A DNA stretch of 50,937 nt from Myxococcales bacterium (GTDB taxonomy: Bacteria > Myxococcota_A > Polyangia > Polyangiales > Polyangiaceae): NCBI GenBank assembly GCA_012514535.1, contig JAAZAA010000255.1, positions 1 through 50,937 on the forward strand. The letters are read 5' to 3'. The position numbers and the translations under genes were made by a program. Shown piece after piece: positions 1 to 50,937 of this stretch (positions are counted from its first letter, which is position 1; every line of letters begins with the position of its first letter). The notes under the pieces are model-generated. The model had not been told where the DNA came from and did no database searches. It was given only the letters and a program-made list of their open reading frames with translations.

Positions 1-51
1 CCGACGGGGACGAGAGCAAGGAGTGTCACGCTTCGAGCCCGGGATGAGCCC

Positions 52-645
52 CTAAACCTTGGCGCGACGGTTGATCGTATTCATCGCCGCCGAGAGGCCC
101 TCTCGGGCAAACATCTCGATGGCGTCCGCGGCGCTCTGGACGACCTCCGCGAGTTCGGCCTGCTCCGCTGGGGAGAAGCCTTGTAGCACATAGTCGGCGC
201 CGCTACCGCGAAACTCTGGGGGCGGCCTGCCGATTCCGATCCGGACTCGGACGTAGTCGTTCGTCCCGAGGCGCAGGCTGATCGAGCGGAGGCCATTGTG
301 CCCCGCGACCCCGCCGCCCGACTTCAACCGCACCTGCCCGAAGGGCAGATCGAGCTCGTCGTGGACGACCACGACGTTCTCCGGGGCGATCTTGTAGAAG
401 GCGGCGGCGGGTTGCACGCTGTCGCCCGAGCGGTTCATGTACGTCTGGGGCTTGAGCAGGACGGCGCGATCCGCGTCGCCCTGTCCCCCCGGCACGTCCA
501 CCTGTGCGGTCTCGGCGTGGAACTTGGAACGCCACGGCGGACGACCCCATCGCTCCGCGATGAGGTCGAGCGCCATGAAGCCCACGTTGTGACGGGTGTC
601 CCGATAGCGGTCGCCGGGATTCCCGAGACCGACCAGAAGAATCAC
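52..645 (-). CDS. pth: Peptidyl-tRNA hydrolase
   Basis: Cytosolic enzyme that cleaves the ester bond of peptidyl-tRNAs released from stalled ribosomes and so recycles tRNA. The 197-aa product is the normal family length. Signature residues are in place: Asn9 in LGNPG, catalytic His19 in DTRHNVGF, Asn71 in YMNRSG, Asp96 in HDELDLP and Asn117 in GHNGLRS. The start is GTG within a GTGA overlap: the stop codon of rplY (642-644) shares bases with this start (643-645), so the two genes are probably translationally coupled. The rplY-pth pairing is a common bacterial arrangement. Bases 1-51, downstream of the stop, are too short to interpret. Confidence 0.98.
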   Translation of the reverse strand: MILLVGLGNPGDRYRDTRHNVGFMALDLIAERWGRPPWRSKFHAETAQVDVPGGQGDADRAVLLKPQTYMNRSGDSVQPAAAFYKIAPENVVVVHDELDLPFGQVRLKSGGGVAGHNGLRSISLRLGTNDYVRVRIGIGRPPPEFRGSGADYVLQGFSPAEQAELAEVVQSAADAIEMFAREGLSAAMNTINRRAKV

Positions 646-1250
646 TTCTTCTTCTTCTCGTCCTCGGCCCCCTCATCCTCGGCGCTCTTGGCGCGACGAT
701 CCGTGGCGATCGTGGCGAGCGTCTTCTTCGGAGGGAGGAGGATCTCCACGCCCTCGGGCAGCTTCAGATCCGCGGCGGAGACCTGCTGCTCGATCTGGAG
801 CTCGGTCACGTCGTGGAGGATCTTGGTGGGGATCTTCGTGGGCACGCAGCGCACGGGCACCTCCAAGAACACCTGCTGGAGCTTGCCACCCATGACGACG
901 CCCTGGGCCTTGCCCGTGAGCTCGAGCGGCACCTTGACCTCGACGGGATCGTTCAGGTCCACCTCGATGAAGTCCGCGTGCAGGAGGCGGCGCGTGACCG
1001 GGTGGTACTGATACTCACCGATCAACACGTTCAGCTTCTCCTTGCCGTCGACCTCGAGCTCGATCACCGAGTTGACGCCACGCTCGCTCTGGAGGACGTC
1101 GGCCACCTGCTCCGGAGAAACCGCGAGCGAGCGCGCCGCACGGCCCTTGCCGTAGGTCACGGCCGGGATCTGGCCAGAGGCGCGGAGGCGCCGCGCGGGA
1201 CCCTTACCCTTGGTGGCACGGGCGGTGGCAGAAACTTTGCTGAGTTCCAT
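642..1250 (-). CDS. rplY: 50S ribosomal protein L25/CTC family
   Basis: Binds 5S rRNA in the large ribosomal subunit. The 202-aa product is the long two-domain CTC/TL5 form: an N-terminal L25 domain (about residues 1-95, with ARATKGKGPARRLR and the ITYGKG-like VTYGKG segment) followed by the C-terminal beta domain (about 100-185). It ends in an acidic stretch and a run of four lysines (GAEDEKKKK), a tail that varies in the family. The ATG at 1248-1250 has a good Shine-Dalgarno AGGAG nine bases upstream. It lies 45 bp downstream of prs and overlaps pth by 4 nt, so prs-rplY-pth probably forms one transcript. Confidence 0.97.
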   Translation of the reverse strand: MELSKVSATARATKGKGPARRLRASGQIPAVTYGKGRAARSLAVSPEQVADVLQSERGVNSVIELEVDGKEKLNVLIGEYQYHPVTRRLLHADFIEVDLNDPVEVKVPLELTGKAQGVVMGGKLQQVFLEVPVRCVPTKIPTKILHDVTELQIEQQVSAADLKLPEGVEILLPPKKTLATIATDRRAKSAEDEGAEDEKKKK

Positions 1251-1295
1251 TTCTCATTACTCCTGACGGTCGTACGGGTAGTTCCTTGGCCCGCG

Positions 1296-2243
1296 TCACA
1301 CGAACAGCGAGCTGACCGAGTCGCTGTTGTGAATTCGTCGAATCGCCTCGGCGAGGAGCTTGGCAATCGACAGAAACCGGATCTTGTTGCACGCCGCCGC
1401 CTCTTCCGAGGGGCGGATCGAGTTCGTGACGACGACCTCGCTCAGAGGCGACTCCTGGATGCGCTGCACGGCGGGCCCGCTGAGCACGCCGTGGGTCGCG
1501 CAGGCCACGACGCTGCGGGCCCCGTTGTCCATGACGGCCCGCGCCGCGTTGCACAGCGTGCCCGCGGTGTCGATCAGGTCGTCCACGATGATGCAGTCGC
1601 GCCCCTTCACGTCGCCGATGAGATGCATCACCTCGCTGACGTTCGCCCGCTCGCGGCGCTTGTCGATGATCGCCAGAGAGGCGCCCAAGCGCTTCGAGTA
1701 GGCGCGCGTCCGCTCCACGCCGCCGGCGTCCGGCGAGATGAAGACCGCCTCGGCGTCGTACTTCTGCTTGAGGTAATCGTTCAAGAACACCGGCAGGGCG
1801 TACAGGTGATCGAAGGGGATGTTGAAGAAGCCCTGGATCTGCCCCGCGTGCAGGTCGACGCAGACGACGCGATCGACGCCCGACGCCACCAACAGATCCG
1901 CCACCAGCTTCGAGGTGATGGGCGTCCGCGGCGCCACCTTGCGGTCCTGCCGCGCGTAGCCGTAGTAGGGGATCACCGCGGTGATGGAGGCCGCCGAGGC
2001 GCGCCGCAGGGCGTCGCACATGATCAGCAGCTCCATCAGGTTGTCGTTCACGGGCGACGAGGTGGGCTGCACCACGTAGGCGTCGAGCCCGCGCACGTTC
2101 TCCCGGATCTCACAGAATGTCTCGCCGTCGCTGAAGCGGGACACCCGAGCCTCGCCCAGGGGGCTGTTCAGCTCCCGCGCGATATCGGCAGCGAGCTCGG
2201 GGTTCGCGTTTCCTGTGAACAGGCAGACTCTCTTGACGGCCAC
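1296..2243 (-). CDS. prs: Ribose-phosphate pyrophosphokinase (PRPP synthetase)
   Basis: Makes PRPP from ribose 5-phosphate and ATP for nucleotide, histidine and tryptophan synthesis; cytosolic. The 315-aa length is standard. Visible motifs are [10 protein letters not shown] near the N terminus, [13 protein letters not shown], the catalytic flexible loop [14 protein letters not shown] and the PRPP-binding loop [12 protein letters not shown]. The start is GTG (2241-2243) with AGGAG seven bases upstream. An upstream -35 hexamer TTGACA (2344-2349) marks a likely promoter, so prs heads the prs-rplY-pth operon. No ispE or tRNA gene lies upstream; the neighbour there is the kinase gene. Confidence 0.98.
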
Positions 2244-2320
2244 GGATTCGCTCCTGGATCGTGCGCAACCCCCGAGAAAACAGCGAGTTGCGCCATCGGG
2301 GCCGCGCGCGCGGGGCGCGA

Positions 2321-2349
2321 CAACTAGCAGCCGCGTCCAGGCGTGTCAA
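2321..2349 (-). promoter_or_regulatory. Probable sigma70-type promoter of prs
   Basis: On the minus strand a perfect -35 TTGACA (2344-2349) is followed by a 17-bp spacer and TAGTTG (2321-2326). The -35 and spacing are ideal but the -10 is weak (only the TA matches). This predicts a start near 2314 and a leader of about 70 nt before the prs GTG. Confidence 0.45.
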
Positions 2350-2480
2350 TCTGGCTCGGCGGCAGGGAGCGAGCCGGTCGTCCGGAGGTCGTCCAGAGCT
2401 CGTCCGGAGCCGCGGAGCAGGGCCGGTGAAAGGGAATGGCCGGCTCCCGGGAACGCAACGGGAGCATGGTTTCCCCTCGC

Positions 2481-4046
2481 TCAGCGATAGGGGTTTTGGC
2501 TCAGCCCGTCGAAGGGATCCTTCTTCTTCGGGGGCTCCGGCTTCGGCTCGGAGTCCTTCGGGGGCTGGGGCCGCGAAGGCGCCGGAGCGGTTCTCTTCGG
2601 GGGCGCGGTGCGTCGGGTCCCCGCGTCCGCTGGCGGCGTCGCCTCGCGCACGGCCGGCTCTGGTTCCTTGTTGGTCGGTTCGCCCTCCGAAGGCTTGGTC
2701 GACGGGGTGTCCGCCGATGACTCCCCCGAGGCAGCCGACTCGCCCGGATCTGCGGTCCGCACCGGCTCGTCGAGATCCACGAGCTGCGGATCGCCGCTCG
2801 GGGCGGGCTCCGCGGCCGAGACACCCGTGCTGGACGGGACCTGCGGATCCCACAGGCGCTTGTAGGCCAGGAACCCAGCCGCGCCGAGGACCACCAGGGC
2901 CACCAGCCCCACCCCGCGGAGCCAGGCGGGGATCCCCTCCCCAGTCCGCGTCGACCCCGATCCCGTCATCTCGTGGCTCGTCAGGGCCACGCTCGCCGAC
3001 GACACGCTCGAGTTGGCGGACAGCCCCGTGGTGCGAGGCAGAGACTCGCTCTTGGCGATCCAGGCGCGGACCGCCTCCCGCTGTTGCTGGATCTCCTCGC
3101 CGAGCACCTCCTGCATGTAGGCCTGCATGTCCCGAGGAGCCGCGAGGCACCCCGCCGGGTAGGCCGCCGCCTCGAGGGCGTCCGCGAACTCGGCGCACGT
3201 CGCGAAGCGGCGGTCCGGCTCTCGCTCCAGGGCCCGCATGACCACGCGGCCGATGCCCTGGGGGAGATGGGGGGCCACCTGGAGCAACGACGGGATCGGC
3301 TCGTTCAGGACGCGCGACAGCGTCGCGGCCTCGTTCTCCGCCTTGAAGAGCCGCTTCTGGGCGAGGGCCTCCCACAGGACGATGCCGCACGCGAAGACAT
3401 CCGCGCGTCGATCGAGATCCTCGATGCCCGCGGCTTGCTCCGGCGCCATGTAGGCGAGCTTTCCCTTGAGCTGACCGACCCGCGTGGCCGTCAAACGGCT
3501 CGCGGCGCGGGCGACGCCGAAGTCCGTGATGCGGGTGATGCCGTCCGAACCCACCAGGACGTTCTGGGGAGAGACGTCTCGATGGACGAGGCCGATGAGC
3601 TGGCCCGTCTCGTCCCGCAGCTCGTGGGCCGCGTGCAGGCCGTGCAACATGTCGAGTCCGGAGCGCACCGCGACCGGAGCGGGCAGCCGCGTCGAGCGGG
3701 CCGCCGCACGCGCCAACAAGCGGGCGAGCGTTTCCCCCTCGATGTACTCCATCACGAGGTAATAACCGTTGGGGCTCGCGCCCACCTCGAGGATCGGCAC
3801 CACGTTCGGGTGATGAATCCCCGCGGCCAACCGCGCTTCGTCGAGGAACATCTCGACGAACTCCTTCTCTCCGGCCAGGTGGGGGTGGAGCCGCTTGATC
3901 GCGAAGAAGCGCTGGAACCCGCCCACCCCCGTGAGCCGCGCGAGGTACACCGTCGCCATGCCGCCCGACGCGATCTCGGCGATCAGCTCGTAGCGGTCGA
4001 TGTGCTGGCGCCCTCCAGCGTCGATGTTCAGTAGCTTGGTCGCCAC
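2481..4046 (-). CDS. Membrane-anchored Ser/Thr protein kinase (PknB/Hanks type)
   Basis: Transmembrane signalling kinase; substrate unknown. With the GTG start at 4046 it has 521 aa. The kinase domain (about residues 18-290) shows a glycine loop IASGGMATVYLAR, ATP-binding Lys51 in FFAIKRL, catalytic Asp157 in HRDVSPQNVL, DFG at 175-177 and APE at 201-203, so it should be active. A membrane helix follows (about 376-395, VGLVALVVLGAAGFLAY), then an extracytoplasmic Pro/Glu/Lys-rich tail ending in NPYR, typical of myxobacterial kinases. An upstream GTG at 4139 would add 31 residues without kinase homology and overlap the neighbour by 44 nt, so 4046 is preferred, although its Shine-Dalgarno is weak. 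The secreted TPR protein gene ends 49 bp upstream, probably in the same transcript. Confidence 0.93.
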   Translation of the reverse strand: MATKLLNIDAGGRQHIDRYELIAEIASGGMATVYLARLTGVGGFQRFFAIKRLHPHLAGEKEFVEMFLDEARLAAGIHHPNVVPILEVGASPNGYYLVMEYIEGETLARLLARAAARSTRLPAPVAVRSGLDMLHGLHAAHELRDETGQLIGLVHRDVSPQNVLVGSDGITRITDFGVARAASRLTATRVGQLKGKLAYMAPEQAAGIEDLDRRADVFACGIVLWEALAQKRLFKAENEAATLSRVLNEPIPSLLQVAPHLPQGIGRVVMRALEREPDRRFATCAEFADALEAAAYPAGCLAAPRDMQAYMQEVLGEEIQQQREAVRAWIAKSESLPRTTGLSANSSVSSASVALTSHEMTGSGSTRTGEGIPAWLRGVGLVALVVLGAAGFLAYKRLWDPQVPSSTGVSAAEPAPSGDPQLVDLDEPVRTADPGESAASGESSADTPSTKPSEGEPTNKEPEPAVREATPPADAGTRRTAPPKRTAPAPSRPQPPKDSEPKPEPPKKKDPFDGLSQNPYR

Positions 4047-4095
4047 CTTGCGTTCTTTCGGCTCGTCTGCGTCGCTACCGGTCCGGATGTGTCTG

Positions 4096-5136
4096 TCAGA
4101 AGGTGCCCATGGCGCCGATCGTCGTCGTCTGGCCGACACCGAACCACGGCTTCACCCGCACGCCCGAATCAGCCACGGAGCCCCGGGATCCACCCCGGCG
4201 CGACTTCGCCGAATCCGCAGCGGTGTCCGAGCTCTCCCAATCCGTCAAGAACAGACCGGTGATGATCGTGAACACCCCCACCGCCGACGTCGCGGCGATT
4301 GCCACGTTCGCCTGCGTCTGGTGGCTCCGTCCCTCCTTGTAGGCGGGGCAGTCCGTGGGCGTTCCGGTGAAGTCTCGGCAGCTGTCGCGCACCGCTTCCC
4401 GGCCCGGCTCGTTGAGGGCGCGCAGGCCGAGGAACGTGCTCGCCGCTCCACCCGCCACCGTCACGCCGAGGCTCGTCCAGAAGACGACCGGTGACCAACC
4501 GCTGCGTTCGATGTTCACGCCCGAGTCGCTCGTGCCCAGCTCCCAATCCCCCGCGGAGGTGTCCGACGGTGCGTCCGGCACATAGAAATCCACCTCGCCC
4601 GAGCCCCCCGCGGTCGCCTCGATGATCTCGGAGCGGTTCCGATCCTGAGGCCAGCTGGCACGCAGGCGATGACGGCCCGGCTCCACGAAGATCACTCGCT
4701 CGTTGGCGCGGCGCCCATGTACGATCTTGTCGTTCAATACGAGCTCACACGGTTCGTCACAGAACACCTGCACTCGATACAGGACACCGGAGGCCTCCTC
4801 GAGCACCGACTCTGCCAACTCCTGAAGCTCTGCGTCCTCCGGGTGCCGCGCCACGGCGAGGGAGGCCAACGTCGCGGCCCGCGCCAGCTGCCCTGCTTCA
4901 TGGCGCGAGGCGAGCGCGAACCGGAGGGCCAGCGCGCTCGGCGCGTATCCGTCCGCGGCCTCGAAGTGCTCCGCCGCCTCGACGTAGGCATCGGCTCGGA
5001 AGGCCTCACGACCGCGGTCGAACGCGTCGGCGGCTCGCTTGATGTGGCTTGCGCTGGGTGCGCTCCCATCGGCGAGCGCCGGGGGCGCGGCGGTCAGCAC
5101 GAGCGCCAAGAGCACGGACTGAAAAGCAGATTTCAT
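4096..5136 (-). CDS. Exported TPR-containing protein with PEGA-like segment and C-terminal membrane helices
   Basis: Function unknown. The 346-aa product begins with a clear signal peptide (MKSAFQSVLLALVLTAAPPALA, cleavage after ALA). Residues about 30-115 form TPR-like helices (AADAFDRGREAFRADAYVEAAEHFEAA). Next comes a beta-rich segment (about 120-185) resembling PEGA/carrier-type domains of myxobacterial periplasmic proteins, with a Cys pair in VFCDEPCEL. Two hydrophobic segments (about 213-232 and 270-295) suggest membrane anchoring. It lies just upstream of the kinase gene on the same strand, so a sensory or scaffold partnership is a reasonable inference. The Shine-Dalgarno before its ATG is weak. 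Confidence 0.85.
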   Translation of the reverse strand: MKSAFQSVLLALVLTAAPPALADGSAPSASHIKRAADAFDRGREAFRADAYVEAAEHFEAADGYAPSALALRFALASRHEAGQLARAATLASLAVARHPEDAELQELAESVLEEASGVLYRVQVFCDEPCELVLNDKIVHGRRANERVIFVEPGRHRLRASWPQDRNRSEIIEATAGGSGEVDFYVPDAPSDTSAGDWELGTSDSGVNIERSGWSPVVFWTSLGVTVAGGAASTFLGLRALNEPGREAVRDSCRDFTGTPTDCPAYKEGRSHQTQANVAIAATSAVGVFTIITGLFLTDWESSDTAADSAKSRRGGSRGSVADSGVRVKPWFGVGQTTTIGAMGTF

Positions 5137-5179
5137 TGCAGTGGGTCGCTCGGAAGGGTCCTGGAAACCTGACGACAGG

Positions 5180-5317
5180 CTACAACGAGACTCGAACTAG
5201 CGCGAGGAGTGCGTCGCACTCCTCGTCGAACATCGGCGCGCGCCTTCTCTTCAGGAGGCCCTCCCGGAGACTCTCCAGCAGCGCCTCCTCCCCCTCCGAA
5301 CGCGGGCTCCGAGCCAT
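5180..5317 (-). CDS. Possible small protein, 45 aa
   Basis: Candidate small gene in an otherwise empty interval. ATG at 5315-5317 has a strong GGGAGG ten bases upstream, and the stop is TAG at 5180-5182. The product is a charged, helix-prone peptide (GEEALLESLREGLLKRRR, then DEECDALLALVRVSL) with no signal peptide or membrane segment. No family is recognised. Against it: the length is short enough to arise by chance in GC-rich DNA. Immediately upstream (5333-5370) are two and a half copies of a 14-bp tandem repeat. The rest of the interval up to 5578 shows only a GGACCC/GGGTCC stem (5382-5397). Confidence 0.4.
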   Translation of the reverse strand: MARSPRSEGEEALLESLREGLLKRRRAPMFDEECDALLALVRVSL

Positions 5318-5332
5318 GGTCGACGGGCCTCC

Positions 5333-5370
5333 CGGTTCTGGCCTCTCGGTTCTGGTCTCTCGGTTCAGGA
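5333..5370 (-). repeat. 14-bp tandem repeat, about 2.5 copies
   Basis: Plus-strand units begin at 5333, 5347 and 5361, based on CGGTTCTGGYCTCT, with the third copy partial. On the minus strand they read into the leader of the possible 45-aa gene, and the following diverged copy supplies its Shine-Dalgarno GGGAGG. Confidence 0.6.
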
Positions 5371-5578
5371 GAGTACCGAGAGGACCCATCGGGGTCCATG
5401 GAGGTCGATATTCCCCTCACACCTACAGAGGACGCCACGCCCCGCGTGGCCGCCCGTTCTCCGCTCGGCCCCAAATCGTGCGAGGCCCGCCCCCAGGGAC
5501 GAGCCTCGCATTCCAGCCGTCGTTCGCCGCTCGGGCTCCGAGTCGACGCGTCCAGCTTCCAGTCTGCTTCCAGTCAGC

Positions 5579-6892
5579 TCACGCCATTTCCACCATCAGG
5601 CGATCGGGATCCGCCAACAAGGCAATGACCGACTGGGCAAAAGCCGCACCGACGTGCCCGTCGATGATACGATGATCGAAGGAGAGGCTCGGCGTCATCA
5701 CGTGGCCGATGCGGATCTCGTCGTCGATCACCACGGGCTTCTTCTTCATTTCAGGAATGAAGAGAATTCCGACCTCGGGGTAATTCACGACGGGCGTCGC
5801 GAACAGGCCGCCGATCTTGCCCAGAGACGTGATGGTGAAGGTCGCCCCTCCCACGTCCTCCTGGCGGGTCTTCCCTGCGCGGGCCTCGGTGGCCAACCGC
5901 TCGATCTCGCGCGCGATTTCGATGATGCTGAGGCGATCGGCGCCTCGGAGCACGGGGACGATCAGGCCCGCGTCCGTCGCCGCGGCGATGCCGATGTCGT
6001 AGGTGCCCTTGCGGACGATCTCCATCTTGGTGTCGTCCGTCCAGGCGTTGAGCTCCGGGTGCTTCTTCAGGGCCGCCACGACCGCCTTCACGATGAAGGG
6101 CAGGAAGGTGAGCTTGACGCCTGCCTCGGCCGCGTAGGGCTTGCACCGGTTGCGCAGCTCGATGAGCTTGGTGCACTCCACCTCGTCCGCGTAGGTAAAG
6201 TGGGCCACGGTGCGCTTGGACAGCGCCATCTTCTCGAAGATGCGCTTGCGCAGGCCGCGGATGGGCTCCCGACGATCTTCCGCTGCGGGGACCGGGGGCG
6301 AGATGGGGAGCGGCGCCGGCTCCGGCGCACGGGCCGCCGCGCTCGACGCCGACGACGTCGCTCCGCCAGCGAAGGCCTCCACGTCCTCCCGGGTCACTCG
6401 TCCACCCGCGCCGCTGGGCGGCACCTGCCTCAGATCGACCCCGAGCTCCCGAGCCAGCTTGCGCGTGGCCGGCGCGGCGAGGGGCTTGTCGTTGTGGTAC
6501 CCCCCGGCGCTCTGCGGAGCGGGCCGCGACTCTTCCCGCGGGAACCCGGGCAGCTCGTCCTTGATGTCACCCACCGCCGTGGCCGCGGACTCCTGGCGCT
6601 CCTCTTTCTTCTCGGGAGCGGCCGCCGGGGCGCTCTGTCCGCTGCTCTGTCCGTCGAGCTCGAACACCACCAGGGTCTCCCCCACGGGCACCACGTCTCC
6701 GACCGCCGCGCGCAGCTCCGCGATCTTCCCGGCTTTCGGAGCGCCGATCGTCACCGTGGCCTTGTCGGTCATGACCTCGACCATGTCCTGGTCCTCGGCC
6801 ACCTGATCGCCCACGGCGACCAACCAGCTCACGATTTCGCCCTCGGTCACACCTTCGCCGATATCCGGCAGCTTGAACTCGAACGTCGCCAT
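5579..6892 (-). CDS. 2-oxo acid dehydrogenase E2 (dihydrolipoamide acyltransferase)
   Basis: Core of a 2-oxo acid dehydrogenase complex; transfers the acyl group from the E1-generated acyl-lipoyl arm to CoA. The 437-aa product has one lipoyl domain (1-80) with the modified Lys44 in MTDKAT, an Ala/Pro/Glu linker, a peripheral subunit-binding domain (about 137-175, ATRKLARELGVDL...GRVTREDV) and the acyltransferase domain, ending with SFDHRIIDG, where His407 and Asp411 are catalytic. It follows E1alpha and E1beta on the same strand, 165 bp after E1beta. Substrate is uncertain: E1alpha/E1beta-linked E2s serve branched-chain 2-oxo acids or pyruvate. The E3 gene is not in the window. LipA, encoded just upstream at 10120-11202, would supply its cofactor. 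Confidence 0.96.
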   Translation of the reverse strand: MATFEFKLPDIGEGVTEGEIVSWLVAVGDQVAEDQDMVEVMTDKATVTIGAPKAGKIAELRAAVGDVVPVGETLVVFELDGQSSGQSAPAAAPEKKEERQESAATAVGDIKDELPGFPREESRPAPQSAGGYHNDKPLAAPATRKLARELGVDLRQVPPSGAGGRVTREDVEAFAGGATSSASSAAARAPEPAPLPISPPVPAAEDRREPIRGLRKRIFEKMALSKRTVAHFTYADEVECTKLIELRNRCKPYAAEAGVKLTFLPFIVKAVVAALKKHPELNAWTDDTKMEIVRKGTYDIGIAAATDAGLIVPVLRGADRLSIIEIAREIERLATEARAGKTRQEDVGGATFTITSLGKIGGLFATPVVNYPEVGILFIPEMKKKPVVIDDEIRIGHVMTPSLSFDHRIIDGHVGAAFAQSVIALLADPDRLMVEMA

Positions 6893-7057
6893 CTTGCGGA
6901 CTTTCTCTTTCGGATCGCAGGGTGGCTCGCGGACTAGCGGGCCCCCGGGGTGGAATGGACTCGCCCTCGAGGCGCGCGGCCCCCCGCCTTGGGGTCCTCG
7001 CAGCTCACTCGTGGGTGGAGCTGTTTCGCCAAAAATCGCGCTCGGATCAACTCCCCT

Positions 7058-8032
7058 TCAGGCCCGCGCGACCTGAAGCACCGCCGGCAAGATCCGATGC
7101 GACAGCGGCATGTACTCCGTCTCGAGCGTGTAGGGGAACGGCGTGTCGAAGCCCGTCACCCGCACGGGCGGCGCCTGCAGGTGGTAGAACGCCTTCTCAC
7201 AGACGAGGCTCACGAGCTCGGCCCCGTACCCCCCCGTGCGCGGGGCCTCGTGGACGATGACCAGGCGCCCCGTCTTCTCCACGCTGCGGAGGATCGTGTC
7301 GATGTCGACGGGCCAGAGGGTCCTGAGGTCGATGACCTCACAGTGCACCCCTTGCTGCTGCGCCTTGGCGGAGGCGTCCAGGGCCTCGTAGAGCATGGCC
7401 CCGTAGGCGAGGACCGTGACGTCGTCCCCTGCCCGCACCACCGCGGCGCTCGAGAGCGGGACCGTGTACTCCCCCTCGGGCACCTCACCCTTCGCCGCCC
7501 GGTAGACCCGCTTCGGCTCGAAGAACAGGACCGGATCCGGATCGGCGATGGCGGACAGCAACAGGCCCTTGGCGTCGTAAGCGTTCGACGGGATCACCAC
7601 CTTCAGCCCGGGGACGCAGACGAAGTGCGCCTCGGGGTGCTGAGAGTGATAGTGCCCGCCCCGGATCCCTCCGCCGACGGGGGTGCGGATCACCATGCTG
7701 ACCGGGTACTCGCCCCCGGACCGATACCGGTACTTGGCGAGCTCGTTCACGATCTGGTCGTACGCCGGCCAGATGAAGTCCGCGAACTGGATCTCCGGGA
7801 TGGGGACGAGGCCGTACATGGCCATCCCCACGGCCGCGCCGATGATACCGCCCTCGCTCAGGGGCGTATCGATCACGCGCGCGTCGCCGAACTCGTCGAA
7901 CAGACCCGCGGTCACGCGGAACACGCCGCCGACCTTCCCGACGTCTTCACCCAGCAGGACGACGCGCTTGTCCCGACGCATCGCAACCCGCAACGCGTCG
8001 TTGATCGCCTGGACCATGTTCATCTGGGGCAT
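7058..8032 (-). CDS. 2-oxo acid dehydrogenase E1 beta subunit
   Basis: Beta chain of the alpha2beta2 thiamine diphosphate-dependent E1, which decarboxylates the 2-oxo acid and acylates the E2 lipoyl group. The start chosen gives MPQMNMVQAINDAL, the conserved family N terminus, and a 324-aa protein of normal length; AAGGAG lies upstream with a long spacer. Family motifs are LLGEDVG with the cofactor-contacting Glu29, DTPLSEGGIIGAAVG, IRGGHYHSQHPEA and HEAPRTGGYGAE. The open frame continues upstream to 8380, but that part is out-of-frame sequence of the E1alpha gene. It sits 37 bp downstream of E1alpha. Confidence 0.96.
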   Translation of the reverse strand: MPQMNMVQAINDALRVAMRRDKRVVLLGEDVGKVGGVFRVTAGLFDEFGDARVIDTPLSEGGIIGAAVGMAMYGLVPIPEIQFADFIWPAYDQIVNELAKYRYRSGGEYPVSMVIRTPVGGGIRGGHYHSQHPEAHFVCVPGLKVVIPSNAYDAKGLLLSAIADPDPVLFFEPKRVYRAAKGEVPEGEYTVPLSSAAVVRAGDDVTVLAYGAMLYEALDASAKAQQQGVHCEVIDLRTLWPVDIDTILRSVEKTGRLVIVHEAPRTGGYGAELVSLVCEKAFYHLQAPPVRVTGFDTPFPYTLETEYMPLSHRILPAVLQVARA

Positions 8033-8069
8033 GGATTTCGAGGGGGCTCCTTGAGGGGAAATCTTCGAC

Positions 8070-9191
8070 TCAGTGAGACTTGGGGGCACGTGGGCCCTGG
8101 ATGAGCTGCTCGCGCTGTTCGACCAGGTGCCAGGGGGGGCTCTCGTACACGTCCTCGAACATCGACTCCAGGGGCGGCGGAGGTGTCTGCTCCGCCACCG
8201 CCACCGCCTGCTTGAACCGGGCGTCGACGTCCGCGATGCAGGCGGCCTCACGCTCGTCGTCCCAGGCGCCGAGCCGCGTGAGGTGGTGCCGCACCCGCTC
8301 GATGGGATCCCGCGCCGCCCAGGGCTCGAGCTGCTCGTCGCCTCGGTAGCGCAAGGGGTCGTCGCTCGTCGAGTGCCCACCCATGCGATAGGTGAGCGCT
8401 TCGATCAACGTCGGGCCCTCGCCCCGAGCCGCCCTCTCCACGGCCTGCCGCGTCGCCGCGATCACCGCGAAGAGATCGTTCCCGTCGACCCGCACCCCCA
8501 CGACCCCGTAGGCGTCCGCCTTCTGCGCGAACGTGGCGCTCGCCGTCTGGCGCTCGGTCGGCACGCTGATGGCCCAACCGTTGTTGCGGCAGAAGAAGAC
8601 GGTCGGGACCTTGAAGACGCCCGCGAAGTTCATGCCGCTATGGAACTCCGGCGAGCTGGTGGCCCCGTCGCCGAAGTACGTCAGCGTCGCGATGTCCTTA
8701 CCGTCGATCTTCGCCGCCCACGCGAAGCCCACCGCCTGGGTGATCTGCGTTCCCACGGGCGAGCTGATCGAACCCCAACGCTTTTCACGACAGGTGTAGT
8801 GGTCCGGCATCTGCCGACCCTTCACTGTGTCGTTGGCGTTTCCGAACATGTTGTCCAGAAACTTCTGCAGCGACAGTCCACGCATCAGCGCGGAACCGAA
8901 CTCCCGGTAACAAGGGAAGATCCAGTCCGTGTCGCGCATCGCGTACGTGGAGCCGAGGATGGCCGCCTCCTCGCCGAGGGAGCCGACGTGGAACCCGATG
9001 CGCCCTTGCCGCTGCAGCGCGGTGAGGCGTTGATCCAAGGTCCTCGTGAGCACGAGGCCTCGGTAGATCTCCACGACCTCCTCGGTCGTGAGCCCTGGAT
9101 CGTGCTCTGGGTCGAGGGTCCCGTCGTCCCTGAGAACGCGGAACACCTCCAGGGGCTCCTGCACACCCGCTGCGCCTTGGTGAGAACTCAT
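8070..9191 (-). CDS. 2-oxo acid dehydrogenase E1 alpha subunit
   Basis: Alpha chain of the E1 component; binds thiamine diphosphate and Mg. The 373-aa product carries the TPP motif from GDG (174-176) to NN (203-204), with GDGATSSPEFHSGMNF between them. Other signatures are GRIGFHVGSLGEEA, FPCYREFG, SSPVGTQ and the phosphorylation-loop-like YRMGGHSTSDDPLRYR. These resemble branched-chain-type E1alpha proteins, so either a branched-chain or a pyruvate substrate is possible. ATG at 9191 has GGGAAG seven bases before the start region. It is the first gene of the E1alpha-E1beta-E2 cluster; 279 bp separate it from the TerB-like gene, room for its own promoter, although no clear hexamers were found there. 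Confidence 0.96.
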   Translation of the reverse strand: MSSHQGAAGVQEPLEVFRVLRDDGTLDPEHDPGLTTEEVVEIYRGLVLTRTLDQRLTALQRQGRIGFHVGSLGEEAAILGSTYAMRDTDWIFPCYREFGSALMRGLSLQKFLDNMFGNANDTVKGRQMPDHYTCREKRWGSISSPVGTQITQAVGFAWAAKIDGKDIATLTYFGDGATSSPEFHSGMNFAGVFKVPTVFFCRNNGWAISVPTERQTASATFAQKADAYGVVGVRVDGNDLFAVIAATRQAVERAARGEGPTLIEALTYRMGGHSTSDDPLRYRGDEQLEPWAARDPIERVRHHLTRLGAWDDEREAACIADVDARFKQAVAVAEQTPPPPLESMFEDVYESPPWHLVEQREQLIQGPRAPKSH

Positions 9192-9325
9192 CGCCGAACT
9201 TCCCGTAGAGCCATCATGCTAGCCGTACCGGGCGCCAGCCTAGTCGAAGGTGGGCTGGATGGAAGACTGAGCGACGCGGCACACCGTCGCAGGGGCTTCG
9301 AGGAGCGCGCACCTTGTACGCAGGA

Positions 9326-9349
9326 GAGTGCGCAAGAGAGTTCGCACTC
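9326..9349. other. Inverted repeat in the TerB/E1alpha intergenic region
   Basis: GAGTGCG (9326-9332) and CGCACTC (9343-9349) form a 7-bp stem with a 10-nt loop, about 120 nt beyond the stop of the TerB-like gene and 135 nt upstream of the E1alpha start. There is no T-tract. It could be a weak terminator or an operator. Confidence 0.3.
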
Positions 9350-9470
9350 CCCCACGCTCCTTCAGCACGCGCGCCCGCGGGGTCGAGCCCGGAGGCGCCC
9401 TCGCGCCGACGTCCCACGCTGCACGAGTCCGCCCGAAACCGACGGACGCGGGAACCTCAGCGCAGACCGC

Positions 9471-10097
9471 TCACGTCGTCGTTTCGTCGCTCGTCTCCGG
9501 GCGCGCTCGCAGGGCGCTCACCTCTTCGAGGATCTCCTCCAAGACGTGGGGCGACAGAACGAACCCTCGGCCGAGCTCTTCGAGCACCGCGCGCTCCTCG
9601 GCGCTGACGCCCCCCGACGCCTCCGCCATCAGCACGGCGATACGCAACACCTCACTCGCATTGCCGCACCAGGACACGGCCTGGCTCACCGCCAACATGC
9701 GCGCGGCGCGTCCCTGCATCGCGAGGCGCTCCTGAAGAGCAAACACCAGCGCGCCCACCTGCACCTCCGTGAGCGCGCCCGCGCACAACGTCAACACGAC
9801 GTGTTGGAAGGCGCGCAGCTCGCTCTCGTCGAAGGTCCCGTCCGCTGTCGCGACCAGGTAAGCGCTCTCGACGATCGCCTCGAAGAGGGCAGCGCCACGA
9901 GGATCGAACCCCGAGGGTTGCGTGTGCTCCTCGTGCTCGGGGCGGCGCCCGAACTGGGCCGCGCTCGCCAAGAGCAACGAGTGGCCGCTGCGCGCGGCAC
10001 CCGCCATCGGTTTGGGTCCATCACTCGCAAAGCGCGGAGGTTCGCCGAGCTTGTGAGCGATCCGAGCAACGAAGCTGTCATCCATTCGGGCAGCCAT
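9471..10097 (-). CDS. TerB-like domain protein
   Basis: Function not established. The 208-aa protein has no signal peptide. The central part (about 65-185) is an all-helical TerB/DjlA-N-like domain: EAIVESAYLVATADGTFDES carries the conserved metal-site pattern ADGxxxxxE, and a second repeat has MAEASGGVSAEERAVLEEL. TerB domains were first named in tellurite resistance but are widespread in unrelated contexts, so no tellurite function is implied. The gene begins 22 bp after lipA and is probably cotranscribed with it. Alternative start: Met5, 12 nt downstream. Confidence 0.8.
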   Translation of the reverse strand: MAARMDDSFVARIAHKLGEPPRFASDGPKPMAGAARSGHSLLLASAAQFGRRPEHEEHTQPSGFDPRGAALFEAIVESAYLVATADGTFDESELRAFQHVVLTLCAGALTEVQVGALVFALQERLAMQGRAARMLAVSQAVSWCGNASEVLRIAVLMAEASGGVSAEERAVLEELGRGFVLSPHVLEEILEEVSALRARPETSDETTT

Positions 10098-10119
10098 TGC
10101 CGGACCCTACCACGACTGC

Positions 10120-11202
10120 TCAGCGGGAGCGTACCAGCGCCGTCAGAGGCACCAACGGCGGCTCGGCCGCCTCCCGGACGGCCTCAGAGGACCCCGCCTG
10201 GAGGTGCTGATAAGCGGAATCTCCGCCTCCCGCGAGTTGGCTCTCGGGCCGGAGCTGCGCGGCCACGAACCCCTCGGCGGCATGGTAGCTCGAGCGGACC
10301 AGGGGGCCGGAGGCCACGAACTTGAAGCCCAGCTCCCGGCCGATGCGCGCGTACTCCTCGAACTGCTCCGGAGTGACGAAGCGGTGCACCGGGGCATGTT
10401 TCGGGGTCGGTCTGAGGTACTGCCCGAGGGTGACGATGTCGACGTTCGCCGCGCGGAGGTCGCGCAGGGTCTCCACGACCTCGTCGTCCTCTTCTCCCAT
10501 CCCCACCATGATGGAGCTCTTCACGAAGCGCTCCGGCGCCCGCTCCTTCGCGTAACGCAGGACCTCGAGGGACAGATCGTAGGAGCAACGCCGATCTCGG
10601 ATGAGCGGCGTGAGTCGTCGCGTCACCTCGATGTTGTGGGCGAAGACGTCCGGTGCCGAGTCGACCATCACGGCGATGTCCCGCTTGCGTCCTCCGAAGT
10701 CTCCGACGAGCGTCTCGACGAGCAGCCCCGGCTGGGCCGCGTGGAGGTTTTGAACGGCCTTGCTCATGTGCGCCGCGCCGCCGTCGAGCAGATCGTCCCG
10801 ATCCACCATCGTCAGGACGACGTACTTGAGGCCGAGCTGGGCGATCGCCTTGGCGACGTGCTCGGGCTCCCGCGGATCGACCGCGCCCCGCGGGTTCCCC
10901 GTCGTGACGGCGCAGAAGCGGCAGCCGCGGGTGCACGTGTGACCCAACAGCATCACCGTGGCCGTGCCTGCGGACCAGCACTCGCCCACGTTGGGACAGC
11001 GCGCCTCCTCACACACCGTGTACAGATCCAGCTTGCGCAGGGTCTTCTTCAGGTGCGTGTAGTTCTCTCCGCCGGGAGCCTTGACCTTCAGCCACGCCGG
11101 CTTGCGGTCCTGGTGTTGGATGGGTGCGGCCACGCAGGGAATGTACGCACTGTGGCCCCTCTGCGCCATGTCCGCGCTCAGACCTGCCGGTGCTCGTCCC
11201 AC
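10120..11202 (-). CDS. lipA: Lipoyl synthase
   Basis: Radical-SAM enzyme that inserts two sulfurs into protein-bound octanoyl groups to make lipoyl cofactor. Both iron-sulfur sites are visible: the auxiliary cluster Cys64/Cys69/Cys75 (CEEARCPNVGEC) and the SAM cluster Cys90/Cys94/Cys97 (CTRGCRFC). The C-terminal RSSYHAAEGF holds the serine ligand. At 360 aa it is slightly longer than the core family because of about 33 unconserved N-terminal residues. The GTG start (11200-11202) is uncertain, and the in-frame ATG at 11169 is an alternative. The location next to the E1/E2 genes fits, since E2 Lys44 is a substrate. A lipB gene is not present here. Confidence 0.97.
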   Translation of the reverse strand: MGRAPAGLSADMAQRGHSAYIPCVAAPIQHQDRKPAWLKVKAPGGENYTHLKKTLRKLDLYTVCEEARCPNVGECWSAGTATVMLLGHTCTRGCRFCAVTTGNPRGAVDPREPEHVAKAIAQLGLKYVVLTMVDRDDLLDGGAAHMSKAVQNLHAAQPGLLVETLVGDFGGRKRDIAVMVDSAPDVFAHNIEVTRRLTPLIRDRRCSYDLSLEVLRYAKERAPERFVKSSIMVGMGEEDDEVVETLRDLRAANVDIVTLGQYLRPTPKHAPVHRFVTPEQFEEYARIGRELGFKFVASGPLVRSSYHAAEGFVAAQLRPESQLAGGGDSAYQHLQAGSSEAVREAAEPPLVPLTALVRSR

Positions 11203-11383
11203 GAGATGCTCTAGCTACCGCAGCGTCCGCACCGACCGCGGAGACTCCATCGCCGGACTCTCGACGGACCAGAGCGCCCGCCGATCTCGGGTCTGGCCTC
11301 CGCCCTGCGATGAAGAAGGGGCGCTGCGCTCCGGTGCTCGAGCACCCCTGGACGCGGCGCCCCGATCGACGACCGAGATCGCC

Positions 11384-12823
11384 TCAGCTCTCGGTGACGA
11401 GTTTTTCGAGCAGCTCGCTGACCACCTTCGGATCTGCGCTGCCCTGGGTGGCCTTCATCACCTGCCCGACGAAGAAGCCCATCACCTGCTTCTTGCCCGC
11501 GCGAATGGACTCGACCTGCTTCGGGTTCCGAGCGATGAGGTCGCGGAGCAAGCTCTCCAGCTCTCCGGCGTCGCTCACCACCTCCATGCCCCGCTCGGCG
11601 ACCACCGCCTTCGGTGACTGGTCCGTCCCCTCCACCAAGGCGAACACCTCCTTCGCCTGCTTGCCGCTGATCGTCCCGGCGTCGAGCAGGGTGAGGAGCT
11701 CCGCGAGCTGACCTTCGCTGACGCTGAAGCTCACCCGCTGCCCCTGGACGACCGCCCCGCGCAGCACCTCCGTCTGCATGAAGTTGGCGATCTTCTTGGG
11801 CTCGAGTCCCGGGACCTGCGCCCGCACGCCCTCGAAGAACCGCACGTACCCGGGGTGCTGGCTCAAGGTCTGCGCCGCTGCTTCCGTCAGGCCGAGCTCG
11901 TCGACCCAGCGCCGACGCACCTGACTCGGTAGCTCGCCCATCGCGGCGCGCTCCTCCTCCACCAACGCCTCCCCGATGACCACGGGCGGCAAATCCGGAT
12001 CCGGGAAATAGCGGTAGTCGTGGGCCTCCTCCTTGGAGCGCAACGACGCGGTCTTCCCGGACTCCGGGTCGAAGCTCCGCGTTTCCTGCAGCACCTGCCC
12101 TCCTCCATCGAGGATGACCGTCTGTCGCGCGATCTCCGCGTCGATGGCCCGCTGCACGAAGCGGAAGGAGTTGATGTTTTTGAGCTCGACCCGGGTCCCG
12201 AAGGTGGTTTCCCCGAGCGGCCGCAGGGACACGTTCGCGTCGCAGCGGAAGCTCCCCTCTTCGAGGTTTCCGTCGTTGACGCCCACGAAGACGAGGATGT
12301 CCCGCACCGCCCGCATGTAGGCAGCCGCCTCCGCGCTCGATCGCAGATCCGGCTCCCCCACGATCTCGACCAGGGGCGTGCCCGCGCGGTTCAGATCCAC
12401 CAGAGAGTCGCCGCCGCGGCCGTGGACGTTCTTGCCGGCGTCCTCCTCCATGTGGACCCGGGTGATCCCCGCCCGCTTCTTCCGCCCCTCCACCTCGATG
12501 TCGAGCCAGCCCTTCTCGCTGAACGGCAGCTCGTACTGGCTGATCTGGTAGCCCTTCGGGAGATCCGGATAGAAGTAGTTCTTGCGGGCGAAGATGCTCG
12601 TCTCGACGATGCTGCAGTTGAGCGCCAGCGCCGCGCGCACCGCCAACCGCACCGCCCGCTCGTTCAGGACGGGCAGCGCTCCCGGTAATCCCAAGCAGAC
12701 GGGGCAGACGTTGCTGTTCGGCGGCTTGCCGAAATCAGTCGAACAGCCGCAGAACAGCTTGCTCGCCGTGAGGAGCTGGGCGTGGATCTCGAGCCCGATG
12801 ACTGGTTCGTAAGTACGCGCCAT
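11384..12823 (-). CDS. gatB: Asp-tRNA(Asn)/Glu-tRNA(Gln) amidotransferase subunit B
   Basis: Subunit of GatCAB, which converts misacylated Glu-tRNA(Gln) or Asp-tRNA(Asn) to the correct amide form. Starting at the ATG at 12821-12823, the product MARTYEPVIGLEIHAQL has 479 aa, the standard length. Motifs are IGLEIHAQL, a zinc-type Cys set (FCGCSTDFG... NVCPVCLGLPGALP) and the C-terminal YqeY-like tail ending in SELLEKLVTES. The open frame runs on upstream, but only as a shadow of nuoI. It lies 28 bp after nuoI and may be on the nuo transcript. gatA and gatC are not in the window, so the amidotransferase genes are dispersed in this genome. Confidence 0.97.
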   Translation of the reverse strand: MARTYEPVIGLEIHAQLLTASKLFCGCSTDFGKPPNSNVCPVCLGLPGALPVLNERAVRLAVRAALALNCSIVETSIFARKNYFYPDLPKGYQISQYELPFSEKGWLDIEVEGRKKRAGITRVHMEEDAGKNVHGRGGDSLVDLNRAGTPLVEIVGEPDLRSSAEAAAYMRAVRDILVFVGVNDGNLEEGSFRCDANVSLRPLGETTFGTRVELKNINSFRFVQRAIDAEIARQTVILDGGGQVLQETRSFDPESGKTASLRSKEEAHDYRYFPDPDLPPVVIGEALVEEERAAMGELPSQVRRRWVDELGLTEAAAQTLSQHPGYVRFFEGVRAQVPGLEPKKIANFMQTEVLRGAVVQGQRVSFSVSEGQLAELLTLLDAGTISGKQAKEVFALVEGTDQSPKAVVAERGMEVVSDAGELESLLRDLIARNPKQVESIRAGKKQVMGFFVGQVMKATQGSADPKVVSELLEKLVTES

Positions 12824-12851
12824 ACCGCCGACACGCCCGCGCGGGACGCGC

Positions 12852-13529
12852 TCAGTGCCCCCGCTCGCGATCGATCCCCGGGAAGGTGGGATCGCCCGGC
12901 TCGTGGCGTGGGTTGGCGCTCTCGTGCTTGCCGTCGCGGCCCGGGATCGAGAGGAGCAAGTCCTTCTCGTAGATGAACTGATCCCGCGAGTCGTAGGGTG
13001 CCGGGTGCATCCCCGTGTCCATGCGGATCGCGTCGCAGGGGCACGCCTCCACGCAGAAGCCGCAGAAGATGCAGCGCAGCTCGTCGATGACGAAGCGCTT
13101 GGGATACTTCTCGTAGCCGCCGCGCTTCGGGTCGTCGCCGTAATCCGCCGGCTCGATGTAGATGCACTGGGCCGGGCACGCCGTCGAGCAGCACAGGCAC
13201 GCGACGCAGCGCGGCGAACCATCCTCGCGGGTGGTCAGCCGGTGCACGCCCCGGAAGCGCTCCGCGTACGGGCGGCGCTGCTCCGGATAGGAGATCGTGT
13301 TGATGCCGTCGTCGATGCTCTCGAGCACGGGATCGTTGCGCTGATCCAGCGCCATCTCCTTCGTGTTCTTGAAGAAGTGGCTCAGCGTGATCCCGATGCC
13401 CCGGATGACCTCCGGGATGTAGCTCTGAACAGCGACGTCGCGCTGCGGTCGCTTCACGACCTTGCCGCGGACCCGGTTCGGTCCCAAACCCTCGACGATC
13501 TCGGCCGGCGCAGTTAGCTGGGATGTCAT
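12852..13529 (-). CDS. nuoI: NADH-quinone oxidoreductase subunit I
   Basis: Ferredoxin-like peripheral-arm subunit that passes electrons through clusters N6a and N6b toward quinone. The ATG at 13527-13529 gives 225 aa. Two [4Fe-4S] motifs are complete: CVACLCCSTACPAQC (CxxCxxCxxxCP with an extra Cys) and CIFCGFCVEACPCDA. It begins two bases after the nuoH stop, so the two are coupled. A longer open frame to 13808 exists, but it overlaps nuoH and lacks family similarity. gatB follows after 28 bp. Confidence 0.97.
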   Translation of the reverse strand: MTSQLTAPAEIVEGLGPNRVRGKVVKRPQRDVAVQSYIPEVIRGIGITLSHFFKNTKEMALDQRNDPVLESIDDGINTISYPEQRRPYAERFRGVHRLTTREDGSPRCVACLCCSTACPAQCIYIEPADYGDDPKRGGYEKYPKRFVIDELRCIFCGFCVEACPCDAIRMDTGMHPAPYDSRDQFIYEKDLLLSIPGRDGKHESANPRHEPGDPTFPGIDRERGH

Positions 13530-13531
13530 CT

Positions 13532-15298
13532 TCAAGCCTCCATCTTCGCGGTGCGGGTGCCGCCCATTGCCTCCGCGTAGCGGGCCGCGGTGGACACCAC
13601 CAAGCGGTCCTTCTGACGCGGGAGGAGCAGGAACACGATCGCAGCGACGCCTGCCGCCATCCCCGCTCCGGCCAAGAACACCATCGTCCAGTCGCCGGCG
13701 ACCTCGAGACCGCGCACCGTCGCCGGGCTCGCGGAGTCGATCGCCAACATGATGATGGCGGTCGCCATGACGTTCACCAAGGAAGCCGGCAGCATCTTCC
13801 GCCAGCACAGGCGCATGAGCTGGTCGTAGCGGAAGCGCGGCAGCGTCCAGCGGATCGTCACCTGGAGCAACGCCAACGTCAGCACCTTGCCGATGAAGCC
13901 GAGAGCGCTGATCGCGAGCACCGCGCCCGGCGCCAGCGCCGCCTCGAAGTAGACGGTCTCACCGACGGCCACCCGGATCCCGTCCGCCGTGACGAAGGGC
14001 AGGTGCCAGCCACCGAGGAACACGGCGGCCATGAGGGTGCTCCCGGTCACCACGGCGATGAACTCCGAGAAGAAGAACATCGAGAACTTCATCCCCGAGT
14101 ACTCGGTGAAGTAGCCGGCGACGACCTCGCTCTCCCCCTCCGGGATATCGAAGGGGATCCGCTTCGACTCGGCGACGCTCGCCGCGAAGAAGAGGAAGAA
14201 GGCGAACGGTTGAGCGAACAGGCCCCAGGTGTGCTCCGCCTGCCAGCGGACCATCTCGTCCACCCGCACGGTGCCGTACACCATCAGGGCGCCGATCACG
14301 GTCAGCCCGAGGGTGACCTCGTAGGAGACCATCTGGCTCGCGGCGCGCATGCCACCGAGCAAGCTGTACTTGTTGTCGCTCGCCCAGCCCGCCAGGGCCG
14401 CACCCACGATGCCCGTCCCGGCGATCGCGAAGTAGTACAGGATGCCGACGTTCAGATCGGCCACCTGCAGGCTCAAGCGCGCGCTCTCGCACACGCCTCC
14501 GGCCGCCTCGACACCCTGGAAGGCGCCGAAATCGATGCCCCCCGTCTCGGTCGAGCCGAAGCACAGCGCCGGCCCGAAGGGCACGATCGCCAGCAACACC
14601 AGCGCGGGGAAGAACGAGATGAAGGGCGCGAGGTTGAACAGGAACTTGTCCGCGTTCGGGGGCACGAAGTCCCCCTTGAAGACGGTCTTCAGGCCGTCCG
14701 CCGCGGGGTGAAGCAGACCGATGAGGCGGATACGAACGAACCGCTCCTTGCCGACGGACAGGGCCACGTAGGCGGCGCCGCCCACGATCGAGAACACGAG
14801 CAGCGACACGCCTGCGCGGAACAGGACCGTGCGGACCTCGGCGGTGTCCACGAGCAACCCGACGGCCAGCGTGACCAGGTGGAGCACCAGGCCCAAACCG
14901 ACGATCGAGCGCGGCGTCCCCAGAGACTGAATGAAGGCGTCGAAGCTGTTCTCCGGCCCGCGGCGCCCCACCACGCGCGCGATGCACGCGGTGGTGAACC
15001 AGAGCATGAAGATGGCCGCCTGGAAGGCGACCATGCCCCAGCCCTCCTCCGGCGCCTCGTCGGCGCCCGAGAACGCGAGGTACCCGATGGCCGCTGCGGC
15101 GCCCAGGGCAGGCCCGAGGGCTCCCATCGCCGCGATCGGACCCGGTACCGGGATGCCTGCGCGGTTGGGGCCGACGCAGTCCTGGATCATGCCGCGCATA
15201 CGACGCTCGACCCAGGTCAGGATCACGCCCACGTTCATGGCGAACATCGCCACGGCGAAGGCCTTGATGAAGTAGACGAGGAACATTTCGAGGGTCAC
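13532..15298 (-). CDS. nuoH: NADH-quinone oxidoreductase subunit H with large internal insertion
   Basis: Membrane-arm subunit that forms most of the quinone chamber of complex I. The start is GTG in a GTGA overlap with nuoG. Core motifs are WVERRMRGMIQDCVGPNRAG (29-48), then LLHPAADGLKTVFKGDFVPPNADK (195-218), LAPFISF, the quinone-loop ESKRIPFDIPEGESEVVAG (377-395) and EYSGMKFSMFF. At 588 aa it is far longer than the usual 320-430. The excess is mainly residues about 53-190, inserted between GPNRAG and LLHPAADG, which are nearly adjacent in ordinary NuoH. That block contains about four hydrophobic helices (56-77, 88-110, 129-150, 158-182), an even number, so the topology of the rest is kept. 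An extra helix pair may also lie near the C terminus (about 505-520 and 536-560). Confidence 0.95.
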   Translation of the reverse strand: MTLEMFLVYFIKAFAVAMFAMNVGVILTWVERRMRGMIQDCVGPNRAGIPVPGPIAAMGALGPALGAAAAIGYLAFSGADEAPEEGWGMVAFQAAIFMLWFTTACIARVVGRRGPENSFDAFIQSLGTPRSIVGLGLVLHLVTLAVGLLVDTAEVRTVLFRAGVSLLVFSIVGGAAYVALSVGKERFVRIRLIGLLHPAADGLKTVFKGDFVPPNADKFLFNLAPFISFFPALVLLAIVPFGPALCFGSTETGGIDFGAFQGVEAAGGVCESARLSLQVADLNVGILYYFAIAGTGIVGAALAGWASDNKYSLLGGMRAASQMVSYEVTLGLTVIGALMVYGTVRVDEMVRWQAEHTWGLFAQPFAFFLFFAASVAESKRIPFDIPEGESEVVAGYFTEYSGMKFSMFFFSEFIAVVTGSTLMAAVFLGGWHLPFVTADGIRVAVGETVYFEAALAPGAVLAISALGFIGKVLTLALLQVTIRWTLPRFRYDQLMRLCWRKMLPASLVNVMATAIIMLAIDSASPATVRGLEVAGDWTMVFLAGAGMAAGVAAIVFLLLPRQKDRLVVSTAARYAEAMGGTRTAKMEA

Positions 15299-16893
15299 GC
15301 CGTTGCTCCTGCTTCCTGCACAGCAGCGCCGCTGCGCTCCTGGGGGGCCAGTGCCGCCTGCACGTCGGCCACCCTCTTGTAGCCGAGGTCATGACCCAGC
15401 CGTGAGGCGAGCCCGGCGACGAGCTTCCACGCGGGTTGGGACTGCCCCTGGGGACGAACGGCACGCTCGCTCAGCTGGGCGATGCCGTCTCGGTTGACGA
15501 AGGTGCCGTCGCACTCCGCCCAGCTCGACGCGGGCAGCACCACTCGCGCGGCCTTGACGAAGGGCCCCTGGTGGGTCGCGATGGTCACGAGGGACTCGAT
15601 CTTGGAGAGGGCCGAGGCTCGGTCCGGCAGCTCCGCGTCCGAGCCGAGCGCGAGGACCGTCCGCAGGTTCCCCTGCTCCGCCAGCGCGGCGAAGTCCTTG
15701 AAGGATCCCGGGGTCTGCAGGCCGCACAGGCCGATGACGCCCGTCCGGTTCGGGTTCTTGTCCTCGCTCCGCAGGATGTCGTCCCCTTCCCCTTCGGGAC
15801 GACCGCTCAGGAACAGCCGGGTCACCCCCAGGCGCTGCGCCAGCTGCAGCAGCGCAAAGTTGTCCTCGTTGGAGTGCTGAGCGCTGAGCACGACGGCCGA
15901 CGTATTCGGGTCGATCTTGCGACAGGCGTCCGCCGCCGCGTCGAGGCCAGCGTCCACCGCGACCTGCTTCCCACCTGCCTGCGCGGCCAGGACACGCCCC
16001 GTGTGGATGCGACGGTAGTCGAGCATGCCCTCGTCGCACATCCAGAACTTGTTGACGCGCTCGTTGTCCCGCGGCCGGTAGCGATACACGGTCTGGTTAC
16101 GGGGATCGAAGTCCGTGTAGGAGTTGCAGCCCGTGGCGCAGCCGACGCACACCGAGCGCACCGAGCGCAGGAACCACACCCGCGCCTTGAACCGGAAGTC
16201 CTTCGCCGTGAGCGCGCCCACGGGACAGACGTACTCGGTCATCAGGGTGTAGGCGTGATCGAGCTGCCGCCCTGGCGCCAGCACGATCTCGCTGAGGTTG
16301 CCACGCTCGCGCTTGTCGAGAACGTGGTCACCGACGACCTCGTCACAGAAGCGCACGCAGCGGGTGCACACGATGCACCGCTCCGCGTCGTACACGATCG
16401 TGGGCCCGAAGCTCACCGCCTTCGGCTTGTGGACGATCTCGTCCCGCATGCGCTTCTTGTTGGCGCCGTGGCTGAGCCAGTAATCCTGCAGGCGGCACTC
16501 GCCCGCCTGATCGCAGATGGGGCAGTCCACCGGGTGATTGAGCAGCAACAGCTCCTGCACGGCCGCCCGCGCCTCCGCCACGTGCTCGGAGGTCTGGCTC
16601 TTCACCTCCATGCCCTCCGTGAGGGGCTGCTGGCACGCAGGCACGAGCTTCGGCTTCTTCGTCTTGACGTACTCGCCGGTCTTGGCGTCGTAGCGCAGGA
16701 CGTCCAGGAGGAGCGGGCCGCGGCCCGGCGGCGGCCCGAGCTCGACGAGGCACATCCGGCAGTTGGCCGCGACGCTGAGGCCGGGGTGCCAGCAGTAGTG
16801 CGGGATGTCCACGCCCGCGCGGTGCGCAGCCTGGATGATGGTGTCTCCGGGCTGGAATTCGATGTCCCGGTCGTCGAGCTTGAAGGTCGGCAT
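15295..16893 (-). CDS. nuoG: NADH-quinone oxidoreductase subunit G
   Basis: Peripheral-arm iron-sulfur subunit. All four cluster sites can be read in the 532-aa product: 2Fe-2S N1b (Cys34, Cys45, Cys48, Cys87), N5 (His120, Cys124, Cys127, Cys133), N4 (Cys173, Cys176, Cys179, Cys223) and the off-pathway N7 (Cys249, Cys252, Cys256, Cys286), which only some bacteria keep. The molybdopterin-type C-terminal region is short, so the protein is smaller than the 700-900 aa typical of enteric NuoG. It follows nuoD by 67 bp and overlaps the nuoH start by 4 nt. nuoE and nuoF, which usually precede nuoG, are absent. Confidence 0.96.
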   Translation of the reverse strand: MPTFKLDDRDIEFQPGDTIIQAAHRAGVDIPHYCWHPGLSVAANCRMCLVELGPPPGRGPLLLDVLRYDAKTGEYVKTKKPKLVPACQQPLTEGMEVKSQTSEHVAEARAAVQELLLLNHPVDCPICDQAGECRLQDYWLSHGANKKRMRDEIVHKPKAVSFGPTIVYDAERCIVCTRCVRFCDEVVGDHVLDKRERGNLSEIVLAPGRQLDHAYTLMTEYVCPVGALTAKDFRFKARVWFLRSVRSVCVGCATGCNSYTDFDPRNQTVYRYRPRDNERVNKFWMCDEGMLDYRRIHTGRVLAAQAGGKQVAVDAGLDAAADACRKIDPNTSAVVLSAQHSNEDNFALLQLAQRLGVTRLFLSGRPEGEGDDILRSEDKNPNRTGVIGLCGLQTPGSFKDFAALAEQGNLRTVLALGSDAELPDRASALSKIESLVTIATHQGPFVKAARVVLPASSWAECDGTFVNRDGIAQLSERAVRPQGQSQPAWKLVAGLASRLGHDLGYKRVADVQAALAPQERSGAAVQEAGATA

Positions 16894-16960
16894 GTCGTTC
16901 AGAGTCCTCGGGAGCGCAGGCGTTCTGGCGAAGAAAGGTCAGGCTCCGTTGCTGCAGAGC

Positions 16961-18175
16961 TCAGCGATCGCACTCACCGCCGATCATGTTGAGGGAACCG
17001 AAGCAGGGGACCACGTCCGCCATCATCTGGCCCGTGATCACCTTCTCGAGGCCGGCGGTCACCAGGAAGCACGGCGGACGGATGCGCACCCGGTACGGGG
17101 TGCCGCTGCCATCGCTCACCAGATAGAAGCCGAGCTCACCGTTGCCCCCCTCCGTGTAGGAGTACACCTCGCCCGCCGGGAGCTTCAGGCCCTCCATCAC
17201 GATCTTGAAGTGCTGAATGGTGCCCTCGATCGTGGTGTAGACCTCGTCCTTCGGCGGGAGGATCACCCGCGGGTCGTCCACGTTGACCGGGCCCTCGTCG
17301 GGCATGCGCTCACAGCTCTGCTCGATGATCCGCGCGCTCTGCCGGATCTCCTCGATGCGCACCATGAAGCGGTCCAGGCAGTCGCTGTTGGTGCCCACGG
17401 GCACGTCGAAGTCGACTTCGCCGTACTTCAGGTACGGGTACGCCTTGCGGACGTCGTAGGGGACGCCCGCCGCGCGCAAGCACGGACCCGTCCAGCCGAG
17501 CGAGATCGCGTCCTCGGGGCTGATGTAACCGACCCCCTCGAGTCGATCGAGGAAGATCCGGTTGCCGTAGAGGAGCTTCTCGCACTCGTCGACGATCTTG
17601 AGGATCTGTCGGGTCGCCGCGAGGGTGTGCTCCTTGAAGTCCTTGGTCGGAGGCGCCGCCATGCCGCCCACTCGCCCGAAGCTGTGGGTGAGCCGAGCGC
17701 CGGTCTCCTCCTCCATCACGTCCCAGACCATCTCTCGGGCCTTGTTCATCCAGAGGAATGGAGTGAACGCCCCGAGCTCCATGGCCATGGCGCCGTCGCA
17801 GGTCAGGTGGTCGGAGATGCGGGCAAGCTCGCCCAGGATCATCCGGTACCACTGGCAGCGCTCCGGGACCTCGATGCCGAGCATCTTCTCGCAGGCCAAC
17901 GCGAAGGCCACGTTGTTCAGCATCGGCGAGACGTAGTTGCACCGATCGACGTAGGGGAACACCTGCGTCCACGTGCCACGCTCGCACATCTTCTCGAAGC
18001 CGCGGTGCAGGTACCCGACTTGCACGTCGACCCGCTCGATCGACTCACCGCGCAGCTCCATGACGCAGCGCACGGTGCCGTGCATCGCGGGGTGGGAAGG
18101 CCCCACGTTGAGCAGCATCGGCTCGGTGGGAAGCTCGACTTCCGCTTCGTCCAGAGCTAGGTCCAAAGGCTCCAT
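16961..18175 (-). CDS. nuoD: NADH-quinone oxidoreductase subunit D
   Basis: The 49-kDa-type subunit that builds the quinone-binding site together with NuoB. 404 aa, normal length, not fused to NuoC. Family signatures include LLNVGPSHPAMHGT, YLHRGFEKMCE, RCNYVSPMLNN, GELARISDHL, the stretch GRVGGMAAPP and the C-terminal GSLNMIGGECDR. The quinone-site His/Tyr region is in SHPAMHGT and the following CNYVS. ATG at 18173-18175, 30 bp after the nuoC stop. Confidence 0.98.
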   Translation of the reverse strand: MEPLDLALDEAEVELPTEPMLLNVGPSHPAMHGTVRCVMELRGESIERVDVQVGYLHRGFEKMCERGTWTQVFPYVDRCNYVSPMLNNVAFALACEKMLGIEVPERCQWYRMILGELARISDHLTCDGAMAMELGAFTPFLWMNKAREMVWDVMEEETGARLTHSFGRVGGMAAPPTKDFKEHTLAATRQILKIVDECEKLLYGNRIFLDRLEGVGYISPEDAISLGWTGPCLRAAGVPYDVRKAYPYLKYGEVDFDVPVGTNSDCLDRFMVRIEEIRQSARIIEQSCERMPDEGPVNVDDPRVILPPKDEVYTTIEGTIQHFKIVMEGLKLPAGEVYSYTEGGNGELGFYLVSDGSGTPYRVRIRPPCFLVTAGLEKVITGQMMADVVPCFGSLNMIGGECDR

Positions 18176-18205
18176 GTTCGTCGTTCTCGAGGCTCGTGGC
18201 CGTGG

Positions 18206-18784
18206 TCAGGATTCGTCTTGGGGGCGGAGGTGGGTCTGGCGCCCGAAGGCCATGCCCTCGTCGGGGCCGAACGGGGGCAACTTCTCGATGTTCTCGACCT
18301 CGCGGTAGGCCACCAGCGGCTGGATTTCGTCCGCGGGGTAGTCCTTGCGCAGCGGGTGCCCGATGAACTCCGGGTAGAGCAGGATGCGACGCAGATCCGG
18401 GTGCCCCACGAAGCGCACTCCGAGCAGATCCCAGCACTCTCGCTCGAGCCAGTTGGCGCTCGCCCACAGGTCGGTGAGGGTGGCAATCTCGACGTTCTCT
18501 CCCTCCTCGTCCCCGACCCGCGACTTGAGCCGCAGACGATGCCCCAGGGTGAGGGAGCAGAGATGGGTCACCACCTCGAAGCGCGGCTCCTGATCGGGGA
18601 AGTCCACGGCGGTGAGGTCCATGAGCATGTTCATGGCCGCGCGCGGGTCGTCCCGGAGGAACTGGTGGATGGCGTGCCAGCTGTCCGGCTTCACCACCAG
18701 GGTCTCGTCACCGTGCTGCGAGTGGCTCGCGAGCACGGCCCCTGGAAACTGCTGCTTGACGAGATCGATGAGTGCTTGGGCCAT
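18206..18784 (-). CDS. nuoC: NADH-quinone oxidoreductase subunit C
   Basis: The 30-kDa-type subunit of the peripheral arm; structural, no cofactor. The 192-aa product shows MNMLMDLTAVDFPDQEPRF, HRLRLKSRV and the family signature ERECWDLLGVRFVGHPDLRRILL...GHPLRKDYP near residues 132-165. It is a separate gene from nuoD, as in most non-enteric bacteria. It begins 46 bp after the nuoB stop. Confidence 0.97.
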   Translation of the reverse strand: MAQALIDLVKQQFPGAVLASHSQHGDETLVVKPDSWHAIHQFLRDDPRAAMNMLMDLTAVDFPDQEPRFEVVTHLCSLTLGHRLRLKSRVGDEEGENVEIATLTDLWASANWLERECWDLLGVRFVGHPDLRRILLYPEFIGHPLRKDYPADEIQPLVAYREVENIEKLPPFGPDEGMAFGRQTHLRPQDES

Positions 18785-18830
18785 CGCTGCTTGAGGACGA
18801 AGGTCGAGGATCGGGACGAGGTGAAGCCGC

Positions 18831-19478
18831 TCAGACGGAGTCCTTGCGGCGAAGCTGGACGAGCCCGAGGGTCTGATCCGTCGCCGGATCCCGGCGCGGC
18901 TTGACGATGCCGGGGGTTCGATCGCCGCGCTGGATCTTGTCCTGCAGCAGCATCAACCCATCCAGCACCCCCTCCGGTCGAGGCGGACACCCCGGCACGT
19001 AGACGTCGCACGGGATGATCTTGTCGATCCCCGCCACGCAGGCGTAGTTGTCGTAGAAGCCGCCGCAGGACGCGCAGGTTCCGAAGGCCAGCACGAACTT
19101 CGGCTCCATCATCTGCTCGTAGATCCGCTTGAGCACCGGCGCCTGGCGCTGGGTGATCGTGCCGACGACCCACAGCAGGTCGCTCTGGCGCGGCGAGAAG
19201 CGCGGCGCCTCGCTGCCGAAGCGCGAGAAGTCGAAGCGCGGCCCGGACACGCTCATGAACTCCATGCCGCAGCACGCGGTCACGAAGGGATACATGAACA
19301 GCGAGTACTTCTGCGCCCAGGACAACATGTCCTTCAGGCGCGTCGTGGCGAAGCCGGCGCCTTCGCCCGCTTCCATCGTGGCGCTGCGGAGGGCGCCCTG
19401 GGGCGTCCCGGCCGTCGAGCCCCCGCCCGCGGCGGGAGACTGCAGATGTGCCCCGTGAGGTCGACTCAGCTCTCCCAT
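18831..19478 (-). CDS. nuoB: NADH-quinone oxidoreductase subunit B
   Basis: Carries cluster N2, the last electron donor to quinone. The ligands are visible as the tandem Cys69/Cys70 in ACCGMEFM, Cys135 in FGTCASCGG and Cys164 in VYVPGCPPRPEG. The start is chosen at the ATG at 19476-19478, overlapping nuoA by 13 nt, giving 215 aa with a low-complexity N-terminal extension of about 35 residues. An ATG at 19376 (MEAGEGAGFATTRLKD) would give a 181-aa protein closer to the family average and cannot be excluded. The extended frame to 19697 is a shadow of nuoA. Confidence 0.96.
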   Translation of the reverse strand: MGELSRPHGAHLQSPAAGGGSTAGTPQGALRSATMEAGEGAGFATTRLKDMLSWAQKYSLFMYPFVTACCGMEFMSVSGPRFDFSRFGSEAPRFSPRQSDLLWVVGTITQRQAPVLKRIYEQMMEPKFVLAFGTCASCGGFYDNYACVAGIDKIIPCDVYVPGCPPRPEGVLDGLMLLQDKIQRGDRTPGIVKPRRDPATDQTLGLVQLRRKDSV

Positions 19479-19825
19479 TCGAGCGCTCCCTTTCTCCAGA
19501 CGTAGACCAGTGCCACCCCGAGGGCGACGATGAAGGCTGACATGGTCGCGAAACCGACCCAGCCCAGGGACTTGAACAAGGTCGCCCACGGGTAGATGAA
19601 CACTACTTCGATGTCGAAGACGACGAAGAGGATGGCGGTCAGGTAGAACTTGACCGTCAGCTTCACGTCGCGTCCGCCCCGCGTGTCGTTGCCGCACTCG
19701 TACGGCATCGCCTGCTCGGGTCCGAGCGGCTTTCGGCCGACGAAGTGACCGAGGGTGAACATCGCACCCCCGATGACCAGGGCCACGACGAACAACAGAA
19801 ACAGGGGAAGATAGGTCTCTAGCAT
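19466..19825 (-). CDS. nuoA: NADH-quinone oxidoreductase subunit A
   Basis: Small membrane-arm subunit at the junction with the peripheral arm. The 119-aa product has three membrane helices (about 5-27, 60-83 and 89-110) and the conserved loop GPEQAMPYECGNDTRG, whose Cys lies in the quinone-cavity loop, followed by KFYLTAILFVVFDIEVVFIYPWA. It is the first gene of the nuoABCDGHI run. No clear Shine-Dalgarno precedes its ATG. A TTGACA hexamer 155 bp upstream is a likely promoter element. Confidence 0.97.
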   Translation of the reverse strand: MLETYLPLFLLFVVALVIGGAMFTLGHFVGRKPLGPEQAMPYECGNDTRGGRDVKLTVKFYLTAILFVVFDIEVVFIYPWATLFKSLGWVGFATMSAFIVALGVALVYVWRKGALEWES

Positions 19826-19955
19826 GGGCCGACTCGTTGCCGCGGCAGCGCTGCGCCGAACACGCCGGACCGCTCGAGAAATCGAAAAGTCCGCTAGCGG
19901 GTAGTGGCTTTGCGAGCTTCGAGCACGACGCTTCGGGGCACGAGCTTCGCGGCGC

Positions 19956-19985
19956 GGTTTAGCTTAGGGTCCGATCGGCTGTCAA
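19956..19985 (-). promoter_or_regulatory. Possible promoter of the nuo operon
   Basis: Perfect -35 TTGACA (19980-19985, minus strand), 18-bp spacer and a weak -10 TAAACC (19956-19961). It lies about 130 nt upstream of nuoA, in the 198-bp gap behind the TPR gene. The -35 is ideal; the -10 is only a three-base match. Confidence 0.4.
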
Positions 19986-20023
19986 TCCGCTCAGCGGGCG
20001 GCCTCAGCGGCGACGGAGCTGCT

Positions 20024-21208
20024 TCAAGTGCGCTCCGGGGCGGGGTTCGACGAGGAGCGCTCGACCGAGGCGGGGTCGGCCACGCTGAGCGGGTCCGCCG
20101 ACGCCAAAGCTTCCTCCCAGGACTGGAAAGCGACGCCGAGATCCTCCGCGAGCTTCAGCCGGATGGGAGCCAAGGTCTCGTCCGCCACGCCGGCCGCGCG
20201 GGCGCGGGTCATGGCGCCGAGGGCTGCAAGACGACGTTGACGCGCCAGGAAGGCCCGCGCAAGCTCCGGCCACACTTTTTCGGCCGGAGCGCCGAGAACC
20301 GCTGCGCGACGCAGGGGGCCGATGGCTTCCGCCGGGCGCTGACGGGCCAGGAGAGCCTCCCCGAGCCGCTGGTAGACGTCGGCGGCAGCCTCCCCCTCGA
20401 GGGCATACTGGATGGCCAGGCGCAGCACCTCTTCCCCCTTGCCGGGATCCCCGAGGTCGATGCAGGCAGAGCCGAGGAGCGCCAGGCCGCGAGCGATCGT
20501 GGCCCGGGCATCGGGCCCCAACATCTGACCGTCGGGGGTACGCAGGAAGACCGCGAGCGGCGCGGGCCAGCCCCCGAGCAGCTCCACGACCCGCAGCGCG
20601 TCTCCCTCCTGCGCCGCCCGCTCCGCCTCCGCCACGCGCCCCAAGTCGATCGCGCCCCGCCCTCGGGATCGCACCGCGCGGTCCAGCTCTTCGCGGACGT
20701 GCGTGCGCAGCCGCGCTCGGAACGCCGTCAGTTGATAGCTCTCGGGAGCCCCCTCGAAGAGCACCTCGACGCGCGAGCCCTGGGGCTCGACCTTCAGGCG
20801 CTGGAGGGTGTACCCGAACAGCGGCGCCAGAAGCAGATAACGCACCCCGAGGTGCTGCTGCAGCGCCTCCAGATCGTCCTCGTGCTCCGGCGGCGGCGCC
20901 AGGGGCTCCTCCTGGACGAGGGCGGCCACCAGACGGCGCCGGAACTCGGAGAGGGGCACGCGCTGGATCCCCTCGTCGGAGATCTCGTCGCCCTCGCTCC
21001 CGACGACGAAGTCCACCTGCGTGTTGTCGGGGATCCGTCGATCCACCGTGAGGGCGGTGATGCGGGCGCCGCCGATCATCGCGAACGCGAAGAACTTGGG
21101 CCCGATGATCTCGCAGAGGGCTTGAAAGCTCGCGATTCCGTCGCCGATGCGCTCGAACCAACCATCGGTGCGGACCGGCTCCAGAGAAAACTCCCGCACC
21201 TCGGACAT
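20024..21208 (-). CDS. TPR-like repeat protein of unknown function
   Basis: No function recognised. Starting at the ATG at 21206-21208 (MSEVREFSLEPVRTDGWFERIGDG, GGAG three bases upstream) the product has 394 aa. There is no signal peptide or membrane segment, so it is probably cytosolic. The N-terminal half (about 1-170) is an unassigned globular region. The second half (about 215-365) is helical and TPR-like (GLALLGSACIDLGDPGKGEEVLRLAIQYALEGEAAADVYQRLGEALLARQRPAEAIGPLRRAA). The C terminus is Ser/Pro-rich. A GTG/ATG-led extension to 21256 is possible but unsupported. It is transcribed toward nuoA and divergently from the membrane acyltransferase-like gene. Confidence 0.8.
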   Translation of the reverse strand: MSEVREFSLEPVRTDGWFERIGDGIASFQALCEIIGPKFFAFAMIGGARITALTVDRRIPDNTQVDFVVGSEGDEISDEGIQRVPLSEFRRRLVAALVQEEPLAPPPEHEDDLEALQQHLGVRYLLLAPLFGYTLQRLKVEPQGSRVEVLFEGAPESYQLTAFRARLRTHVREELDRAVRSRGRGAIDLGRVAEAERAAQEGDALRVVELLGGWPAPLAVFLRTPDGQMLGPDARATIARGLALLGSACIDLGDPGKGEEVLRLAIQYALEGEAAADVYQRLGEALLARQRPAEAIGPLRRAAVLGAPAEKVWPELARAFLARQRRLAALGAMTRARAAGVADETLAPIRLKLAEDLGVAFQSWEEALASADPLSVADPASVERSSSNPAPERT

Positions 21209-21465
21209 CTGCTCCACTCTACCGAAACGACGCCCTGCCACTAGAGGCAAGTGCACTGGGTCGGGGTAGCGGCGCCGGGGGGCTCTGGTCGAGCCGCTGG
21301 GAGCGGACCGGCGCGCCGCGGCTCCGGCGGACCGTCGCCCCTACCCGAGGTGGCTCGATGTGGGTCGCCCCGCCCCAGGGTGCGACGTTCGGGACGACCA
21401 CGGGGCCGCGACGCCGTTCTCGCTCCTCGGCCACCACCCACCGGTCAGGGGACGCCACTGGACTC

Positions 21466-22686
21466 ATGAGCACGAGCGCGGACACACCTTGGAGCTCCTC
21501 GCATCCCGCCACGTCGACGCGGAGCGCCCCCCCGCCCGCTTCCCGAGGGGCGGCCGCGGCGGCGAACGAGGCCGGCCCTCCCGAAGACGCCCTCGGGACG
21601 AAGCGCCGCATCCAAGGCATCGATCTCGCCCGGGGGGTGGCCGTCTGCCTGATGATCCTGAGCCACGGAGTGAACGGTCTGCTCCGCTTCGACCAGTTCA
21701 CGTCCTGGGGGATGGTGCCCGTCCACGCCATCACGAAGTTCTCCTCGTCCCTGTTCTTCCTCGTGTTCGGGGTGGCCATGGCGGTGGCCTTCGTCCCGAA
21801 GACGACCGCGCCGGATTGGCCAGAGCGGCGCAACAAGCTCCTGCGCCGCGGCTTGGTCATCCTGTTCTGGTACAAAGTCCTGACGATCGTGGAGATGCAG
21901 CACCTCCACGAGGCTCCCCAGATCGTCGACGCGCTCCTCTATCGACGCTTCCCGTCCTACGTGGAGATCCTCGGGTTCTACGCGATCGCCCTGCTCTGGA
22001 TCCCCTTCGCCCTGCCCCTCTGGAGGCGCCTCCCGACGGCGCTGAGGTGGGCGAGCCCGGCTCTCGTCGCCCTGCTCGCGTGGGCGGTCGCCCGCTACGT
22101 GCCCTTCGGGAGCGCCGAACCGCTGCAGGCGCTCCTCGTGGAGCATCCAGACCACTACACCTGGGGACAGCTCAGCCGTGCCCCCCTCGTCCTCGCGGGT
22201 CTGCTGATCGGGGAGCTCGTCCGGAGCCACTGTCACGACGCCCGGCGACGCAGGTGGCTCTCCTTCGCGGTGATGGGCTGCGGTGCGCTGCTCTTGTCGG
22301 CGTTCTTCGTCGCCGTGGCGCCAGCGGTCGACGAGCACCTCCACGCCGTGGCCCGCAACGCGGGGAAGCACCCCCCGGAGCTGCTCTTCATGCTGTTCAG
22401 CGTCGGCGGCGCGCTCGTTCTGCTCGGTCTGGCGCTGCTCGGCGGCGAGCGCGCTGCGCGCGCGCTCCGGCCCGTCACGCTGATCGGCTCGGACGCGCTC
22501 CAGGCCTTCATCTTCCACATCGCGATCATCTTTCTTCTCTTCCGTGGCCTGCTCGGGCTGTTCCACGAGGTCGAGTACGGAGTGGCCCTCACCCTCACCC
22601 TCATCCTCATCTTGGCTACCGCGGGTTGGATCCACTTCTATCAGGCGCTCCAGGCCGCTGGGCGCCGTCGATCCCGCGCGTCATGA
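21466..22686 (+). CDS. DUF1624/acyltransferase-like multispanning membrane protein
   Basis: Integral membrane protein, probably moving an acyl group to an envelope sugar or polymer; the substrate is unknown. From the ATG at 21466 it has 406 aa: an Ala/Ser-rich cytosolic start (1-45), then RIQGIDLARGVAVCLMILSHGVNGL, the R...D.aRG...M...H signature shared by DUF1624/heparan-alpha-glucosaminide acetyltransferase-like proteins and OpgC-like acyltransferases. About nine or ten hydrophobic helices follow, and it ends in a basic tail. An open frame begins earlier (21358), but that part looks random. It is followed after 9 bp by the first serine hydrolase, so the three genes form an operon that may act on cell-wall or periplasmic glycans. 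Confidence 0.82.
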   Translation: MSTSADTPWSSSHPATSTRSAPPPASRGAAAAANEAGPPEDALGTKRRIQGIDLARGVAVCLMILSHGVNGLLRFDQFTSWGMVPVHAITKFSSSLFFLVFGVAMAVAFVPKTTAPDWPERRNKLLRRGLVILFWYKVLTIVEMQHLHEAPQIVDALLYRRFPSYVEILGFYAIALLWIPFALPLWRRLPTALRWASPALVALLAWAVARYVPFGSAEPLQALLVEHPDHYTWGQLSRAPLVLAGLLIGELVRSHCHDARRRRWLSFAVMGCGALLLSAFFVAVAPAVDEHLHAVARNAGKHPPELLFMLFSVGGALVLLGLALLGGERAARALRPVTLIGSDALQAFIFHIAIIFLLFRGLLGLFHEVEYGVALTLTLILILATAGWIHFYQALQAAGRRRSRAS

Positions 22687-22695
22687 TTCCGCGCG

Positions 22696-24204
22696 ATGCG
22701 CTCCCCCTCCCTGCCGCACCGTTCCGCGCGCGCGCGCGGCCCGCTCGCGCTCTGTCCTCCGTTCGCCGGTTGGGCGACGCTGTCGCTCCTGCTCGGCGTC
22801 GCGCATGCCCTGTCAGCTCCCGGCGAGCCTCCGCCGCCGAAGGACGGGACGACCACGGCATCGGCGACCACCGACGTCCACGCCACCACGGGCGACGAGT
22901 CCCCCGCCGCTCACGAGCTCCTCACGGGCAGCGAATCACCGGCGGGCCAGGTGCTCGCCGCGCGCGAAACCCCGAGCAGCGCGCCGACGGACGCCGCAGG
23001 GGGAGACGGCCGCGCCGCAGCTCCATCTCCCGCGTCGACGGACGACGGTCGGACTACGCCCGCTCCCGAGCCGGCCCCTTGGGTCGTCGCGCTCCGCGAG
23101 CGGCTCGCCACGACGAGCTCCGACCACGGCGAGGTCGGTCTCTACGTACGCCACCTCGGGACGGGCGCGGAGTTCTCCTGGCTCGCGGACGAGACCTGGT
23201 ATCTCGCCTCGGGCGTCAAGGTCCCCGTGGCGGTGGCGGTGCTCCGCCGAACGGATCGGGGGCTCCTGGGACTCGACGCCGCGGTGGAGCTCCAGGCGGC
23301 GGATTTCGTCGATGGGACGGGTCACACGAACCGCTACTCACCAGGTGCGCTGCTCCGGGTGGACTACTTGCTGGAGCAGATGCTGGTGTACAGTGACAAC
23401 ACGGCCAGCGACGCGTTGATCCGGGAGGTCGGACTCGACGAGGTCCGCGGTATCGCCCGGGAGTTGTCCGGCTCCGACTTCGCCATCACCACGCTCGCGG
23501 ACGTACGGAGGAAGGTCTACGGGGGGCTGCATGACAGGGCTGCACGGCTCGGCTTCGAGGAGTGGGTCGAGCTCCGCCGGACGTCACCCGACCAGCGCGT
23601 GGCCCACCTGCGACGTCTCATCGGCGTGAGCCCGGCAGATCTCATGGTGGCCAACCTGGACGACGCCTACCACGCCTACTACGCGCAGGGGCACAACAGC
23701 GGCACCCTGCGCGCCTACGGCGCGCTGCTGGCGGGGATCGCCGAGGGCAAGGCGCTGAGCCCCGAGGGCACGGAGTATCTGCTCGAGATGATGAGCCGGA
23801 TCCGCACGGGTCAGCGGCGACTGCGAGCCACGCTGCCAGAGCGCGTGTCCTTCGCCCACAAGACGGGGACCCAGCATCGTCGGCAGTGCGATCTGGGCGT
23901 CGCCGTCGGGGATCCCTCGCGACGCGCCACCTCCTCCGTGGTGATCGCCGCGTGCGCCCGGGGCTTTCGGTCCCTGGGGGCGGCCGAGCGAGCCCTGCGC
24001 CGCGTCGGCTCGGCGGTGAACGCCTCCGGGATTTGGGATGTCTCCCCCCACGAGCTCAGGAGGGACGATGCACCAACCAACCTGGCACTCTCCACCATCG
24101 GCGCGGGCCCTACCAGCGGCGCGAGCCCTGCGGACGACCGCGCTCCTGACCGCGACGCTGCTCGCCAGTCTGCCCACGTGGACCTGTCAGCGAGCGCTCC
24201 CTGA
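22696..24204 (+). CDS. Class A beta-lactamase-like serine hydrolase, copy 1
   Basis: Exported penicillin-recognising-fold hydrolase. The 502-aa product has a signal sequence (about 15-41, ending AHALSA), a long Ala/Ser/Thr/Pro-rich linker (42-127) and the catalytic domain (128-440). Active-site motifs are Ser172-x-x-Lys175 in YLASGVKVPVAV, Ser233-Asp234-Asn235 in VYSDNTASD and Lys389-Thr-Gly in FAHKTGT. An obvious omega-loop Glu166 motif is missing, so a peptidase or amidase role in peptidoglycan is as likely as beta-lactam hydrolysis. The last 45 residues or so lie beyond the conserved domain and are encoded over the start of copy 2 in another frame (137-nt overlap). Confidence 0.88.
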   Translation: MRSPSLPHRSARARGPLALCPPFAGWATLSLLLGVAHALSAPGEPPPPKDGTTTASATTDVHATTGDESPAAHELLTGSESPAGQVLAARETPSSAPTDAAGGDGRAAAPSPASTDDGRTTPAPEPAPWVVALRERLATTSSDHGEVGLYVRHLGTGAEFSWLADETWYLASGVKVPVAVAVLRRTDRGLLGLDAAVELQAADFVDGTGHTNRYSPGALLRVDYLLEQMLVYSDNTASDALIREVGLDEVRGIARELSGSDFAITTLADVRRKVYGGLHDRAARLGFEEWVELRRTSPDQRVAHLRRLIGVSPADLMVANLDDAYHAYYAQGHNSGTLRAYGALLAGIAEGKALSPEGTEYLLEMMSRIRTGQRRLRATLPERVSFAHKTGTQHRRQCDLGVAVGDPSRRATSSVVIAACARGFRSLGAAERALRRVGSAVNASGIWDVSPHELRRDDAPTNLALSTIGAGPTSGASPADDRAPDRDAARQSAHVDLSASAP

Positions 24205-25444
24205 GGGCCCGCACGCCGGCACCGCCGCGGCTGCGGACCCCGCTCGGCGCGCTCCGAGAGGTGGCGACAGCGCCCAGCCGGCAGCTGAGCCGGTGACGGA
24301 GCCGGCGACGGAGCCGGCGACGGAGCCGAGCAGGACCCCGTCCCTTGCGCCTCCGGCGGCGAGCAGCGCCACCGCGGCCCTCGAGGACGTGCTCGGTGAC
24401 GGCTTCGACGAGGGGCTCGATCCGTCGGGGCGCCCACCCTGGACGCTCCGCCTGGAGGAGCGCCTCGCCGCGATCGACGCGCGCCTGCCTGGCGAGCTGG
24501 GCGTCTACGTAAAGCGCTTGCAGGACGGCACGACGCTGCGCTGGGAGTCGGACCAGCGCTGGTATCTGGCCTCGACGGTGAAGATCCCGGTCGCCATCGC
24601 GGTGCTCGAGAAAGTCGACGCCGGAGAGCTGTCCTTGGAGCAACGACTCGAGCTGCGGGAGACCGACTTCGTCGACGGAGCCGGCGACCTGAAGACCCGC
24701 TCGCCCGGCGAGGATTTCACGATCGCCGAGCTCCTCGAGCGCTCCATCGTGGACAGCGACAGCATCGCCACGGACATGCTCATCCGCCACCTCGGCGTCG
24801 AGCGGCTCAACGCGCGGGTCCAGCGCTGGACGTCCTCGGGCTTCGGCCCGCTGACGACGCTCCAGCAGGTGCGCTACGACGTTTACGGCGTCCTCGATCC
24901 GGGGGTGGCCACACTCCCCGGGCGGACCTTCCTGCTCGTGCGGGCGGCGGGCAACGGGGAACAGCGCCTCGCCGCCCTCGCCGCTGCCCTCGGGCTGCCT
25001 CGGGCTCGCCTCGGCGTCGACAACCTCGAAGGACTGTTCGAGCGCTACTATGCCTCCGGGAGCAACACGGCGAGCCTCGACGCCTTCGGCGCGCTGCTCG
25101 AGGACCTCGCCCGCGGCGCGCTCCTCACGCGAGCGTCGACCGAGCGCTTGCTCGATCACATGCAGCACATCACCACGGGCACACGCCGCATCCAGGCGGG
25201 GCTCCCGGCGCACGTGCCCTTCGCGCAGAAGACCGGCACCCAGATTTCCCGCGCCTGCAACGTGGGCCTGCTCTACCCCGCCGAGGAGGCGCGCCAGGTG
25301 GTCGTCGCCGCTTGCACCGCTCGCCACGGCCCCGTGGAGCGAGCGGAAGAGGCCTTCCAGGCGCTGGGTCGGGCCTTAGCGGAGACGGTCCTCGCCGAGA
25401 CGACCGGCGGAGCCCTCGACAGCGCCCACGGCGCGCCGCCCTGA
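24068..25444 (+). CDS. Class A beta-lactamase-like serine hydrolase, copy 2
   Basis: Paralogue of the preceding gene. The start at ATG 24068 is favoured by an excellent AGGAGG four bases upstream and gives 458 aa. It has an N-terminal hydrophobic export segment (about 22-39, ending LPTWTC, not a clean lipobox), a low-complexity linker with EPxTEPATEPAT repeats, and the hydrolase domain: Ser169-x-x-Lys172 in YLASTVKIPVAI, Ser230-Asp-Ser232 where copy 1 has SDN, and KTG at 388-390. Replacement of the Asn of SDN by Ser suggests altered specificity. Its last 69 nt overlap the 3' end of the convergent mutY. Confidence 0.9.
   Translation: MHQPTWHSPPSARALPAARALRTTALLTATLLASLPTWTCQRALPEGPHAGTAAAADPARRAPRGGDSAQPAAEPVTEPATEPATEPSRTPSLAPPAASSATAALEDVLGDGFDEGLDPSGRPPWTLRLEERLAAIDARLPGELGVYVKRLQDGTTLRWESDQRWYLASTVKIPVAIAVLEKVDAGELSLEQRLELRETDFVDGAGDLKTRSPGEDFTIAELLERSIVDSDSIATDMLIRHLGVERLNARVQRWTSSGFGPLTTLQQVRYDVYGVLDPGVATLPGRTFLLVRAAGNGEQRLAALAAALGLPRARLGVDNLEGLFERYYASGSNTASLDAFGALLEDLARGALLTRASTERLLDHMQHITTGTRRIQAGLPAHVPFAQKTGTQISRACNVGLLYPAEEARQVVVAACTARHGPVERAEEAFQALGRALAETVLAETTGGALDSAHGAPP
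24287..24322 (+). repeat. 12-bp in-frame tandem repeat
   Basis: Three copies of GAGCCGGYGACG at 24287, 24299 and 24311, followed by a partial copy, encode the EPVTEPATEPAT linker of serine hydrolase copy 2. Confidence 0.7.
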
Positions 25445-26572
25445 GGGTGGCTTTGCCTCGAGCAAGCGCGCCAAGCGCCGCTGAGCGGCCGGCATGGGCA
25501 CCCCCGCGAGCTCCTCCGGACGCTTCCAGGCGATCGCCGCGGCCCCCACGGGTCGCGCCTTGCCAGGCTCCGCGGCGCAGGCGAGGGCGTGCAGGGTGAT
25601 CCGAAAGCGCGTCACCTGGTGTCGGAGGCGAGACACCTCGTTCCCGGGCACCACCTGGAGGCCTGCCAGCTCGCGAGCCGCGCGGCGCGCGCCCTCCAAG
25701 GGACTCTCCTCAGCGCCGCACTCCACCGTGGGGAACGTCCACATGCCGGGCCAGCGTGGCGCCTCCGGCGGCAGCTGCACGACGAGCCAGCGCCCAGCTC
25801 GACACACCAGCGCGGCGGCGCTGCTCACCTCCGTGGGGGCGCTCCGCGCCGGCAGCTCCGGGAGCTGGTCGACCAACCCCTCCCGCCGCGCCGCGCAACG
25901 TCCGCGCACTGGGCAGAGAAAGCACGTCGGTCGGCGCGGAGTGCACACGGTCGCGCCGAGCTCCATCAGGGCCTGGTTGAAGTCTGCGGGACGATCCGCC
26001 GGCACGAGCTCGCCGGCGAGACGCCAGAGCGCGCGGTTCAGGGCGCGCTTCGACGGATCGCCCCGCAGCGCGAACAGGCGACACAGGACGCGCACCACGT
26101 TGCCGTCGACGATCGGCGTGCGGACCCCGTGGGCGATGCTCGCGATCGCGCCGGCGGAGTAGGGTCCGATGCCTGGGATCGTCAGCAACGTGGTCACGTC
26201 TCGGGGCAGCTGTCCGCCGTGCTCCCGGCAGATGTACTGGGCCCCCTCCCGCAGCCGCCGCGCGCGGGAGTAGTAGCCGAGCCCCTGCCAGATCTGGAGC
26301 ACATCCTGTTCGCTGGCCCGCGCCAGACTCTCGAGCGTGGGGAAGCGACGCATCCAGCGCTCGAAATAGTCGACGACGACGCTGACCCGCGTCTGCTGCA
26401 GCATCACCTCGCTCACCCAGACGGCGTAAGCACTCCCGCCACGGCGCCACGGGAGGTCGCGGCGGTGCAGCTCGTACCAGCTCAGCAGGCGCCGTCGCAG
26501 GTCGTCCGCAGCCTTCGGCTCGAGATCCACGCCCCTGTCTAGCCCGAGGACCCGCGCCGGAACCAGCACCAT
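25376..26572 (-). CDS. mutY: A/G-specific adenine DNA glycosylase
   Basis: Base-excision repair enzyme that removes adenine opposite 8-oxoguanine. The 398-aa product has catalytic Glu55 in VSEVMLQQT, helix-hairpin-helix TIPGIGPYSAGAI (131-143), catalytic Asp156 in PIVDGNVVRV, and the [4Fe-4S] motif Cys210-x6-Cys217-x2-Cys220-x5-Cys226. The C-terminal half is the Nudix-like 8-oxoG recognition domain (about 240-370). The ATG start is at 26570-26572. The final 69 nt run antisense into the end of serine hydrolase copy 2; the last 20 or so residues are poorly ordered in composition and may be dispensable. Confidence 0.97.
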   Translation of the reverse strand: MVLVPARVLGLDRGVDLEPKAADDLRRRLLSWYELHRRDLPWRRGGSAYAVWVSEVMLQQTRVSVVVDYFERWMRRFPTLESLARASEQDVLQIWQGLGYYSRARRLREGAQYICREHGGQLPRDVTTLLTIPGIGPYSAGAIASIAHGVRTPIVDGNVVRVLCRLFALRGDPSKRALNRALWRLAGELVPADRPADFNQALMELGATVCTPRRPTCFLCPVRGRCAARREGLVDQLPELPARSAPTEVSSAAALVCRAGRWLVVQLPPEAPRWPGMWTFPTVECGAEESPLEGARRAARELAGLQVVPGNEVSRLRHQVTRFRITLHALACAAEPGKARPVGAAAIAWKRPEELAGVPMPAAQRRLARLLEAKPPSGRRAVGAVEGSAGRLGEDRLR

Positions 26573-26697
26573 CGGCGGCGCCGATCCTCGGTGCGCCCCA
26601 CGGGCACGAGGGCGGGAACCCGCCCCAGCGACTGACGCCCCCGGGTGTACGGCGGCTGGAGGATGTGCTTACGCTCGCATCGGCCGAGCTCTCACCG

Positions 26698-27675
26698 ATG
26701 ACCAGCCCCTCTTCCTCCCCCGCGGTCCGAGCCAGCGCCAGCGCCGACAGCAACGCCCCGGCCATCGAGTGCCAGGCCCTGGTCAAACACTACGGCTCGA
26801 AGGTCGCCGTCGCGGGCATCGACCTGGTGGTCCAGCGCGGTCAGTGCTTCGGCCTCCTGGGCCCCAACGGCGCCGGCAAGACGACGACCGTGGAGATGCT
26901 CGAGGGGCTCCACCCGCCGACCTCCGGCACGATCCGCATCTTCGGTGCGCGCTGGGGCGAGGGTCGGGACCAGTGGATCCGCGAGCGCTTCGGGGTCCAG
27001 CTCCAGGACACGCAGCTCGCGGACAAGCTGACGGTCGAGGAGGTGCTCACCCTCTTCCGCTCCTTCTACGCCACGGGGCGCTCCGTGAGCGAGCTCCTCG
27101 CGCTCCTCGACCTCGAGGAGGAGCGCCGTCAGCAGTTCTCGAGGCTCTCCGGTGGGCAGAAGCAGCGCGTCGCCATCGCCACGGCCCTCGCGGGCGCGCC
27201 CGATCTGCTCTTCCTCGACGAGCCGACGACCGGCCTCGATCCCCGGGCACGCCAGACCCTCTGGGGCGTCGTGGAGGCTTTTCGCAGCGCTGGCGGCACC
27301 GTCCTGCTCACGACCCACTACATGGAGGAGGCGGCCACTTTGTGCGACGAGCTCGCCGTGATGGATCAGGGGCGCATCATCGCCCGGGGGAGCCCCCGCG
27401 CCCTGATCGACTCCCTGGGCGAGGTGCAGTTCGTCGATTTCGAGAGCCCCCAGACCCCCGACTCCGCGGCGCTCCTGGCTTTGCCCGCCGTCCACGCGGT
27501 GGATCGCCGCGGCGCCCGCTACCGACTGCGCATCGAGCGGAGCTTGAGGGCGCTCACTGCCGTCCTCGAGGAGCTCGAGCGGCAAGGAGTGACGCCCATC
27601 GGCCTGAGCACGCACCAGGCGACGCTCGACGACGTCTTCCTGCACCTCACCGGTCGAGGTTTGAGCCATGAGTGA
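26698..27675 (+). CDS. ABC transporter ATP-binding protein
   Basis: ATPase of an ABC-2-type exporter. Motifs are Walker A GPNGAGKTT, Q-loop region VQLQDTQLAD, signature LSGGQKQRVAIA, Walker B LLFLDEPTTGLDP and H-loop TTHYMEEA. A C-terminal domain of about 90 residues (after HYMEEAATLCDELAVMDQGRI) matches the DrrA/CcmA-type exporter group. The ATG at 26698 gives 325 aa. The GTG at 26665 (336 aa) has GGAGG only two bases upstream, so the start is unsettled. It overlaps the permease gene by 8 nt. The substrate cannot be told from sequence. Confidence 0.95.
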   Translation: MTSPSSSPAVRASASADSNAPAIECQALVKHYGSKVAVAGIDLVVQRGQCFGLLGPNGAGKTTTVEMLEGLHPPTSGTIRIFGARWGEGRDQWIRERFGVQLQDTQLADKLTVEEVLTLFRSFYATGRSVSELLALLDLEEERRQQFSRLSGGQKQRVAIATALAGAPDLLFLDEPTTGLDPRARQTLWGVVEAFRSAGGTVLLTTHYMEEAATLCDELAVMDQGRIIARGSPRALIDSLGEVQFVDFESPQTPDSAALLALPAVHAVDRRGARYRLRIERSLRALTAVLEELERQGVTPIGLSTHQATLDDVFLHLTGRGLSHE

Positions 27676-28711
27676 TCCCACGGCGCAACATCCCCTCGCC
27701 GAGCTCGTGAAGGCCCGCCTCCGCGAATTTTTGCGGGAGAAGGGCATGATCTTCTGGGTCTTCGTGTTCCCGCTGCTCATGGCGATCGGGCTCGGCATCG
27801 CCTTTCGCTCGCGCCCGCCGGAGCCGCCGCGGGTCGCCGCCGTGAACCTGCCCCCGGGCTCCCTGGGCGCCGCTCTCCGCGACAGCGAGCGAGTCCTCGT
27901 CGAAGAGCTGCCGGAGGCCGCCGCCCGACGCAGCCTCGCGCGCGGCAAGGTCGACGTGATCGTGCTCTGGGAGGAACCGGCCCCCACCTACGTCTTCGAT
28001 GCGTCGAACGAGAAGGGCGTGAGCGCGCGCCACGTCGTCGACGACGTGTTGCAGCGGGCCGCCGGGCGCGTCGATCCGCTCACTCCCCGAGAGCAGACGA
28101 TCTCGGAGCCGGGGACGCGCTACATCGACTTCCTGTTGCCCGGGCTCATCGGCCTCAACCTGATGGGTAGCAGCATGTGGGGCGTCGGCTACAACCTGGT
28201 CGTCGCGCGCAAACGCCGCCTGCTCCGACGCTACGCCGTCACCCCGATGCGGCGGTCCCATTTCCTGCTCTCTTACTTCTTTTCTCGCAGCGTCTTCTTG
28301 GCGCTCGAGCTGAGTCTACTCGTGGGCTTCGGGGCGCTCGTGTTCGGCACGATCGTGCAGGGCGACTACCTGAGCCTCGCCGCGCTCGCGGTGCTCGGCG
28401 CCGCGTCCTTCGCCGGCATCAGCCTGCTCATCGGCGCCCGGGTCGAGAACACCGAGTCCGCCAACGGCTGGATGAACCTCGTGCAGCTCCCGATGTGGGT
28501 GCTGTCGGGGGCGTTCTTCTCCTACGAGCGCTTCCCCGAGTGGCTCCACGGCCCCATCCGCGCCCTCCCCCTGACGGCGCTCGTGGACGGGCTGCGGGCG
28601 ATCTTCAACGACGGCGCCTCCCTGCTGAACCTCGGCTCCCAGCTCGTGGTGCTGTTGGTCTGGGGTGGCGTGGGGTTCCTCGTCGCCCTCCGCACCTTCC
28701 GCTGGCAGTAG
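27668..28711 (+). CDS. ABC-2 type transporter permease
   Basis: Membrane partner of the preceding ATPase. The 347-aa protein has the ABC-2 layout: a first membrane helix (about 28-47, IFWVFVFPLLMAIGLGIAF), an extracytoplasmic domain (50-150), then five helices with the conserved YIDFLLPGLIGLNLMGSSMWG, RRLLRRYAVTPMRRSHFLLS coupling region and QLPMWVLSGAFFSYERFPEWL. Genes for the two subunits overlap, so a homodimeric exporter with two copies of each is expected. No regulator or cargo gene is adjacent. Confidence 0.94.
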   Translation: MSDPTAQHPLAELVKARLREFLREKGMIFWVFVFPLLMAIGLGIAFRSRPPEPPRVAAVNLPPGSLGAALRDSERVLVEELPEAAARRSLARGKVDVIVLWEEPAPTYVFDASNEKGVSARHVVDDVLQRAAGRVDPLTPREQTISEPGTRYIDFLLPGLIGLNLMGSSMWGVGYNLVVARKRRLLRRYAVTPMRRSHFLLSYFFSRSVFLALELSLLVGFGALVFGTIVQGDYLSLAALAVLGAASFAGISLLIGARVENTESANGWMNLVQLPMWVLSGAFFSYERFPEWLHGPIRALPLTALVDGLRAIFNDGASLLNLGSQLVVLLVWGGVGFLVALRTFRWQ

Positions 28712-28779
28712 CGCGGTGACCACGCGCCGACCTCGGCAGACGAGGGGCTGCGGCGCGACGCGTGTGAGCCCCGCTGCGT

Positions 28780-28860
28780 CTCACGAAGCACTTCGCCGCG
28801 CGAGGCAGCGGCTTCCACGTGCGCGGCGTGCGACCCGCCGTGCCTCACGAAGCACTTCGC
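28780..28860. repeat. 17-bp direct repeat pair
   Basis: CTCACGAAGCACTTCGC occurs at 28780-28796 and again at 28844-28860, 64 bp apart, in the gap between the ABC permease and aceE. Each copy contains the small inverted repeat CGAAG-CA-CTTCG. The role is unknown. Confidence 0.6.
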
Positions 28861-28889
28861 GGGACGCGCGGGCTCCAGAGGGCTGAGCG

Positions 28890-28921
28890 GGCCCGTTCGG
28901 AGGGAAGCCTTCGAACGGGCC
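28890..28921. terminator. Hairpin between the convergent ABC permease and aceE genes
   Basis: A 14-bp stem built from GGCCCGTTCG (28890-28899) and CGAACGGGCC (28912-28921), extended inward by a G-U and AGG/CCT pairs to a GAAG loop. A perfect 14-bp palindrome CGACGCCGGCGTCG (28921-28934) follows, ending just before the aceE stop. There is no T-tract on either strand, so it may act with Rho or as a bidirectional barrier. Confidence 0.5.
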
Positions 28922-28935
28922 GACGCCGGCGTCGC

Positions 28936-31671
28936 TCAGACGTGGAGGGGGTCGAGCTTGTCGGGATCGACGCCGAGGTCCTGGATGGCCTGGGCGACGA
29001 CCTTGCCGTCCACCTTCCCCTGCTTGCGCAGGGCGTCGAGGGCGGCGATGACGATCGACTCCTTGTCGATCTCGAAATGGCGGCGCAGCGCCTCACGGGT
29101 GTCGCTCATGCCGAAGCCCTCCGTGCCGAGGGAGGTGAGTTGACCCGGGACCCACTCACGCACCATGTCGGGCAGTGCCTTGACGTAGTCGCTGGCGGCG
29201 ATGAACGGCCCCTCCGCTCCCTGGAGCGCGCTCGTGAGGAAGGGCACACGGGGCTCGGCCTCGGGGTGCAGACGGTTGTGGCGATCGCACTCCAGGGCGT
29301 CGTAGCGCAGCTGCTGGTAGCTGGTGACGCTCCACACGTCCGCCGACACACCGTACTTCTCAGCGAGGAGGTCGCGGGCCTCGAGGACGCGGTTCATGAT
29401 GGGCCCGCTGCCGAGGAGCTGCACGTGCTTCGCCTGCTTCTCCGCCGCCTCGCTGTAGCGATAGATGCCGCGGATGATGCCCTGCTTGACCTGGGCGAGG
29501 AGCTCCGGATCCGCGTCGCGGCCCGTCGCTGCAGCCCAGTTGGCGTGCCCGGGGATGGGCGGCATCGCGTGGTTCTCGTTGTAGACGGTGATATAATAGA
29601 AGATGTTCTCCCCGTCCGTGTACATGCGGCGCATCCCATCTTCGATGATGGTCGCGAGCTCGTAGGCGAACGCGGGGTCGTATGCCTTGACGCTGGTGAA
29701 CGCCATCGCGTTGAGGAGGCTGTGGCCGTCCTCGTGCTGCAGGCCCTCGCCGTTCAGGGTCGTGCGCCCGGCGGTCGCGCCGAGCAGGAAGCCGCGCGCC
29801 ATCTGATCCCCGGCGGCCCAGATCTGATCGCCGACGCGCTGGAACCCGAACATCGAGTAGAAGATGTAGAACGGGATCATCGGCTCGTTCTGGACGCTGT
29901 AGGCCGTCGCGGCCGCCGTCCAGGACGCCATGGCGCCCGCCTCGGTGATGCCCTCCTGGAGCACCTGACCGTCCTTCGACTCCTTGTAGTAGAGCAGCTT
30001 GCCCTTATCGATGGGCTCGTAGAGCTGCCCCTGGGCGGCGTAGATGCCCACCTGCCCGAAGAGAGCGTCCAGGCCGAACGTGCGCGCCTCGTCGGGGATG
30101 ATCGGGACGACGCGACGTCCGAGCTTCTTGTCGCGGATCAGCTTGGCCAAGAGCCGCGCGAACACCATCGTGGTGGACGCTTCGCCCTTCGCCATGCCCG
30201 CGTCGAACTCGTCGTAGAACTTCCCGTCAGGGAGCTCCACCTGCACCTGCGCGCTCGTGCGGCGCGATGGGATCACGCCGCCCAGCTGCCGCCGCCGCTC
30301 GAGCATGTACTCGACCTCGGGGCTGTCCATGCCCGGGTGGTAGAAGGGCGCCTCGTGGAGCTTGTCGTCCGGAACGGGGAGCTCGAGCTTGTCGCGGAAA
30401 GCGCGCAGCTCGTCGAGATCCATCTTCTTCTTCTGGTGAGTGACGTTCACGCCCTCGAAGCCCTCACCAAGGGTCCAGCCCTTCACGGTGTGGCAGAGGA
30501 TGGCCACGGGACGGCCCTGCCCGTGGAGCTGCGTGGCGCGGTGGTAGGCGGCGTACACCTTGCGGTAGCTGTGGCCGCCGCGGCGCAGCCGGGCGATCTG
30601 ATCGTCGCTCAAGTCCTGCACCATCTCGAGCATGCGGGGATCGCTGCCGAAGAAGTGCTGGCGGATGTAGTCGCCCGGCGCGTTCGTGTAGCGCTGCCAC
30701 TGGCCGTCGACGGTGGCGTTCATGTGCCGCCGCAGCACGCCTTCCGTGTCCTTGGCGAGGATGGGGTCCCACTCGGGAGCCCAGATCACCTTGATGACCT
30801 CCCAGCCCGCACCGCGGAAGATCCCCTCGAGCTCCTGGATGATCTTGCCGTTGCCGCGCACCGGACCGTCGAGGCGCTGCAGGTTGCAGTTCACCACGAA
30901 GACCAGGTTGTCGAGCTTCTCGCGGGCAGCGATGCTGAGCTGGCCGAGGGTCTCGGGCTCGTCGCACTCCCCGTCGCCCACATAGCACCACACGCGCTGG
31001 GCGTCGGAGTTCTTGAAGCCGCGGTTCTGCAGGTAACGCGCGAAGCGCGCCTGGTAGATGGCGCTGATCGGGCCGATCCCCATGCTCACCGTGGGGAACT
31101 GCCAGTACGTCGGCATGAGCCGTGGGTGCGGGTACGAGCTGAGCCCCGCGCCGCGCTCGACCTCACGCCGGAACCGATCCATGGCCTCGACGGACAGCCG
31201 CCCCTCGAGGAACGAGCGCGAGTACATGCCGGGAGCCGCGTGCCCCTGGAAGAACACCAGGTCACCGCCGCCCTCCGCCTCCGGTCCGCGGAAGAAGTGG
31301 TTGAAGCCGACCTCGTACAGGGTCGCGCTGGAGGCGTAGCTCGACAGGTGCCCCCCGATGCCGGAGAAGCGGGTGTTGGCGCGCTGCACCATGGCGACCG
31401 CGTTCCAGCGGATGATCCGCCGGATGCGCTTTTCCATCTCCCGATCGCCGGGGAAATCCGGCTCGTCCTCGACGGGGATGGTGTTCACGTAGTCCGTGAC
31501 GAGGGGCCCCTTGGGCTCCACGCGGAGGAGACGAGCGCGATCGAGAACCCGGCGCAGCAGATAACGGGCGCGCTCGGGACCTTCGGCGGAGACGACGGAC
31601 TCGAGGGAGTCGATCCACTCGCGGGTCTCTTGGGGATCTCGGTCGATGGCTTCGGGCAGGTTCGTGCTCAC
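28936..31671 (-). CDS. aceE: Pyruvate dehydrogenase E1, homodimeric type
   Basis: Thiamine diphosphate-dependent decarboxylation of pyruvate and acetylation of its E2. The 911-aa product is the AceE type: LSSYASSATLYEVGFNHFF, the TPP motif GDGECDEPETLG (232-243) closing with VNCNLQRLDGP, and ARTFGLDALFGQVGIYAAQGQLYEP. GTG start at 31669-31671 with GGAGG ten bases upstream. aceE stands alone: no aceF or lpd adjoins it. It is unrelated in type to the alpha2beta2 E1 encoded at 7058-9191, so the cell has two different E1 systems. An elaborate inverted repeat lies about 150-210 bp upstream. Confidence 0.97.
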   Translation of the reverse strand: MSTNLPEAIDRDPQETREWIDSLESVVSAEGPERARYLLRRVLDRARLLRVEPKGPLVTDYVNTIPVEDEPDFPGDREMEKRIRRIIRWNAVAMVQRANTRFSGIGGHLSSYASSATLYEVGFNHFFRGPEAEGGGDLVFFQGHAAPGMYSRSFLEGRLSVEAMDRFRREVERGAGLSSYPHPRLMPTYWQFPTVSMGIGPISAIYQARFARYLQNRGFKNSDAQRVWCYVGDGECDEPETLGQLSIAAREKLDNLVFVVNCNLQRLDGPVRGNGKIIQELEGIFRGAGWEVIKVIWAPEWDPILAKDTEGVLRRHMNATVDGQWQRYTNAPGDYIRQHFFGSDPRMLEMVQDLSDDQIARLRRGGHSYRKVYAAYHRATQLHGQGRPVAILCHTVKGWTLGEGFEGVNVTHQKKKMDLDELRAFRDKLELPVPDDKLHEAPFYHPGMDSPEVEYMLERRRQLGGVIPSRRTSAQVQVELPDGKFYDEFDAGMAKGEASTTMVFARLLAKLIRDKKLGRRVVPIIPDEARTFGLDALFGQVGIYAAQGQLYEPIDKGKLLYYKESKDGQVLQEGITEAGAMASWTAAATAYSVQNEPMIPFYIFYSMFGFQRVGDQIWAAGDQMARGFLLGATAGRTTLNGEGLQHEDGHSLLNAMAFTSVKAYDPAFAYELATIIEDGMRRMYTDGENIFYYITVYNENHAMPPIPGHANWAAATGRDADPELLAQVKQGIIRGIYRYSEAAEKQAKHVQLLGSGPIMNRVLEARDLLAEKYGVSADVWSVTSYQQLRYDALECDRHNRLHPEAEPRVPFLTSALQGAEGPFIAASDYVKALPDMVREWVPGQLTSLGTEGFGMSDTREALRRHFEIDKESIVIAALDALRKQGKVDGKVVAQAIQDLGVDPDKLDPLHV

Positions 31672-31820
31672 AGTGGTGTTTCCTCCGGCGGAGCGCGGCG
31701 CTTCGCGACGCTCCTTGGCCCATCTGGCTCGCCCGCGGGGGGCGTCGCCGTCCGGGTCGGGCCTCGAGGGCCGTCCCAGAATTTCCGGTCTTTGGCCCTC
31801 TCCTCGGTCACGGTGATGGC

Positions 31821-31883
31821 CGGGACTCGGTGACGGGTCTAGGCCAGGTTCTTACCCGGCCTGGACCTCGGAGTCGAGTCCCG
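31821..31883. promoter_or_regulatory. Nested inverted repeat in the aceE/metallophosphoesterase divergent region
   Basis: Outer 9-bp arms CGGGACTCG (31821-31829) and CGAGTCCCG (31875-31883) enclose an inner hairpin: GGTCTAGGCC (31836-31845) pairs with GGCCTGGACC (31858-31867) with one U-G wobble, then GGT/ACC around a TCTT loop. The centre is about 180 bp from both divergent starts. No T-tract follows on either side. Otherwise the 358-bp gap (31672-32029) holds only the aceE Shine-Dalgarno; I saw no convincing gene or hexamer pair there. Confidence 0.45.
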
Positions 31884-32029
31884 ACATGGGGTCCGCGGGG
31901 CGCCGTTTGGGGCGGCGGGCCGCGCCTGCGCAGGGTTCTCCGCGCTCCTTTCCGGAAACATTTGGGGGCCGGAAAGTGTTCCCCCGCCGAAGCCGTGCGC
32001 CGCCCGGGCGCGTATCGTACCTGACGACC

Positions 32030-33241
32030 ATGTCCCTCACCGCGACACTTCTGGTCTGGGCGTTCCTTTCCATGACCATCATGGGGCTGGGCCACTATTA
32101 CCTGTGGCGGCGGCTCGTCCGGGACGCCGGCCTCCCCCGCCCCTGGCACGCCGCGGCCACCGCAGCGCTCGCGGTCCTGGCCATCAGCCACCCCATCATG
32201 TTCTTCCTGGGCCGCAATCTCCCTCGGGACACGATCCACCCGTGGGCGTTTGCCGCCTTCTCCTGGATGGGGTTCCTCTCCTTCCTGTTCATGACCCTGG
32301 TCTTCGTCGATCTCTCGCGGCTCGGCGCGCGCGGGGTCGCTCGCTTCCGGAAAGCCGCCGTCGAGGGGGAGGAGCCCGAAGATCCGAGCCGCCGCCGCAC
32401 CCTGCAGCGCTTGCTCGCGGCCACCGTGGCGCTCTTCTCCCTGGGGCTCGGCGGTGAGGCGATGGCCCGGGCCCTCGACGGCTTCCGCAAGAAGCACGTC
32501 CGCGTGGAGCTCGCAAAGCTCCCCGCGGCGCTCCATGGGTTTCGCATCGTCCAGCTCACGGACGTCCACGTGGGCCCCACCATCGGCCGGGATTTCGTCG
32601 AGCGCATGGTGCACGAGACGAACGTCCTGCTGCCGGACGTGATCGCCATCACGGGGGATCTGGTGGACGGCTCCGTCGAGAACCTACGGGAGCACGTGGC
32701 GCCGCTGGGGCAGCTGCGCGCACGCCACGGCGTCTACTTCGTCACGGGGAACCACGAGTACTACTCGGGGGTCGAGGAGTGGGTCGCCGAGCTCGAGCGC
32801 CTCGGGATCCGCGTGCTGCGCAACGAGCGGGTCACCATCGGCGCGGGGGACGACTGCTTCGAGCTGGCGGGTGTGACCGATTACTCCGCTGGACGCTACG
32901 GCGACGCTCCGGACCTCGCGCGGGCCCTCGAGGGCTGCCCGGCGGATCGCGAGATCGTGCTCCTCGCCCATCAGCCTCGCGCCGTCCACGAGGCCGCTGA
33001 GCGGGACGTGGGCCTGGTGTTGGCCGGACACACCCACGGCGGTCAGTTCTGGCCGTGGAGCTGGGTCGTGCACCTGGTCCAACCGGTCGTGGCCGGGCTC
33101 GCTCGCTTCGGGCGGACCATGATCTATGTGAGCGTCGGGACGGGCTACTGGGGACCGCCGATGCGGCTTGGCACGGAGGCGGAGATCACCGTGGTGGAGC
33201 TGGCCAGCGGGGCTCGCGCGGAGATGGCGCAGCGAGCCTGA
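32030..33241 (+). CDS. Membrane-anchored metallophosphoesterase (YkuE-like)
   Basis: Calcineurin-fold phosphoesterase. From ATG 32030 it has 403 aa. The N-terminal 145 residues contain about four hydrophobic helices (3-20, 42-60, 73-93, 125-143), the last preceded by a basic, twin-arginine-like RRRTLQRLL. The catalytic domain shows the full two-metal set: Asp178 and His180 in TDVHVG, Asp210 in GDLVDG, Asn241-His242 in GNHEYYS, a His in LAHQP and GHTHGGQFWPW. YkuE-type enzymes act on UDP-sugar or lipid-linked phosphates; the substrate here is unknown. A longer open frame from 31886 is rejected because its extra part overlaps the inverted-repeat region and looks random. Confidence 0.9.
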   Translation: MSLTATLLVWAFLSMTIMGLGHYYLWRRLVRDAGLPRPWHAAATAALAVLAISHPIMFFLGRNLPRDTIHPWAFAAFSWMGFLSFLFMTLVFVDLSRLGARGVARFRKAAVEGEEPEDPSRRRTLQRLLAATVALFSLGLGGEAMARALDGFRKKHVRVELAKLPAALHGFRIVQLTDVHVGPTIGRDFVERMVHETNVLLPDVIAITGDLVDGSVENLREHVAPLGQLRARHGVYFVTGNHEYYSGVEEWVAELERLGIRVLRNERVTIGAGDDCFELAGVTDYSAGRYGDAPDLARALEGCPADREIVLLAHQPRAVHEAAERDVGLVLAGHTHGGQFWPWSWVVHLVQPVVAGLARFGRTMIYVSVGTGYWGPPMRLGTEAEITVVELASGARAEMAQRA

Positions 33242-33357
33242 GCGGCTGCCTGAGCGGCTTCCCCACCGCCTGGTGACGACCGCGACCACGCTCGTGACGA
33301 CGCCCTCTGACGCTGCCACGGCGGGGTCCCCGACGGCGCTCGCCGTGAGCCCCAGGA

Positions 33358-34959
33358 TCAACGGAGGGCGTGGTGACGTCGGGTGACCCGATTCGCGACC
33401 AGGTTCGCCACCCGGATCCCATCGACGGCCGCGCTCACGATCCCCCCCGCGTACCCCGCGCCCTCTCCACAGGGGAACAGCCCCGCCAACCCGATGGCCT
33501 CGAGGGTCTCGGGATCACGGGCGACGCGTACGGGAGCGCTCGTCCGTGACTCCACCCCCACGAGCACGGCGTCCTCCGTGACGTACCCACGCAGCCGTCG
33601 ATCGAAGGCCCGGAGCGCCGCGCGCAGGCGCTCCGCGATCGGGAGCCCCGTCGCCTCGAGCACCTCGCCCACGTCCGTCGCGGTCAGCCCCGGCAGGTAG
33701 CTGGTGGGTGGCAAGGTCGACGAACTCCGGCGCGCCAGGAAATCCGTCACGCGAGTAGCGGGAGCTCGGTTCTGCCCTCCTCCCGCGATCTGGGCCGCAC
33801 GCTCCGCGCGCTTCTGCACCTCGACGCCCATGAAGGGACCCGAGAGCCCGAGCCCGGCGGCGTCCTCCAGCTCGATCCCGGCGACGAAGCCCGAGTTCGC
33901 GAAGTCAGAGTCCCGCTTGGACAGGCTCATCCCGTTCACCACCAGGTGCTCGGGATCCGTCAACGCGGGCACGATCCAGCCCCCCGGGCACATGCAGAAG
34001 GAGAACACCCCGCGTCCGTCCACCGTGCTCGCCAGGCGATAGGAGGCCGCCCCGAGCTTGGGGTGCGTGGCGTGACGCCCATACTGCGCCCGATCGATGA
34101 GGGCCTGAGGATGCTCGATCCTCACGCCGAGGGCGAAGGGCTTGGCCTCGAGCCGCACGCCGAGTCCGCGGCACATCTCGAGCACGTCCCGGGCCGAGTG
34201 CCCCGTCGCCAGGACGACGGCGGTTGCCTCCAGCACGTCGCCGTCGGCCAGCTCGACGCCGGCGACTCGGCGCTCGCTGCCCACCCCCTCGGTGCGCACC
34301 CCGACGACCCGCGCGCCGAAGCGGAACTGGACGCCGCACCCTTCGAGGCGCGTGCGCATCGCGGTGATGATCTGCGGGAGGAGGTTGCTCCCGATGTGAG
34401 GACGAGCTTCCGTCAGAATCGCCGGTGGCGCGCCGTGCAGCGCCAGCACCTCGATGACGTCCCTCACGTTCCCCCGCTTGTGACTGCGCGTGTAGAGCTT
34501 GCCGTCGCTGTACGTGCCGGCGCCTCCCTCGCCGAAGCAGTAGTTGCTCTCCGGATCCACGCCTCCCCGGGCGTTGAGCAGCTTCAGGTCGCGCCGGCGC
34601 GGCTGCACCTGCTTCCCCCGGTCGACCACCACGCAGGCGACTCCCTCCCGCGCCAGCTGATAGGCGCAGAAGAGGCCCGCGGGGCCGTCACCCACCACGA
34701 CCACCCGCGGTGGCCCGCGCACCTCGCGGGGAGGTGGCTCCCCCAAGTTCGTCGGGGCGCGCGCGCCCAGCTCGAACAACAAGTGGAAGGCGACACGACC
34801 GCGACGTGCGTCGAGGGAGCGCTTGCGGAGCACCAGGGGCGGCACGTCCCCCACGGGCATCTTCAAGCGACGGGCCACCGCGGCGCGCAGGCTCGCCTCG
34901 TCCTCGGGCTCGTCGAGGCCGACGCTGACCTCCACCTCTCGTGGCAGGCGTTCGATCAC
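33358..34959 (-). CDS. FAD-dependent dehydrogenase (COG2509-type)
   Basis: Uncharacterised flavoprotein. The 533-aa product has a small N-terminal domain (about 1-85) and a dinucleotide-binding fold with VVVVGDGPAGLFCAYQLAREG near residue 90 and the acidic VVDRG end. Conserved stretches are GEGGAGTYSDGKLYTR, RPHIGSNLLPQII and the C-terminal FAD loop FPCGEGAGYAGGIVSAAVDG. The family is widespread and its substrate is not known. GTG start at 34957-34959. It follows the sulfatase-fold gene on the same strand by 118 bp, with a small hairpin between. Confidence 0.9.
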   Translation of the reverse strand: MIERLPREVEVSVGLDEPEDEASLRAAVARRLKMPVGDVPPLVLRKRSLDARRGRVAFHLLFELGARAPTNLGEPPPREVRGPPRVVVVGDGPAGLFCAYQLAREGVACVVVDRGKQVQPRRRDLKLLNARGGVDPESNYCFGEGGAGTYSDGKLYTRSHKRGNVRDVIEVLALHGAPPAILTEARPHIGSNLLPQIITAMRTRLEGCGVQFRFGARVVGVRTEGVGSERRVAGVELADGDVLEATAVVLATGHSARDVLEMCRGLGVRLEAKPFALGVRIEHPQALIDRAQYGRHATHPKLGAASYRLASTVDGRGVFSFCMCPGGWIVPALTDPEHLVVNGMSLSKRDSDFANSGFVAGIELEDAAGLGLSGPFMGVEVQKRAERAAQIAGGGQNRAPATRVTDFLARRSSSTLPPTSYLPGLTATDVGEVLEATGLPIAERLRAALRAFDRRLRGYVTEDAVLVGVESRTSAPVRVARDPETLEAIGLAGLFPCGEGAGYAGGIVSAAVDGIRVANLVANRVTRRHHALR

Positions 34960-34979
34960 GGCCCTGGGCTACGACGAAG

Positions 34980-34997
34980 CCCTGGCGAGCGCCAGGG
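34980..34997 (-). terminator. Possible terminator hairpin after the sulfatase-fold gene
   Basis: CCCTGGC/GCCAGGG, a 7-bp perfect stem with a GAGC loop, about 80 nt past the stop of the sulfatase-fold gene and 20 bp upstream of the FAD dehydrogenase start. There is no T-run. Confidence 0.35.
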
Positions 34998-35077
34998 TGA
35001 CGACGAAGCCGGCTCGTCAGGCTCGCTGGCGCGGGCGGGGTGGTCCGGGCCCGGCGCCTGCGTCGCCACCGTGGGTC

Positions 35078-36547
35078 TTACTGCGCCGCCTGCTGGGGCG
35101 GGGCGTCCGCCTTCTTGGCGGGCGCGTTCTTCGCGGGCTCGTTCTTGGGGGGGACCGGCCGGCTGGGCCCGTTCGCCGTCTTGCCGCTCTTGAGCTTCAT
35201 CCCACCGTAGGGAGGAATGCTGGGGATCTCGGCGAAGGTCTTCTTGAACAGCTCATCCATCTCGGCGAGCTTCTCGGGCTCCTTCTTGGCGAGATCGTTC
35301 TCCTCGCCCGGATCGTCCTTCAGGTTGAACAGGCGCTTCTGCCAGCCCGCGTCGAACACGATGAGCTTCCAGTCGTCCTTCACGATGGCGCGGCGGTGGG
35401 GGTTGTGCGTGTCCTCCGCGAGCTCCATCACGATCACGTCGCGCTTGCGGGGCTCTTCGGCGCCGTAGATCTCCTTGACCAGGCTCTCCCCCTGGAAGCC
35501 TTCCAGCGGCGGCTGCTTCATCAACTCCATCACCGTCGGGGCGAGATCGATGTGCGTCCGCGGCTCGGTGATGCGCCGCGGCTCGGCGCCCGGCGCCTTC
35601 ACGATCAGCGGAATGCGCACCAGCACCTCCCACAGCTCGAAGGCGTGCTTGTACATGCCGTGCTCGCCGAACGCCTCGCCGTGGTCGGCGCTCACGATCA
35701 CCGCCGTGTCGTTCCACCAGGGCTGCTGCTTGGCGAACTCGAAGAACTTGCCGAGCCACATGTCGGTGAACCAGACCTCCGAGTCGTAGCGGTCGCGGTT
35801 CTTGTCCCCGAAATCCGGGCTCTCCTTGTGTTTGATGTACTTGTCGTGGGGGTCCATCAGGTGGGACCACAAGAAGAACTGCCCCTTGACGTTCTCGGGG
35901 TCGCTCAAGAGCTCGATGAGCCGAGTGACGCTCTTGTCGCTCGTGACGTGGTTGTCCGTCTGGGCGTCGAAGGTGATGCCTTTGACGACCTCCCACACGT
36001 CGAAGCCTTGCTCGAGGCCCTTGCCGCGCGAGAAGTACATGTGCGCGTGGAGGCCCATGGTGCGGATGCCGTTCTGCTGCATCGCCTCCGTGATGAACTC
36101 GTTGTGCTCCGAGTAGCCCGTGAAGAAGTACCCCTGCCGGTAGAGGGTCGAGGCGTACCGACCCGTCAAGATCGTGGCGACCGTCTGCGCCGTGTAGCTC
36201 GAGACGGAGCGGTAGTTGTCGTAGACGACGGACTCCTCGGCGAGCTTGGTCAGGTTCGGGGCGATGTCCCGCGGGTAACCGCTCCAGGGCATGTCGGCCC
36301 GGAGCGCGTCGATCGTGAGCAACAGCACGTTCAGGGGCTTCTCCGGGCCTTGGGGCGGCGGCGGAGGGGTCGGTGCGGCCTTCTCTTCGGCCGCCGGCTG
36401 GGCGACGACCGGCGCCTCGTCCTGGGCGGCCTCCGCCGCGGGTTCGGCGGATTTCTTGTCGCACCCCACGGTGAGCACGCTCATGCCCAGCGCGACGAGC
36501 ACGTGACGACCCTGAAGACGAAGACTGAAACGGGCTGACTGCATCAT
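35078..36547 (-). CDS. Lipoprotein of the sulfatase/alkaline phosphatase fold
   Basis: Predicted outer- or inner-membrane lipoprotein hydrolase or transferase. ATG 36547 is favoured by AGGAA five bases upstream and gives 489 aa (a GTG at 36574 is the alternative). The signal sequence ends in lipobox LTVGC (Cys29), followed by an Ala/Glu/Pro-rich linker. Metal-site motifs are LLLTIDALRAD (Asp80) and VSADHGEAFGEHG. The position of the formylglycine Cys of true sulfatases (CxPSR) reads YTAQTVATILTGRY, so the nucleophile equivalent is Thr119, which points to a phosphotransferase or phosphodiesterase rather than a sulfatase. The C-terminal tail is Lys/Ala/Pro-rich. Confidence 0.88.
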   Translation of the reverse strand: MMQSARFSLRLQGRHVLVALGMSVLTVGCDKKSAEPAAEAAQDEAPVVAQPAAEEKAAPTPPPPPQGPEKPLNVLLLTIDALRADMPWSGYPRDIAPNLTKLAEESVVYDNYRSVSSYTAQTVATILTGRYASTLYRQGYFFTGYSEHNEFITEAMQQNGIRTMGLHAHMYFSRGKGLEQGFDVWEVVKGITFDAQTDNHVTSDKSVTRLIELLSDPENVKGQFFLWSHLMDPHDKYIKHKESPDFGDKNRDRYDSEVWFTDMWLGKFFEFAKQQPWWNDTAVIVSADHGEAFGEHGMYKHAFELWEVLVRIPLIVKAPGAEPRRITEPRTHIDLAPTVMELMKQPPLEGFQGESLVKEIYGAEEPRKRDVIVMELAEDTHNPHRRAIVKDDWKLIVFDAGWQKRLFNLKDDPGEENDLAKKEPEKLAEMDELFKKTFAEIPSIPPYGGMKLKSGKTANGPSRPVPPKNEPAKNAPAKKADAPPQQAAQ

Positions 36548-36628
36548 GGGGTTCCTGAGCATGGGAGCGGCCACGGGCCAGCGAAGCTTTGGGGGCTCGC
36601 GCGACCTTCGCGGTTTTCGTTGGGCGTT

Positions 36629-39600
36629 CTAGGCTGGCTGCGCGACCGCCGGCAAGACACCGATGCGGTGCTCGAAAAGTCGATGGGGAGGGACGGCATC
36701 TCGCGCAGCGTGCAGATCGCGTCCCAGGTGGGTGAAGTAGAGGATCTGCACACGCTCCGCCAGCTCGCCGAGGAGCTCGAACGCGGCGCAGGCGCGATCG
36801 TCGTCGAAGTCCACCAGCAGATCGTCAAAGACGAGGGGCACGGGCGCACGCCCCTCGAAGTAGTGCTCCAGGCTGGCCAGCCGCAGCGCCAGGTACAGCT
36901 GCGCCCGGGTGCCCCGGCTGAGTTCGACGAGCTCGAGCTCGGCCCCGTCGCGCACGCAGCGCAAGGTGCGCTCCCCCACGCCGACGCGCAGGCCCGAATA
37001 GCGCCCGAGCGTGAGTCGCGGAAAGTACTCGTTGGCCCGCGCCAGGATGGGTCCCTGGTGGCGCTCCGCGTAGCGCGTGACCTCCCGGGCGAGGAGCACC
37101 CGCGCCGTGCGCAAGACGAGGAAGTCCCGCAACACCTGGCGTGTCTCCGCGGCCGCGCTGGCGACCCGCTGCTCCGCTTGAGCCGCATCCTCGGAACCGT
37201 ACAGCTCGAGGCCCGCGCCCTTGGCGCTGGCGTCGTACTCGGCGGCGCGCAGCTCCTCCTCGAGATCCTCCAGGCGCGCCTCCAGCTCCTCACACTGGGC
37301 CGACAGCTCCAGGCTGCTGATGGCGCGCGCCTCGGCGATCAGCTCCTCCAGCGAACCGGCCGCGGCCTTGCCGCGGAGCACGTCCTCGAGCTGCGCTCGC
37401 TGCGCCCGGAGCTCACGCGCGCGGCGCACCCGCTGCTCGACGGCGCCGAGCTCGGCGGGATCGTCGACGTGCGCCGCCTCCATCAGCTCTTGCAGCGCCG
37501 CCCAAGCGACCGCGACCGTCTGCTTGGCCGCGTTCTCTGCCTCTCGGCGCACCGCCAGCTCCTCCCGCAGGCGCTGACGCTCTCGCTCCACCTCCCGGGC
37601 CCGGCGCACCCGCTCCAGCAGAGCCGCCGCTGCCTCCAAGGCGTCCAGCCCCGCGAGCTCCGGAGCGTGGCGTTCCACGAGCCCTCCGACGAGGGTCGCG
37701 AAGCCGCGGGTGTCCCGGTCGATGCCGTCGAGGCGACGTTGCTTGTCGCGGGCGTCCTCGGCGATGCGCTCCACCTCCGCGAGCTCGGCGAGCACCGCTT
37801 GCACCTCGTCGGGAGGTGTCCCCTCCGGCAAGCCCAAGTCCTGGAGGATCTGCCGCCACTCGGCGCGCCACTGCTCCAGCTCCCGCTCCGCCTCGCTCGC
37901 GCGAGCACGTTGCCTGTCGATCCGCAGCTCGAGCTCCTTCGCGCGGCGTTCCGCGGCGCGGGCACGTTCCCTCGCCTGCCGCGCGGAGGTCAGGCGCTGG
38001 GCGGAGAGGTCCACCAACGCGCCCAGGTCCACCAACGCGCCCAGGTCCACCAACGCACCCAGGTCCACCAGCGCGTCCAGAGCCCCCTCTGCGCCGCCTG
38101 CCGTCGTGCTGGACGGCCCGAGGGACTCGACGCCGCTCGCCTGCGCGAGGAGCCGGGCCACCTCGAGGGCCTCCCCCTGGAGGGCGGCGAGGGTCGCCGT
38201 CCGGCGCGCGATCCGCTCCTGGGTCTCTCCGAGCTCCGCGAGGCGTCCGCGGACGGCGGGGAGCTCGACCAGATCCGGGAGTGGAGCGCCGAGGCTCTTC
38301 CAGCGGGCAGCCCAGCGCTCGCGGAGCCCCTGCGCGCGAGCGTCGAGGGCCGCGAGCTCCCCGTCGATGCGCTCGAGGGCGCCCCGCGCCGCCTCACGGA
38401 TCTGCAGCTGCTTGTCCCGCTCGCTCACCCGGTGGGCCTCGAGGCGGAGCCGATCGGCGACGTGATCCACCTCGGCGAGCAGCGCGGTCAGCTGCTCCGC
38501 CCAGCGTCGAACCTCCGCGGGGCGCTCCAGGATGGGCTCGAGCCCCGCCATCAGCTCGTCCCGCTGGCGCCGGAGCTCGGCGAGCTTCGCCTCGCTGGGC
38601 ACTTCGCCCGCCAGATCCTGCGCGCGGAGGGCAGCGACGGCGTCGTCGTGGCGTGCCTGCTGCTCGCTCCTCGACTCCCGGAGGCGTCTGAACGCCACCT
38701 CGAGAGCCTCCGCTTCCTTCCTCGCCTGGAGCACCTCGCCCTCCCCCGGCAAAGCCGCCAGGAGCTCCGCCCCGCGCAGGGAGACCCGCACCTCCCGGGC
38801 GAGACGCTCCGCGCGCTCCTGGAGCTGGCCGAGCTCCTGCCGCAGGGCCCCCGCGCTCTCCGACCGCGCGTGTACCTGGCGAGCCCGTCCCAGGGCGACC
38901 TCGAGGGCGTCGACGTCCACCTCGCTCGGACCCGCCTCCACGGCCGTCTCCCCCTCCCCACGCTCGCGGCGCAGCTCGTTCAGCTGCCGCGTCGCCTCCT
39001 GCGCCGCCAGCTCGAGCTGGGCATGACGCAACGTCGCCCGGCGAGCGCGCCGCTCGACGGCGGACTCGACGCGGAGCTCGTCCGCGAGCGCCAGGGCCGA
39101 CCCCGTGGAGCGCTTGCCGAGGCGAGCCAGGTGACGTCCGAGCTCGTCGAGGCGCGTGACGAGCTTCCCCTCGAGCTTCGGGCGATCCTCACGGGCCTTG
39201 TGCTCCCAGCCGATCTTCTTTTCCAGAGCCTCCCAGCGCTCCGCCTCGACCTCGAGCAGGGAGCTCGGGGCGGGCAGCTCGTCGAGCCTGCGGCTCAGCT
39301 CCTCGATCTCGCCGCGGAGCCGCGCGAGCTCCCGCTGCCCATCCCGTTGCGCGCGCTGGGCCTCGGTTCGGCGGGTCTCCGCGTCCTCCGGCAGCTCCGG
39401 TTGCGGCCCGAGCTGCTCGATCTCCTCCGTGGCGTGGACCCAGCGCGCCACGTCGGAGCGCACGGCCGCCAGTCGGTTGAGCCGTCCCAGCTCGAGCTTG
39501 AGGCGTCCCCGCTCCGCCCGCAGGGTCTCGACTCGCGCCAGCGCCTGATCGTGGGCGCGCTTCTGCTCACGCCATTTCTCCGGGGGGCGCGCCGCCTGGC

Positions 39601-40189
39601 GCGCGCTGCGGGTAGCCTCCGCGAGGGTGGTCAGCGCGCGGTTCAACGGACGCTTCGCGCGAACGCCATAGAGGGCCTCTTCCTCCGCCTGGAGACGCGG
39701 CAAGAGCCGCGCCACGTCGGGGCCCGCCGTCCCGGCGGCGAACAGGCCCTCTTCGCTCCCCCCGAGGAGGGCCTCCGCGCCCTGCTCGAGCCGCGCCTGG
39801 TCGAGGCCGAAGCGCGCGAAGAAGCTCCGCTGATCGAGGCCCCCCAGCCAGGGGCCGAGGACGTCGTCCGGCAAGGGCTGCCCCTCGTCGTCGACGAGGG
39901 AGTCCTTGCGGCGCTTGCGTCGGGTCACGCGGAGCTCCTCCCGCTCGGCGCCGTCCCAGCGTTCGAGCACCGCCGCGACGGCCAAGCTCTTCAGCGGGTG
40001 GAGGTGGGCGTCCGCGCTGCGCTCCGGGATCCCGAACAGGAGCCCTTCGACCGCCCGCAGCGACGTGCTCTTCCCCGCCTCGTTCGGACCGTAAATGACG
40101 TGGAGCCCGCCGGGCGCGCCACCGGACAGATCCAGACGCTCCCGGGTGAAGGGACCGAAGGCCTCGAGGTGCAGCGAGCGGAACCTCAC
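36629..40189 (-). CDS. YhaN-like AAA ATPase with long coiled coil (SbcC/Rad50 relative)
   Basis: DNA-repair type ATPase, probable partner of the upstream nuclease. The 1186-aa product has an N-terminal Walker A GPNEAGKST (34-42), about 800 residues of heptad-rich coiled coil, a signature LSRGTRAQLYLALRLA and Walker B PLVFDDLLVDFDDDRA near the C terminus, the AAA_27/YhaN layout. No CxxC zinc hook is found in the coil, unlike SbcC/Rad50. Start is GTG in a GTGA overlap with the nuclease gene. Inside the coil a hexapeptide LGALVD is repeated (38007-38078). The sulfatase-fold gene follows 81 bp downstream. Confidence 0.92.
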   Translation of the reverse strand: MRFRSLHLEAFGPFTRERLDLSGGAPGGLHVIYGPNEAGKSTSLRAVEGLLFGIPERSADAHLHPLKSLAVAAVLERWDGAEREELRVTRRKRRKDSLVDDEGQPLPDDVLGPWLGGLDQRSFFARFGLDQARLEQGAEALLGGSEEGLFAAGTAGPDVARLLPRLQAEEEALYGVRAKRPLNRALTTLAEATRSARQAARPPEKWREQKRAHDQALARVETLRAERGRLKLELGRLNRLAAVRSDVARWVHATEEIEQLGPQPELPEDAETRRTEAQRAQRDGQRELARLRGEIEELSRRLDELPAPSSLLEVEAERWEALEKKIGWEHKAREDRPKLEGKLVTRLDELGRHLARLGKRSTGSALALADELRVESAVERRARRATLRHAQLELAAQEATRQLNELRRERGEGETAVEAGPSEVDVDALEVALGRARQVHARSESAGALRQELGQLQERAERLAREVRVSLRGAELLAALPGEGEVLQARKEAEALEVAFRRLRESRSEQQARHDDAVAALRAQDLAGEVPSEAKLAELRRQRDELMAGLEPILERPAEVRRWAEQLTALLAEVDHVADRLRLEAHRVSERDKQLQIREAARGALERIDGELAALDARAQGLRERWAARWKSLGAPLPDLVELPAVRGRLAELGETQERIARRTATLAALQGEALEVARLLAQASGVESLGPSSTTAGGAEGALDALVDLGALVDLGALVDLGALVDLSAQRLTSARQARERARAAERRAKELELRIDRQRARASEAERELEQWRAEWRQILQDLGLPEGTPPDEVQAVLAELAEVERIAEDARDKQRRLDGIDRDTRGFATLVGGLVERHAPELAGLDALEAAAALLERVRRAREVERERQRLREELAVRREAENAAKQTVAVAWAALQELMEAAHVDDPAELGAVEQRVRRARELRAQRAQLEDVLRGKAAAGSLEELIAEARAISSLELSAQCEELEARLEDLEEELRAAEYDASAKGAGLELYGSEDAAQAEQRVASAAAETRQVLRDFLVLRTARVLLAREVTRYAERHQGPILARANEYFPRLTLGRYSGLRVGVGERTLRCVRDGAELELVELSRGTRAQLYLALRLASLEHYFEGRAPVPLVFDDLLVDFDDDRACAAFELLGELAERVQILYFTHLGRDLHAARDAVPPHRLFEHRIGVLPAVAQPA
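38007..38078 (-). repeat. 18-bp in-frame minisatellite, four copies
   Basis: Four contiguous 18-bp units (38007, 38025, 38043, 38061), two identical, one with a single change and one with two to three. They encode repeated LGALVD in the coiled coil of the YhaN-like ATPase. Confidence 0.85.
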
Positions 40190-41427
40190 GAGCGCGCCTC
40201 CGTGTCGCCGTCGCCGAGCAGGCGCCCGAGCAGGAGGCGCTCCGCTGCCAGGAGGAGCTCCTCCGCGACCGCCTCCTCCCGCAGCAGCTCCTGCGCGATT
40301 CCATCGAGGCCGACGAGCACCTCGGCGCGCAGCGCCTCGAGGGACTCCGCGTCCATCCCCACCTCCCCGATGCCACGGAACAGCTCACCGATGGCGTCCT
40401 CCCGCTCGCGTAGCGCCTCGAGATCGATGGCCGGGCTCGTCTCGACGTCGACGCGCTCGATGTAGAGGTTGCCCCAGGCGAGGCCGAGGGCGCGGAGCTC
40501 CGCCAGCAAGCGCTCCTGATGACAGGCCAGGGCCCCATGGGCGGCCGTGGGCCCGCGCAGCCGCACGCGACAGGCCAGGAGCCGGCCGTCCGCCTCGAGC
40601 AGCAGCTGCCGGAGCCGGCGCGCCGAGCACTCGAGGGCGTCCTCGAAACTGCGCGCGTCTTCGAGGAACACCTCACAGCGCGCCCACCGCACCACGTCCA
40701 CGGCGCGGTGCTCGACGGAGCGGATCAGCCCCTGGTCGGTGGTGACGAGGCTGGCCCCCTTCGGACCCGTCTCGTGGATGTGGCGTCCCTGCAGGTTGCC
40801 GCTAAAGACGATCCACGGCTCGCGAGCGAGCACCTCGCGCGCGTGCACGTGACCGAGGGCCCAGTAGTCGTAGCCTCGCGCCCGCAGCTGCTCGAGGGCG
40901 CAGGGCGCGTAGGGGGCGTGCCCCGGGCGGCCATCGAGGGACGTGTGCAGGAGACCGACGTTGAGCAGACCTGCCTTCGGATCCGGATAGCTGACGGCGA
41001 GGTTGTCTCGCACCTCGGCCGTCGCGTAGCCGACGCCGTGCACCGCGACCCCGAGCTTCTCGTAGGTGAGCGTCTCGGGCGCGGAGAACGACAGCTCCCG
41101 GACGTTGTCCGGGGTGTTCAGGTAGCGCGTGATCTTGCTCGACGCGTCGTGGTTGCCGCGCACCCAGGCGACCTGCACGTCCGCTTCGCGGAGGCGCGCC
41201 ATCTGTTGCACGAAGAAGAGCCCGGTCGAATAGTCCTTCCAGTCTCCGTCGTACAGGTCCCCCGCGATCAGGAGCAGCGCCGCGCCCTCCTCGATGCACA
41301 GATCCACCAGGTTCTCACAGGCGCGACGGGTCGCCCCGCGGATCTCCTCCACCGGGGCGCCCTCGTAGGCGGACAGCCCGCGCAGGGGGCTGTCGAGGTG
41401 CAGATCGGCGGCGTGGACGAACTTCAT
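40186..41427 (-). CDS. YhaO-like DNA repair exonuclease (SbcD/Mre11 relative)
   Basis: Metallophosphatase-fold nuclease. ATG 41425-41427 (MKFVHAADLHLDSPLRG) gives 413 aa; the longer frame to 41490 lies inside the upstream gene. All Mre11-type motifs are present: ADLHLDSP, AGDLYDGD, VRGNHDASSK, LLHTSLDG and GHVHARE. The C-terminal part (about 270-400) is helical and likely docks on the ATPase. It overlaps both neighbours by 4 nt (ATGA with the corrinoid-binding gene, GTGA with the ATPase), so tight co-expression is expected. Confidence 0.94.
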   Translation of the reverse strand: MKFVHAADLHLDSPLRGLSAYEGAPVEEIRGATRRACENLVDLCIEEGAALLLIAGDLYDGDWKDYSTGLFFVQQMARLREADVQVAWVRGNHDASSKITRYLNTPDNVRELSFSAPETLTYEKLGVAVHGVGYATAEVRDNLAVSYPDPKAGLLNVGLLHTSLDGRPGHAPYAPCALEQLRARGYDYWALGHVHAREVLAREPWIVFSGNLQGRHIHETGPKGASLVTTDQGLIRSVEHRAVDVVRWARCEVFLEDARSFEDALECSARRLRQLLLEADGRLLACRVRLRGPTAAHGALACHQERLLAELRALGLAWGNLYIERVDVETSPAIDLEALREREDAIGELFRGIGEVGMDAESLEALRAEVLVGLDGIAQELLREEAVAEELLLAAERLLLGRLLGDGDTEARS

Positions 41428-42359
41428 GGCGCGCTCCTGTCGGGCCAGCGCCGCAAGCGCCCCGCCGCCGCGACGCGCGCCGGGTGGCACGCCGCGGCGA
41501 GGATCTCCGCGCTCTCGGCGATGCGGGGACCAGGCCGATTGAAGAACACGTTGCCGTCGACGGCGAAGGTGCGCCCCTCCCGGGTCGCCCGCAGCCCACG
41601 CAGCGTGGCAGCCCCCAAGCTGCCGTCAAGCTCGTCGAGGGTGCGCTGCACGTCGAAGCCGCAGGGCATCACGACGACGACGTCCGGATCCTCCTGCGCG
41701 ATCTGCTCCCAGTCGACGGTGAGGAAGTGCCCCGGCTCGTCGAGCAGGATCGGGCGCGCGCCCGCGATGCGGGCGATCTCCGGCATCCAGCCGCCCGCGA
41801 TCATCGGCGGATCGATCCACTCGATGAGCGCGACCCGCACGGAGGGCCCCCCCGCGACGCGCCGTCGCACCTCGTCCAGCTGCGCGTCGAAGCGGGCGAC
41901 GAGGGCCTCCCCTCGCTCCGGCACGCCAGCCGCTCCCGCGATGCGGCGGAAGTCCGCGCGGATGCCGTCCAGGTCGACGGGGCACGTGGACACGACGCGC
42001 GCGTCGCCCCCCGTGAGACGCCGGCACGCGACCTCGACGTCGTCGAGAGTGACCGCGCAGACGGCGCAGTGGTCCTGGGTGAGGATCAGATCGGGAGCGA
42101 GCTGCGCCAGCCGCTCCTCATCGACGTCGTAGATACTGAGGGCGCCCCGCACGAGACTCCGCACCTGGCCGTCGATGGCGGCGCTCGGCTGGCGCGGATC
42201 CACCCTGGTGGAGCTGAGCCGCGGGCGGTCCAGGATCTCCGGCGGCGTGTCGCACTCGTGGGAGATGCCGACGATCTGCTCGGCCAACCCGAGGGCGCAG
42301 GCGGTCTCCGTCGCCGAGGAGAGCAGCGACACGATGCGCAGCGGCTGCGGCGACGTCAT
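41424..42359 (-). CDS. BtuF-like corrinoid-binding protein without signal peptide
   Basis: Helical-backbone metal receptor of the BtuF/FecB class. The 311-aa product begins [25 protein letters not shown] with no export signal, so as encoded it should stay in the cytosol. Family features are RIVSLLSSATE, GISHECD, LAPDLILTQDHCAVCAV and PDVVVVMPCGFDVQRT, matching a group annotated as cobalamin-binding proteins. No BtuC/BtuD transporter genes adjoin it. It overlaps the FAH-family gene and the nuclease gene by 4 nt each (ATGA). Ligand identity is an inference. Confidence 0.85.
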   Translation of the reverse strand: MTSPQPLRIVSLLSSATETACALGLAEQIVGISHECDTPPEILDRPRLSSTRVDPRQPSAAIDGQVRSLVRGALSIYDVDEERLAQLAPDLILTQDHCAVCAVTLDDVEVACRRLTGGDARVVSTCPVDLDGIRADFRRIAGAAGVPERGEALVARFDAQLDEVRRRVAGGPSVRVALIEWIDPPMIAGGWMPEIARIAGARPILLDEPGHFLTVDWEQIAQEDPDVVVVMPCGFDVQRTLDELDGSLGAATLRGLRATREGRTFAVDGNVFFNRPGPRIAESAEILAAACHPARVAAAGRLRRWPDRSAP

Positions 42360-43237
42360 GGCGCGACCACCTCCTGGCGCGCCACGCCGAGCCCCTCGAT
42401 CCCGTACTCGACGACGTCCCCCGGCTGGAGATAGCCCGGCGGCGTACGCCCCATGCCCACCCCGGCGGGCGTCCCCGTGCTGATCACGTCACCGGGCAGG
42501 AGGGTCATGAACTGGCTCACGTAGGCGACCAACCGAGCGACGCCGAAGACCATCTCCCGCGTGCTCGACTCCTGCCGCCGCTCACCGTTCACGTCGAGCC
42601 AGAGGGACAGCGCCTGGGGATCGGGCACTTCGTCTGCGGTCACGAAGAAGGGGCCCAGGGGAGCGAAGGTGTCCGCGCTCTTGCCCTTGACCCACTGCCC
42701 CGAGCGGTTCTTCTGGAAGTCGCGCTCCGAGTAGTCGTTGCACAGGACGTAGCCGGCGACGTGTCCCAAGGCGTCCGCCTCGCTCACGTACTTGGCCCGC
42801 CTCCCGATCACGACGGCCAGCTCGACCTCATAGTCCGTCTTCGTGGAGCCCCGGGGCAGCTCGAGCGCGTCGTAGGGTCCGCACAGGGCGCTGGTGGCCT
42901 TCATGAAGAGCTTCGGCTCTGCCGGGAGGGTCGCCCCCATCTCGGCCGCGTGGTCCCGATAGTTCAACCCGACGCAGAGGATCTTGCTGGGGCGGGTCAA
43001 CGGCGGGCCGAACCGGAGCCCCGCGCCGCGAAAGTCCTCCGCCGTCGCGGCCGGGGCGAGCACCGGGCACTGGGCGGCGTGGGTGGTGAGCCACTGACGC
43101 AGCCGCTCCACGCCCCCGGTCGCCAGGAAGCGCTCGCCGTAATCCTCCCCGAAGCCAGAGACGTCGATCGCCCGCCCGTCCGGGAGGACGGCTCCGGGGC
43201 GCTCCTGATCGACGGGACCGTAACGAAACAGTTTCAC
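42356..43237 (-). CDS. Fumarylacetoacetate hydrolase (FAH) family protein
   Basis: Mg-dependent hydrolase, isomerase or decarboxylase of 2-oxo acids. GTG 43235-43237 ([18 protein letters not shown]) gives 293 aa, typical for single-domain FAH proteins; the open frame to 43429 is antisense to the acyltransferase leader. Motifs are [12 protein letters not shown], the metal-site [12 protein letters not shown] with its Glu residues, [22 protein letters not shown] and [11 protein letters not shown]. Substrate is uncertain. It is the first gene of a four-gene run with 4-nt overlaps and is divergent from the acyltransferase gene. Confidence 0.92.
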
Positions 43238-43321
43238 GCCCCCACGGATACCACGACGCCGCGTTCCCGCGAGCCATGCCCCCCAACGCCCCTCCGTTCG
43301 GTGTACGCTGCGCGGCACGCT

Positions 43322-43360
43322 GCTTCGCTCCCGGGACCGCCGGCCCTCCGGGAACGAAGC
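43322..43360. promoter_or_regulatory. Inverted repeat upstream of the acyltransferase
   Basis: GCTTCG-C-TCCCGG (43322-43334) pairs with CCGGGA-A-CGAAGC (43348-43360): twelve base pairs with one C/A mismatch and a 13-nt loop. It ends 38 bp before the acyltransferase ATG, in the divergent region with the FAH gene. It may be an operator or a leader hairpin. Confidence 0.4.
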
Positions 43361-43398
43361 CGGCGCCGCCTCCGAGGGCACGCCGCGCGAGACCGACC

Positions 43399-44316
43399 AT
43401 GACCTCTCCACTCGCCGACTCCACCGCACGCAGCACCGCGACGCGCTCCTCCGAGAGCCTCTCGCCCGACGGCCTTTCCACCGGAGCGCTCTCCGCCGAC
43501 AGCAACGCCGACAGCAACGCCAGCGGCGCGCCCCTCGGCGCCCCCTCGGCTTCGATCCGGGCTTTGAGCGCCTGTCGGCTCGGCCCCCTGGGCCTCGCCA
43601 TCTACAACGTCCTCTACTGGCCCTACCTGCTCGGCAGCTGCGTGCTGCTCTTCGCGCCCGCGTCGTTGCTGTGGCTCCTGACGGCGCCCTGGGACCCCAA
43701 GCGGCGTTGGCTCGGCGCGTTCACCCGCTGGTGGGGGCGGCATTACCTCGGCTGGGCGCCCTATGCCGGGCTCCGAGTCACGGGGGCCGAGCACCTCGCC
43801 TCCGTCGAGCAGGCCGTCTACGTCTCGAACCACCTCTCCATGGTGGACATCCTGGCCCTCTATGCCCTGCCCCGGCCCTTCCTCTGGGTGAGCAAGATCG
43901 AGAACTTCTACGTGCCGTTCCTCGGCTGGAACATGTGGCTGAACCGCTACGTGCCCCTGCGCCGCGGCTACCTGCCGAGCATCATGCGCATGTACCGCAC
44001 CTGCGTGCGCCGGCTCGGCGAAGGCTTCAGCCTCTGCTTGTTCCCGGAGGGGACGCGCTCGGAGACCGGGCGGATGCGCCCCTTTTATCCAGGAGCCTTT
44101 CGTCTGGCCCTGCGCGCGGGGGTCCCGGTGGTTCCCCTCGTGCTCGAGGGGTCGGACCGTGTCCTGCCGAAGAAGCGCCTCCAGATCGCGCCGCAACCCG
44201 TGACCCTGCGCGTGCTGCCCCCCGTCACGCCGGAGGAGGTCGGCCACGACTGGCGCCGCCTGCGGGACGAAGTGCGCCGGCGGATGGAGCGCGCCCAGGC
44301 CGAGCTGCACGGCTGA
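43399..44316 (+). CDS. 1-acyl-sn-glycerol-3-phosphate acyltransferase (PlsC-like)
   Basis: Adds the second fatty acyl chain in phosphatidic acid synthesis, or a related lipid acylation, at the inner membrane. ATG 43399 gives 305 aa. A Ser/Ala/Asp-rich start (1-55, with SADSNADSN repeats) precedes a membrane helix (about 67-90). The HX4D motif is NHLSMVD, and [19 protein letters not shown] is the substrate-binding motif. [17 protein letters not shown] is also typical. The open frame from 43276 is less likely, since the extra part overlies an inverted repeat. Transcribed divergently from the FAH gene. Confidence 0.94.
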
Positions 44317-44549
44317 GCGGCTCTCTGGCCGGGCCGGCCCCGAGGTCGCTCGCTCGCCCGACCGTCCGGCCCGTCGCACCGAGACTGCACGGCTCGCTCC
44401 CGAGGGAAGCCCTCCGAGGGCCGCCCCGAAGACCGATCGGTCGGCCGATCTGCCGCCCCCAAGCCCTCGACGTCACGAAGCGGCGCGAGAGCCCCCGGGG
44501 CGGGAGTGAATCTGTCTCGCTTTCGTCCGTTTCCCCCGTCTACGGCCCC

Positions 44550-46712
44550 ATGAGCCGGGCCCTGGACGCCATGCGGAGATCGGTTGCGGCCCTCGAAGAG
44601 CAGCTCCTCGTCGATCGGGAGCAGGCGCAAGTGGCGCGCGCCGAACGCCTGCGCCGCTTCCACACCGTCGAAGCACCCCTCGTTCGCGCCCTGGGCATGG
44701 GGCTCCTCAGCGCCATGGTCGCCCTCCACAACCAGGGCCTGACCCCCGCGCTCACCGGCCGCTCGCTGCCCTTCGCCCTCGGCGCTTCGGCCTACGCGCT
44801 GCTCAGCTGGCTCCTCTTGCGCCGGATCTACCGCACGCCTTCTCGGCTCCCCTGGGACGTCATCGTCGCCGGCGCCGACGTGCTGGTCTGCGCCGCGGCC
44901 GTGTGGAGCACGGGCGGCATCGAGAGCGTGCTGTTCCTCGTGTTGTGTGTGCGCGTCGCGGATCAGGCGACGGCCTCCTCCCGCCGTGTCGCGTGGTTCG
45001 CCCATGGAGCGGTCCTCGCCTACGTGCTCGTGTGCGGCGTCGATCTGCTCCTGGAGGGCGGGGACGTTGCGCGCGCGGCTCTGCAGACCGCGCTGCTCTA
45101 TCTGGTGACCCTCTACTTGACCGCGAGCTCTCGCTCCACGGAGCGGCTCCGCAAGCGCGGCATCACCGCTCATCGCCTGGCGCGAGAGCTCGTCTGGCGG
45201 CTCCGCGATCAGAGGGACGAACTCGAGGAAGCGCGCGCCCGCTCGGAGCTCGCCAGCCAGGCCAAGAGCCGCTTCCTGGCGGTGATGAGCCATGAGCTGC
45301 GCACGCCCCTCAACGGTGTGATCGGCATGACCGATCTGCTCCTCGACACCGCCCTCGATCCCGAACAAGAGAGCCTCGCCCACACGGCGCGCGCCTCGGG
45401 GCAGGCGCTCCTGCGCCTGATCGACGAGGTGCTGGACTTCTCGAACGCCGAAGCGGGACAGGTGGAGCTGGTGGTGGAGCCCTTCGAACCTCGGGAGCTC
45501 GCCTGCGAGGTGTTGCGCGCCTTGGCTCCCGTCGCCGCGGCGCGCGGGCTGCTCCTGGAGTGGACCGCGGAGCCCGACGTGCCCGCCCAGGTGCTCGGTG
45601 ACGTGGAGCGGGTGCGCCAGGTGCTCCTCAACGTCGTCGGCAACGCCATCAAGTTCACGAACCAGGGGGGCATCGTGCTGTCGCTCCGCCTGCCCGAGGC
45701 GCCGTCGGAGGACGGGCTCCTCGAGATGGTCGTGGAGGACACGGGGATCGGGGTGCCCCCCTCCCAGCGCGAGCTCATCTTCGACGCGTTCAGCCTGGTC
45801 GACGCTTCCCCCACCCGGCGCCACGGCGGGGCGGGTCTCGGGCTGGCCATCTCCCGCGCCCTGGCCCGCCTCATGGACGGCGACCTACGCCTCGAGGGCC
45901 GCGAGGGCGGCGGCAGTCTGTTTCGGTTCACCGCACGGCTGCCCGCCGTTCCCGGCGCCGGCTCCCCGCCCCCCCGGCTACCGCCGGCGCACTTCCTCGT
46001 GGACGTGGAGGCCCCGACGACGGCGGCCTTCGTGCAACGAACGCTGCTCTCCTGGGGGCTCGTCCCCGTTCGACCCGGCGGCGTCAGCCCCGATCTGGTC
46101 GTCGCCGACTCCAGCTCCTCCCTGCGGGGTCCCACGACGATCTTCCTCGTCCCCTGGACGAGTCACCGGGTAACGTCCCTCACCCCCTCGAGCGTGCGCT
46201 TGCCCCTCCGGCTCCCGGAGCTGCAGCGGTCCCTCGAGCGACACCTCTGCACGTCGAGCGTCCGCGACCTCTCGGAGGGCAGCCGCATCACGCCCGTCGA
46301 CGTGTTGGTGGTGGAGGACAACCCCGTAAACCAACGCGTCGCCCAGAAGACCCTCGAGCGGCTCGGTCACCGGGTCACGATCGCCGCCACGGGGGAAGAG
46401 GCCATCCAGCGCGCCACCACCGGCAGCTACGAGCTCATCCTCATGGACTTGCAGCTCCCGGACGTCGACGGCGTGGAGGCGACGCGTCGAATCCGCCGCC
46501 ACGAGCTCACCCGGGACGTGCCCATCATCGCCTTGACCGCGGACGTCAGCCGCGAAGACCGCGCGCGCTGCCTCGCCGCCGGGATGAACGATCACCTCAG
46601 CAAACCGCTGCGGCGGGCCGAATTGGAAAAGGCCCTGCGGCGTTGGTGCCGCAGGGCCGATTTCGCGACCTTGGAACGAACCGAGCGCCCCTCGCGGGCG
46701 CTGGGCTCATGA
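44550..46712 (+). CDS. Hybrid sensor histidine kinase/response regulator
   Basis: Membrane phosphorelay protein; stimulus unknown. ATG 44550 gives 720 aa (the frame continues to 43671 only as a shadow of the acyltransferase). Order: about five or six membrane helices (43-190), a coiled linker (200-238), dimerisation domain with His248 in [13 protein letters not shown], and ATPase domain with N-box [11 protein letters not shown]1 VEDTGIGV and G2 [10 protein letters not shown] degenerate receiver-like region (about 478-570) lacks a phospho-Asp. The C-terminal receiver (580-700) has VVEDNPVNQ and Asp633 in [13 protein letters not shown]. No HPt domain is present, so a separate HPt protein would be needed. 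It ends 24 bp before the convergent fba gene. Confidence 0.94.
46627..46658 (-). terminator. Intrinsic terminator of fba
   Basis: On the minus strand an 11-bp perfect GC stem (GGCCCTGCGGC and its complement, 46648-46658 and 46631-46641) with a 6-nt loop is followed directly by TTTTCC. It lies about 80 nt past the fba stop and inside the coding 3' end of the convergent histidine kinase gene. Confidence 0.75.
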
Positions 46713-46736
46713 CTCCGGGTCGTTACGCCGAACCTC

Positions 46737-47807
46737 TCAGTCGAACTTGCCCAGGGCCCCGAGGTCGTCGAAGGCCTCCACGAGCCGCTTGGCCATCTCC
46801 TTCTCACCGAGGTGGAGCCAGCCGCGCGGATCGATGTACTTCTTGTTGGGCTTGTCGTCGCCTTCGGGGTTGCCGATCTGCGACTTCAGGTAGGCGTCCT
46901 TCTCATCCATGTAGTTCTTGATGGGACGAGTGAAGGCCCACTGAGTGTCCGTGTCGATGTTCATCTTCACGACGCCGTAGGACACCGCCTCGCGGATCTC
47001 CTCGCGGGACGACCCCGAGCCGCCGTGGAACACGAAGTCGACGGGCTTCGGCCCGGTCCCGCGCTGCTTCTGGATCTCCTCCTGGGAGTTCTTCAGGATC
47101 ACCGGGGTGAGCTTCACGTTGCCCGGCTTGTACACGCCGTGCGTGTTGCCGAAGGACGCCGCGATCGTGAAGGCGCCCACGGGCTTCAGCTTGTCGTAAG
47201 CCGCGAGCACCTCCGAGGGCTGCGTGTACAGCTTGGAGTTGTCGATGTTGGTGTTGTCGACGCCGTCCTCTTCGCCGCCCGTGACGCCGAGCTCGATCTC
47301 GAGCGTCATGTTCAGCTTGTTCATGCGGGCGAGGTACTTCGCACAGATGTCGAGGTTCTCCTCGAGGGGCTCCTCGGAGAGATCGAGCATGTGCGAACTG
47401 AAGAGAGGCTCACCGTGCTTCTCGAAGTACTTCTCACCAGCGTCCAGCATGCCGTCGATCCACGGCAGCAGCTTCTTGGCCGCGTGATCCGTGTGCAGCA
47501 CCACCGGCACGCCGTAGGCCTCCGCCAAGAGGCGCACGTGGTGGGCGCCAGCGATGGATCCCGCGATCGACGCCTGCTGCGCGGAGTTGTCGAGGAACTT
47601 ACCCGCGTAGAAATGTCCGCCGCCCTGCGACAGCTGGATGATGATGGGGCACTTGGCCTCGCGTGCAGCCTGCAGAGCGGCGTTGGCGCTGTGCGAGCCG
47701 ATGATGTTCACGGCAGGGAGCGCACCTTCGACGCTCTTGAGGTAGTCGAACAGCTCCCGAAGGGCGCTGCCAGTCACGATGCCAGGCTTCAGCTTCAGTT
47801 TCGACAT
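46737..47807 (-). CDS. fba: Fructose-bisphosphate aldolase, class II
   Basis: Zinc-dependent aldolase that splits fructose 1,6-bisphosphate into two triose phosphates in glycolysis, and the reverse in gluconeogenesis. The 356-aa product is the E. coli FbaA-like (class IIA) type: zinc-site VVLHTDHAAKK, EIELGVTGGEEDGVDN, ASFGNTHGVYKPGNVKL with a zinc His, FHGGSGSSREEI and MNIDTDTQWAF. ATG 47805-47807 has no clear Shine-Dalgarno. Monocistronic by context: a possible promoter lies about 180 bp upstream and a terminator lies downstream. Confidence 0.97.
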   Translation of the reverse strand: MSKLKLKPGIVTGSALRELFDYLKSVEGALPAVNIIGSHSANAALQAAREAKCPIIIQLSQGGGHFYAGKFLDNSAQQASIAGSIAGAHHVRLLAEAYGVPVVLHTDHAAKKLLPWIDGMLDAGEKYFEKHGEPLFSSHMLDLSEEPLEENLDICAKYLARMNKLNMTLEIELGVTGGEEDGVDNTNIDNSKLYTQPSEVLAAYDKLKPVGAFTIAASFGNTHGVYKPGNVKLTPVILKNSQEEIQKQRGTGPKPVDFVFHGGSGSSREEIREAVSYGVVKMNIDTDTQWAFTRPIKNYMDEKDAYLKSQIGNPEGDDKPNKKYIDPRGWLHLGEKEMAKRLVEAFDDLGALGKFD

Positions 47808-47989
47808 GTAATGCTCGCTGGTTGAAAGTGGCGGGATTGCGCGGCTAGCGGCCGCTGTCCGCGACGGCTCAGGGCCTCGATGCGTGGGCTAACGGTGGTT
47901 CCTACCTGTCGCGGTTCTGGCCCGACCGCCCCACGAGGGTGCCGGCCGAGCCGCTGGGCGGCCTTGCAGCCCGCGCGCGGCGGACGCCT

Positions 47990-48017
47990 ACCATAAAACG
48001 AGGTCGCCCCGAGGCAA
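47990..48017 (-). promoter_or_regulatory. Possible promoter of fba
   Basis: Minus-strand TTGCCT (48012-48017), 16-bp spacer, TATGGT (47990-47995); each hexamer matches four of six consensus bases. It implies a long leader of about 175 nt. The rest of the 540-bp gap 47808-48347 shows no convincing gene; its right end holds stem-loops behind the SIMPL gene. Confidence 0.3.
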
Positions 48018-48240
48018 AACCGAACCGCGCCCCCTGGAAATCTGAGGCCCCGAGGCGCCCGTCGCCAGCTCGACCCGCCCGCGCACGCCATGGACCGCCT
48101 CTCGGACGTCGCGCGGGCGAAGCCGCCGGAGGTGATGCCACCCTGATGCCGCCCTCCGACCCGAGCGCCTCCGCTGAGCCGCAGCCCGCAAGGGCGCAGC
48201 ACCTCCGCGCCTGCCGCGCCGCGAGATCGCAGCGCCGGCT

Positions 48241-48346
48241 CGGTGAGCGCGCCCGCCCTTTCAGTGGGGCCCATCAGTTGGGCCCTCGGCAGGGGCCGCC
48301 CGGCACGCTCACCGGTCGCCTCCGGGAGCCCCGACGGGGTCTCCGG
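48241..48346 (-). terminator. Stem-loops downstream of the SIMPL-domain gene
   Basis: Directly after the SIMPL stop a hairpin pairs 48322-48332 with 48336-48346 (two G-U pairs, one mismatch). Farther on, CGGTGAGCG (48241-48249) pairs with CGCTCACCG (48306-48314), enclosing a GGGCCC/GGGCCC stem (48267-48272 and 48280-48285). There is no T-tract; possibly Rho-assisted termination or RNA 3'-end protection. Confidence 0.4.
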
Positions 48347-48347
48347 A

Positions 48348-49148
48348 TCAATCGTCCCGGGCTTCGATCGCGTACAGGATCTCGACGTGCTGCTGCACGG
48401 TCAGCTCCCCGGGCTCCACGGGCACTTGCGCGTGCTCCTTCATCATCATGGGCGCCGCGGCGCTGCTGCCGAAGCGCATCCCCCCTTGGGGCTGCGTGCT
48501 GATGGCGAGCACCCGGCCCAGCTTCGCTCCCGTGAGCTTGGCGAGCTGCTCCGCCTGCTCGTGGGCATCCCTCACGGCCTCCGCTCGCGCCTGGGCGAGG
48601 TGCGGCTTGGGGTCGTCGATCTCGAAGGCCAGGCCATGAACCGCGTTGGCCCCAGCCTGGGTCGCCGCGCTCAGGATGGCGGAGGTCTTCGCGAGATCGC
48701 GCACGGTGACGCGCACCGTGTTCGAGGCGCGATAGAACCCCCGGGGACCGGCGGGCGCCGCTTCGACCGCGCCGGCGGCGCCTTCTCCCTCCTGCGGGAG
48801 CGGGCGCGGAGGAGGCGTGGGAGGGAACTCTTGTTCGAAGAAGACGCTCACCTGCTCCGTCTGCAGGTCCGCGTCGACGATGCCCTCCGCCCGCACCGCC
48901 GCGAGGACCTGCTGCATCGTGCGACTCACCTGTTCGACGGCCTCCGCGGCGGACGCGGCCCGCGCTTCGACGCCGAGGGTGGCGCGGGCGACGTCGGGCC
49001 GCGCCTTCACCTCTCCCTGGCCGGAGACGCGCACCCCCTCCGGCGACGAGGCGCCGCGCACCTCGATGGAACGCCCGCGGTGGGCACAACCGACCGCCCC
49101 AACGCCCAGCGCGACGATCAGCGCCGACGATCTCATCCAACGTGTCAT
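48348..49148 (-). CDS. SIMPL (DUF541) domain lipoprotein
   Basis: Envelope protein of unknown function. The 266-aa product has a lipoprotein signal (MTRWMRSSALIVALGVGAVGC, Cys21) followed by the SIMPL domain: VRVSGQGEVKARPDVARATLGVEARA at the start, AILSAATQAGANAVHGLAFEIDDP in the middle and ARAEAVRDAHEQAEQLAKLTGAKLG before the last strands. A Pro/Gly/Glu-rich insert (about 108-135) interrupts the domain. SIMPL proteins (BP26/OMP28, YggE) are linked to stress and envelope integrity. It begins 60 bp after the dihydrouridine synthase stop and may be cotranscribed with it. Confidence 0.93.
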   Translation of the reverse strand: MTRWMRSSALIVALGVGAVGCAHRGRSIEVRGASSPEGVRVSGQGEVKARPDVARATLGVEARAASAAEAVEQVSRTMQQVLAAVRAEGIVDADLQTEQVSVFFEQEFPPTPPPRPLPQEGEGAAGAVEAAPAGPRGFYRASNTVRVTVRDLAKTSAILSAATQAGANAVHGLAFEIDDPKPHLAQARAEAVRDAHEQAEQLAKLTGAKLGRVLAISTQPQGGMRFGSSAAAPMMMKEHAQVPVEPGELTVQQHVEILYAIEARDD

Positions 49149-49208
49149 GGATTCATCCCTTCTCGGCCCCCGAACGCGGCGCTCCGTCGACGCCGCCCCG
49201 AACCGTCC

Positions 49209-50285
49209 TCAGGCGATATCGCGAAGCTGGTCGACCCGTCCAGAGCTCTCGAGCGCCCCTCCCTCGGCGGCGAGGTCGAGCTGCGCCGCGTCGAGGCTCC
49301 CAATCCGACGGGCGCTCGCCTCGAGCACCGCCTCGACCGTCGCCTCCCGCAGAATGGCCCGCACGCCTTCCCGGAGCTCTCCGGGCGGGACCGCACGCCC
49401 CAAGTAGACGAGCGCTTCCTTCAGCTGTCCGAGGACGCCCCGCTCGGAGAACGCCTCTCCGCAGCGGCGGGCCAGTTCGTCCAGGTGCGCCACCAGGTCT
49501 CTCCCGGACGGACGCAGCGGCTCCCCCGCCCCCTGCAGCGCCTCGATCTGCAGGAAGATCCAGGGATTTCGGAGCGCCGGCCGGCCCACCATCACGGCCA
49601 CGCAGCCAGTCTCCGCCCGCATCCGCAGGGCATCGGCCGCGTACCAGGCGTCCCCATTGCCGACCACAGGGATGGTCAGCGCCCGCTGCAACCGCTCGAT
49701 GATGCGCCAGTCGGCGACGCCCCGGTAGAAATCCGTCCGGCGGCGGGGGTGAACGGTGATGAAGTCCGCGCCTGCGTCCTGCACGGTCCGGGCGATGTCG
49801 ACCACCGCGCTCGCGTCGTCGAAGCCCGCGCGGATCTTCGCCGACAGGGGCAGGTGGGTGCGCTCTCGCATGACGGTGACGAGACGTCCCAGCAGCGCAC
49901 GGTCGCGGAGCAGGGCGGAGCCGACCCCCTTGCGCACCGCCTTGGGTGCGGGACACCCGAGGTTGATGTCGACGACGTCCGCGCCCGCGGCGGTCACGAG
50001 CTCCGTCGCCTCGGCCATGTTGTCGAGGTCGTTGCCCATGACCTGCACGCTGAGGGGCATCCCGGCGGGCTTGCCGACGTGACGGCGCAAGAGCTTGAGG
50101 CTCACGGGCGCCCGCGTGATACGCACGAACTCCGTGCACACGACCCCGATGCCGCCGCGCTCTGCCATCAGCGCCCGGAAAGCCGGGTGCGTGAGCCCTT
50201 CCATCGGCGCGAGCAGGGTCGGGTGGCGCCAAGGCCACTCGCCGCGCCGGAGCCGCTCTCGGGGATCGACGTCTCGGGAGGTCAG
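49209..50285 (-). CDS. dus: tRNA-dihydrouridine synthase
   Basis: FMN/NADPH enzyme that reduces uridines in tRNA. Motifs are LAPMEGLTHPAFR, VQVMGNDLDNMAEA, DINLGCPAPKAVRKGVGSALL with the catalytic Cys, LSAKIRAGFDD, FITVHPRRRTDFYRG (with His) and IPVVGNGD. The first in-frame ATG (50202-50204) is the M of LAPMEG itself and would remove the first beta strand of the barrel. The conserved N terminus PWRHPTLLAPM is encoded upstream, yet that stretch has no ATG, GTG or TTG. A CTG at 50283-50285 overlaps the upstream stop (CTGA) and has GAGGA seven bases before it, so I extend the gene to there (358 aa). The gene is certain; the start is inferred. Confidence 0.9.
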   Translation of the reverse strand: MTSRDVDPRERLRRGEWPWRHPTLLAPMEGLTHPAFRALMAERGGIGVVCTEFVRITRAPVSLKLLRRHVGKPAGMPLSVQVMGNDLDNMAEATELVTAAGADVVDINLGCPAPKAVRKGVGSALLRDRALLGRLVTVMRERTHLPLSAKIRAGFDDASAVVDIARTVQDAGADFITVHPRRRTDFYRGVADWRIIERLQRALTIPVVGNGDAWYAADALRMRAETGCVAVMVGRPALRNPWIFLQIEALQGAGEPLRPSGRDLVAHLDELARRCGEAFSERGVLGQLKEALVYLGRAVPPGELREGVRAILREATVEAVLEASARRIGSLDAAQLDLAAEGGALESSGRVDQLRDIA

Positions 50286-50563
50286 CGCTCTTCCTCGACC
50301 GGGCGTACGGGCCGCGTGTCCTGCTCGTGGCGCTCCCCTGCCTGCTCGCTGGGCGTCTGGTTGAAACTGTCCATCGAGCGCTGCTGACGACCGTAGAGCT
50401 CCCGGGAGCGCTGCTCCGTCTCCGGGGGCACCACGTCCCGTCGCTGGTTCGCCGCGCAGGCGCTCACCAGGAGGGAGAACACGACCCCGAGCGCGCTCGC
50501 CGCCAGGAGCCCCCGGACAGCGGCCGGAGAGCGAGTGCGGGGGCGGGCGGGGGCGCTGAGCAT
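50282..50563 (-). CDS. Small putative lipoprotein
   Basis: Unknown function. The 93-aa product starts with a basic n-region and hydrophobic segment ending in lipobox LVSAC (Cys36), followed by a hydrophilic, Gln/Arg/Glu-rich tail (ANQRRDVVPPETEQRSRELYGRQQ). ATG start at 50561-50563. Its stop TGA (50282-50284) overlaps the apparent CTG start of the dihydrouridine synthase, implying translational coupling. Confidence 0.75.
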   Translation of the reverse strand: MLSAPARPRTRSPAAVRGLLAASALGVVFSLLVSACAANQRRDVVPPETEQRSRELYGRQQRSMDSFNQTPSEQAGERHEQDTRPVRPVEEER

Positions 50564-50630
50564 ACTTCTAGGATAGCCGATCCTGGCCCGGCGGACGACC
50601 CCGTCCCTCCTCGCCGCCCGATGGAACGGC

Positions 50631-50654
50631 GAGGGCCCCTCGCGAGGGGCCCTC
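50631..50654. terminator. 24-bp perfect palindrome, probable terminator
   Basis: GAGGGCCCCT, central CGCG, AGGGGCCCTC: a perfect 24-bp palindrome about 80 nt past the stop of the peroxiredoxin gene and 68 bp upstream of the small lipoprotein gene. There is no T-run; probably the peroxiredoxin terminator. Confidence 0.5.
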
Positions 50655-50734
50655 GGCTCGTTGGGTGGGCGGGCAGAGCGGTATCGGCTTCGTCGTCGAC
50701 GTCGCCGCGCGGGCTCCGCGCCGCGCGCGACTCC

Positions 50735-50937
50735 TCAGAGATCCTTGGCGTGCTCCGCCAGGTACTGGGCGACGCCCTCGGGGTTCGCCTTCATGCCCTT
50801 GGCGCCCTTGTTCCAGCCCGCAGGACACACCTCGCCGTGCTCCTCGGTGAACTGCAGCGCGTCGACCATGCGCAGCATCTCGTCCACGTTCCTGCCCAGG
50901 GGGAGGTCGTTGACGACCTGATGACGCACCACACCGG
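50735..50937 (-). CDS. 2-Cys peroxiredoxin (AhpC/Prx1 type), 3' part only
   Basis: Thiol peroxidase that reduces H2O2 and organic peroxides. Only the C-terminal 66 or so residues are in the window; the gene continues beyond 50937. The segment VVRHQVVNDLPLGRNVDEMLRM is the C-terminal part of the thioredoxin fold, and EEHGEVCPAGW holds the resolving cysteine of typical 2-Cys enzymes. The C-terminal KGAKGMKANPEGVAQYLAEHAKDL follows. The ATG at 50930-50932 is internal, not a start. Confidence 0.93.
   Translation of the reverse strand, partial: GVVRHQVVNDLPLGRNVDEMLRMVDALQFTEEHGEVCPAGWNKGAKGMKANPEGVAQYLAEHAKDL

Follow-up and report, generated by a model that had tools for sequence, protein, structure and literature searches.

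A NuoH variant in the Polyangiaceae carrying a predicted four-helix membrane block between TM1 and amphipathic helix 1

The nuoH gene at 13532..15298, on the minus strand of a 50,937-nucleotide stretch of DNA from a member of the Polyangiaceae (the window), encodes a genuine complex I subunit of 588 aa, with a GTG start and a four-helix membrane domain built in frame. The inserted block, residues 53-186 (14741..15142; this and all features below lie on the minus strand), is predicted to form a bundle of four helices with a short strand on either side, located between TM1 and amphipathic helix 1 (AH1). By analogy with mitochondrial complex I, we tentatively read the block as a built-in heel domain that would steady TM1 and the quinone-portal helix and organise lipid there, a proposal we hold at somewhat under an even chance.

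The core of the protein conforms to the H subunit family. The NuoH protein scores 310.5 bits with Pfam NADHdh (PF00146), whose cut-off is 27, and the best stretch pairs residues 191-514 with profile positions 38-298. A PF00146 search of the whole genome gave 303 bits for nuoH and a second match of only 25-39 bits, which falls within a 672-codon frame of a different contig; because that match is weak, 13532..15298 is the genome's only clear nuoH. Among six NCBIfam NuoH equivalog models (PRK06076), the best, NF004741, scored 279.8 bits, below its curated cut-off of 305. Alignment A1, with 36 rows including other phyla, contains 39 invariant columns in the NuoH core, G43, P44, A200, D201 and K204 among them. 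The whole-protein AF2 model matches cyanobacterial NdhA (6khj_A) best, with a Z of 32.9 and an rmsd of 3.0 over 326 of 588 residues, and structure comparison also aligns the core model to the E. coli and Thermus H subunits. The window NuoH thus shares its core fold and conserved residues with NuoH/Nqo8/ND1 (E. coli 7nyh, Thermus 4hea, cyanobacterial 6khj), together with NuoG and NuoI as neighbours, and differs from the solved H subunits, beyond the block, in a longer TM2-3 loop and an extra predicted C-terminal helix.

The block interrupts this core at a single place. TM1 (residues 3-39, 15182..15292, from the AF2 model) is followed by GPNRAG (residues 43-48, 15155..15172), the final core residues ahead of the block by sequence and alignment A1, and the core returns at LLHPAADGLK (residues 195-204, 14687..14716), the start of AH1, which AF2 places at residues 196-208. 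About 137 extra residues (53-190) lie between the two motifs. A phmmer alignment with the E. coli chain covers NuoH residues 6-48 and restarts at 194; the cyanobacterial chain aligns over residues 17-48 and restarts at 192. In both of these chains the AH1 motif follows GPNR/GP after just a few residues, in contrast to the ~140 of the window NuoH. Pfam, phmmer and alignment therefore agree on the earlier note's description of a 588-aa NuoH with about 140 extra residues between these motifs, and alignment with Myxococcota, E. coli and Thermus NuoH leaves the block as additional and the core intact. The reading of the block as the normal helices 2-5 accompanied by a duplicated core is ruled out: downstream of the block, AH1, TM2 and the remainder of the chain occur a single time, and known H subunits align with the core. 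At 140 residues, compared with 6-7 in 33 family members, the long TM1-TM2 loop sets the variant apart, leaving PF00146 membership unaffected.

Within the block, AF2 predicts helix A (residues 53-76, 15071..15142, also apparent in hydropathy), helix B (residues 87-113, 14960..15040), helix C (residues 129-149, 14852..14914) and helix D (residues 153-183, 14750..14842). Alignment places the invariant W101 in helix B and P130, R131, G137 and H141 in helix C. The loop joining B and C holds a further short helix (residues 118-125, or 118-125/126 across models; 14924..14947), which would be cytoplasmic judging from AF2 and the charge pattern. The bundle is bordered by a neck entry strand (IPVP, residues 49-52, 15143..15154) and a neck exit strand (residues 187-190, 14729..14740), which presumably pair with each other. 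Two models, one of the whole NuoH (pLDDT 75.2, pTM 0.68, middling confidence, with the block covered by six sequences) and one of residues 45-195 alone (pLDDT 72.6, six sequences), return the same order of strand, A, B, short helix, C, D and strand; in the whole-protein model, residues 41-50 and 191-200 beside the neck average a pLDDT of 55. With hydropathy thresholds of 1.2 and 1.5 alike, the window's block shows four segments; across the 57 family blocks, four segments appear in 57/57 at 1.2 and in 44/57 at 1.5. These predictions bear out the earlier suggestion of roughly four hydrophobic helices.

The B-C loop has the highest density of lysine and arginine (4.4 per 25 residues, compared with 1.7 per 15.5 in the A-B loop and 1.2 per 16.8 in the C-D loop), as would fit a cytoplasmic B-C loop. 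The further claim that an even number of helices preserves downstream topology is likewise supported at the level of sequence: four helices would leave the orientation of the following chain unchanged, and the loop charges fit. In block-less family NuoH proteins, these flanks are bridged by only a few residues, for example IKIGKF, which read as the same two strands joined by a tight turn. Because these relatives have a short turn there, the block seems grafted onto the tip of a pre-existing hairpin, a placement that could let it be added without disturbing the core. Three NuoH proteins from other families of the phylum (L161, L176 and L179) have loops of 15-20 residues at the site that start with IPVP or IPIP, like several of the inserts.

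Two other features of the window NuoH belong to the family at large. The C-terminal extension (residues 521-588, 13535..13738), containing an extra predicted helix at 525-558 in the AF2 model, is family-typical and independent of the block: family NuoH proteins, with or without the block, have a median of 69 residues past position 520, compared with 2-4 in the order's other families. The TM2-3 loop (window residues 243-280) has a median of 40 residues in block-bearing and 49 in block-less family NuoH, 27-28 elsewhere in the order, and 5-14 residues in the four non-myxobacterial rows measured. The C-terminal extension and the longer TM2-3 loop are family NuoH traits untied to the block.

The distribution of the block was traced in 213 of 229 NuoH rows, following removal of a duplicate (L001), partial or poor rows (L022, L226, L112 and L117) and rows with identical last 200 residues. 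Insert length was taken as the residues between query positions 49 and 189, and five NuoH-like proteins of a second, more distant kind (L059-L063) were excluded from group counts. Among 91 aligned NuoH proteins of the window's family, the Polyangiaceae, 57 have 137-153 residues at the site, 33 have 6-7 and one has 63; five of 103 family genomes gave no NuoH match at E 1e-80. The other families of the order (31 NuoH) comprise 14 proteins with 74-97 residues, one with 183 and 16 with 6. The block is missing from the 33 short-loop family proteins, from all 39 NuoH examined in the rest of the phylum, which have 2-20 residues at the site (39 of 54 matching genomes, sampled as 7/7 from the class and 32/47 from the phylum), and from all 47 examined from other phyla, which have a single residue there. 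One row, L212 (G107), changes reading frame within NuoH at about query residue 402, reflecting a frameshift or a sequencing error.

That the block itself might be a sequencing, assembly or gene-prediction artefact, a reading the earlier note had left standing, is so improbable as to be negligible. Of 108 family genomes, 64 contain a match to a block profile (E <= 0.01), always inside the NuoH match (61 located by coordinates and three by blastp), and the block occurs in the single-contig genomes G033, G095, G117, G118 and G119. GC content by codon position in the block is 0.70/0.51/0.93, which is coding-like, and third-position GC is nearly equal in block (0.93) and core (0.94). Presence in single-contig genomes, coding-like composition and purifying selection in 12/16 close pairs (dN/dS <= 0.55) together establish the block as real and rule the artefact out.

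The same site has received other inserts. Outside the family, NuoH proteins of the order carry two-helix inserts of 74-97 residues (L041, L051, L053-L056, L058, L139, L146-L148 and L151-L153). Hydropathy of the 15 short inserts gives two segments in 15/15 at threshold 1.2 and in 11/15 at 1.5, and their sole invariant column is a proline at position 4, within a start common with the block. Profile comparison between the two-helix inserts and the four-helix block gave no significant relation (E 0.05-0.41) and did not support a common origin. For five closely related inserts of family f5, comparison of the C-terminal half with the block by simple shuffles gives z values of 3.0-4.6 in L051, L147 and L148 and of 2.0 and 2.8 in the two others, and the N-terminal half shows no likeness (z 0.0-1.0), so that shared ancestry may apply to some of these. 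Inside the window's family, the 63-residue insert of L039 (G018) resembles helices A and D (shuffle z 4.9 and 4.5) and is without the B-C pair that bears the invariant motif; from its sequence, it reads as a natural half-version of the block. L036 (G058) carries 183 residues with five hydrophobic segments at both thresholds; by eye, part of this insert resembles the one of 88 residues in L139, from the same family, with ~95 further residues ahead. At the laxer threshold an even number of helices holds by hydropathy for the four- and two-helix inserts, and the five segments of L036 do not bear it out as a rule for the site.

A quick order-wide tree of core residues (137 rows), in which the outgroup rows do not fall on one side of a branch and 3/8 are misplaced, requires at least nine changes among four insert states. 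The two-helix state needs seven changes on this tree, six of them forced, and the four-helix state needs two; a single four-helix origin followed by later loss is possible, because well-supported branches force only one of these. A more careful tree, built on 60 rows, agrees broadly, with eight changes among three states. The insertion site is a hot spot in the order.

This turnover bears on the main rival of the heel scaffold, a tolerated decoration, in which a lipid-facing hairpin tip accepts helices and the block, once inserted, persists through local structural dependence (a neutral ratchet) with little effect on the enzyme. We regard this as possible though on the unlikely side. Inserts of 63-97, 137-153 and 183 residues across lineages, the repeated changes of state and the 33 block-less NuoH proteins within the family are all what it would expect. 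Complex I works without the block, because 33/91 family NuoH have none, and these same proteins count against an essential role.

Sequence constraint within the block points partly the other way. Mean pairwise identity over the 57 sequences is 31% in the block versus 67% in the core, and against this divergence W101, R131 and G137 are invariant (57/57), P130 is conserved in 98%, P53, P64 and G115 in 96%, H141 in 93% and Y178 in 91%. Nine positions conserved at 91-100% exceed what neutral filler would need. The dN/dS of the block is higher than that of the core in all 16 close pairs computed (16 of 17 requested pairs, one being absent from the set); 12 pairs fall at 0.04-0.55, and the four others, all within genus g19, at 0.91-1.19. 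The block is therefore translated and kept, yet looser than the core. The faster pace in 16/16 pairs, near-neutral in four, agrees with decoration, and the low ratios in the other 12 speak against it, with the qualification that folding alone could demand some conservation.

Searches for relatives of the block beyond NuoH, which the earlier note had proposed as a check, returned no clear one. No standalone homologue was found by profile search in the 108 family genomes, and two block-profile matches in 183 order genomes, at E about 0.008, are not recognised as NuoH by blastp; these searches scored up to 37 and 22 of the initial candidates per genome, so that a remote copy may escape. The block profile had no match among PDB chains at E <= 5, and no Pfam family was found for it with 52 members searched. 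CPP1-like and 7tm_3 Pfam matches, seen in 2/52 members each and reaching E 1e-4, were discounted as noise from membrane composition, since block members do not share them. Foldseek with the block model, built on six sequences, gave 0 matches at E <= 0.001, and the best structure comparison (Z 7.3, to the vinculin tail helical bundle) is at noise level, with nothing above unrelated bundles. An internal duplication of A-B as C-D is unsupported (hhalign E 0.19-0.21).

One faint signal touches the idea that the block forms a quinone or lipid antechamber, a second menaquinone site feeding the portal. PF02300 (fumarate reductase C) matches 5/52 block members weakly (best E 0.045) and reaches 12.6 bits with the window's block, below its cut-off of 24.2; SdhC compares with the block model at Z 5.2 and rmsd 7.1, a noise-level result. 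The antechamber would also suit the placement between TM1 and AH1, the putative membrane histidine H141 and the invariant W and R. The PF02300 and SdhC matches are nevertheless all chance-level, H141 is replaced by Q in the near relative L065, and block-less relatives share the operon neighbours and the core, so that we consider an antechamber quite improbable.

The gene neighbourhood is that of a nuo cluster. Upstream lies a NuoG-like subunit of 532 aa (15295..16893, Pfam and synteny) that overlaps nuoH, preceded in the same cluster by the NuoD, NuoC, NuoB and NuoA genes (16961..19825, approximate starts). Downstream, a NuoI-like 4Fe-4S subunit (12852..13529, synteny, start inferred) follows the end of nuoH after a two-base gap that depends on this start. 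Three antiporter-type (PF00361) genes lie together on contig C259, and the arrangement fits the split clusters nuoIHGDBA and nuoEFJKLMN that excerpts of PMC2330069 describe in Anaeromyxobacter and relatives. The NuoG-like protein, which matches the molybdopterin domain over a short stretch, compares with a 908-aa NuoG in E. coli, as given in an excerpt of PMC8357420. Across the family, block-bearing loci with enough sequence have NuoG upstream in 47/47 and NuoI downstream in 53/55; two-helix loci of other families have them in 14/14 and 13/13, and the 38 block-less family rows, including the distant paralogues L059-L063, in 31/35 and 30/35.

The block may instead serve as a docking site for another membrane complex, as in a respiratory supercomplex, or for a lineage-specific subunit, an idea we think unlikely. 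It would draw on the extra membrane surface at the heel and on the conserved B-C loop, which probably faces the cytoplasm. Its partner gene, however, is hypothetical, and the block state rests on few evolutionary events, so co-occurrence has little power.

The heel reading starts from where the block is placed. In complex I, the quinone entrance that opens towards the lipid is lined by TM1 and AH1. Lineage novelty in complex I usually takes the form of separate accessory subunits or terminal extensions. Excerpts of PMC8357420 and PMC8762328 place AH1 within the loop that joins TM1 to TM2 and assign the entry of the tunnel to ND1, and the former describes TM1 and part of the TM1-TM2 loop of E. 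coli NuoH as invisible in density, with AH1 protruding into the nanodisc. The earlier note's claim that the block adjoins the quinone entry stands in respect of its place between TM1 and AH1; the lining of the portal by AH1 is general background to it. The functions that the note suggested for the block, such as shielding the chamber, binding another quinone or lipid, or recruiting a subunit, are hypothetical. According to excerpted text of PMC8762328, the mitochondrial subunits NDUFA1, NDUFA3 and NDUFA13 pack onto ND1 at the heel, some trapping lipid, and roles in assembly and lipid have been proposed for them. They resemble the block in being membrane helices and differ in being separate single-helix eukaryotic proteins, in contrast to four helices within a core chain, so the likeness is one of analogy only. 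The same applies to Euglena NDUEG6, likewise a lineage-specific helix beside the ND1 quinone entrance, which excerpts of PMC10884005 present as a separate subunit with one sigmoid helix. The Euglena ND1 entry, PDB 8iuf_N1, has 670 aa, of which only residues 548-619 aligned to the window NuoH. Among the matches listed for open-licence PMC literature on NuoH insertions or myxobacterial complex I, titles and abstract openings contained no report of the block.

As a heel domain, the block would pack next to TM1, alongside the quinone-portal helix and the lipid bilayer, hold TM1 and AH1 in place and arrange lipid, possibly a quinone tail, at the portal, acting in cis much as the separate single-helix heel subunits of mitochondria may do. 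Its structural or contact core would be the B-C loop (G115, N118, P130 and R131) together with W101 and H141 of the adjoining helices.

In many members of this family of soil bacteria, an entire membrane domain has been added to a core subunit of complex I beside the presumed quinone entry, a part that textbook complex I is without; the block with its W/PR/G/H motif is absent from the solved H subunits aligned. More broadly, one order may graft two, four or more helices repeatedly at the portal hairpin tip, tuning quinone or lipid access in cis, with the four-helix version a conserved portal domain of regulatory character bearing its own W/PR/G/H motif, although we rate this wider picture as doubtful. 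The natural zero-, two- and four-helix versions of the same gene, among the same neighbours, form a ready comparative series, which can probe how quinone and lipid access is controlled at the portal and whether extra scaffolding is needed at the heel.
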